Source of the DNA: Gemmatimonadota bacterium
Lineage (GTDB): Bacteria; Gemmatimonadota; Gemmatimonadetes; Gemmatimonadales; Gemmatimonadaceae
DNA length: 42,023 nt
Direction of reading: 5' to 3'
Assembly (NCBI GenBank): GCA_002737115.1
Contig: NSHR01000018.1
Span: 1-42,023 of the forward strand
Part shown: positions 1 to 42,023 of the stretch, in pieces
Layout of the letters: the number at the start of each line of letters is the position of its first letter
How positions within the stretch are numbered: the first letter of the stretch is position 1
Position numbers and translations under genes: made by a program
The notes under the pieces: model-generated
Database searches by the model: none
Seen by the model: the letters and a program-made list of their open reading frames with translations, nothing else
Told to the model about the DNA's origin: nothing

Positions 1-1
1 G

Positions 2-469
2 AAGGACGAACTCACCAGTGTCTCGGTGGGCTCCGACGCGCCGGGCTTTGCCGCGAAGGCGCTCACGGCCACGCCGGCCATGAAGACGCTTACTGACTAT
101 CGGGGCGACGTCGTCCTGCTAAATATCTGGGCCACCTGGTGCATTCCGTGTCGCACCGAAATGCCGAGCATCGAGGCCGTGCATCAGTCGCTGGGACCGA
201 AGGGGCTCAAGGTGGTCGCCATCAGCATTGATGACGAAGGCGCCGAGCAGAAAATCCAAGACTTCGCGAAGGAGTTCAACCTCACCTTCGAGATGTTGCA
301 CGATCCCGCCGGCACGATTCAAGGCATCTACCGCACGACCGGTGTGCCCGAGACGTTCGTGATCGGGCGCGATGGCGTGATCCGCAAGAAGTGGATCGGG
401 GCGGAAGACTGGAACTCAGACGGCAACCAGCGGCTGCTCTCGTCGCTGTTGGCCGAACCCAAGCCGTAG
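2..469 (+). CDS. TlpA/ResA-like thioredoxin-fold redoxin, 5'-truncated by the window edge
   Basis: Frame stays open upstream of the GTG at 26 to the window edge. Motif NIWATWCIPCRTEMPSIEAV is a redoxin WCxxC active site; C-terminal GVPETFVIGRDGVI is typical of TlpA proteins. Confidence 0.85.
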   Translation, partial: KDELTSVSVGSDAPGFAAKALTATPAMKTLTDYRGDVVLLNIWATWCIPCRTEMPSIEAVHQSLGPKGLKVVAISIDDEGAEQKIQDFAKEFNLTFEMLHDPAGTIQGIYRTTGVPETFVIGRDGVIRKKWIGAEDWNSDGNQRLLSSLLAEPKP

Positions 470-573
470 TGAGTCAGGTCCGTCGCGTGGCGTGGCCAAA
501 CGTCGTGCGGGCGCTCTCGGCGATCGTGCTGGCGGCGGCCCTCTGGCTGTACGTCCACGCCGTCCATGTCTAA
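469..573 (+). CDS. Possible 34-aa single-TM small protein (MSQVRRVAWPNVVRALSAIVLAAALWLYVHAVHV)
   Basis: GTG at 469 overlaps the upstream TAG by 1 nt and the end overlaps the tsaD start (566); hydrophobic core with basic N-terminus. Confidence 0.4.
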   Translation: MSQVRRVAWPNVVRALSAIVLAAALWLYVHAVHV

Positions 574-1663
574 CGTCGTCTCGTCTGTTGCGCCTGACAT
601 CGCGCCGCGTCGCGTGCTCGGCATCGAGACGTCGTGCGACGAAACCTCGGCGGCGGTCGTGTACGGCACGCCCACCGACATGCGTCTCGAATCGCTCGTG
701 ATTCTGTCGCAGGATGTACATCGCCTGTTCGGGGGCGTGGTACCGGAAATCGCCAGCCGTCAGCATCTCACCGGCATCGTACCGGCCGTTCGCGCGGCGC
801 TGGCCGATGCCAACGTCACCGTGCGTGACCTCGACGCGATCGCCGTCACGCACGGGCCGGGACTGGTCGGTGCGCTGCTGGTGGGCACGAGCTACGCCAA
901 GGCACTGGGCTTCACGCACAATACGCCCGTCGTGCCGGTGCATCATCTGGAAGGGCACCTGTTCGCGACGCTGCTCGAGCACCCCGAGGCCAAGCCGCCG
1001 TTCACCGCGTTGCTGGTAAGCGGTGGACACACGCTCCTGCTGGATGTCGAGGCATGGGGACGGTATCGCCTGCTCGGCCAGACGCGCGACGATGCCGCGG
1101 GCGAAGCTTTCGATAAGGTGGCGAAGCTGCTTGGGCTTCCTTACCCCGGCGGTCGCCCGCTCGAGGAGCTGGCGCGCACCGCCGAGTCGCCGGTACACCA
1201 ACATCCGCATCGCTTCGCGCGACCGATGCTGCGCAAGTCGGCCGCGCCGGGCGATGACGATTACTACGATTGCTCGTTCAGTGGCCTCAAGACGGCCGCG
1301 CTGTATGCCGTGCGCGATGCCGAAAAGGCCGGTGTGCTCGACATCCAACGCGCCAGTATTGCGCGGGGCTTTCAGGATTCGCTGATCGAAACGTTGGCTG
1401 AAAAGGTGGCGCGCGCGGTGCGCCAACATCGTCGCACCCGCGTAGTGTTAGGCGGCGGAGTGGCGTGCAATCGCGCGCTGCAGGAGGCGATCCGCGAGCG
1501 GGTCGCGCCACGCGGGACCGTGTTCGCGCCCATGCCGAGGTTGGCCACCGATAACGCCGCGATGATCGCCGCTGCCGGGCTGTTCCGGTTCGCGGCCGGC
1601 GAACGGGCTGATCCGACCATGACGGCGCACGCATCCCTGCCGATCCCCGGTATCTTTTCGTAA
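566..1663 (+). CDS. tsaD: tRNA N6-adenosine threonylcarbamoyltransferase TsaD
   Basis: VLGIETSCDETSAAVV, VHHLEGHLFA, VSGGHTLL and GGGVACNRALQ motifs of the Kae1/TsaD family. Confidence 0.97.
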   Translation: MSNVVSSVAPDIAPRRVLGIETSCDETSAAVVYGTPTDMRLESLVILSQDVHRLFGGVVPEIASRQHLTGIVPAVRAALADANVTVRDLDAIAVTHGPGLVGALLVGTSYAKALGFTHNTPVVPVHHLEGHLFATLLEHPEAKPPFTALLVSGGHTLLLDVEAWGRYRLLGQTRDDAAGEAFDKVAKLLGLPYPGGRPLEELARTAESPVHQHPHRFARPMLRKSAAPGDDDYYDCSFSGLKTAALYAVRDAEKAGVLDIQRASIARGFQDSLIETLAEKVARAVRQHRRTRVVLGGGVACNRALQEAIRERVAPRGTVFAPMPRLATDNAAMIAAAGLFRFAAGERADPTMTAHASLPIPGIFS

Positions 1664-1712
1664 GCGGTAGGGTCTCCGCTCTTCGTACTCCTTACTCCGT
1701 CCTGACTCCGCT

Positions 1713-2540
1713 GTGCACCCCATCATCCACCACCCCACCGTGTTCAAGTTCGGATTTCTCGAACTGACCGGATTCGGACTCGCCGTCCTCATGGCGTTCG
1801 TGATTGCGCAGATCATCTGTCAACGCGAGTGCTGGCGCCGTGGACAGAACGCCGAGTCGGACGCGATTCCAGACGTCGTGCTCGCGGCACTGATCGGCAC
1901 GCTGCTCGGGGCGAAAACCTACTACGTCGTGCTCACGGGCGACCCCTCGGCCTTCTTCAGCCGCGGCGGCTTTGTGTTCTGGGGCGGCTTCATCGGTTCG
2001 GTGGCGCTGTGCTATGCCACGATCCGCTACAAGAAGCTGAATTTCCTGAAGATCGCCGACGTGGCCGGCATCGGCATCGCGGCCGGCTATGCCGTGGGCC
2101 GCACGGGCTGCTGGGCCGTGGGTGACGACTACGGCCGTCCGTTCACCGGCTTCTTTGCGACGCAATTTCCCGAGGGCGCTCCGCCTAGCACGGCGGCGGT
2201 CATGTCGCAGCAGTTCGGGGTGCAGTTCCCCGCTGGCACCAACATGGCGGAGGTGATCGCGGTGTACCCGACGCAGCTCTACGAGACGATCATGGGGTTT
2301 GCGATGTTCCTGATCCTGTGGCGCTTCCGGAAGCATGCGAATCTGCCCGGCTGGCTGTTCGGCATGTACTGCATTTTGGCCGGCATCGAACGGTTCATCG
2401 TGGAGTTCTTCCGCGCGAAGGATGACCGGTTGGCGATCGGGCTTTCGGCGGCCCAGCTCATCGGGGTCGTCATTTTGACGATCGGCGTCGCGCTCGTGGC
2501 GACGCGGACAAAGCGGAGTGGTCCGCTGGCGACGGCGTGA
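1713..2540 (+). CDS. lgt: Prolipoprotein diacylglyceryl transferase
   Basis: Multi-TM protein with GRTGCWAVGDDYGRP and YPTQLYETIMGF motifs typical of Lgt. Confidence 0.93.
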   Translation: MHPIIHHPTVFKFGFLELTGFGLAVLMAFVIAQIICQRECWRRGQNAESDAIPDVVLAALIGTLLGAKTYYVVLTGDPSAFFSRGGFVFWGGFIGSVALCYATIRYKKLNFLKIADVAGIGIAAGYAVGRTGCWAVGDDYGRPFTGFFATQFPEGAPPSTAAVMSQQFGVQFPAGTNMAEVIAVYPTQLYETIMGFAMFLILWRFRKHANLPGWLFGMYCILAGIERFIVEFFRAKDDRLAIGLSAAQLIGVVILTIGVALVATRTKRSGPLATA

Positions 2541-2607
2541 GACCCACGGCTGATGGGGGCGAGGTGAGGTGGGCCGAGGCTAGAAAAGCCGAGCCGGCCT
2601 CTCCCCA

Positions 2608-2637
2608 TTGCGGTTGGTGGCGTGTGCTGTGTATACT
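2608..2637 (+). promoter_or_regulatory. Candidate sigma70-type promoter for the feo operon
   Basis: TTGCGG (2608-2613), 18 nt spacer, TATACT (2632-2637) immediately upstream of the palindrome and feoA. Confidence 0.45.
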
Positions 2638-2650
2638 CCAGCATACGCTT

Positions 2651-2665
2651 TGAGAACCATTCTCA
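2651..2665 (+). promoter_or_regulatory. Fur-box-like inverted repeat upstream of feoA
   Basis: TGAGAACCATTCTCA: TGAGAA-N3-TTCTCA perfect arms, matching the 7-1-7 Fur-type consensus (TGAnAATnATTnTCA) closely, just downstream of the predicted -10. Confidence 0.65.
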
Positions 2666-2674
2666 TCTAACGCT

Positions 2675-2962
2675 GTGACCTCGATTCAGCTTCCTACCCT
2701 GCAGTCACCGAGCACCGCCGCCGCACGGACCACGTGCGCGCTGAACGCGTGTCCGGCCGGCACCCGGGTGACCGTCGTCGATATCGAGTGCTCCGGCGAC
2801 GAGGCCTGCCGTCTCCGCTCTCTTGGCTTCTGTGAAGGCACCAGCGTCAACGTCATCGACGCGCGCGATGCCATGCTGCTCGAAGTGCGCGGCACGCGAA
2901 TCGCGCTGGGTTCGGCCCTCACGGCCGGCATCACCGTTCGACCCGCCAACGCGCGCGCATAG
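2675..2962 (+). CDS. feoA: Ferrous iron transport protein A (FeoA, SH3-like)
   Basis: Small protein with CRLRSLGFCEGTSVNVIDARDAMLLEVRGTRIALG, adjacent to feoB. Confidence 0.85.
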   Translation: MTSIQLPTLQSPSTAAARTTCALNACPAGTRVTVVDIECSGDEACRLRSLGFCEGTSVNVIDARDAMLLEVRGTRIALGSALTAGITVRPANARA

Positions 2963-3019
2963 CGCGACTGGCAAGACGCCCGACATGCGGCCGTTGCGTC
3001 GCCTGCGCGTCAGGACCCG

Positions 3020-5191
3020 GTGAGTACTCTGCAAAACCCTCTGTCGCCCGACGATTCGGCGACCATTCCCCAGCCAGCTGGCCACCGTACGTTACGGGTT
3101 GCCATCATCGGCAATCCCAACACCGGCAAGACCACGCTCTTCAACGCCCTCACCGGGCTGCGTCAGCGCGTGGGCAACTTTGCGGGCGTTACGGTCGAGC
3201 GGGTGGAAGGAGGTTTCAAGGGCCCTGACGGTCGTCGTGTGACCGTGCTGGACCTTCCGGGCAGCTATTCCCTGTCCGCTGGCTCACCCGACGAGCAAGT
3301 GGCGCTGGAGGTCCTACTGGGCCGCGACGCCGATCGATGGCGCCCAGACGTCGTGCTCGTGGTGGTCGATGCGGCGCACCTCGAGCGCAATCTCTTCCTC
3401 GCCAGCCAGGTCATCGAGCTCGGCGTGCCGGTCGTGATTGCGCTCAATCAGTTCGACGTGGCCGAGGCCGAGGGACTCCGGATCGACGTCCCCGAGCTGA
3501 TCCATGAGATGGGTGTACCGATCGTCCCCACCGTGGCCAAACGCGGTGAAGGGCTTGAGCCGCTCAAAAAAGCGCTCATCATCGCGGCCGAGCTTCCGGC
3601 GCCCTCCCGACAGTTCTCGATCCCCGAGCCGGCGCAGGGCGGGCTCTCGCCGCTAGAAGCGTGCCTCATGGCCGACGGTCTGTCGGCGACGGCCGCCCGC
3701 ATGGAAGCGCTGCGGCTGCTCGGCATGCAGCGGGTCGGTCCGCATCTCGACCGGGTCCCGGGACTCGCCGAGGCGATCCAGACCGCGTCCGATGAACTCC
3801 GCAGTGTCGGGTTCGTCCCCACGCGCCTCGAATCAGAAGTGCGGTATGCCTGGATCGCGCAGGTCATCGAGCGCACCGTTTCGCGCGCGCGGCCCGCCGG
3901 TTTTAACGTGAGCGACCGCATCGACCGCTTCGCACTGCATCGCGTCTGGGGCCCGCTCATCTTTCTCGTGCTCATGGTGGTTGTGTTCCAGGCGGTGTTC
4001 TCCTGGGCCACACCCCTGATGGACGGCATCGAAGCCGTCATTGCTGCGGCTGGCCGCGCGGTGGGTACGGTACTGCCTGAGGGCGACCTGCGGTCGCTGA
4101 TCGTGGACGGCGTCTTCGCCGGTGTCGGTTCGGTCCTGGTGTTCCTGCCGCAGATCGCCATTCTGTTCGCCTTCATCGGCGTGCTCGAACACTCCGGGTA
4201 CATGGCGCGCGCCGCGTTCCTGATGGATCGCATCATGCGTCGGGTCGGCCTGCACGGCAAAAGCTTCATTCCGATGCTCTCCGGCTACGCCTGCGCGGTG
4301 CCCGGCATCATGGCCACGCGGACCATCGAAGATCCCAAGGATCGGCTGGCCACGATCATGGTCGTGCCACTCATGAGCTGTTCGGCCCGGCTGCCGGTGT
4401 ACACGCTGCTGATCGGCGCCTTCGTGCCAGCGACCTCGATTGTTCCTGGGCTCACGCTACAGGGTGCCACCATGCTGATCATGTATCTGCTCGGCACCGT
4501 CGTGGCCCTCGCCGTGGCCGCCATCTTTAAGCGCACGCTGCTGAAAGGCCCCGTGCGTCCCATGATCCTCGAGCTGCCGCCGTATCGTTTGCCGAGCCTC
4601 AAGTCGCTCGGCGTCTCCGTCGTGCAGCGCTGCCAGCTCTTCCTGCAGCGCGCCGGCACGGTCATTCTGGCGCTCTCGATCGTGCTCTGGGCCATGGCCA
4701 CGTATCCGAAAGCCACCATCGATACGTTATTGCCGATGGCCGCGCAGCAGGAGCAGCAGCTCGAGCATTCCGTGTTGGGCCGCATCGGGCACGGCATTGA
4801 ACCGTTGGTGCGCCCGTTGGGGTATGACTGGAAGATCGGCGTCTCGATTGCCGCCAGCTTTGCGGCGCGCGAAGTGTTCGTGTCCACCATGGGCACCATC
4901 TACGGCGTCGGCACCGAGAACGAGCAGGCGCTCACCGAGCGATTGCGGTCTGAACAGAACGCGGTCACCGGCCAGCGCGCATACACGCCACTTATCGCCA
5001 TCGGCCTGATGGTGTTCTACGTGTTCGCGCTCATGTGCATCAGCACGATCGCGGTCACGGTGCGTGAAGCGGGCGGCGGGCGCATCGGTTGGCAGTGGGC
5101 CGGCCTGCAGTTCGCATACATGCTGGCATTAGCATGGGGCTCCGCGTGGCTGGTGTACGCGGGCGGTACCGCGCTTGGCTTCGGAGGCTAG
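3020..5191 (+). CDS. feoB: Ferrous iron transporter FeoB
   Basis: G-domain motifs GNPNTGKTTLFN, DLPGSYSL, NQFD; membrane Gate motifs SFIPMLSGYACAVPGIMATRTIEDPKDR. Confidence 0.97.
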   Translation: MSTLQNPLSPDDSATIPQPAGHRTLRVAIIGNPNTGKTTLFNALTGLRQRVGNFAGVTVERVEGGFKGPDGRRVTVLDLPGSYSLSAGSPDEQVALEVLLGRDADRWRPDVVLVVVDAAHLERNLFLASQVIELGVPVVIALNQFDVAEAEGLRIDVPELIHEMGVPIVPTVAKRGEGLEPLKKALIIAAELPAPSRQFSIPEPAQGGLSPLEACLMADGLSATAARMEALRLLGMQRVGPHLDRVPGLAEAIQTASDELRSVGFVPTRLESEVRYAWIAQVIERTVSRARPAGFNVSDRIDRFALHRVWGPLIFLVLMVVVFQAVFSWATPLMDGIEAVIAAAGRAVGTVLPEGDLRSLIVDGVFAGVGSVLVFLPQIAILFAFIGVLEHSGYMARAAFLMDRIMRRVGLHGKSFIPMLSGYACAVPGIMATRTIEDPKDRLATIMVVPLMSCSARLPVYTLLIGAFVPATSIVPGLTLQGATMLIMYLLGTVVALAVAAIFKRTLLKGPVRPMILELPPYRLPSLKSLGVSVVQRCQLFLQRAGTVILALSIVLWAMATYPKATIDTLLPMAAQQEQQLEHSVLGRIGHGIEPLVRPLGYDWKIGVSIAASFAAREVFVSTMGTIYGVGTENEQALTERLRSEQNAVTGQRAYTPLIAIGLMVFYVFALMCISTIAVTVREAGGGRIGWQWAGLQFAYMLALAWGSAWLVYAGGTALGFGG

Positions 5192-5193
5192 CG

Positions 5194-5340
5194 ATGGAGA
5201 CGCGCGTGAACGCGCAACTGCTCGTCGTCGTAGTGATCGTGGCCAGCGCCCTGTTCTTCGTGGCGCGGCGCGTGTGGCGCGCGATCACCGCCGCGCGCAA
5301 ACCCAAAAGCGGCTGCGGCTCCGACTGCGATTGTCACTGA
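5194..5340 (+). CDS. FeoB-associated Cys-rich membrane peptide (48 aa)
   Basis: METRVNAQLLVVVVIVASALFFVARRVWRAITAARKPKSGCGSDCDCH starts 3 nt after the feoB stop; one TM plus CxxxCxC tail as in FeoB-associated Cys-rich proteins. Confidence 0.75.
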   Translation: METRVNAQLLVVVVIVASALFFVARRVWRAITAARKPKSGCGSDCDCH

Positions 5341-5359
5341 ACCACGCGTCGAACAACCG

Positions 5360-6064
5360 CTAGCGTAGTTCGGCCGCGATGCCGGTCCACGCGTCATCGG
5401 CTGCCGCGAACACCCCGCGTACGGTCTCCACCCATCGCCGCCAATCGGCGATGCGCGTGTCGAGTGCGCCGCCGCGCAAGGCATCACCGGCCAGTCCCAT
5501 GCTCTCGATGGCCGTGAACACGGCTGCCGCCTCTTCCTCGAGCGCGGCTTCCACGGCGCGCTGCTCGGCCGGATCACCGGGCGCCTTGATGGCCGCGATC
5601 TCGGCGATGGCCCGCTGGATGTCCTGAGTGAGCGCGGCGGCGTCGAGCAGCATCACCTGACGCGCAGGATCGCTTACCCCTTCCACCGCGCGACGCGCGG
5701 CCAGCAGCGGCGCGAACCAGCGATCATGCGCCGCGACCGGCGTGCCGCGCGACGAGCCAAGGGACTTGAGGCCACGCGTGAGCTCCGGCATCGCACAGGC
5801 GCGATCGAGCAGCTGCAGCCCGAGCGCCCGAAGCTGATCGTCGCCACTGAGCTCGAGCACATCGTTGCGTACGAGATATACCGTGAGTGACGATCCGCCA
5901 CCGGCGATGCCCTCAATGCCGCTCAACGAGAGTCGCCACGGCGTGGCATCCTGCCACGCCAGTACAAGCGTGTCCTGATCGAGCGTGACGCTCGCCGACG
6001 CATCGATCTCGCGACCGCGCACCATGCCGACGACGCGTGTGTGCGCCGCGATCACGGCAGTCAT
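5360..6064 (-). CDS. Hypothetical protein (234 aa)
   Basis: ORF coupled to the upstream HAD gene by a TGATG overlap at 6062-6066; no family recognised. Confidence 0.65.
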   Translation of the reverse strand: MTAVIAAHTRVVGMVRGREIDASASVTLDQDTLVLAWQDATPWRLSLSGIEGIAGGGSSLTVYLVRNDVLELSGDDQLRALGLQLLDRACAMPELTRGLKSLGSSRGTPVAAHDRWFAPLLAARRAVEGVSDPARQVMLLDAAALTQDIQRAIAEIAAIKAPGDPAEQRAVEAALEEEAAAVFTAIESMGLAGDALRGGALDTRIADWRRWVETVRGVFAAADDAWTGIAAELR

Positions 6065-6756
6065 CAGGCGAGGATCGCCGACACGACCGCGTCGGTATCC
6101 GCAAGGTTGGCGAACACGGCGGCGGGGCTGTGCGCCGCGAGATCGTCGGTGCTGTACCGTCCAGTGGCGACACCAATGGCGCGCACACCGAGGGAACGCC
6201 CGCAGTGGATATCGGCCGGCGTGTCGCCGATGATCACGATGCGATCGCCGGCAATGTCGAGGCCGAGCTGTTCACGGGCGCGACGCTGCGCAACCGCTGG
6301 CAACTCCGGACGCGCTTCGTGATCGCAGCCGAATGCATTCGCGCGGAACTGTGCAAAATCGACCTGTACGGCATTGAGCTTGGCGCGGGCGCCGCGCTCG
6401 ATATTTCCGGTGAGCAAGCCCAGCGTGACATCGCGGTGGCCGCGCAGGGCGTCGAGCAGCGGCGGAATACCGTCGCACAACCGGGCCGGTGTCGTATCGT
6501 CACGCATGAGTTCCTTCTCAAGTCCGTGCACGTATTCGTTGAGCAGGTCGTCGAGCCGACTGGAGATTATGGCATCGGTAAAGCCCGCTTCGCGCATCTG
6601 TTCACGCGCGATCTGCCGATCGGTCTTGCCGTCGTACCGGTAGCTGGTATCGCCGGTCGTGCCGAACACGCGCAGCAAGGCGTTTTCCATGGCGCGACGG
6701 CCGGCGCCGTCGGACCAGAGCAGCGTGCCATCGATATCAAACAGAACGAGCTTCAC
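6064..6756 (-). CDS. HAD-family hydrolase (phosphoglycolate phosphatase-like)
   Basis: KLVLFDIDGTLLWSDGAGRRA (motif I), GLLTGN (II), VIIGDTPADI (IV). GTG start at 6756 overlaps the eamA stop (GTGA). Confidence 0.9.
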   Translation of the reverse strand: MKLVLFDIDGTLLWSDGAGRRAMENALLRVFGTTGDTSYRYDGKTDRQIAREQMREAGFTDAIISSRLDDLLNEYVHGLEKELMRDDTTPARLCDGIPPLLDALRGHRDVTLGLLTGNIERGARAKLNAVQVDFAQFRANAFGCDHEARPELPAVAQRRAREQLGLDIAGDRIVIIGDTPADIHCGRSLGVRAIGVATGRYSTDDLAAHSPAAVFANLADTDAVVSAILA

Positions 6757-7718
6757 GAGGTCTGGACTGAGGATGAAACGGCGGCAGCACGTGCCACCAT
6801 CGGTCTTGCATGTGCCGTGCGCGACAGGAGCAGCCCCGCCATGATCAGCGCGGCGCCCAGCAACTGCCACGCGGTTGGCTGCTCACCGAGCATGAACCAG
6901 GCGAAGGCGATCGCGACGATCGGCTGCAGGTTGCCATACATGGCAGTACGCGTGGCACCCAGCACGCGTACCCCCTGATAGAACAGCAGATACGCCACCA
7001 CCAAGGCCCCGATGCCGGCGTAGGTCACCGCGCCCCACTCCGCCAGCGTCACGGCCCCCCATTCGAGCGTCAGGAGATCGGGAATCGCAATCGACACCAG
7101 CACCAACGCCCCGCTGGCCATCGTGATCGCCGACAAGTGCAGGGGATGCGCGGTCTTGGTATAGGGCTGCAGCAGCACGCTGAAGGTGGCCCAGGCAATG
7201 CTGCCCATCGCGATCAACCCGGCGCCCAGCATCACGTCGCGCCCACCCTCGAATCCCTGCGCGCTGCCCACGACACAGGCCACGCCCAACAGCTGCAGCC
7301 CAATGCCGCCCCATCCGCGCAGCGGCAGATGCTCACGCCCCAGCATCCGGGAAATGATCGCGATCCACGCCGGTCCGGCCGCCACCACGAGCGCCGCGAC
7401 ACCGGCGCGCGTGCGCGACATCCCGAAGATGAAAAACAGCTGATACACCCCGTGGCCGACGAGGCCAAGCAACGCCAGCGTGATGATGTCACGCCGCGGC
7501 GGAAGCTTGGTGTCACGCACGAACGCCGCGATGGTGAACAACACGATCGCCGCCATCGTAACCCGCAGCCCGCTGAACGTAAGCGGCGACAGCGTGCGCA
7601 GGCCGGCCTTGACCACGCTGTAGTTGATCCCCCAGATCAGCGACATGACCACGAGCCCGAGATCGGTGGTCCCGAAGCCCGGACGGGGTGCCGTGTGTGA
7701 AGTCTGAGACGGAGTCAT
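6753..7718 (-). CDS. EamA/DMT-family transporter
   Basis: Ten-TM pattern with two EamA repeats (DLGLVVMSLIWGINYSVVKAGL; FLMLGEQPTAWQLLGAALIMAGLLL-type ending). Confidence 0.92.
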   Translation of the reverse strand: MTPSQTSHTAPRPGFGTTDLGLVVMSLIWGINYSVVKAGLRTLSPLTFSGLRVTMAAIVLFTIAAFVRDTKLPPRRDIITLALLGLVGHGVYQLFFIFGMSRTRAGVAALVVAAGPAWIAIISRMLGREHLPLRGWGGIGLQLLGVACVVGSAQGFEGGRDVMLGAGLIAMGSIAWATFSVLLQPYTKTAHPLHLSAITMASGALVLVSIAIPDLLTLEWGAVTLAEWGAVTYAGIGALVVAYLLFYQGVRVLGATRTAMYGNLQPIVAIAFAWFMLGEQPTAWQLLGAALIMAGLLLSRTAHARPMVARAAAVSSSVQTS

Positions 7719-7788
7719 TATCCCTCAAATCTAGGCACCTCGTGCGCAGCGGGTGGAATCCCGGCCGTACCGCCGGTACCTTCCCCAC

Positions 7789-8214
7789 ATGCATGTCTCC
7801 TTTGCGCTCTTTGCCGACGCGGCCAATATCTCCCAGGAAGGGAAGCTGAACATCCTGGGCGTGTTCGATGCCGTCCACGTGGGTCAGCTCCCGACCCTGC
7901 ACCCACGCGCCACCTTCGTGGTGCGCATCAAGGCCCACCCCAGCGATGCCGGGGACCACGCGATGACGCTACGCTGGATCAACCCGCGCGGCGCGGAGCT
8001 GTGGGTGTCGAACGCCGAACTCTCCATTGCCGCGCCACCGCCCGGCACCACGGAACTCGACATGCCCGTGATCGTGCAACTCGATCTGCCGCTCGATCTC
8101 ACGGGCGATTACCGCATGATCGTGGAACTGCGCGACGAAAAGCGCGGCGAAGCGCTCTTACACGTCAAAGGACAACCCATCGCTCCGGGTGGACCAGTCG
8201 GCATGGTGTCGTGA
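7789..8214 (+). CDS. Conserved hypothetical protein (DUF6941-like, beta-rich)
   Basis: ATG at 7789: MHVSFALFADAANISQEGKLNILGVFDAV... resembles small 'FALFADAA' proteins; family name from memory only. Confidence 0.7.
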   Translation: MHVSFALFADAANISQEGKLNILGVFDAVHVGQLPTLHPRATFVVRIKAHPSDAGDHAMTLRWINPRGAELWVSNAELSIAAPPPGTTELDMPVIVQLDLPLDLTGDYRMIVELRDEKRGEALLHVKGQPIAPGGPVGMVS

Positions 8215-8259
8215 ACTGATGGGGGGCGCGAAGGGTGAACGGCGCTCAGCGGCAGTAGT

Positions 8260-9003
8260 TTAAAGAGCCCGCCGTATTCCCACGCCTTGTTCCTTCAGCT
8301 TCGCGGAGAGTTCCGGCTCCACGGCGATCCCGCCGCGTGCCAGGGCGCTGTGGATCATGCCGCCGTTGCCCGTAGCGATGCCGACGTGCGTGATGCGCTG
8401 GTCATCGCGGTCGGAGAAGAACAGCAGGTCTCCCGGCGCATGTGCGGCCGTCACATCGTCCGAGATCAGCACCGTGTCCTCCGCTTGCTGCCACGCATCG
8501 CGCCGGAGTGGAACACCGTGCAGCGCGAAGATCCGCTGGACGAAACCGGAGCAATCCACGCCCCAAGGCGTGACGCCTCCCCACAGGTAGCTGGTACCGG
8601 TGAACAGAGTGAGCGCACTCCGCACGATCGCGTTGCGGTCGCGCGGGAAGTGTGTGGCGCGGGTGGCAGGATCGATCGCCACGCCGTCGACCACCTCCGG
8701 TCCCGGTGCCAGGCGGGCACCAAGCGGCAGGGCTTGGCGCTGTCCCTCTGCGTCACGCGTCACGCACCCCAGTGAAATGCGCCACGTGGCCTCGGTGCCG
8801 GTGAACGGCATCAGAAAGCCCGCGTGCGTCCATCCCTCAAAGTCGTCGGCGCCGCGCACGTGCAGCCAGTCGCCGCGGCCGTCTACCAGCTGCAGCACGT
8901 CACCAGCCAGGAGCTGCGACGTGAGCGACGCGGAGATGCGCGCCTCGCCGAGCAGTGGAGCGATGGCCGTTCGGACCGTAAAACGGTCGGCGGTGGGAGT
9001 CAT
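8260..9003 (-). CDS. NlpC/P60-family cell-wall hydrolase with N-terminal SH3-like domain
   Basis: YLWGGVTPWGVDCSGFVQ catalytic Cys motif, HAPGDLLFFSDRD, THVGIATG catalytic His. Confidence 0.93.
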   Translation of the reverse strand: MTPTADRFTVRTAIAPLLGEARISASLTSQLLAGDVLQLVDGRGDWLHVRGADDFEGWTHAGFLMPFTGTEATWRISLGCVTRDAEGQRQALPLGARLAPGPEVVDGVAIDPATRATHFPRDRNAIVRSALTLFTGTSYLWGGVTPWGVDCSGFVQRIFALHGVPLRRDAWQQAEDTVLISDDVTAAHAPGDLLFFSDRDDQRITHVGIATGNGGMIHSALARGGIAVEPELSAKLKEQGVGIRRAL

Positions 9004-9068
9004 CCCGACAACTTAACGCGACGCGTGGATCAGCAGCAGGCGCGATCCCATCGAAGTCGACAGCGCGT

Positions 9069-10373
9069 TCATGCCCACCCGGAGACGTACCCCGAGAGTT
9101 GTGGCGCTTCGCCGGTGGAGTCGAGGAGCTGCGACACGATCCGCGACGCATTACGCGCCTCCTCACAGATCTGTTCAATCACGAGACGATCCTGCGGCAG
9201 CATCGTCGACGAAGTGGCCTGCAACTCCGCCATGGCCAGCAGGCTCGCCAGCGGGTTGTTTAGCGCGTTCGCCACGCGTTCGATCTCTTCGTTCGTGACG
9301 TCACGGATGATGCCGAGCACGCCCACCACGGCGCCGTGCTCGTAAATCGGCGCCGTGGTGATGATGCCCATGCGAGGTCCGTTCGCACCGAGGAATCGCA
9401 TCTGGAGTCGGCGACGATGGCCCGCGAGTGTCTCGGCCACCATCGCAACGGCCGCCGACTGATCGGCTGGGTACACCAGCGACGAGAAGTGGTGTCCGAG
9501 GACCTCTTCCCGTTGCAGGCCAGATTCCTTCAGGAAGCCTGGGTTCACCGATATGAACAGGCCGTTCAGATCGCAGGTACAGATGGCGTCCGTCGCCGCT
9601 TCCTCGAGTCGCATGTTCACCGATTCGGACCGTTCGCGGGCTCGCGACTCGGCGCGTTGCTCTGTGAGGTCGTGCAGACACGCGACGGTGCCCGTGACCT
9701 GGCCCAGTTCAAACAGCGGCGCTGAGCTGACGCGCACCAAGCAACGCTCTCCGTCAGCGCGCAGCAATTCGCATTCGTACTGTTGGCCTTTCCCTTCACG
9801 GGCCAGCTGTTCGAACGCCTGCACGCTCTCGATCCAATCGGAAGGCGTGAGGTTGGTGAACACTTCACCCTCGAGATTCGGCCGACAGAGCAGCAGGTGC
9901 GCTGCCGGATTCGCGAACGTGATACCCCCCGCAAGATCCGTGATCATGATGGCGTCCGACACCGTGTCGAGCACCTTGCGATGCCGCTCGGCCAGGCGGT
10001 GTGAATCCGTCACGTCGTCGAACGTGATGACGCAGCCGCACTCGGGGTGCGGTACCGCGAGGAGCGAGAACAAGCGGCCGGTCGCGTTGTCACGCACGAG
10101 TTCGCGCGTGGGCTCCCCGTCCGCCAACGCCCGGGAGATGAATCGATCGACGGCGTTGGCATCGAGCGTCTCGCTGCTGCCCAGCAGCGCATCGCGGAAG
10201 TGTCGACCCAATAACGCCGGAATCGTCGTGCCGCACAGCTCTGCCGCGCGCGCGTTGCAACGGGTCACCGTGAGCGATTCTTCGAGCAACATGATACCGC
10301 TCGCCGTGCTGTCGAACGCCACCTTCCACTCGCGCGTCGCCTTCTCCACCTCCTCAAACAGTCGCGCGTTCAC
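9069..10373 (-). CDS. Triple-PAS sensor with a HisKA-like C-terminus; 3' part of a probably split GAF/PAS gene
   Basis: Three PAS units (WKVAFDSTASGIMLLEE..., VLDTVSDAIMITDLAGGITFANPAA, AATDAICTCDLNGLFISVNPGF) then ERVANALNNPLASLLAMAELQ. In frame with the upstream GAF ORF across one TAG codon. Confidence 0.8.
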   Translation of the reverse strand: MNARLFEEVEKATREWKVAFDSTASGIMLLEESLTVTRCNARAAELCGTTIPALLGRHFRDALLGSSETLDANAVDRFISRALADGEPTRELVRDNATGRLFSLLAVPHPECGCVITFDDVTDSHRLAERHRKVLDTVSDAIMITDLAGGITFANPAAHLLLCRPNLEGEVFTNLTPSDWIESVQAFEQLAREGKGQQYECELLRADGERCLVRVSSAPLFELGQVTGTVACLHDLTEQRAESRARERSESVNMRLEEAATDAICTCDLNGLFISVNPGFLKESGLQREEVLGHHFSSLVYPADQSAAVAMVAETLAGHRRRLQMRFLGANGPRMGIITTAPIYEHGAVVGVLGIIRDVTNEEIERVANALNNPLASLLAMAELQATSSTMLPQDRLVIEQICEEARNASRIVSQLLDSTGEAPQLSGYVSGWA

Positions 10374-10403
10374 AATCGCGACCGCGACCTGATCAGCGAG
10401 ACG

Positions 10404-12092
10404 CTACAATACCTTACCATCGTCCTGATCAAACGGGCGATCGCGATTGATCACCGCAATCGCTCCGATCGTGCCCCGGCCCGTAATGAGCGGGGCGATC
10501 ACCATGCGCTGGATCGGCGCGTGCGACTGCACCATCCGTTGGATCGCGGTTTCGGTGTTCCCGTCGTTCAGCACGATCAGCTCGTTCGAGACCACCGAGC
10601 GTCCGATCACACTGCCGATCACGGGCAGATGCACGCCGCTGAGGACATCCGCGCTGCCGATCGAGGCCATGATGTGCAGATACTCGCCGTTGCGCAGCGC
10701 GACGCAGGCACCTTCGACGCCGAGCAGCGAGACCGTATGGCGCAAAATGCGACGCAGCACTTCCCCGAGCCGGAGCGACTCGCCAACGGCGCGCGCCACA
10801 TCGGCCAGCGCCTCGGTCGTGCGACGCTCGCGTTCACTCTCGGCGTATCGGCGGGCGTTGGCCATCGCAGTGACCGCCTGCGACGCCATGGTGGCCAGCA
10901 CTTCCTCGTCTTCCGCCGTGTATACGTCGGCGTTCGTGGAGTGCACGGCGAGCACGGCGAGCAAGCGAATACCCACGCGCATCGGGACCGCGAGCACCGA
11001 CGTCGCCACCCCCGACTCCCCGAGCACGTCGTACATCGAGAGCGGTGGGATGAGTCCGGCGCGTTTACGGGCGCGATCGGCGTCGCGATCGCCCACGCGC
11101 ACCGGACGTCCGGTGCGCGCGACTTCCGCCACGATGCCGTCGCCCAGACGCACCGGACCGCGGGCCCGTTCGACACCGCGAACCATACGCAAGGCGGTGG
11201 TCAGCATGTCGCCGTCGAGATCCGGGATCAGCACCGCCACACCGTCGGCGCGCACGGCCAGCTGGACCTGACGGGTGAGCTCACGCATGATCTCGTGCTC
11301 GTCGAGCGAGCGCGTGAGCGAGGCCCCGGCCTCCTGTAATCGCAGCAGCCGTTGATGACGCCGTTCAGCCAATTCCCGCAGCGCGTCATAGGCCACGCGC
11401 GCCGCCAGATGGCGCACGATCGCACTGAGGTCACAACGGCAGACTTCGCTGGGACGACGACCATCCCGCGGACCGGCCAGCGTCACGATGCCAAGCAGGT
11501 TGCCGTCCGCGCCACGCAGCAGCGCGACAATCAGGTCGGTGGGGAGCCAGGTATCGCCGTCTCCAGCCGGGTGCGCCACGGCGCCGAAGAACTCGCGGGA
11601 GACCCACGGATCGCTGCCGTCGAGCAGGTGCAGATCGCCCACGCGGAACCGCTCCAGATGCGACAAGCGACGACGCCAGACGGCACCGGGCAGCGGCTTC
11701 AGGGCGAGCCCGCTCTGCGAGGTGGTTTCCGGCAGCCCAGCCCGCACTACCAACAGCGGATTCAGCGACGCGTCGCGCAGTGAGATCACCACCCGGTCGA
11801 ACCCCATCCCGTGGAGCCGCTCCGCCGCGACCTGCACGCGAGCGGCCGTCGATTCGGCGCGATCGATCGCGTCGAGAGACTCCGTCAGCGAGAGCTCAGA
11901 CAGTCTGGATGGGGGGGGGCAGCATCGGTGACATATTCCGAGGGAAGACGAACGGGCGACACAAGTCGAAACAAGATTCGACCGAGCCGGTGCGAGCTCA
12001 GAACGTCCAGCTGCGAAAGAAGTCGATGCCGATCTGCGGCGGCGTCTGCTGGAACGTGCGGCTGATCCCCTGTCGGCCGCAGGTCTGCGCAC
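10404..12092 (-). CDS. GAF-domain sensor, 5' part of a probably split GAF/PAS gene; real start uncertain (coding part begins about 11910)
   Basis: Tandem GAF modules; ends ...VINRDRPFDQDDGKVL* where GAF domains normally continue. The next 10 codons read RLADQVAVAI. The N-terminal ~60 aa of the ORF overlap tamB and look non-native. Confidence 0.75.
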   Translation of the reverse strand: MRRPAADRGSAARSSRRRRRSASTSFAAGRSELAPARSNLVSTCVARSSSLGICHRCCPPPSRLSELSLTESLDAIDRAESTAARVQVAAERLHGMGFDRVVISLRDASLNPLLVVRAGLPETTSQSGLALKPLPGAVWRRRLSHLERFRVGDLHLLDGSDPWVSREFFGAVAHPAGDGDTWLPTDLIVALLRGADGNLLGIVTLAGPRDGRRPSEVCRCDLSAIVRHLAARVAYDALRELAERRHQRLLRLQEAGASLTRSLDEHEIMRELTRQVQLAVRADGVAVLIPDLDGDMLTTALRMVRGVERARGPVRLGDGIVAEVARTGRPVRVGDRDADRARKRAGLIPPLSMYDVLGESGVATSVLAVPMRVGIRLLAVLAVHSTNADVYTAEDEEVLATMASQAVTAMANARRYAESERERRTTEALADVARAVGESLRLGEVLRRILRHTVSLLGVEGACVALRNGEYLHIMASIGSADVLSGVHLPVIGSVIGRSVVSNELIVLNDGNTETAIQRMVQSHAPIQRMVIAPLITGRGTIGAIAVINRDRPFDQDDGKVL

Positions 12093-15000
12093 TGGAGCCC
12101 GGCTCGAGGCCGAGCGCCGCGCTCAGTCCCCCCTCGAAGCGCCGCTCCACCTTCACCCCCAGCCCCTGCGCGAACAGGGACAGCGCGTCGCCGCCTCCCG
12201 ACGTTTGGCTGGACAACCCGCACAGCCCCGTGCTGAAGGTGAAGTACGTATTTCGGGCAATTTGACCGCCGACTCCGACACGAGTAGAGGCGAGGATGCC
12301 GAGGCCATTCTCGCGCAGATTGGCGGCATCCCCGGGATTGAGGGCCGTTGGCTCCACTTGCACCACGTCGAAACGGCCGCCAGCCAAACGGCTCGACAGA
12401 TAGCTGCCCGCTAAACGGAGGGCGAGCGTCGCCCCCTGCTCAGCATACGGCGTACCCAACAAGGCGTACGCCGGCTCACCGGTCACGAGATAGCTCAACA
12501 GGTCGCTCTCGGGGAGCGGCGGGTTGTCGGCGCTGGACAGGGCCAGGGTGGGACGGTTGATCGTCCCGGCGATGTTCACGCGAACGCGCACGTCCTGCCG
12601 ATTGGAGTTCGGACGCGTCTCGCGGATGGTATGCAGCGCGGTGATATCGAGCGCAGGCTCGAGGTCGGGATCGCCGAAGAAACGCACGAGCCCACGCTCG
12701 ACCTCAAACCCCGGGCGGGCGATGCCGAGGTTGAGCTGATAGGTACCACGCTCCACCGTGAGCGAGTCGGCCAGCGCCAGGCGCGGTACCTGACCGTCGC
12801 GCGCGAGCGCCCGCGTCACGCGGAGCCCACCGCCCAGCTTAAGGTTGGCTTCCGGTGAGCGAAGCCAGACATCGTCGCCGATGCTGACGCGCACGTTGTC
12901 GAGCTGCAGGTTTTGCATGATCGCCCGCGGGGCGGACGGCAGCAGCCCGTTCACACCGAAGCGGGTGGTATCGATAATGTCGAGATTATCGGCGAGATCC
13001 AGCGCGCGACGTTGCGCGAGGGCGCGGATATACACGCGTCCCCGATCGATGCGCACGGCGCCTTGCACGCGAGGCGCATCGCGGGATCCGGACAGCGTGA
13101 TCGGCGTGGTCGTCGTCATCACGATCGACGCCGTTCGCGGCTTGTCCACCGCCTGAAACTCGTGGGCCGCCAGTCGGAGATCGAACGTGGGATTGGCGAT
13201 CTCCCGGATGCCAATCGCCCCGCTGATCCCGATCGAATCCTGCGGGCTGCCAGTCGTCGCACGGATGCGGCGAATCAGAATGCTGTCGCCGAAGAGTCCG
13301 ATGTCGGCGCGCGCGTGGTCAAGCCGGATGCCGAGATTGTCGAGCGACAGTGAGGCGCTATCGAGCCGGACCTCACCACGGAATCGAGGACGATCCCACG
13401 TACCGGTGAGCGCCACGTCGGTGAACAACGTACCGCGGGCGCGCGTGACGTCGGGAAACACCGACTCGAGCAACGTGAGGTCGGCTTGTGCGGTCGCAAT
13501 GCGACCGGTCAGCGGCTCGTTGAGTTGACGCGTCCGGTTGCCCATGAGGGCGAGGTCGAGGGGCAACGAGGCGGAGGCCTGCAGCGCCGGCTTGCCACCC
13601 AGTCGCAACGCGCCCTCGACATTCAAGCGCAGCGAATCGTAGTGCGCGGTGGCGAAGAGATCGCCGAAGCGGACGCGACCGGCGACGGCATCACGCAAGT
13701 CGACCGTTCCATCGATGCGTGGCTGTTCCCGCGTGCCACGCAGGGCAAGGGTGGCCGACGCGGTTCCGCGCGTGAGCCCCGAGGTGCGCAGCAGACGACC
13801 GATGTCGGCGAGCGCGACGCGATCGGCATCGAGGCGACCGGTCACGACGCCACCCGCCGCCAGTCCGCCACGCATCGCGATGCGACCGGTGTCAGTGTGC
13901 TGCAGCACCAGCGAGTCGAGCGAGCCCAAGGTGCCGTTCGCGCCGGGCATGAAGCGCAGCATGGCCGGCGCCACCAGCGTGAAACCGCGCGGACGCGCCA
14001 AGGCGCTGTCCACACGCAGGGTGAGCGTGTCGATGTTGACGACCGTGGAGTCGCCGTTCCGCGCCACGCCACCGGCCATCGCCACACGCGATTCCGACGA
14101 CGTGCGCATCTGCACCCCGAATCGTTCGGCCAGACCGCCGCGGAGGGTAGACTGCCCGGCGGCCGAGGCGATGTCGATCCCGGCGAACTGTGCCGAGTCC
14201 ATCGTGGCCGAGAGCGCGCCATTCGCCGCGCGCAACAGATCACGCACCGCGAGATCGACCGATGCCCGCTGCGCGCGCGACGTAGCGACGTGCACGTCGC
14301 GGGCATCGCCACGGAGCCGCAGATCGAGTCCGCGCGGGTCGAGCGTATCGATCGAGCCAGAGAGCTGTGCGGACAGTTCGATCGAACCGCGCAACGTGTC
14401 GCCGGCCAAGACGAACGCGCGCGTGGTGGAGTCAGTCGGCGAGAGCCACGGCCGCAGTCCACCCAGCGAGTCGACGATCATCGCAATCGAGAGCGAATCG
14501 CGCCGCGCCGCCGTGATCCCGAGACCGCCCTGTGCGGTGAGTCGCACCGCCGAGCTTTCGATCGTGAGCGTATCGACGCGCACGTGCCCGGAGTCGAAGA
14601 ACACCACCGCAGTGCCGCCGAAGAGCCGCGCATCGGCCACCCGTGAGAATTGATCCACCGTCGCGCGCAACGAGCCGCGCACCGTCTCGATGGTAGACGC
14701 GCTCAGGTCGACCGTGCCCAGCATCGAGAGCGAGGTGATTGGGTACCGATTGTCACCGAGTAGATTCTGCAGATTACCGCCACGCACGCGCCATTGTCCG
14801 GTGGCGCCCATCTCCGGCTCGAACGCGTCAGCGCGGCCAACGAACGAGATCTCGCCGCCTTCGCCCGCGAGTGTGGTCTGCACGTTGAACTGCTCGGCCA
14901 TACCCGCGGCTTTAATGCGACCCACCGCCGAACCGCGCAGCGGCAACGACGGATAGGAGCGGGAGAGCGTGGTGTACGAAAGTGGCGCGGCCTGCATGTC

Positions 15001-16632
15001 CACGTCGAATTTCACGCCTTCGGTCACCAGCGTAAAATGCCCATCGCCGGTGAATCGTGACGGCTGACCGGGACCGTCCACCAGCTCGATGTCGGCCTTG
15101 GAGAAGAAGGCATCGTACCAGAGCGAGTCGAGGCGCATGGTGCCGCGCGCGAAGCCGTTCAGGTCAGGGAACAGCGGATTCACGAAGCGCGGCGTGCGCA
15201 TGTCGAGCTGCTGAATCTCGAGATCGACGCCTTTCAGGATCGCCTCAGCCGGCGTATAGATGTCCACCGTACCACGCGCCCTGGCGCGCGAGATCGCCCC
15301 GGGCACGTGCGTGTCGGAAAATGTGAGCTGCGCGTCGTCCAGCTGCCAATTGGTGATCGGCCCGCCGCGTGCCATCACCCGACCCGTAACGTTGCCCTGC
15401 CAATCATACGGGAATGGCTCGCCGTTGAACCAGCGCAGCAACTCGGTGTTGGCTGGCAGCAATGCGAGATCGACGTCGTTCACCTTAAGCACAGGACCGC
15501 CCACGGCGAACGTCATGTTGCCCTTGATCCGCGATCGCAGCGCGCGGGCATCCATATCACGCAGGCCGTACTCGATGATCGCAAGGTTCGCAGGATCGTT
15601 CTTGATCGTGATGAACGTGCTGCCACCACCGGTCCAGGGCAGCGTGGCATTGATCCACGACATGTCGGCCATCGCCACGCTGTCGCCTTTGAGCTTCACG
15701 TCGTACCGCACCGGCAGACCACTGCCCCACACGACCTTGGCCGTGCCGTGCGCGCCGGAGTTGGCCAGCTGAAAGCTCACGCCGTCGATCCAGAGGGAGT
15801 CGGCGACTTTCCGCACGGTCCCCTTCATGTTGCGGAACCAGAACGGCGGATAGATCCACACCACGTCCATCTTTTGCATCGCCAGCCTCATGCCCGCCGA
15901 ATCGGGATCGGCGATGCGTGAAGGGCCGAGGGCGAGCGAACCGCGCACGAATCGATACACGCGCACGAACCGATTGCCGTCGCGACGGACCTCACCGTCG
16001 AGTCGCGTGAGATTGAAGGTGAGCGCGCTATCGCGCTTCGCCCCCTTGAGCGTATCGGATAAGACCCATGGCAAGCGCGCCGTGAACGTCAGTTCGCGGA
16101 TCGTCGTGGTATCGATGACGATGTACTCCCCGAACCGACTGGCCGACTTCGCCGACAGGGCACCGGTTTTCCGAAGCGCCCGCTTCCAGTTCCACTCGTC
16201 ATTGCCGTAGTCGATCATCGTGATCGATGGCCGCATGATCTCGAGGGACTTAATCACGATGCGCCGATCGAGCAGGTCGCGCAGATCATAGGTGGCGCGG
16301 ATCGGACCGGTACTCAGGAACGGCGTGCCGTCGGGAGCGCGGATGTCGATCGAGTCGATCGTGATATCGGTGAACAGCGTGCCGCTCACCTTCCCCACGT
16401 AGAGTGTGCCGGGGATAGCACGGCCGATCACCGGGACCAACGCGCGCAGGATTACGGCGCGCCCCCGATCGGTTTGCGTAAGCGCAGCCACCCCGCCCAC
16501 GGCCAGCGCCATGAGCGAGAGCAACACCGCCGCCGTCGCCAGCACCACCGTCCGCCGCCGGAGACGACGCGGCCCGCGCGTGTCGGTGACTGGCCGTTCG
16601 ACCGCGGCGTTCGGCGTCGTGTCGTTGCGCAT
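11998..16632 (-). CDS. tamB: TamB/YtfN-like translocation and assembly module protein
   Basis: 1544 aa with one N-terminal TM, AsmA/TamB-like repeats and a conserved C-terminus (NPPLPESDLLSYLVTGEP...); starts on the stop of the Omp85 gene. Confidence 0.9.
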   Translation of the reverse strand: MRNDTTPNAAVERPVTDTRGPRRLRRRTVVLATAAVLLSLMALAVGGVAALTQTDRGRAVILRALVPVIGRAIPGTLYVGKVSGTLFTDITIDSIDIRAPDGTPFLSTGPIRATYDLRDLLDRRIVIKSLEIMRPSITMIDYGNDEWNWKRALRKTGALSAKSASRFGEYIVIDTTTIRELTFTARLPWVLSDTLKGAKRDSALTFNLTRLDGEVRRDGNRFVRVYRFVRGSLALGPSRIADPDSAGMRLAMQKMDVVWIYPPFWFRNMKGTVRKVADSLWIDGVSFQLANSGAHGTAKVVWGSGLPVRYDVKLKGDSVAMADMSWINATLPWTGGGSTFITIKNDPANLAIIEYGLRDMDARALRSRIKGNMTFAVGGPVLKVNDVDLALLPANTELLRWFNGEPFPYDWQGNVTGRVMARGGPITNWQLDDAQLTFSDTHVPGAISRARARGTVDIYTPAEAILKGVDLEIQQLDMRTPRFVNPLFPDLNGFARGTMRLDSLWYDAFFSKADIELVDGPGQPSRFTGDGHFTLVTEGVKFDVDMQAAPLSYTTLSRSYPSLPLRGSAVGRIKAAGMAEQFNVQTTLAGEGGEISFVGRADAFEPEMGATGQWRVRGGNLQNLLGDNRYPITSLSMLGTVDLSASTIETVRGSLRATVDQFSRVADARLFGGTAVVFFDSGHVRVDTLTIESSAVRLTAQGGLGITAARRDSLSIAMIVDSLGGLRPWLSPTDSTTRAFVLAGDTLRGSIELSAQLSGSIDTLDPRGLDLRLRGDARDVHVATSRAQRASVDLAVRDLLRAANGALSATMDSAQFAGIDIASAAGQSTLRGGLAERFGVQMRTSSESRVAMAGGVARNGDSTVVNIDTLTLRVDSALARPRGFTLVAPAMLRFMPGANGTLGSLDSLVLQHTDTGRIAMRGGLAAGGVVTGRLDADRVALADIGRLLRTSGLTRGTASATLALRGTREQPRIDGTVDLRDAVAGRVRFGDLFATAHYDSLRLNVEGALRLGGKPALQASASLPLDLALMGNRTRQLNEPLTGRIATAQADLTLLESVFPDVTRARGTLFTDVALTGTWDRPRFRGEVRLDSASLSLDNLGIRLDHARADIGLFGDSILIRRIRATTGSPQDSIGISGAIGIREIANPTFDLRLAAHEFQAVDKPRTASIVMTTTTPITLSGSRDAPRVQGAVRIDRGRVYIRALAQRRALDLADNLDIIDTTRFGVNGLLPSAPRAIMQNLQLDNVRVSIGDDVWLRSPEANLKLGGGLRVTRALARDGQVPRLALADSLTVERGTYQLNLGIARPGFEVERGLVRFFGDPDLEPALDITALHTIRETRPNSNRQDVRVRVNIAGTINRPTLALSSADNPPLPESDLLSYLVTGEPAYALLGTPYAEQGATLALRLAGSYLSSRLAGGRFDVVQVEPTALNPGDAANLRENGLGILASTRVGVGGQIARNTYFTFSTGLCGLSSQTSGGGDALSLFAQGLGVKVERRFEGGLSAALGLEPGSSAQTCGRQGISRTFQQTPPQIGIDFFRSWTF

Positions 16633-18872
16633 CAGAAGGCCTGCCCGATCCAGATGCTCGGATTGAGACGCCGCACGAAGCCCGCGCCCCGCGCCGGGCG
16701 GAAGCTGTTGGGACAGCCACCGGCCTCCTGCGCCGGCGGCGCACCGCTGGTGCCCGAGGCGTTCACCGCGAGCCCGTTACCGGGGCTCACGCAATACAGC
16801 GGCGCAACGCCCGCTTGCAGTGGCGCATTGTAGTAGGCCGCACCCGCCGGCAGCCGATAGCCATTGTAGCCCAGATCCACCCGTATCGCGCCGAACGGCG
16901 ACGCGATGCGAATGCCCAGGCCGGGCGTGATCTTTACCGACGGCCCTTCGTCGCTCAGCGTTGCCGCCGGCGAGGCCGCGCCGCGATTCCACAGCTTGCC
17001 GGCGTCGGCGAACAGCGCGATCTGCAGCAGCTTCGGCGCGAGCGGGCTCGGGAACTGTGCTTCGACATTGCCGACAATCAACGTGTTGCCGCCGGTGGGA
17101 ACCACGCGCTCAGTCACCGACGTGGAGTCCGCCCGGTAGAACGTCCGTCCGTTCGCACTCACCGTGTCGTAACGGCTCACGATGTACACCGCCGGCCCAA
17201 GTTCATTCTGCCGGAAGCCGCGCACCGTGGTCGGACCACCCGCGTACAGCCGCTCTTGTGGCGGAATGAACCCGCCCGTTCTCGGCGTCGTGCCGCCACC
17301 GTACACCACGCCACCGCGCACATGCGTGACCAGCGTAGCGCCACCACCCAGCGCGCGATACCACGACACATCACCGGTACCGCGATTGAACTGTTGCGAA
17401 CGATCAGAGCCGATCAGCCTGCTGGCGTGCCGCACGTTCAACCGGACCGTGCTGCCCCCGGTGGGACGCAGGGGATCGTTCACCCGCGCACGCACGACGG
17501 CGTATTCGAGCGCCGCCAGCCGATTGTTGCGCTGTAAAAACGTGCGTGACTCGTTGTCGCAGGCGTTGAACACCGCGCAGAAGAACGCCGGCTCCGCCTC
17601 GGTACGACCCAGCTCCACCTGATAGCTCAACGTGCTCGGCACGCGCACGAGCGGGAATGGGTCGGTCACCGACAGCACGCCGCCAATTGGCGTGCGACGC
17701 AGGAACGCCTTGTACTCGGAGAGCGTGGAGCTGAACAGCGTGATTGACGGCACGCGCGCCTGATTCGCCCGTACGGGCTGCCGGACGGTCATCGACGTGT
17801 AGTAGTTCAGCGTGCGGCTGTACGGATCGCTTTTGGCCTGCCCTTGGCAGAGATTCGGCGCGCCGTCGAGCGGATCGCCGATGCCGATCTTGCTGACGCG
17901 GCCGGTGAGTTCGAGCCGCTGCGCGACGGGGAGGAAGTCACGATCGGTAAACGAGCCCTGCATCCGGAAACAATCGAGCGTGGCCCACCCCAGTCCACCA
18001 CGCGCCGCCCACTGCGCGCCTTCCACCAGGCGCACCACGAGGTTGACGATGGAATCGCCAGCCGGCTGGATGCTGTCGGGCTGCAAGTCGACCCGTTGAA
18101 AGGCGTCGGTCTGATAGAGATTGCGCTGCGCGTCGATGATCGCGCGCGCTGAATACCAGTCGCCGGTTGTGAGCGCCATCGTGCGCCGGACGGTGGCGTC
18201 GGATACCCGTCGGTTATCATCGCCGGCGTCCACCTCGAGCGCGATGCGCCCGAGCTTGGCCCGCACCCCCGGTACCACCGACACTTCGACATCGGCGGTG
18301 CGCAACACCGTGTTCGTGGTGTAGGCCACCAGCGCTTCGGCCTGCGGCCAGCCCTTGTTGCGCAGCCGTCGTACGAGCGTGTCGCGTCCGGCGTCCAGCG
18401 CGCCGCGATCGAATACGCCACCCACGGCCAGCGGGAAATCACGCGCCGCGTCGCGCACCTCGGCGTTGAGATCAAGCCCCCGCAGCGCGAGCGCGGTAAC
18501 CCGCATCGGCTCGCCTTCTCGAATCGTGAACGTGATCTCGATCACACCAGGCTTCACGGCGGTCACGGTCGTGTCCACCGTGACATCGAGAAATCCGCGC
18601 CGACGATACAAGGTCTCGAGTCGTTGGACGTCGCGCGAAAACTCCACCGGGTCGAGGCAGCGCCGCTCGCCGACAACAGGTAATCCGGCCAAGGACGACG
18701 GGGTGGTGGCCACGGTGGACGCCAGCGCGACCGCGGCATACTCGCGATTTCCGACGAATCTGAGCGCACGGACCTCGCGGTCGCCGCGATCACAGGAAAG
18801 ATCCTGGGCGGCGGCCGGACGCGCGACCGAAAGTGCTGCGAGCGCGAAGAGGAGATGGACGAGAGGTCGCAC
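16632..18872 (-). CDS. tamA: Omp85-family outer membrane protein with POTRA domains (TamA/BamA-like)
   Basis: Signal peptide, POTRA repeats (VRALRFVGNREYAAVALAS, LETLYRRRGFLDVTV), barrel end with RLYAGGPTTVRGF and GLGIRIASPFGAIRVDLGY. Confidence 0.92.
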   Translation of the reverse strand: MRPLVHLLFALAALSVARPAAAQDLSCDRGDREVRALRFVGNREYAAVALASTVATTPSSLAGLPVVGERRCLDPVEFSRDVQRLETLYRRRGFLDVTVDTTVTAVKPGVIEITFTIREGEPMRVTALALRGLDLNAEVRDAARDFPLAVGGVFDRGALDAGRDTLVRRLRNKGWPQAEALVAYTTNTVLRTADVEVSVVPGVRAKLGRIALEVDAGDDNRRVSDATVRRTMALTTGDWYSARAIIDAQRNLYQTDAFQRVDLQPDSIQPAGDSIVNLVVRLVEGAQWAARGGLGWATLDCFRMQGSFTDRDFLPVAQRLELTGRVSKIGIGDPLDGAPNLCQGQAKSDPYSRTLNYYTSMTVRQPVRANQARVPSITLFSSTLSEYKAFLRRTPIGGVLSVTDPFPLVRVPSTLSYQVELGRTEAEPAFFCAVFNACDNESRTFLQRNNRLAALEYAVVRARVNDPLRPTGGSTVRLNVRHASRLIGSDRSQQFNRGTGDVSWYRALGGGATLVTHVRGGVVYGGGTTPRTGGFIPPQERLYAGGPTTVRGFRQNELGPAVYIVSRYDTVSANGRTFYRADSTSVTERVVPTGGNTLIVGNVEAQFPSPLAPKLLQIALFADAGKLWNRGAASPAATLSDEGPSVKITPGLGIRIASPFGAIRVDLGYNGYRLPAGAAYYNAPLQAGVAPLYCVSPGNGLAVNASGTSGAPPAQEAGGCPNSFRPARGAGFVRRLNPSIWIGQAF

Positions 18873-18921
18873 GTTCTATAGCGTTGAAGCTCACGTGATA
18901 TCGCCCCTCAGTCAACCGCAC

Positions 18922-20541
18922 ATGTCATCGATTCGCCCGTCACGTTCGTTCTTCTCGCTGCTCTCGCAGGGCACCATGGTCGGCACCATGCTGGCCGGTA
19001 CGCTGACCGGCTGCCGTAGCGGCGAGGCGACCCCCGACCGTCATGCGCTCATCGACTCGCGTGATTGGTACGATCCGCGTTCGCTGGATCCAGCCAAAGC
19101 CACCGACGTGCCCAGCGGACGGGCCGTAGCGTACCTGTTCGACGGGCTCACCAAGTTCACTCCCGCCGGTCAGGTGCAGCCGTCCATCGCCAAGAGCTGG
19201 GACGTCTCGCCCGACGGGTTGCGCTACACCTTCCACCTGCGCGCCGACGTCCGCTTCCATGACGGCACCCCGCTGCGGGCCCGCCACGTGGCGCAGTCGT
19301 TCCGACGGGTCCTCGATCCGGCCACGAAAGGTGGGACGCTCTGGCCGCTCTACCCCATCAGGGGCGCCCGCGCCTTCGCCGATGGCAAATCCGATGGCAC
19401 GGGCACCACGCTGGGCATCGAGACGCCCAACGACACCACGGTCGTGATCACGCTCGACGAGCCGTTCGCGATCTTCCCGAAGCTGCTCGCCATGCCCGTG
19501 GCGTCGATTCTCCCCGACTCCGTCGGCCCCGACTTCAGCGAGCACCCCATCGGCACCGGCCCGTGGAAGCTCGTGGAGTGGAAGCACGACGATTATCTCA
19601 AGTTCGCCCGCAATGCCACGTACTTCGGCGGTGCCCCGTCCATCGATACGCTGATCGCCCGCATTATCCCCGAACCCTCCACCGCCGTCGCGGAGTTCGA
19701 GGCAGGCACGGTCGACATTCTCTACGTACCGGAAGACCAGACGCGCGACTGGACAGAGACCGACACCAAGAAGGCGACGCTGGTGAGCGCGCCGGCGCTG
19801 CGCCTGTGGTACATGGGCGTGAACGTGACGCGCGGCCCGCTGACAGACGTGCGCGTGCGTCAGGCGATCGCGCACGCGATCGACGTGCCCACCCTCCTCG
19901 CCCAGCTCCTCGCCGGACGCGGCACCATCGCCGCTGGCGTGATCCCACCCACCCTCGAAGGCTTCGACACCGCGCGCCAACCGTACGCCTACGACACGCT
20001 CGCCGCGCGCGCACTCCTCGTCGACGCCGGCTACGCCCAAGGCATCGACCTCGAACTCTGGAGCTCGCAGACGGCGCCGATGCCGCGCCTCGCGCAAGCG
20101 ATCCAGGCCTACCTCGCCACGGTCGGCATCCGCATCAAGCTCGTACAGCGCGACGCCAGCTCCATGCGCGCCGCCGCCCGCGCCGGTCAGACCGATCTGG
20201 TCGTGAAGGACTGGTACGCCGATTACCCCGACGCCGAGAACTTCTTGTATCCGCTGCTGCACACCGCGAACCGCGGCGCTGGTGGCAACGTGAGTTTCTT
20301 CAGCGACACGACCTTCGATCGGTTGGTCGACGCATCACGACGCGAGAGCGACGCCGCCAAGCGCGCGGTGTTGTATGCGGCGGCCGACTCGGTGGGCTAC
20401 GCGCAGGTTGGCATGGTGCCGCTGTTCTTCTACAACGAGGTGTACGCGGTACAGCCGTGGGTGCGAGGCTTTGAAGTGCCGGTGATTTTCAATGGACAAC
20501 GCTGGGAGAGGGTAACGATGGGGACTGACAAAGAGCGCTAA
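18922..20541 (+). CDS. ABC transporter peptide-type substrate-binding lipoprotein (SBP_bac_5)
   Basis: Lipobox LTGCRSG; SWDVSPDGLRYTFHLRADVRFHDGTPLRARHVAQSFRRVLDP motif. Confidence 0.95.
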   Translation: MSSIRPSRSFFSLLSQGTMVGTMLAGTLTGCRSGEATPDRHALIDSRDWYDPRSLDPAKATDVPSGRAVAYLFDGLTKFTPAGQVQPSIAKSWDVSPDGLRYTFHLRADVRFHDGTPLRARHVAQSFRRVLDPATKGGTLWPLYPIRGARAFADGKSDGTGTTLGIETPNDTTVVITLDEPFAIFPKLLAMPVASILPDSVGPDFSEHPIGTGPWKLVEWKHDDYLKFARNATYFGGAPSIDTLIARIIPEPSTAVAEFEAGTVDILYVPEDQTRDWTETDTKKATLVSAPALRLWYMGVNVTRGPLTDVRVRQAIAHAIDVPTLLAQLLAGRGTIAAGVIPPTLEGFDTARQPYAYDTLAARALLVDAGYAQGIDLELWSSQTAPMPRLAQAIQAYLATVGIRIKLVQRDASSMRAAARAGQTDLVVKDWYADYPDAENFLYPLLHTANRGAGGNVSFFSDTTFDRLVDASRRESDAAKRAVLYAAADSVGYAQVGMVPLFFYNEVYAVQPWVRGFEVPVIFNGQRWERVTMGTDKER

Positions 20542-20684
20542 ATGTGAACGGCGCGAAGCGTGAGGGGCGTTCGTTTGGTGACCTTGGGTTGGCGTGGCGG
20601 CGATATCGTGCGCCATGCCGAACCACGTCAACCTCAGTAACTACGGCGCGCCCAAAGCTGTCCCCCGTCGCTATTCTTCCTCTC

Positions 20685-21602
20685 ATGCTCTCCCTGCTCG
20701 CCCGCCGCCTGCTCCTCTCTCTGCCCACACTGGCGGGGGTGCTTGTCGTCGTATTCCTCCTCCTCTACGTCGCGCCGGGGGATCCCGTGCAGGCCATGGT
20801 CGGTGAACGCGCCGACCCGGCAACGATGGCGCGGCTCCGGGCCGAACTCCGCCTCGACGACCCCCTCCCGGCGCAGTTCCTCCACTACGCCAGTGGCGTG
20901 CTCCGGGGCGACCTCGGACGATCGTACATCACCAATCGCCCGATCATCAGCGACATCGCCGAGCGCTTTCCGCGCACGCTGCTGTTAGCCACGGCGGCCA
21001 TGCTGCTGGCGACGATCAGCGGCATCACGATCGGTGTGCTCGCCGCCGTGCGCCCCCACGGCTGGTTCGATCGACTCGCGCTGGCCGCGACCTATCTTGG
21101 GATCTCGTTCCCCGTGTACTGGATCGGCCTGCTGTTGATCGTGCTCTTCGCCGTCACCCTGCGATGGCTACCCGCCTCGGGGTACGGACGCATCGAGTTT
21201 CTGATCCTCCCGGCACTGGCGCTCGGCTCGCGCTCCATCGCCTACCTCGCCCGCGTCACGCGCTCCTCGATGCTCGAGGTATTGGGCGCCGACTTCGTGC
21301 GCACCGCCCGCGCGAAAGGACTGACGGAGTCCGGCGTGATCCTCCGCCACGCGCTGCGCAATGCGCTGATCCCCGTGATCACCGTGATCGGCCTCGACTT
21401 CGGCGCCTATCTCACGGGCAGCATCCTCACCGAAACGATCTTCAGCTGGCCCGGCATCGGCCGCTACGTGGTGATGGCGATCTCCCGACGCGACCTGCCC
21501 GCCGTGCAGGGGGCCGTGCTGTTCCTGTCGGTCGTGTTCGTGCTGGTGAACCTCGTTACGGATCTCGCGTACCAGAAAGCCGATCCGCGCGTGCGGGCTT
21601 GA
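20685..21602 (+). CDS. ABC transporter permease, DppB/OppB type
   Basis: MLSLLARRLLLSLPTLAGVLVVVFLLLYVAPGDPV; DFVRTARAKGLTESGVILRHALRNALIPVITVIG EAA-type loop. Confidence 0.95.
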   Translation: MLSLLARRLLLSLPTLAGVLVVVFLLLYVAPGDPVQAMVGERADPATMARLRAELRLDDPLPAQFLHYASGVLRGDLGRSYITNRPIISDIAERFPRTLLLATAAMLLATISGITIGVLAAVRPHGWFDRLALAATYLGISFPVYWIGLLLIVLFAVTLRWLPASGYGRIEFLILPALALGSRSIAYLARVTRSSMLEVLGADFVRTARAKGLTESGVILRHALRNALIPVITVIGLDFGAYLTGSILTETIFSWPGIGRYVVMAISRRDLPAVQGAVLFLSVVFVLVNLVTDLAYQKADPRVRA

Positions 21603-21649
21603 GGGTGGTGCTGGTGCTCCGCCGCGGATGCCATGTGAGGGGATAGCCC

Positions 21650-21820
21650 GAGGTTCGCGCGAAGCTCGCGAAGGGCCGCGAAGGTTCGCGAAGAACAGCC
21701 GAGGGGCCCGTGAGATTTCACGGGCCCCTCGGTGTTACCGCTGGTCAAAATTTATTTTTCTTTTGCTGGTGCAGTTCTTCGCGTGCCTTCGCGGCCCTTC
21801 GTGAGCTTCGCGCGAACCGC
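21650..21820. repeat. Large imperfect inverted-repeat element (two 47-nt arms)
   Basis: Arm 21650-21696 matches the reverse complement of 21774-21820 at 43/47 positions; each arm carries CGCGAAG-type subrepeats. Confidence 0.85.
21699..21732. terminator. Strong hairpin, probable bidirectional terminator
   Basis: CCGAGGGGCCCGTGA-GATT-TCACGGGCCCCTCGG: perfect 15-bp stem; T-rich tract follows at 21747-21763. Confidence 0.7.
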
Positions 21821-21869
21821 AGAGCCGTCAACGAACCAGCCGTCTACCCGCACGCACTCCACCCAGCAC

Positions 21870-22904
21870 TCAGTCGTCCTTTTGCCCGAACACCGCCAGA
21901 TTCGATGAGTGCCCCGGCGCGACTTTCTTGTCGGGATAGATCCAGTGCACCGCCTGGTTCACCGCGATCGCCGCTTCTGAGAAGCCGGACGCGATCAGCT
22001 TGAGCTTGCCCGGGTACGTCGTGATGTCGCCGGCTGCGTACACACCGGCGCGACCGGTTTCCATGGTCGTGGAGACCTTGATCTCGTCCTTCTCGATGTC
22101 GAGGCCCCACTCCAGCAGGGTACCGAGGTCGGACACATAGCCGAGCATCGGCAGGATCGCATCGCAGGCGATCGCACGCGTGTCTTTGGTCTTCACGTCC
22201 TTCAAGCGCACACCCGTGATGCGATCCTCGCCCATGATCGCATCGATTTCGTGAAACGTGTACACGGCCACGTTGCCATCATGGGCCGCGGCGGCGGCCT
22301 GCACTTCCGACACCGTCGCGGCATGCGCACGGAAGCGGTCACTGCGATGCACCAGCGTCACCGACTTCGCCTTGTCGCGCAGCTGCGCGCACCAATCAAA
22401 CGCCGAGTCGCCGCCACCGATGATGAGCACATCGCGATCGCGATACGCTTCCGGGGTGGAGACCAGCGCGTCGACGCCGCGGCCGTACCATTCCGCTGCG
22501 AACGGCTGCGGCAGCTTGCGCGGGCTGAAGGCGCCGATGCCGGCGGCGATCACGACCGCGCGCGTTGGGAACCGATCGGTTTCCGTGACCAGCACGAAGT
22601 GGCCGTCTTCTTCCTCGAGGCCGACCACGCGCTGCCCCAGATGTGCCGGGATGCCCGTCTCCTGATGGAACTGTCTGGCCTGCTCCGTGAGATTCCGGAC
22701 GAGATCTTTCGCCAGCACGCGCGGGTAGCCTGCCACGTCGAAGATGTACTTCTCCGGGTACAGCGCCGTGAGCTGACCGCCAAGCTCCGGGAGCGCATCG
22801 ACGATCTGGGCCGTCGCGCCGCGCATGCCGGCGTAAAACAAGGCGAACAAGCCCGTGGGGCCGCCGCCGATGATGGTGAGGTCGCGAATGGGATGGGTCG
22901 TCAT
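21870..22904 (-). CDS. Ferredoxin/flavodoxin-NADP+ reductase, thioredoxin-reductase-like (YumC type)
   Basis: LTIIGGGPTGLFALFYAGMRG, ELGGQLTALYPEKYIFDVAGYP, VLIIGGGDSAFDW, GVYAAGDITTYPGKLKLIASGFSEAAIAVNQA; lacks the CxxC of TrxB. Confidence 0.92.
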   Translation of the reverse strand: MTTHPIRDLTIIGGGPTGLFALFYAGMRGATAQIVDALPELGGQLTALYPEKYIFDVAGYPRVLAKDLVRNLTEQARQFHQETGIPAHLGQRVVGLEEEDGHFVLVTETDRFPTRAVVIAAGIGAFSPRKLPQPFAAEWYGRGVDALVSTPEAYRDRDVLIIGGGDSAFDWCAQLRDKAKSVTLVHRSDRFRAHAATVSEVQAAAAAHDGNVAVYTFHEIDAIMGEDRITGVRLKDVKTKDTRAIACDAILPMLGYVSDLGTLLEWGLDIEKDEIKVSTTMETGRAGVYAAGDITTYPGKLKLIASGFSEAAIAVNQAVHWIYPDKKVAPGHSSNLAVFGQKDD

Positions 22905-23023
22905 GCGCCAAAGATAATGGCGAAGTAGGGGGTAAAGAGTAGGGAGTACGGGGTCGACGCACCGAACGACTTCGTACCCCATCCGCCCTACTACGCGGTC
23001 TGCCCTCTGGCGTATTATGCAGG

Positions 23024-23569
23024 ATGAAGATCTACACCCGAGCAGGTGACGAGGGCGCGACCGCCCTCTTTGGTGGCGGCAAGGTCGGCAAGGACCATCC
23101 CCGCGTGGAAGCCTATGGCGACGTGGACGAGCTCAATGCAACCCTCGGGCTCGCGCGCTCGATCGACATGATGCCGCGGATCGACGAAGTGCTCGTGCCG
23201 GTACAGCGCGATCTCTTCGCCATTGGCGCGCTGTTGGCGACGCCCGATCATGAGAAGATGAAAGAGCAGCTCTCGAAGGCGCGCATCGACGAGCAGCGGA
23301 TCGAGGAGCTCGAACGGGCCATCGACGCCTGCGAGGCGGAGCTGGAGCCGCTCACCAGCTTCATCATTCCCGGCGGCACGCCGAAGGCGGCCGCGCTCCA
23401 TGTGGCGCGTACCGTCTGCCGACGGGCCGAACGTCGCGTGGTGCATCTCGCCGCCGAAATCGAACTGCCCACGATGGTGGTGGTCTACCTCAATCGCCTG
23501 TCCGATCTCCTGTTCATGCTCGCCCGCGTCGCCAACAAGCGCGCCGGCGCGGGCGAGGTGACCTGGTAG
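23024..23569 (+). CDS. Cob(I)alamin adenosyltransferase, PduO type
   Basis: MKIYTRAGDEGATALFGGGKVGKDHPRVEAYGDVDELNA and CRRAERRVVHL motifs. Confidence 0.95.
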   Translation: MKIYTRAGDEGATALFGGGKVGKDHPRVEAYGDVDELNATLGLARSIDMMPRIDEVLVPVQRDLFAIGALLATPDHEKMKEQLSKARIDEQRIEELERAIDACEAELEPLTSFIIPGGTPKAAALHVARTVCRRAERRVVHLAAEIELPTMVVVYLNRLSDLLFMLARVANKRAGAGEVTW

Positions 23570-24705
23570 TGGCGGGCGCGCATCCCGACCCGTTGGCGTT
23601 GCCGCTGCCGTACTCGGTCTACTGCCGGGCCGGGGTGCGGCAGTGCATCGGGGAGATTGCGCAACGTGCGGCCCCGTCGCATCGCGTGGCCGTCATCAGC
23701 GACAGCGCCGTCGCGCGCCTGCACGGTGAAGCGATTGCGGCCCAGTTCCCGGCCGATCGCACACGCCTCTTCACCGTCCCTCCCGGTGAGCAGGAGAAAA
23801 CGCGCAACCGGTGGGCCGAACTCACCGACGCCCTGCTGGAATGGGGCGCCGGACGCGATACCACCGTCGTCGCCGTGGGGGGTGGCGTCATCGGCGACCT
23901 GGCCGGATTCGTGGCCGCCACGTTCATGCGCGGTCTCCCCCTCGTGCAGGTGCCGACCACCCTGCTGGCCATGGTTGACGCCTCGGTCGGCGGTAAAACC
24001 GCCGTCGATACGCCCGTCGGCAAGAACCTCGTCGGCGCGTTTCATAACCCGTCGGCCGTCGTCATCGACCCTGAGCTGCTGGACACACTTCCCCACGACG
24101 TGCTGCGCAGCGGGTTCGCCGAGATGATCAAGCACGGCGTCATCGCCGACGCACCCTACTTTGACGCCGTCCTCCACTTTGCCGGCGCCGTCCGCGACCA
24201 CGGCGCCTCGGCCCCCAACTTTGCCGCCACGATCACCACCCTGATCACCGGCAGTGTGCGGATCAAGGCCGACGTCGTCGCCGCAGACAGCCGTGAGGGC
24301 GGACTCCGGCAGATCCTGAACTTCGGCCACACCATCGCCCACGCTGTAGAGCGGGTCCTCAACTTCGAGCTGCTCCACGGCGATGCGGTCGCCATGGGGA
24401 TGGTGGCCGAAGCCCGCATCGCCGAGTCGATCGGCCTGGCCCGCGAGGGGCTGTCGATGGCGATCGCCGATGCGGTGGAGCGGGCCGGCCTGCCGTCACG
24501 CCTCCCCGCCGGCATCCGCCTCGATGACCTCATCGCGGCCACCCACGGCGATAAAAAGGCCCGCGGAGGCGCCGCCCGCTATTCCCTCCCCCGCGGCATC
24601 GGTGCAATGGAAGCCGCCGAGGGAAAATGGGCGGTGGCCGTGACCGATGAGGTCGTCAAGTCCGCGTTGCACGCCTCAGGACCGGATGCTCCGTCGGCGA
24701 TCTGA
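23569..24705 (+). CDS. aroB: 3-dehydroquinate synthase
   Basis: VGGGVIGDLAGFVAATFMRGLPLVQVPTTLLAMVDASVGGKTAVD; GFAEMIKHGVI; LNFGHTIAHAVE. GTG start overlaps the upstream stop (TAGTG). Confidence 0.97.
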   Translation: MAGAHPDPLALPLPYSVYCRAGVRQCIGEIAQRAAPSHRVAVISDSAVARLHGEAIAAQFPADRTRLFTVPPGEQEKTRNRWAELTDALLEWGAGRDTTVVAVGGGVIGDLAGFVAATFMRGLPLVQVPTTLLAMVDASVGGKTAVDTPVGKNLVGAFHNPSAVVIDPELLDTLPHDVLRSGFAEMIKHGVIADAPYFDAVLHFAGAVRDHGASAPNFAATITTLITGSVRIKADVVAADSREGGLRQILNFGHTIAHAVERVLNFELLHGDAVAMGMVAEARIAESIGLAREGLSMAIADAVERAGLPSRLPAGIRLDDLIAATHGDKKARGGAARYSLPRGIGAMEAAEGKWAVAVTDEVVKSALHASGPDAPSAI

Positions 24706-24972
24706 GGGCTGAGGGAAGCTCACTGCTCTGGTTTAAGCTTTGAACTGTTGCACTGGCGCAACACTTTAGGGCATATCTCCCCTCCTCGACGGGGACCAAC
24801 CCGTTTACTGTCGCGATACCGTCGTATAACTGACCGGTAAGTGCAGGAATTGTGTCGCTTGCAAAGATTTCCATTGACCGCTCAGGACTCCGCCGTTATC
24901 GTGGCGGTCCCACCTCCCTGACAGGGCCGAGTCTGGACCCCGTCGTTAAGGCACATAGTTCGGCGAGGGCGT

Positions 24973-25881
24973 ATGCAGGCAGCTGCCGCGACCAGAACCA
25001 CCGAAGCCCGCTCCAAAGGCTTTTTCCGCTCCTCCCCATCTACCGCCTTCGATCAATACCTTCACGATATTCAGAAGCTCCCCCTGATCACGGATGCAGC
25101 CGAAGAGCGTCGTCTCGCTCGGCTCGCCCAAAAGGGAGATGAGGCCGCCGCCGAGCGCCTCGTGACCGCGAACCTTCGGTTCGTGATCAGCTACGTGAAG
25201 AAGTATCAAGGACACGGTCTCGATCTCTCTGAACTCGTCGCGATCGGCAACGAGGGCCTCCTCAAGGCGGTCCGCAAGTTTGATCCCGATCAGGGCGTCA
25301 AGTTCATCTCCTACGCCGTCTGGTGGGTCCGTCAGGCCGTCCTGAAGGCACTCGCCGAACAGACGCGCAGCGTCCGGATCCCGCTCAACCAGAACTCCCA
25401 GCTCATCCGCATGGCCCGCGGAGAGATGGTCCTCAATCAGGTGCTCAATCGCGAGCCCACTGATGCGGAGATGGCCAAGCTCCTCCAGGAGCCCATCGAG
25501 CAGATCCGTAACGCCCGCCAGATCACCAGCACCGAAGTCTCCCTCGACGCCCCCATCGATCGGCAGGATCGCGAAGCGTCCACCCTCGGCGAACGCTTCG
25601 CCGGCGAGACGCACACCGACATCGAAGAAGGCACCGACTTCCGCCTCATGCGGGAGTTCATCGATCGCGTCTTCCGGAAGTACCTCACCCCGCGCGAACG
25701 CAAAATCCTCTATTTGTATTACGGGCTCGACGAAGGGGCAGAAGCCATGACCCTCGAGCGCATTGGCGCCCTCATGGGGGTCACGCGTGAGAGAATCCGG
25801 CAGATCCGCGAACGGGCCTTCGAGAAGCTGCGCGAGTCGCCCGATGGCAGTGCGCTGTCCGGATTCTGGGGAGCAGCCTAA
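24973..25881 (+). CDS. RNA polymerase sigma-70 family factor, SigA/RpoD-like (302 aa)
   Basis: Region 1.2 (AFDQYLHDIQKLPLIT), region 2 (NLRFVISYVKKYQGHGLDLSELVAIGNEGLLKAVRKFD, FISYAVWWVRQAV), region 4 (LERIGALMGVTRERIRQIRERAFEKLR). Confidence 0.96.
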   Translation: MQAAAATRTTEARSKGFFRSSPSTAFDQYLHDIQKLPLITDAAEERRLARLAQKGDEAAAERLVTANLRFVISYVKKYQGHGLDLSELVAIGNEGLLKAVRKFDPDQGVKFISYAVWWVRQAVLKALAEQTRSVRIPLNQNSQLIRMARGEMVLNQVLNREPTDAEMAKLLQEPIEQIRNARQITSTEVSLDAPIDRQDREASTLGERFAGETHTDIEEGTDFRLMREFIDRVFRKYLTPRERKILYLYYGLDEGAEAMTLERIGALMGVTRERIRQIRERAFEKLRESPDGSALSGFWGAA

Positions 25882-25903
25882 GGCCGCGTTCACCATCGGA
25901 TGT

Positions 25904-25925
25904 TCGTTCGGGAATTCCCGAACGA
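25904..25925. repeat. Perfect 22-bp palindrome downstream of the sigma gene
   Basis: TCGTTCGGGAATTCCCGAACGA equals its own reverse complement. Confidence 0.85.
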
Positions 25926-25958
25926 GACCTTCCGCGCGAGTGGTCCACCGTGGTGTTT

Positions 25959-25996
25959 GAACGGGTGTTCGTGTAACTACGAACACCCGTTCGATT
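25959..25996 (+). terminator. Hairpin plus T-tract between the sigma gene and the response regulator
   Basis: GAACGGGTGTTCGT-GTAACT-ACGAACACCCGTTC, 14-bp perfect stem, followed by GATTTT. Confidence 0.75.
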
Positions 25997-26006
25997 TTCC
26001 CTTCCG

Positions 26007-26405
26007 ATGGTTCTGGAGCGTCAGTTGCCCCGCGTACTGATCGTTGACGACGAGCCGGGCATCCGCTTCGCACTGAAGCGCTGGTTTGAGCGTCAACTCT
26101 GGACGGTCTCCGAAGCCAGTGATGGCCAGACGGCGATCACCCAACTCCTGGCCAGCGACGACGCGAGCGACAGCCGCGTCGACCTCGTCATCTGCGATCT
26201 GCACCTTCCGGTCGTCTCCGGAGAGGACGTGCTGCGCACCCTGCAGTCCAGCCGCCCAGCGCTCGCCGCCCGTGTCATCCTGTTCACCGGCGCTGCCGTT
26301 TCTAACGCCATCCCGGGCACCGCGCTCGCCAGCCATCCGCACGTGCTGCAGAAGCCGTTCGAGCTCGCGACGCTGAAAGCACTCGTGGCGTCGATCGTGC
26401 CATAG
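26007..26405 (+). CDS. Single-domain response regulator (receiver, CheY-like)
   Basis: VLIVDDEPGIRFALKRW, DLVICDLHLPVVSGEDVL, VILFTGA, VLQKPFEL. Confidence 0.92.
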   Translation: MVLERQLPRVLIVDDEPGIRFALKRWFERQLWTVSEASDGQTAITQLLASDDASDSRVDLVICDLHLPVVSGEDVLRTLQSSRPALAARVILFTGAAVSNAIPGTALASHPHVLQKPFELATLKALVASIVP

Positions 26406-26468
26406 TTCCCGGCACCTTCCGCTCGCGCGTACCGTGGGGGTTCGCCGTTCCCATCGCTATCTTGCAGC

Positions 26469-27902
26469 ATGCGCGACGCACTGCTTGCCACGCTCTCCGC
26501 TATCGTCGGCCCGCGCTGGGTGAAATCCCGCGCACCGGAACTCGTGGCGTATGACGCCGACGGGCTTCCGGGGTACCGCGCGCTTCCCACACTCGCCGTC
26601 TTTCCGGGTACCCGCGACGAAGTGGTCGCCGTGGTCCGCGCGCTCGCCACGGCCGGCGTGTCGTTCGTGCCTCGCGGCGCCGGCACCGGACTCTCCGGCG
26701 GCGCACTGGCCGACGATATCGTGCTGCTCGGCCTCAATCGCCTCACCCAGATTCTCCACGTCGATCCGGTCAATCGCATCGCCGTGGTGGAGCCTGGTGT
26801 CGTCAATGCCAAGCTCTCACGCGCGGTCGCCAAACATGGGTTACAGTACGCCCCCGATCCGTCCAGCCAGAGCGTGTGCACGATCGGCGGCAACGTAGCC
26901 GAGAATGCTGGCGGACCGCACTGCCTTAAGTACGGCGTCACGCTCAATCACGTCGTGGCCTGCGACGTCGTCCTCCCCGACGGCACCTGCACGCAACTGG
27001 GCAACGCCTTCGGCGAATCGGACGGCTTCGACTTGCTCGGTCTCTTCGTGGGCAGCGAAGGCTGCTTCGGGGTGGCCACGGAAATCACGGTCCGCCTCGT
27101 GCCGTTACCCGACACGGTGTACACCCTACTCGCCGATTTCCCGAGCGTCAACGCCGCCGCCCGCGCCGTGTCGCGTATCGTCGCCACCGGCATCGTGCCC
27201 GCGGCCCTCGAGATGATGGACAACGCCACCATCCGCGCCGTCGAGGCGTCCATCTACGCCGCCGGCTATCCCATCGACGCGGCGGCCGTCCTGCTCTGTG
27301 AAGTGGACGGCATCGCCGATGGACTCGACGCAGACGTAGCCATCATCACGCAGTGCTGCATGGAGGCGGGCGCACGCGACGTGCTCGTGGCCACCACCGA
27401 CGCCGACCGCACGCGCCTGTGGCAAGGGCGCAAAAAAGCGTTCGGCGCCATGGGACGCATCGCCCCGTCACTGGTCGTGCAGGACGCCGTCGTCCCGCGC
27501 ACCCGGTTGCCCGACGTGCTCGAAACGATCCACGAAATCGCCACCCGACACGGCGTCCAGGTGTGCAACGTGTTCCACGCCGGCGACGGCAACCTGCACC
27601 CCAACATTCCCTACGACGCCAACGACGCCGACGCCTCCGCGCGCGTGCACGCCGCGATGTCGGAGATCATGCTCGCCTGCATCGCCGCCGGCGGCACCAT
27701 CACCGGTGAACATGGCGTGGGGCTCGACAAACTCCCCTACATGGAAAGCCTCTTCACCGCCGAATCGCTGTCGGCCATGTGCAGCATCCGCGACGTGTTT
27801 GATCCCGAGCGGCGCGCCAATCCCGGTAAGGTCGTGCCGGTGCACAGCTGCAAAGAATGGCGCCGCGGGGGCCAACGTGGCCACGGGGGCGAACGTGCGT
27901 AA
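26469..27902 (+). CDS. glcD: Glycolate oxidase subunit GlcD-like FAD-binding oxidoreductase
   Basis: FVPRGAGTGLSGGAL, CTIGGNVAENAGGPHCLKYGVTLNHV, NVFHAGDGNLHPNI, GTITGEHGVGLDKLPYM. Confidence 0.94.
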   Translation: MRDALLATLSAIVGPRWVKSRAPELVAYDADGLPGYRALPTLAVFPGTRDEVVAVVRALATAGVSFVPRGAGTGLSGGALADDIVLLGLNRLTQILHVDPVNRIAVVEPGVVNAKLSRAVAKHGLQYAPDPSSQSVCTIGGNVAENAGGPHCLKYGVTLNHVVACDVVLPDGTCTQLGNAFGESDGFDLLGLFVGSEGCFGVATEITVRLVPLPDTVYTLLADFPSVNAAARAVSRIVATGIVPAALEMMDNATIRAVEASIYAAGYPIDAAAVLLCEVDGIADGLDADVAIITQCCMEAGARDVLVATTDADRTRLWQGRKKAFGAMGRIAPSLVVQDAVVPRTRLPDVLETIHEIATRHGVQVCNVFHAGDGNLHPNIPYDANDADASARVHAAMSEIMLACIAAGGTITGEHGVGLDKLPYMESLFTAESLSAMCSIRDVFDPERRANPGKVVPVHSCKEWRRGGQRGHGGERA

Positions 27903-27908
27903 TCACAC

Positions 27909-28048
27909 CGGAAGCCATTTGGTGGCCAACGTGTATTCGACGAGCGGAAGCGGTGCTTCCGGCACGATCGACACATTCTTGAATGTGCAATCCCCTCGCA
28001 GCGGTGATTCCCCCCGCCCCGCACACGTTGGCCCCCAAACAGCTTCCC
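27909..28048. repeat. Structured palindromic element between glcD and glcE
   Basis: Outer arms 27909-27934 and 28023-28048 (22/26 complementary) enclose CGGAAGC-GGT-GCTTCCG (27945-27961) and CACATTC-TT-GAATGTG (27972-27987). Confidence 0.7.
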
Positions 28049-28079
28049 TCGTGAAGTCACACGGTAGCCACCACGGCTA

Positions 28080-29201
28080 ATGGATACTTCCGAAGTTTCC
28101 GCCGCCATCCGCAGCGCGATCGCCAGCAGTACCGTGGTCCGGGGAGTCGGCTCCGGCACGTGGCTGCACGGTGGCCCCGTGGTGAACGATGCCGCCGCTT
28201 CCGTGGTGCGTCCCCGCGGTGGCGTCATCGAATACACGCCGGGCGACCTCGTGATCAGCGTCCACGCCGGTACCACGCTCGAAGAACTTGCAGCGACGTG
28301 TGCCGCCAGCGGCCAGATGCTGGCTATCGCCCCGTATGGATCGCCGCACTCCACCATCGGTGCCGTGGTCGCGACGGCATCAGCGGCGCCACTGGCGTAC
28401 GAGGATCTCACCATTCGTGATCTCGTGCTCGGACTCACCGCCGTGACCGGAACTGGCGATGTAGTGCGCCTGGGTGGTAAGGTGGTGAAGAACGTCGCGG
28501 GCTTCGATCTCGTGCGGCTCAACACCGGCGCCTTCGGCACGCTCGGCATCATCACCGAGGTCAACGTGCGACTGCACGCCAAGCCGATCATGGATCATGT
28601 CGTCACCGGTACGCTCGTCGACGCGCCCAATGCCTGGGTGCTGCGTCTCGTCGAGAATCGTGCGCCGCTTCCTATGCTGGTACGGCTCGCGCCGGGTGAA
28701 CCGGCGCAGCTCTTCGCGCGATGCACCGGCAACGACGCCCGCGCGTCGGCGTTGCGCGGCATCATGCAGTCGTACGGCGCACGCAACGCCTTTACGCTTG
28801 GCTCTTCCGACACCAGCAACGCGAGCGAACCGGAGTCGCCGGTCGCGATGCTGCGGCACGTTCCCGAGCAGGCGCTCGTCCTGCGTGCGCGTACTAGGCC
28901 ATCCGATGGCGCGTTGCTCATCGATGCGGCGCGCGTCGCGTTTCCCGACGCGATGCTGCTCTTTCATCCGTCTCGCGGCTCCCTTCGCATCACGACCATG
29001 CACACCGACAACGCCGATGCCCGCATCGCCGGCTTCGTGGCCTCGGCACCACCATCGATGCCGTTCTCGGTCGTGGTGGAACAGGGCGCGTCGCCGATCG
29101 CGCCGTCCAGCGCACTCGATCTCTCGGTGAAGCGCACCTTCGATCCGCATGGCATTCTGAACCGGCGACGCCCGGAGTCTCTCGACATGGCAGTCGTATG
29201 A
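28080..29201 (+). CDS. glcE: Glycolate oxidase subunit GlcE-like FAD-binding protein
   Basis: VVRPRGGVIEYTPGDLVISVHAGTTLEEL; GGKVVKNVAGFDLVRLNTGAFGTLGIITEVNVRL; flanked by glcD and glcF. Confidence 0.92.
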   Translation: MDTSEVSAAIRSAIASSTVVRGVGSGTWLHGGPVVNDAAASVVRPRGGVIEYTPGDLVISVHAGTTLEELAATCAASGQMLAIAPYGSPHSTIGAVVATASAAPLAYEDLTIRDLVLGLTAVTGTGDVVRLGGKVVKNVAGFDLVRLNTGAFGTLGIITEVNVRLHAKPIMDHVVTGTLVDAPNAWVLRLVENRAPLPMLVRLAPGEPAQLFARCTGNDARASALRGIMQSYGARNAFTLGSSDTSNASEPESPVAMLRHVPEQALVLRARTRPSDGALLIDAARVAFPDAMLLFHPSRGSLRITTMHTDNADARIAGFVASAPPSMPFSVVVEQGASPIAPSSALDLSVKRTFDPHGILNRRRPESLDMAVV

Positions 29202-30520
29202 GCAGCGTGATGAATAGCGTGGCAGACTCACCCAAGTGCGCACTGCCCGGCACACCCTTGGCACTTGCCAGCAAGGGCCTCGATGCCTGTGTACACTGCG
29301 GCTTCTGCCTGCAGGCCTGTCCCACGTACGTGAATCTCGAAGACGAGAACGACTCGCCGCGTGGCCGGCTCGTACTCATGCGTCGCATGCTCGAAGGCGA
29401 TATCCCGCTCGACGATCCCACCACGGCGCAGCATATCGACCGGTGCCTCGGGTGTCGCGCCTGTGAGACGGCCTGTCCATCGGGCGTACCGTACGGCGAC
29501 TTACTCGAAGCCACACGCGCCACCATGGCCCCCGTGCGCGGCATGCCGTTCGTGGCCCGCGCGGTGCTCGCCGTCTTCAAGTATCCGTTGCTGCTGCGCA
29601 CCGCCCTGCTTGGCGCGCGCCTGTTCCGTGCCACGCGGCTGCCGCATCTGCTCGCACCGCTGCTGCCGGCACGACTCGCCTTTCCGATGGCGATGATCGC
29701 GTCCACCACGCCGGCCAACCTGCGGGCACGTGCCATACGCACGATATCGAGCCACCCGCCCGTCTTGCCGCCATCGACGCCCGCCACCACGGCAACCTGT
29801 CTGACCGGCTGCGTGATGTCAGGGCTGTTTTCGCACGTGAACGACGCCACCGAGCGCGTGCTCGCGCATAATGGCTTTGCGCTGCGCACCACACGCGCGC
29901 AAGGCTGCTGCGGTGCACTGCATGCGCATGCCGGCGATCTTGACAGTGCGCGCGCACTGGCGCGCATCAACGTCGCCGCCTTCGAGCAGTCGGGCGCGGA
30001 TGTCATCGCCGTAAACTCAGCCGGCTGCGGCGCGATGCTGAAACAGTATGGTCATCTGTTGCACGATGATCCCGCGTGGGCGGCGCGGGCCGAGCGCGTG
30101 AGCGCGCGCACGCGTGATATTTCGGAGTTACTGGCCACCGTGGGACCCGTTGCCGGCACGGCATCGGTCGCGTTGCGGGTCACGCACGATCCGCCGTGCC
30201 ACCAGATGCACGCGCAGCGCGTGGTCTCACCGCCGCTCGCGGTGTTGCGCGCCATTCCTGGACTCTCGCTCATTCCGCTCGAGGACGCCGATCAATGCTG
30301 CGGATCGGCCGGCATCTACAATCTCGTGGAGCCCGACACCTCCGACGCCGTGCTCGCGCCCAAGTTGGCGCGCATCGCCGAAAGTGGTGCCGACTGGGTG
30401 GCCACCGGCAACCCGGGGTGCATGATGCAGATCGGGGCGGGGTTGCTGCGCAGTGGATCGCGCGCGCGGGTCGTGCATCCTATCGAACTGCTCGATGCGA
30501 GCTACGAGCAGGGCACGTGA
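29198..30520 (+). CDS. glcF: Glycolate oxidase iron-sulfur subunit GlcF-like
   Basis: CVHCGFCLQACPTY and CLGCRACETACPSG 4Fe-4S motifs; two CCG-type domains (GCCGALHAHAG, QCCGSAGIYNL). Overlaps the glcE end. Confidence 0.95.
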   Translation: MSSVMNSVADSPKCALPGTPLALASKGLDACVHCGFCLQACPTYVNLEDENDSPRGRLVLMRRMLEGDIPLDDPTTAQHIDRCLGCRACETACPSGVPYGDLLEATRATMAPVRGMPFVARAVLAVFKYPLLLRTALLGARLFRATRLPHLLAPLLPARLAFPMAMIASTTPANLRARAIRTISSHPPVLPPSTPATTATCLTGCVMSGLFSHVNDATERVLAHNGFALRTTRAQGCCGALHAHAGDLDSARALARINVAAFEQSGADVIAVNSAGCGAMLKQYGHLLHDDPAWAARAERVSARTRDISELLATVGPVAGTASVALRVTHDPPCHQMHAQRVVSPPLAVLRAIPGLSLIPLEDADQCCGSAGIYNLVEPDTSDAVLAPKLARIAESGADWVATGNPGCMMQIGAGLLRSGSRARVVHPIELLDASYEQGT

Positions 30521-31188
30521 ATCACGCCGGTGCCGCCCACGTCACCATCGTGGCGTTCGACGGCATCATCGCCGATACCGTACCACTGCGGGCGCAGGCG
30601 CTGGCCGAAGCGATCGCGCTGGAATGCGCGGCACTGGATGTTGCCGTCCACGCGCCCGCGTTGTGTTCACCGTTAATGCCGTTGCTGCCCGGACGGACGT
30701 TCAACGAGTGCATGGTGGCCGCCGTCGAACAGATACCCGCGCTGCAACACGAGCGCTGTCGCCACGATCTCATCGCACACGACATCATGGCGATGCGCGC
30801 GCAGCGTGACTGGGCCATGGCTGCGGCGCACGGCGTGCCACTTCGCGACGGAGTCCTGGACCACATGCACACGCTGGTCGCGCGCGGCGTTCGGATCGTC
30901 GTGCGCAGTGACTCGCAACGCCGAGAGGTGGAGCCGCTGCTGCGGCTGGCCGGACTTGACGACAGCATACTCTTTCTGCGCTGCGCCGATGACCTCCCGC
31001 GCCGGACGAGTGTGACGTCTGTACAGGCGAGCTACGAAGCGATCGAGGCGCGTCTCGAACGGATGCGAATTCCTTGGGTACAACGTGACGCGGTCGAGGT
31101 GCCCGGCGGCACGGCGGCATGCATGTTGCTTGAATCGGCCAGTCCCCGGTACGTTCTGCGAGCGGATCCATTGACGAAAGCTTTGTGA
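30517..31188 (+). CDS. Degenerate HAD-like (beta-phosphoglucomutase-type) protein
   Basis: GTG at 30517 overlaps the glcF stop. TIVAFDGIIADTVPLRAQAL aligns to xDxDGxxxDT with the nucleophile Asp replaced by Ala. Confidence 0.7.
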   Translation: MNHAGAAHVTIVAFDGIIADTVPLRAQALAEAIALECAALDVAVHAPALCSPLMPLLPGRTFNECMVAAVEQIPALQHERCRHDLIAHDIMAMRAQRDWAMAAAHGVPLRDGVLDHMHTLVARGVRIVVRSDSQRREVEPLLRLAGLDDSILFLRCADDLPRRTSVTSVQASYEAIEARLERMRIPWVQRDAVEVPGGTAACMLLESASPRYVLRADPLTKAL

Positions 31189-31191
31189 GGT

Positions 31192-32331
31192 ATGCCGTTG
31201 TCCAACACTGACGCGAACTCCCCGAGTATCACGAGCCCAACCCCACCCGAGTTGGTGCCGTCGGCGGTGCCCATAACGCCGCCAGATCTCGTATACCCGG
31301 AGCCGCTGTCAGCCCATGACGCCGCGGCCTACGTCGATCTGCGACGCGAGTCCGCCTGGTTCGAGTCGGCCGGCCAGTGGAGCACGTTCCGTGGTCCCAA
31401 AGCGGCCGAGGCGCTCAATGGCCTGGTTACCAACGACGTCTCGCTGCTTCAGCCGGGCGAGGGGATGCATGCCGCCGCGCTGACGCCGAAAGGCAAGGTG
31501 CTCTGCGACATGTTCGTGTTTCGTCTAGACGAGGAGACGTTCATGCTCACGATGCTTCGCACCGCTGCTCCGCAGTGGCTCGCGACGGCGCGCAAGTACG
31601 TGAATCCACGGCTCGCGAAAGTCGAAGACGAATCGGAAAAGTGGACCACGTGGATGGTGTACGGCACACAGGCATCGAAGGCGGTAGCGTCGCTCGGCGG
31701 TGCCGACGATAGCGTCGAAGATCTCCTCGACGTGAAGATGCAGGGGCTCGCCGAGTGGACGCTGTGGCAGCATGGCCTCTGGAATATCGGTCCGGCCACC
31801 GTGCGTCTTATTCGTGCTCCGCTGATGGGATCGATGCCGGGCTTCATTATCATGGCCGACGCGCGCGACGCGGACGTCGTGCGCGAGCGTCTCGAGCAGT
31901 CGGTGTCCCGCCACGCCACGAGCGCGGTGTGGAACATCACCCAAGTGGAAGGCGGGCGCCCGGCGTTCGGCATCGACATGGACGACAACACGATTCCACA
32001 GGAAGCAAATCTCGACACGCTCGGCGCCATCTCGTTCACGAAGGGCTGCTACACGGGGCAGGAAACCGTGGCGCGCATCCACTTCCGCGGCCATGTGAAT
32101 CGCCGCTTGCGCGGACTGCTCGGCTCCTCGGCGCTCCCGCAACACGGGCAGATAGTGGACGCCACGGGCAAAGTGGTCGGCGACGTACGCAGCACGGTGA
32201 TTTCGCCGCGCCTAGGGCCGATCGCCATCGCAATGCTGCGACGGGAAGTGCAGGCAGGCGACACCGTGATCGTGGAAGGCACCGACGGCCCAATCACCGC
32301 CGAGGTCCGTGAGCTCCCATTTTCCGAATAA
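31192..32331 (+). CDS. ygfZ: YgfZ/GcvT-domain folate-binding protein
   Basis: KGCYTGQETVARIHFRGHVNRRLRGL matches the K-G-C-Y-x-G-Q-E YgfZ signature. Confidence 0.93.
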   Translation: MPLSNTDANSPSITSPTPPELVPSAVPITPPDLVYPEPLSAHDAAAYVDLRRESAWFESAGQWSTFRGPKAAEALNGLVTNDVSLLQPGEGMHAAALTPKGKVLCDMFVFRLDEETFMLTMLRTAAPQWLATARKYVNPRLAKVEDESEKWTTWMVYGTQASKAVASLGGADDSVEDLLDVKMQGLAEWTLWQHGLWNIGPATVRLIRAPLMGSMPGFIIMADARDADVVRERLEQSVSRHATSAVWNITQVEGGRPAFGIDMDDNTIPQEANLDTLGAISFTKGCYTGQETVARIHFRGHVNRRLRGLLGSSALPQHGQIVDATGKVVGDVRSTVISPRLGPIAIAMLRREVQAGDTVIVEGTDGPITAEVRELPFSE

Positions 32332-32336
32332 ACGAA

Positions 32337-32536
32337 GCTCAGTACTGAGCACTGCAGTTTGCTGAACTCAGACCGCTATACACGGTCAGATGCCTGAACT
32401 CTGAGCACTCGCGACTGAGCCGATTGTACAGCGCCAGTGTTCAGTGTGTAGTGACCAGAACTCTGGCATCAGACTTCATATAGTGTTCAGAGTCGAGCAC
32501 CCACAGTCCACAGTCTCAAGCGTATTTCGTGGAGTG
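32337..32536. repeat. Copy A of the AGTACT/TCTGACTGGGTATAG repeat family (arms in permuted R-then-L order)
   Basis: 32337-32425 resembles the right arm of copies B and C; 32440-32536 resembles their left arm (CCAGAACTCTGGCATCAGAC...GTCCACAGT...TTTCGTGGAG). Confidence 0.7.
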
Positions 32537-32586
32537 CGCGGAGGGGTTGTGCTGAGCCCTGATCGCTCGCTGACCGACCACAACGA

Positions 32587-32618
32587 GAAAGGCGGGCGAC
32601 TTTCGTCGCCCGCCTTTC
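32587..32618. terminator. Hairpin terminator at the 3' end of the repeat lipoprotein gene (possibly bidirectional)
   Basis: GAAAGGCGGGCGAC-TTTC-GTCGCCCGCCTTTC: 14-bp perfect stem. Confidence 0.85.
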
Positions 32619-32638
32619 CGTTACAACTGACCGAACGC

Positions 32639-32830
32639 TTAGTGCTTCGTCGTGTCGGCGGCCGGAGCGGCCATCGCGGCCGAATCCATGGCCGGGGCGG
32701 CCATAGCGGCCGAATCCATAGCCGGGGCGGCGACAGGGGCAGCAGCGGCAGAATCAACGGCCGGAGCCTCTTCCTTGGCGGAGCAGGCGGCGAGCACGAG
32801 TGCAGCAGCGACGAGAGCGATGCGCTTCAT
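32639..32830 (-). CDS. Small Ala/Met-rich repeat lipoprotein (63 aa)
   Basis: MKRIALVAAALVLAACSAKEEAPAVDSAAAAPVAAPAMDSAAMAAPAMDSAAMAAPAADTTKH: lipobox LAAC and a 10-aa tandem repeat PAMDSAAMAA. Confidence 0.8.
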   Translation of the reverse strand: MKRIALVAAALVLAACSAKEEAPAVDSAAAAPVAAPAMDSAAMAAPAMDSAAMAAPAADTTKH

Positions 32831-32924
32831 AGTGGAGGACTCCATACGGTGCGGTGGTTGCGCCGTGCGTCCTAAAAAGCGCACGGCCCCCCCGGCAGAA
32901 CGCCGACGGGGATGTAACGGAATA

Positions 32925-32953
32925 AAGTTATGGCGTAGCACCGACCTGTCAAG
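32925..32953 (-). promoter_or_regulatory. Strong sigma70-type promoter for the repeat lipoprotein gene
   Basis: On the minus strand: TTGACA (32953-32948), 17-nt spacer, TAACTT (32930-32925). Confidence 0.65.
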
Positions 32954-33102
32954 GGTAACACCGCCCAGACCGTAAGGTTCCCAGTGAGGCCAAGCGTTTG
33001 TGACACAACGGTTTCCTCAGTGCCCGGGGCCCCAGGCGCGGCGGTCCCGGCGAACGTGGCCGTTGGCAAATACTTGCCGATCGGGCACAACTCGCCGTCT
33101 TT

Positions 33103-34632
33103 ATGCGCTCTTCCCATATCGACGTCACCGGCGGTCCCTCGGATCGCCCGCCGCACGAACTTCAGTCCAGACCAGTGTCCAGACTCCCCGAGACCCTCGG
33201 CGCGCTCAAGCGCTCCAGCTACGCCACGAATCGCCCGAAGTCCGTCAAAGACGAGATCCGGCGTAACCTGATTGCCCGCCTGCAGGCCGGCGGCCCGCTG
33301 TTCCGTGGTGTCCTTGGCTACGAAGACACCGTGATGCCCCAAATCGTGAACGCGCTCCTCGCGCGCCACAACTTCATCCTGCTCGGCCTGCGTGGCCAGG
33401 CGAAGTCGCGTATCCTCCGCGCGCTGGGCACCCTGCTCGACGAGCAGATGCCGGTCGTGGCCGGCAGTGAAGTGAACGACGATCCGTTCGCCCCGATCTC
33501 GAAGTACGCCAAGCAGCTCATCCAGGAGCACGGCGACGACACCCCGATTGGCTGGGTGTCCCGCGATCAGCGCTACGTCGAAAAGCTCGCGACGCCCGAT
33601 GCCACCATCGCCGACATCATCGGCGACGTGGACCCCATCAAGGCCGCCCGCGGTGGACACATCCTCGGCGACGAACTCACAATTCACTACGGCATGCTGC
33701 CGCGCGCCAACCGCGGCATCTTTGCGTTGAACGAACTCCCCGACCTCGCCGGTAAGGTACAGGTGGGTCTGTTCAACATCATGCAGGAAGGCGACGTGCA
33801 GATCAAAGGCTACCCGGTGCGCCTCGCACTCGATGTCCTGCTCTGCTTCACCGCCAATCCCGAAGACTACACGGCCCGCGGCAAGATCATCACGCCGCTC
33901 AAGGACCGCATCGGCAGCGAGATCATCACCCACTACCCCGAAAGCGTCGAACTCGGCGTCGAGATCACGCGCCAGGAAGCGTGGACGCAACGCACCGGCG
34001 GCGTGCAAATCCGCGTACCCGACCTGATCGAGGAAGTGGTGGAGCGGATCGCCTTTGAAGCACGTGACGATAAGCGCATCGACAAGCGTTCCGGCGTGTC
34101 GCAGCGCATGCCGATCACCGCGATGGAAAGCGTGGTGTCGAACGCCGAGCAGCGCGCCCTGCGCAACGGCGATACTGAAGCCGTACCGCGCGTGGCCGAC
34201 GTGTACGCCGCCCTGCCCGCGATCACCGGCAAGATTGAGCTCGAGTACGAGGGAGAACTCGTGGGCGGCGCCACGATCGCCAAGGATCTCATTCGCCGCG
34301 CCTGCGATGCGACCCTGCGTGAACGCGCCGGGGATATCGACGCGGAAGACGTGATCATGTGGTTCGACGGCGGTGGCGCACTGCAGGTGGCCGACGAAAT
34401 CGCGATGAATCTCGTGCGCCAGGGCTTCGAAGCGGTGCCGGGTCTCGTGCAAACGGTGATCGCGCTCGGACTCGCGAAAAAGGGCGACGATGCGATGATC
34501 GTGGTGGCCTGCGAGCTGGTCCTCGAGGCGCTGGTGGCGCGACGGAAGATTTCACGATCGGACCAAGGGACGTACGGGAAGGCGGAACGAGAGGCGCGCC
34601 GACCGAAGGGACAGCAGGATTACTTTGGCTGA
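33103..34632 (+). CDS. MoxR/magnesium-chelatase-like AAA ATPase
   Basis: FILLGLRGQAKSRILRAL Walker A, RANRGIFALNELPDLAGKVQVGLFNIMQEGDVQIKGY, NPEDYTARGKIITPLKDRIGSEI sensor region. Confidence 0.88.
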   Translation: MRSSHIDVTGGPSDRPPHELQSRPVSRLPETLGALKRSSYATNRPKSVKDEIRRNLIARLQAGGPLFRGVLGYEDTVMPQIVNALLARHNFILLGLRGQAKSRILRALGTLLDEQMPVVAGSEVNDDPFAPISKYAKQLIQEHGDDTPIGWVSRDQRYVEKLATPDATIADIIGDVDPIKAARGGHILGDELTIHYGMLPRANRGIFALNELPDLAGKVQVGLFNIMQEGDVQIKGYPVRLALDVLLCFTANPEDYTARGKIITPLKDRIGSEIITHYPESVELGVEITRQEAWTQRTGGVQIRVPDLIEEVVERIAFEARDDKRIDKRSGVSQRMPITAMESVVSNAEQRALRNGDTEAVPRVADVYAALPAITGKIELEYEGELVGGATIAKDLIRRACDATLRERAGDIDAEDVIMWFDGGGALQVADEIAMNLVRQGFEAVPGLVQTVIALGLAKKGDDAMIVVACELVLEALVARRKISRSDQGTYGKAEREARRPKGQQDYFG

Positions 34633-34638
34633 GGGCTG

Positions 34639-34917
34639 AACAGCCTAGTAACGACCCAGTACTGAGTGGGCAGAATTCTGGCGTCTGACTGGGTATAGTG
34701 GTCAGAGTTGAGCAGCCATAGTCCACAGTGCCGAGCGGGTTTCATGGATCTGACGATTCATGAGGCCTCCGCTCGGCACTCGCTTTAGGGGTGCCCCACC
34801 CCCCGCCACCCCCACACGCCGTCAGGAAATTCTCGGCACTGAGCACTGTAGCTGCTGAATTCTGACCACTATACCCAGTCTGACGCCCCAGTTCTGAGCA
34901 CCGAGTACTGGGCTGTT
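34639..34917. repeat. Copy B of the ~280-bp long-TIR (MITE-like) element
   Basis: Left arm from AACAGCC...CCCAGTACTGAG...GTCTGACTGGGTATAGTGGTCAGAGTTGAGCAGC; right arm is its approximate reverse complement ending GAGTACTGGGCTGTT; central 12-bp-stem hairpin 34727-34780. Confidence 0.85.
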
Positions 34918-34997
34918 TGTTCCTCCCCCATTAAGTCCAACAGGCCGACCTTCCCCCGCGTAGTTCGACAGTCCCCGTCCCCTACGCACTCCCCCTG

Positions 34998-37181
34998 ATG
35001 CCCTCTGTGCCCCGTCGTCCCGTACGGCTGATCGTGGCTGCCGGCGCCCTCGGTCTCTTAGGCCCTCAGGTCGCCCAGGCCCAAACCCAGACCGACTCGC
35101 TTGCTCGGCGCGACAGTCTCGCCCGCTCGCTGGCCCCGTTTGCCGTGCGCGCCACGCGCAGCACGCAGAGCTCCTTTACGGCCCCGCTGGCGATCACGCA
35201 CATCGACAAGTCACAGTTTTCGGCCAAGTCGGGGTTCGGGCTCAACGACGCGCTCGGCAATGTGCCGGGGGTGCTCGTGCAGTCGCGCTACGGCACCAGC
35301 GATGTCCGCATCGCGATCCGTGGCTTCGGTGCCCGTGGCGCCGGTGACCGCAGCAATGCCGGCACCTCCCGCGGGGTGCGCGTGCTGCTGGACGGCATGC
35401 CGGAAACCGAACCGGATGGCCGCACGTCGTTCGACAACATCGATCTCGCCGCCGCGGAAGGGATCGATGTGATCCGCTCGAACGCCAGCGCGCTGTGGGG
35501 CAATGCCGCCGGTGGTGTAATCAGCGTGTCCACCGTGCCCGTGATCGATCGTCCGTTCGCCACCATGCAGTACCAGAGCGGGAGCTACGGCCTGCAGCGC
35601 TACATCGCGCAAACCGGCACCCCCATCGGCACCAAGGGCGGGGTGGCCTACGCCACCTTCGTCAACACGAACTTCGACGGCTGGCGGGTGAATTCCGACG
35701 CGCGTCGCGTGCTGGTGAACACCGGTATCGTTGCTCCCGTGGGCGACAAGACGCAAATGCGCATCCACCTGCTCGGCGCCAACAATCTGTTCCACGTGCC
35801 CGGCCCACTCTCGGCCGATCAAGTCGCGTCCAATCCGCGGCAAGCCAACGCCACCTACGACGGCCGCGACGAGCGTCGATTCAACCGCCTCGCCCGACTC
35901 GGCGCCAGCGTGGAGCATGCGCTCGACGACAAGTCGAGCGTGTCCGTGATGGCGTACATCAACCCCAAGTATCTCCAGCGCTCCGAGCGCGGCACGTTCC
36001 GCGACTTCACGCGCTACCATGGTGGTGCGAACGCGGCGTATAACCGACAGGACGTGGTATCGCCCACGTTCACCAACCGCTTCACGGCCGGTATCGATCA
36101 GGCGTATCAGGACGGCGCCGTGCTGTTCTACAACCTGAGCGCCACCAACGGTCGCGGCACGACGCTGCGCGACAACAAAAAAGAAGGCGCCTACAACGGC
36201 GGCATCTTCCTCGAAGACGAATTCACGCTCAACAACACGCTGGGCATCACGCTCGGCCTGCGCGGCGACGCGATTGCGTACTACTACAAGAACTTCCTGA
36301 ATCCGAAAACCGACGCGAGCCGCACCTTCTCGCAACTCACGCCGAAGATCGGCGCGTCATGGCGCCTGTCGAAAACGCATACGCTCTACGCCAACGTGGG
36401 CGGCGGTGTCGAAGCCCCCGCCGGCAACGAAACCGATCCCGCCGGCACCTTTGGACAGGACACGGTCACGGCCCTCAATCCGCTGCTTGAGCCGATCCGC
36501 TCGTACACATACGAAGTGGGCACCAAGCAGATCTTTATGGTCGGCGATGGCTCGGGCATAGTGACCAGCGTGTCGTACGACGCGGCCGCGTACCTCACGA
36601 ACGTGCGCAATGAGATCGTGCCTTACCGCGGCGGACGGTTCTACTTCATGGCCGGCCGCGCCCGTCGCACTGGCGCCGAGATGGCCGTGACCGCGCTCGC
36701 CAAAGGCGACCTGCGCTTCGAGAATTCCCTCACGCTCTCGCGCAACAGGTACACTGACTACGTGGTCGACTCCGTGCACTACGGCAAGCCGGGCGCGACC
36801 GCCGACTACAGCGGCAATCGCATCGTCGGCATCCCCGACTGGTTTTACGGCTCCAACGCCACGTGGTCACCGTCCAAGGCGCCCCTCGGTCTCGCGGCGC
36901 AGGTCGGCGTGCAAGGCACCGGCGGCTACTGGGCGGACGACGCGAACGCCGTACGGGTAGCGGAGGCACATATCGTGAGCGCCAGCCTTCGCGCCGATCG
37001 CCTCGTGCGGGTGGGCGACGCGACCGTGAAGGGGTTCCTGACGATCGAGAATCTCACCGATCGCCGCTTCATTGGCTCGGCGTTTCTCAACCCGGACATC
37101 GTGAATGGGAAAGCGCTGGCGTTCGAGCCGGGCATGCCGAGAACAGTGATGCTGTCGTTCTCGGTTTCGCGGGGGCGCTGA
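34998..37181 (+). CDS. TonB-dependent outer membrane receptor (FecA-like)
   Basis: Signal peptide, plug domain (LNDALGNVPGVLVQSRYGTSDVRIAIRGFGARGAGDRS; VLLDGMPETEPDGR; IDVIRSNASALWGNAAGGVISVST), barrel and C-terminal aromatic-rich strand. Confidence 0.94.
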   Translation: MPSVPRRPVRLIVAAGALGLLGPQVAQAQTQTDSLARRDSLARSLAPFAVRATRSTQSSFTAPLAITHIDKSQFSAKSGFGLNDALGNVPGVLVQSRYGTSDVRIAIRGFGARGAGDRSNAGTSRGVRVLLDGMPETEPDGRTSFDNIDLAAAEGIDVIRSNASALWGNAAGGVISVSTVPVIDRPFATMQYQSGSYGLQRYIAQTGTPIGTKGGVAYATFVNTNFDGWRVNSDARRVLVNTGIVAPVGDKTQMRIHLLGANNLFHVPGPLSADQVASNPRQANATYDGRDERRFNRLARLGASVEHALDDKSSVSVMAYINPKYLQRSERGTFRDFTRYHGGANAAYNRQDVVSPTFTNRFTAGIDQAYQDGAVLFYNLSATNGRGTTLRDNKKEGAYNGGIFLEDEFTLNNTLGITLGLRGDAIAYYYKNFLNPKTDASRTFSQLTPKIGASWRLSKTHTLYANVGGGVEAPAGNETDPAGTFGQDTVTALNPLLEPIRSYTYEVGTKQIFMVGDGSGIVTSVSYDAAAYLTNVRNEIVPYRGGRFYFMAGRARRTGAEMAVTALAKGDLRFENSLTLSRNRYTDYVVDSVHYGKPGATADYSGNRIVGIPDWFYGSNATWSPSKAPLGLAAQVGVQGTGGYWADDANAVRVAEAHIVSASLRADRLVRVGDATVKGFLTIENLTDRRFIGSAFLNPDIVNGKALAFEPGMPRTVMLSFSVSRGR

Positions 37182-37208
37182 TCATTGATCACTGAACGCT
37201 GAACAGCG

Positions 37209-37486
37209 CGGAACTGCTCAGTACTCGGTGTTCTGAACTCTGGCATCAGACTGGGTAGAGCGGTCTGAATTCAGCAACGACAGTCCACAGTGCCGAGCGG
37301 GTTTCGTGGAGCTGACGATCGCGAGACCATCGCACGGCACGTTGCGCAGCGGCCACCACCAGCCCCCCCCGCCGTCCGCACACGCAGTCAGGAAGTTCTC
37401 GCCACTGAGCACTGTAGCTGCTCAGCTCTGACCACCATACCCAGTCTGACGCCGGAATTCAGTTCACTCAGTACTGGGCAGTTCCG
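37209..37486. repeat. Copy C of the ~280-bp long-TIR (MITE-like) element
   Basis: Ends CGGAACTG...CAGTTCCG; same left arm, central hairpin (37290-37340) and right arm as copy B, in the same orientation. Confidence 0.85.
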
Positions 37487-37501
37487 GAAGGTACCGCGCC
37501 G

Positions 37502-39961
37502 TTACTGCTGTTTCCCCACGCAAAGCGTCGGCGCCGCCGCACCGACCGCAAACTGCAGAATCGACAGCACATCACCCGAGTCCAGCACGCCGTTACAGTT
37601 CGCGTCCGCGCGCGGCATCGGGTTCGGCGCGCTGGCCGGCAGCACGCCCACCAGCGCCTGTTGCGCCAGTGATGCATCAAACGCGTTCACGGCACCATCC
37701 GCGTTCACATCGCCGCGCAGCACGCTCGCTCCTGCCACGATAGTGGTCGCCCACAACCCACGACCATACGTGCTGGCGTACAGGTTACCCGTGGCCGCCT
37801 GGTACACCAGGTCCAGCACACGCGCATTCGGGAACCCCTGATTGGCCGCGCTCCACGACGCGCCGTTGTCGGTGGACTCATAAATGCCCACGTCGGCCGC
37901 GGCAAATATTCTCGACGTGCCCGGTACCATCACAACGGCGTTGAACGGAATGTCCGGCAGTGAACCGGTCAGGTTCGCCCAGGTCACGCCAAAATCATCG
38001 GTGGCGTACACGTGTCCCGTGCCCGTACCGGAGTGCGAGATTACCGCGCGACCGGGCACCGCTGCGTCGGGGGCGATATCGGTGACGGCGCGGTTCGGCA
38101 GCGTGCTCGAAACCACCGTAAACGTTGCCCCCGCGTCTTGCGACAGCTGCACATTCCCGTCGCTGGTGCCGACCCAGATGATCCGCGAGTCAACCGGTGA
38201 AACCGCCAGACTGGTAATCGTGCCGGTGCCGCGCGTGAGGTCTCCGGTGAGGATGCCCCACTGCGCGCCCTCGTTCACCGTGCGCCACAGTCGATACGTG
38301 GCGTAGTACAGCGTGGCCGAGTTGAGCGGGTCGATGATCATTGGCGACAGGAATGCCTTCCGGTCGGTGCTGGTGAATCCGCGCTGTACCTGCGAGATGC
38401 TCGTGCCGAGCGGATTGCGTGTGACGCGCACGATGAAACCGGTGCCGTAGCTGGTGGTCCAAAACACGTTCGAGTTCGTAGGGCTGAAGGCGTTCCATCC
38501 GCCATCGCCGCTCGGCGCCGACATCGTCCAGAAACCTGAGCCAAAGCCCCAAAGCGAACTGTTATCCTGCAGCCCGCCGGCAATAAAATCGGGGATCGTG
38601 GGGTGCACCGCGATGCCCGGGTAGAACTGGGTAACCGAGATGTTCGTGTTGCGACTCACCCAGCTGTTGCCGCGATCGTACGACGCGTGCACGCCACCAT
38701 CGCAGCCGCCCACGATCACATTCGGATCGCTCGGCGCGTACTCGAAGGCATGCCAGTCCACGTGCAAGTCGTAGGCGATTAGCGAGAAACTCTGCCCGCC
38801 ATTGCGCGACCGGTACATGCGCGATCCGCCCAGGATCACCGTGTTGGCATCCTGCGGGTCGACTTCGAGTACGAGGTCATACGTGCCCTGCGTGCCGAAA
38901 TCGAGTCGCGACTGCCCGCCGTACACACCTTGCGCCGTGAGCACCGTAGGCGTGGCACTGGCGCCGTCAAGACGCACCAGCTTGTCCATCCGTGAACTCA
39001 CCACTTCCACCGCCCACACCGAATTCGGCGTGATGGGGGACACCGCCAGCGAGATGCGCTGTACCGTAGTGCCGGTGGCGTACACCTGCAACCAGGTGGC
39101 GCCGCGATCGGTGCTGCGGTACACGCCGTTCGCGGTCGTACCTGTCCCGGCACGCGCTGCCCACACGATGTTGTCGTTGGCGGGGTCGAACTCCACATCA
39201 GTCACGAAGCCCGTAAGCACCGTGCTCCAAGCGGAACCGCTGTTGGTGCTGCGATGCAGCCCGTTGTTGGCCGCGTACAGCACCACGCTCGTGTTCTGCG
39301 TGCCGGCCAGGCTCGGTGCCACCCGAATACGATAGGCGCGGGTGTTCTGCGAACCGTTCACCGGCGCCAGCACGCCGGCCCCGTTGATCTCCGTCCACGA
39401 AGTGCCGCCGTCGAAGGAGCGCAGCAACCCACAGCCGTTCGACTGCGCGGGCTCGCCCGTACCCACGTATACGATGTTCGGATTCACCGGATCGATCGCG
39501 ATCGAACCGGTGTTCAGCGAACACTGATTGTCGGTGAGCGGAGTCCACGTGGCGCCGCCGTTGGTCGTGCGCCATACGCCACCACTCGCCGAGCCGGCGT
39601 ACACGATGCTGGGGTTGGTGGGGTGAATGGCAATGGTGCGAATGCGACCACCGTCGGCGTTTGGCGACGAACCATAAAAGCCGCTGGTCTGGAAGCCGAA
39701 CGGCCCCACCGAGCGCCATGGCGCTACCTGCACGCTGGACGCCGCCCCCGATGCGGCGCGCGCCGGCGCGCCGAAGGCCGCGGCTCGTGCGGCGTACACG
39801 GGATTTTGTGTGTATTCACCGAATGGATACGCCCGCAGCTGCTCCATCCATTCGCGACGCACGTCGAAGCCCGCCTCGCGCTGCTCTTCCACCTGCGCCT
39901 GCACCGCCACCGGCATCGCCGCCAGCAGCGCCAACGCGAGGTACGTCCGTGAGGTGCTCAC
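37502..39961 (-). CDS. Secreted Asp-box (BNR/sortilin-like) beta-propeller protein with C-terminal dockerin-like domain
   Basis: Signal peptide; about nine Asp-box motifs (TTNGGATWTPL, SFDGGTSWTEI, STDRGATWLQV, STDNGASWSAA); C-terminal GDVNADGAVNAFDASLAQQALVG and RADANCNGVLDSGDVLSILQFAVG duplicated Ca-loops. Confidence 0.88.
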   Translation of the reverse strand: MSTSRTYLALALLAAMPVAVQAQVEEQREAGFDVRREWMEQLRAYPFGEYTQNPVYAARAAAFGAPARAASGAASSVQVAPWRSVGPFGFQTSGFYGSSPNADGGRIRTIAIHPTNPSIVYAGSASGGVWRTTNGGATWTPLTDNQCSLNTGSIAIDPVNPNIVYVGTGEPAQSNGCGLLRSFDGGTSWTEINGAGVLAPVNGSQNTRAYRIRVAPSLAGTQNTSVVLYAANNGLHRSTNSGSAWSTVLTGFVTDVEFDPANDNIVWAARAGTGTTANGVYRSTDRGATWLQVYATGTTVQRISLAVSPITPNSVWAVEVVSSRMDKLVRLDGASATPTVLTAQGVYGGQSRLDFGTQGTYDLVLEVDPQDANTVILGGSRMYRSRNGGQSFSLIAYDLHVDWHAFEYAPSDPNVIVGGCDGGVHASYDRGNSWVSRNTNISVTQFYPGIAVHPTIPDFIAGGLQDNSSLWGFGSGFWTMSAPSGDGGWNAFSPTNSNVFWTTSYGTGFIVRVTRNPLGTSISQVQRGFTSTDRKAFLSPMIIDPLNSATLYYATYRLWRTVNEGAQWGILTGDLTRGTGTITSLAVSPVDSRIIWVGTSDGNVQLSQDAGATFTVVSSTLPNRAVTDIAPDAAVPGRAVISHSGTGTGHVYATDDFGVTWANLTGSLPDIPFNAVVMVPGTSRIFAAADVGIYESTDNGASWSAANQGFPNARVLDLVYQAATGNLYASTYGRGLWATTIVAGASVLRGDVNADGAVNAFDASLAQQALVGVLPASAPNPMPRADANCNGVLDSGDVLSILQFAVGAAAPTLCVGKQQ

Positions 39962-40485
39962 TTGATCACCGCCGTGGGCAGCACGGTGGTACGGCCACGT
40001 AGGTCCGTCGCATCCGACAGGTGCAGCTCACTCAGTTGCAGCGACAATGTTGACGCGGCGTTCGCAGTACGCGCCACGAACCGCACGCGCGCGAACACGT
40101 CGGTGGTGAACCCGGTGGCATGCGCCGCCGCGATCATCACCCGCCCGCGAGCCGCATGCACGGCGCGCAACGCGCCGTCGCTAGGGCTGGCATCAGCGAG
40201 GTAGCGCAGCTGGGTGCTGTCGTAGGCCACGGCAGCGGTCATACTCACCGGCTTCGCCTGTATACTGGCCACGTTGTCGGCGCCAAGCAGTCCGCTCACG
40301 CGCACATCCACCGTAATCACACTGTCGCCAACTGCCGGCGGCGTGAACACCAGCTGCGCGGTAGGCTGTGTATTCGGCAGCGGGCTCACCGTGCCATCAC
40401 CCAGCGTCTCTCGGCACGCCGATATCACCAGCGCGCTACTGAGCGCGGCCAGCACGCGTACCGCTGCGGTCATATTGCGTCTCAC
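39958..40485 (-). CDS. Lipoprotein with cohesin-like domain
   Basis: Lipobox VISAC; DSVITVDVRVSGLLG...MTAAVAYDSTQLRYLA...GRVMIAAAHATGFTTDVFARVRFVA...STLSLQLSELHLSD resembles the cohesin/CBM2-3-like beta sandwich. 4-nt coupled overlaps on both sides. Confidence 0.7.
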   Translation of the reverse strand: MRRNMTAAVRVLAALSSALVISACRETLGDGTVSPLPNTQPTAQLVFTPPAVGDSVITVDVRVSGLLGADNVASIQAKPVSMTAAVAYDSTQLRYLADASPSDGALRAVHAARGRVMIAAAHATGFTTDVFARVRFVARTANAASTLSLQLSELHLSDATDLRGRTTVLPTAVIK

Positions 40486-42023
40486 TTGATCACCACCGGG
40501 TATTGCAGCGCCGTCGCGTTGCCGACGAGCGATTGCTGATTGAGGTCGAGCAGCTCGACGTGTCGAAGCACGAACTGACTGGAGCCAGTTAACATAGGAA
40601 TGAAATCAAAGCGACCAAGGGTGATCACTCCCGTCATTCCCGTCGCACTGGCAATCGAGATGCGCGTGGTGCCGGAGCTGTTGTCGGTGATGATCACCGG
40701 ACCACCGACGGTGCCAGGCACGGTGGTCGTAAGTCGGAGCATGGCCGGCGTGGCCTGCTCGGTGGGCCAGGTGAACACGAACTGTGCCGCGCCGACCGTG
40801 GCCCCGCGCGTGTCGAGTGACAGCGTGACCGAGAACGGTGTGAGTCGCGTGTAATCGAAACGCGCGACGTCGGCGCGTAGCACTGGGCCGGTGGTGCGCG
40901 TGACGTTCAGGAACACCGAATCGAGCGCACCGCCGTTCACCGCAGTCTGCGCCACGATCCAGGCCTGACCACCAAGGCGCGCCGTGATCCGTCCATCGGC
41001 GGCGACGGTCGCGATTGACGGTGATCGACTCGCGTACGTGATCGGCGCCGTGATCACCGCACCTTCACTGCTGAGGATCACCGGCGTGAGCTGCAGCGTG
41101 CCGTTCACATCGAGCTCGTTCACCTTTTCGGTGGCGAGTCCGTACCGCAACGAGATCGACGAGGCCACGTTGAAGGTGACCGGCAGATTCATAGTGGGCG
41201 CGTTGCCCGACGTGAGCGAGACGTTGGCCAGATACGTATTGGTGTTGAGCGCCGACGGATCGGCGCGCAGCGCGAGTCGGGCGGGGTTCGTGAGCCACGT
41301 GGCCGACAGCCAACCGCTGGCCCCGGTATACGTCACGCTCGTCGTGAGACTCGCCACCGGCGTGCAGCTCCCGTTCACGTCGGTGATCGCAATAGTGTCC
41401 ACCACCGCGCTGCGCAGAGCGAAGCCCGCCAGCGTGCGCGACGGCACCGAGAGCGCCAGCAGCGGCGACCGTGCGGCGTCGCACGGGGTGATCGACAGCG
41501 GCAGCGACGGCAGTCCTGACACCGAGAAGAGCAGCGATCGCACGCCACCCACTCCCGTGACGCCAAGATTGGTGAACGTGACCACGCCATTCGTGGCCGG
41601 CGCCGTCGCTCCCGTGAGCGTACCACCACCAGAGGCAATCGTGGCCGTCACCGTGAGCGCAGCAGTCGTCGCCAGATTGCCGCCGTTGTCGAGCACGTTG
41701 AGTACCGGCTGCGTCGTGAACGCCGAATTCAGGCCGCCGCCCGCCGGCGGTAGGCGGAACGCCAGCGATGCCGCTGGTCCAGCGCTCACGTTGAACGTGA
41801 CGGTGTTCACCGCGGGAAGTCCGGTGGCCGAGAAGGCCAGCGAACGCGGTCCGATCAGTCCTGACAGCGTGAGTGGCGAAAAGGTGGCGAGCCCCTGCAC
41901 CGAGGTGACCGTGGTCGCACCGCCGATCGTGCCCACACCGCTCGCGAAGCTCACAGTCACCGGCACACTGGCCGCGGTGACGAGATTGTCGAGGGCATCG
42001 CGCACCTCGACCACCGGCGACGC
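40482..42023 (-). CDS. Large surface protein with Ig-like repeats and a C-terminal cohesin-like domain; N-terminus beyond window edge
   Basis: Repeated Ig/Big-type units (PVTVSFASGVGTIGGATTVTSVQGLATFSPLTLSGLIGPRSLAFSATGLP; LTVTATIASGGGTLTG...). C-terminal SVTLSLDTRGATVGAAQFVFTWP...GTTRISIASATGMTGVITLGRFDFIP is cohesin-like. Frame open towards the window end. Confidence 0.75.
   Translation of the reverse strand, partial: ASPVVEVRDALDNLVTAASVPVTVSFASGVGTIGGATTVTSVQGLATFSPLTLSGLIGPRSLAFSATGLPAVNTVTFNVSAGPAASLAFRLPPAGGGLNSAFTTQPVLNVLDNGGNLATTAALTVTATIASGGGTLTGATAPATNGVVTFTNLGVTGVGGVRSLLFSVSGLPSLPLSITPCDAARSPLLALSVPSRTLAGFALRSAVVDTIAITDVNGSCTPVASLTTSVTYTGASGWLSATWLTNPARLALRADPSALNTNTYLANVSLTSGNAPTMNLPVTFNVASSISLRYGLATEKVNELDVNGTLQLTPVILSSEGAVITAPITYASRSPSIATVAADGRITARLGGQAWIVAQTAVNGGALDSVFLNVTRTTGPVLRADVARFDYTRLTPFSVTLSLDTRGATVGAAQFVFTWPTEQATPAMLRLTTTVPGTVGGPVIITDNSSGTTRISIASATGMTGVITLGRFDFIPMLTGSSQFVLRHVELLDLNQQSLVGNATALQYPVVIK

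Follow-up and report, generated by a model that had tools for sequence, protein, structure and literature searches.

Surveys have long catalogued cohesins and dockerins outside cellulosomes, but for most of them no role is known. Three coupled genes at one end of a Gemmatimonadota contig raise the question of whether two cohesin-like proteins and a dockerin-bearing propeller that are encoded side by side form such a pair, and what the pair would hold on the cell. The stretch analyzed here, which we call the window, comprises 42,023 nucleotides and is one entire contig of a genome that is 57% complete; because of this incompleteness, further partners could be missing from the window's genome.

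Gene order and lipid anchoring

A sequence-only reading of the window had described three genes on the minus strand joined by 4-nt overlaps, and both the order and the coordinates agree with the list of open reading frames. Gene 1 (40482-42023), whose 5' end is truncated by the end of the contig, encodes an Ig-repeat protein with a C-terminal cohesin-like domain. It is followed by gene 2 (39958-40485), encoding a lipoprotein of 175 amino acids, and by gene 3 (37502-39961), encoding an 819-amino-acid cargo protein predicted to be exported by Sec on the basis of a signal-like N-terminus. The letters GTGA are read at both junctions, at 40482-40485 for the stop of gene 1 and the start of gene 2, and at 39958-39961 for the stop of gene 2 and the start of gene 3.

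The gene 2 product carries the lipobox VISAC, as expected from the earlier description of a lipoprotein with a cohesin-like fold. The N-terminus of the gene 1 product lies outside the window. Since a full-length homolog that is 97% identical (L020) begins with the lipobox LAAAC, the Ig-repeat protein is probably a lipoprotein as well. Among relatives, most separate cohesin proteins have lipoboxes. The signal-like N-terminus of the gene 3 product ends in AVQAQ, and Q23 is invariant in 18 aligned homologs. All envelope signals found in the operon's proteins are of the Sec or lipoprotein type.

The gene 3 product ends in a type I dockerin

The two dockerin-like loops reported at the C-terminus of the gene 3 product proved to be the two repeats of a single Pfam Dockerin_1 domain (PF00404; 37514-37714, minus strand), which scores 27.7 bits against a Pfam cut-off of 22.9. 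Loop 1, DVNADGAVNAFD, spans residues 751-762 (37676-37711, minus strand) and loop 2, DANCNGVLDSGD, residues 786-797 (37571-37606, minus strand). Both are intact. These predicted calcium-binding loops carry acidic or Asn ligands, a pattern that is also seen in the homologs, and loop 2 holds a Cys that is common to most dockerins of the group. A search of the PDB with this region retrieves solved cellulosomal dockerins (2ccl, 1ohz and 2y3n). All 48 parsed dockerins have Asp at the first and twelfth loop positions, although the pattern used for parsing itself demands Asp at the first of these and almost demands it at the twelfth.

The sandwich domains of genes 1 and 2 are cohesin-like

The cohesin-like domains lie at 40494-40892 in gene 1 and at 39967-40377 in gene 2, both on the minus strand. 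In single-sequence searches, neither matched Pfam Cohesin (PF00963) above the cut-off, and a search with PF00963 over the window's whole genome, at 57% completeness, gave zero matches. The single-sequence miss means that the detection threshold was not reached. Because these searches were negative, we sought the identity of the domains by profile and by fold. Iterated searching collected homologous domains, among them that of gene 1, and 54 of these were aligned into a profile. Sixteen of the 54 match PF00963, the best with an E-value of 6e-10. Relatives of the window's domains in four genomes (G005, G016, G077 and G074) exceed the curated Pfam Cohesin cut-off, and these cohesins adjoin dockerin genes or occupy the equivalent gene of the operon. 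When the profile was compared with the PDB, the top ten matches were all cohesins (best E-value 3.5e-5), led by 2xdh, a non-cellulosomal cohesin from Archaeoglobus fulgidus.

The fold agrees with the profile. An AlphaFold2 model of the gene 2 domain, built from only five sequences and of medium confidence (pLDDT 71, pTM 0.64), is a beta-sandwich, and the first 14 PDB structures that Foldseek matches to it are cohesins, with a top TM-score of 0.63 by query length; 2xdh is again among the fold matches. The sequence-only reading had stated that a structure search placing the sandwich domains outside the cohesin family would count against it. That search was run, and both the profile and Foldseek give cohesins first. 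The cohesin-like assignment thus stands by profile and by fold and fails in the single-sequence search with Pfam Cohesin. An Ig or CBM identity of the domains was considered and rejected, as cohesins rank ahead of any Ig or CBM in the profile and fold searches.

The operon recurs across Gemmatimonadota

Of 119 genomes, 15 have a match to the gene 2 protein used as a single query, and almost every match sits in the same type of operon. One match, on contig C20 of G005 (E-value 6e-4), was missed by the profile search and was taken as chance. The same genes are grouped in other genera and families, often with 4-nt overlaps, so that the neighborhood conservation proposed earlier as a check is borne out and the operon recurs across the phylum. 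Cohesin-like domains and dockerins were found together in 34 genomes, a dockerin only in 5, a cohesin-like domain only in 7 and neither in 73 (Fisher p = 1e-17). Because the profile had been built from domains near dockerins, we checked separately the genomes that had not contributed to it. There, 24 of the 25 dockerins listed, a count made by hand with one distant class left out, have a cohesin-like domain no more than 10 kb away; the sole exception begins 10 bases from the end of its contig. Among all dockerin matches in relatives, 11 of 55 have no cohesin inside 10 kb. Two of these (in G020 and G011) belong to operons truncated by the end of a short contig, and most of the others are partial matches with one loop.

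In two complete genomes, G029 and G028, searched at lax thresholds, this operon accounts for both significant cohesin-like domains and for the single dockerin of full length; their other dockerin matches are short one-loop fragments. Genome-wide searches of G029, G028 and G026 brought up no additional dockerin of full length and no additional significant cohesin-like domain. The window's genome, 57% complete, likewise has one full dockerin.

The propeller has a GH74 fold and related operons carry other cargo

The sequence-only reading had counted about nine Asp boxes in the gene 3 product, a fair estimate: the motif [ST]x[DN]xGxx[WFY] occurs ten times in the propeller part (37739-39724, minus strand), compared with a mean of 0.18 and a maximum of 3 in 1000 shuffled sequences. 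The reading had recognized no glycoside hydrolase, and here it has to be corrected. The AlphaFold2 model of the propeller (pLDDT 80.9, pTM 0.82) finds GH74 proteins, which have a tandem propeller fold, in all of its 25 best Foldseek matches. The gene 3 product shares this propeller fold with the GH74 xyloglucanases but has only about 17% identity to them, and D35 of 1sqj, the first catalytic Asp of GH74, aligns to Ala125. Because this position is Ala, the propeller probably lacks GH74 activity, and an active xyloglucanase was rejected as a candidate. The position is not Asp in the aligned propeller homologs either; the alignments with GH74 do not extend to the second catalytic Asp. A Gemmatimonadota MAG holds the propeller's closest named relative (80% identity), and there is weak similarity to the Ycf48 family.

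In related operons the dockerin is attached to a subtilase (Peptidase_S8), an M6-type metalloprotease that has PPC domains and bears an extra cohesin of its own, a Beta_helix protein or a PD40 propeller. The propeller family in turn varies in its tails. Among 74 scanned tails, 48 are the type IX sorting tail Por_Secre_tail, on relatives outside the phylum, and four are dockerins, two of these from Gemmatimonadota loci. Together, the varied cargo and the varied tails indicate that the mount, a cohesin lipoprotein and a dockerin, is constant while the cargo changes. The Por_Secre_tail propellers, mostly from Bacteroidota, resemble the gene 3 product in joining a homologous propeller to a C-terminal module of the attachment type; they differ in that the module is a dockerin here, and a search of eight genomes of this group found no Por_Secre_tail. 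The dockerin thus occupies the position of the attachment tail of the others.

A probable tether at the cell envelope

Sequence, fold and gene neighborhood lend good support to a non-cellulosomal assembly. The pairing of cohesin and dockerin suggested by the sequence-only reading holds in that a conserved, coupled operon encodes both a true type I dockerin and cohesin-like domains; binding between them is the part that we infer. We consider it likely that the operon is a dedicated non-cellulosomal tether for a Sec-exported propeller, with interchangeable cargo across the phylum. Two lipoproteins, one short and the other on an Ig-repeat stalk, would each present one cohesin domain. Gene 3 would supply a Sec-exported propeller of GH74 fold, probably catalytically dead, whose C-terminal dockerin could plug, presumably with the help of calcium, into one or both of the cohesins. 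Once docked, the propeller would be kept from diffusing away and would stay on the cell envelope, perhaps on its outer surface. The tether as proposed offers no explanation for how cargo or cohesins cross the outer membrane. In the phylum as a whole, cohesin and dockerin would act as an interchangeable mount that is kept while its cargo is swapped. A bolder version, which we regard as speculative and rather unlikely, has the two cohesins acting in sequence: the short lipoprotein would catch newly exported cargo at the membrane, and its Ig-stalked partner would then display it, as a phylum-wide, cargo-independent route that replaces the type IX sorting tail.

Other explanations would change the identity of the parts or their purpose. 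If the sandwich domains were generic Ig, CBM or other beta-sandwiches, their dockerin neighbor would be there by chance. The window's domains, with no single-sequence Pfam match, allow for this, but cohesins come first in the profile and fold searches and homologs in four genomes pass the Pfam Cohesin cut-off, such that the explanation is already largely refuted and we give it almost no weight. Scarcely more credible is a carbohydrate-degrading mini-cellulosome with the GH74-like propeller as an active xyloglucanase. Its attraction is the fold; it is contradicted by Ala125 and the non-Asp residues of the aligned homologs at the first catalytic position, by the single full dockerin per genome and by the absence of a multi-cohesin scaffoldin from G029 and G028.

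Two further alternatives accept the domains as they are. The cohesins and dockerins could be relatives by descent that do not bind each other, with the dockerin a calcium-stabilized C-terminal cap and the cohesin folds structural ends of lipoproteins. In clostridial type I dockerins, positions 10, 11, 17 and 18 hold Ser/Thr and Lys/Arg; in the dockerins of this group the residues at these positions after each loop differ. Once shared ancestry is accounted for, dockerin and cohesin distances correlate only weakly (partial Mantel r = 0.18, p = 0.06; other p = 0.23), and we did not count this correlation in favor of the tether. Both observations fit an absence of binding. Against it, co-occurrence and adjacency are very strong, also in genomes outside the profile set, the pair is retained while the cargo differs, and the Asp residues at loop positions 1 and 12 are kept in all parsed dockerins, subject to the bias of the pattern; we therefore think it unlikely. 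The more serious competitor is a periplasmic complex, which departs from the tether in location and role only. Its lipoproteins would face the periplasm from the outer membrane or sit on the inner membrane, and the propeller would be retained in the periplasm, where it could, for instance, serve in assembly or as a chaperone, as some other Asp-box propellers do (Ycf48). Such a complex is possible because the signals present are of the Sec or lipoprotein type only. The weak Ycf48-family similarity and the lack of a type IX tail in the eight genomes searched point the same way. The cargo of relatives, by contrast, includes kinds that are often extracellular (subtilase, M6-type metalloprotease with PPC domains, beta-helix proteins), and propeller relatives elsewhere bear type IX sorting tails. 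On balance, we judge a periplasmic location a substantial but lesser possibility.

Relation to known systems

Compared with the clostridial cellulosome and its type I cohesin-dockerin pairs, the operon uses the same module families, and the gene 3 dockerin matches the XynY dockerin 2ccl as well as 1ohz. Instead of a multi-cohesin scaffoldin, it has two cohesins on two proteins, with none further significant in the complete genomes G029 and G028, and instead of a set of dockerin-tagged glycoside hydrolases there is one full dockerin each in the window's genome, G029 and G028. Another likeness is to the A. fulgidus pair (2xdh), in which cohesin and dockerin also occur although the organism has no cellulosome; the present case differs in being a diderm bacterium with two separate cohesin lipoproteins, an operon of overlapping genes and cargo that varies among relatives. 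The ANME archaea likewise have non-cellulosomal cohesin and dockerin proteins with varied cargo; some of these proteins combine a dockerin with as many as five cohesins, and dockerins also occur on ABC-transporter binding proteins and S-layer proteins (PMC9012536), whereas here each lipoprotein has one cohesin and a single cargo gene lies in the same operon. Archaeal cohesin-dockerin pairs of the non-cellulosomal kind do bind (PMC9012536, PMC9705933), and the A. fulgidus pair has been used for attaching proteins to E. coli (PMC9705933). A literature search for these modules in Gemmatimonadota found no paper, which is no proof of absence.

Because the partners, the sole ones found in some complete genomes, lie together in one small conserved operon with varying cargo, their function is directly testable in cultured Gemmatimonas. 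The proposed tether points to a way in which a phylum that has an outer membrane, but apparently lacks type IX sorting tails, could retain the propellers and proteases it secretes. As relatives retain the socket and the plug and swap the cargo, it also suggests a general way to tether secreted proteins to a cell without a cellulosome. The operons additionally provide new candidate cohesin-dockerin pairs for engineering.

The propeller gene (gene 3 of the operon) encodes two cysteines in its dockerin region that are invariant among the aligned propellers. Cys789 falls within the second dockerin loop (window 37571-37606) and the other, residue 814, lies close to the C-terminus; of 49 dockerins of the group, 34 show the corresponding DxNC...C pattern. 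Judging from sequence, these cysteines may form a lineage-specific disulfide.

We found variation in the gene content of related operons. Loci from three other genera have an additional, fourth small gene separating the cohesin gene from that of the propeller (L023:7313-7792, L024:10564-11046 and L025:10406-10795). Its products are 130-161 aa long, have a lipoprotein-like start and had no Pfam match in any of the three loci. Large proteins bearing cohesin and dockerin together occur in longer arrays at three places: locus L095 (G077:C1:448000-466000), where these modules are followed by beta-helix or propeller parts, and contigs G272:C161 and G299:C160. These longer arrays could represent larger assemblies. 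Six genomes of family f11, which belongs to another class of the same phylum (G119, G120, G121, G123, G124 and G125), harbor a dockerin-rich system: among the matches listed, each has at least 12 to 21 dockerins and no more than one cohesin-like match.

Relatives were also identified outside the phylum. Locus L188 (834-13372), from an uncultured Bacteroidales, encodes a protein of 1133 aa in which four repeats are cohesin-like, all by weak matches. A dockerin-bearing protein lies on either side of it, and one of the two is related to the window's propeller. Another propeller relative, with a C-terminal dockerin-like repeat, is present in Armatimonadetes JP3_11 (L183, 9911-12322).

In the window, the operon adjoins plus-strand genes for a TonB-dependent receptor (34998-37181) and a MoxR/chelatase-like ATPase (33103-34632), and both are also operon neighbours in the same-genus loci L019 and L021. 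Elsewhere in the window, on the minus strand, an Omp85 gene (POTRA plus barrel) adjoins a TamB-like gene (11998-18872); these two constitute an outer-membrane assembly pair.
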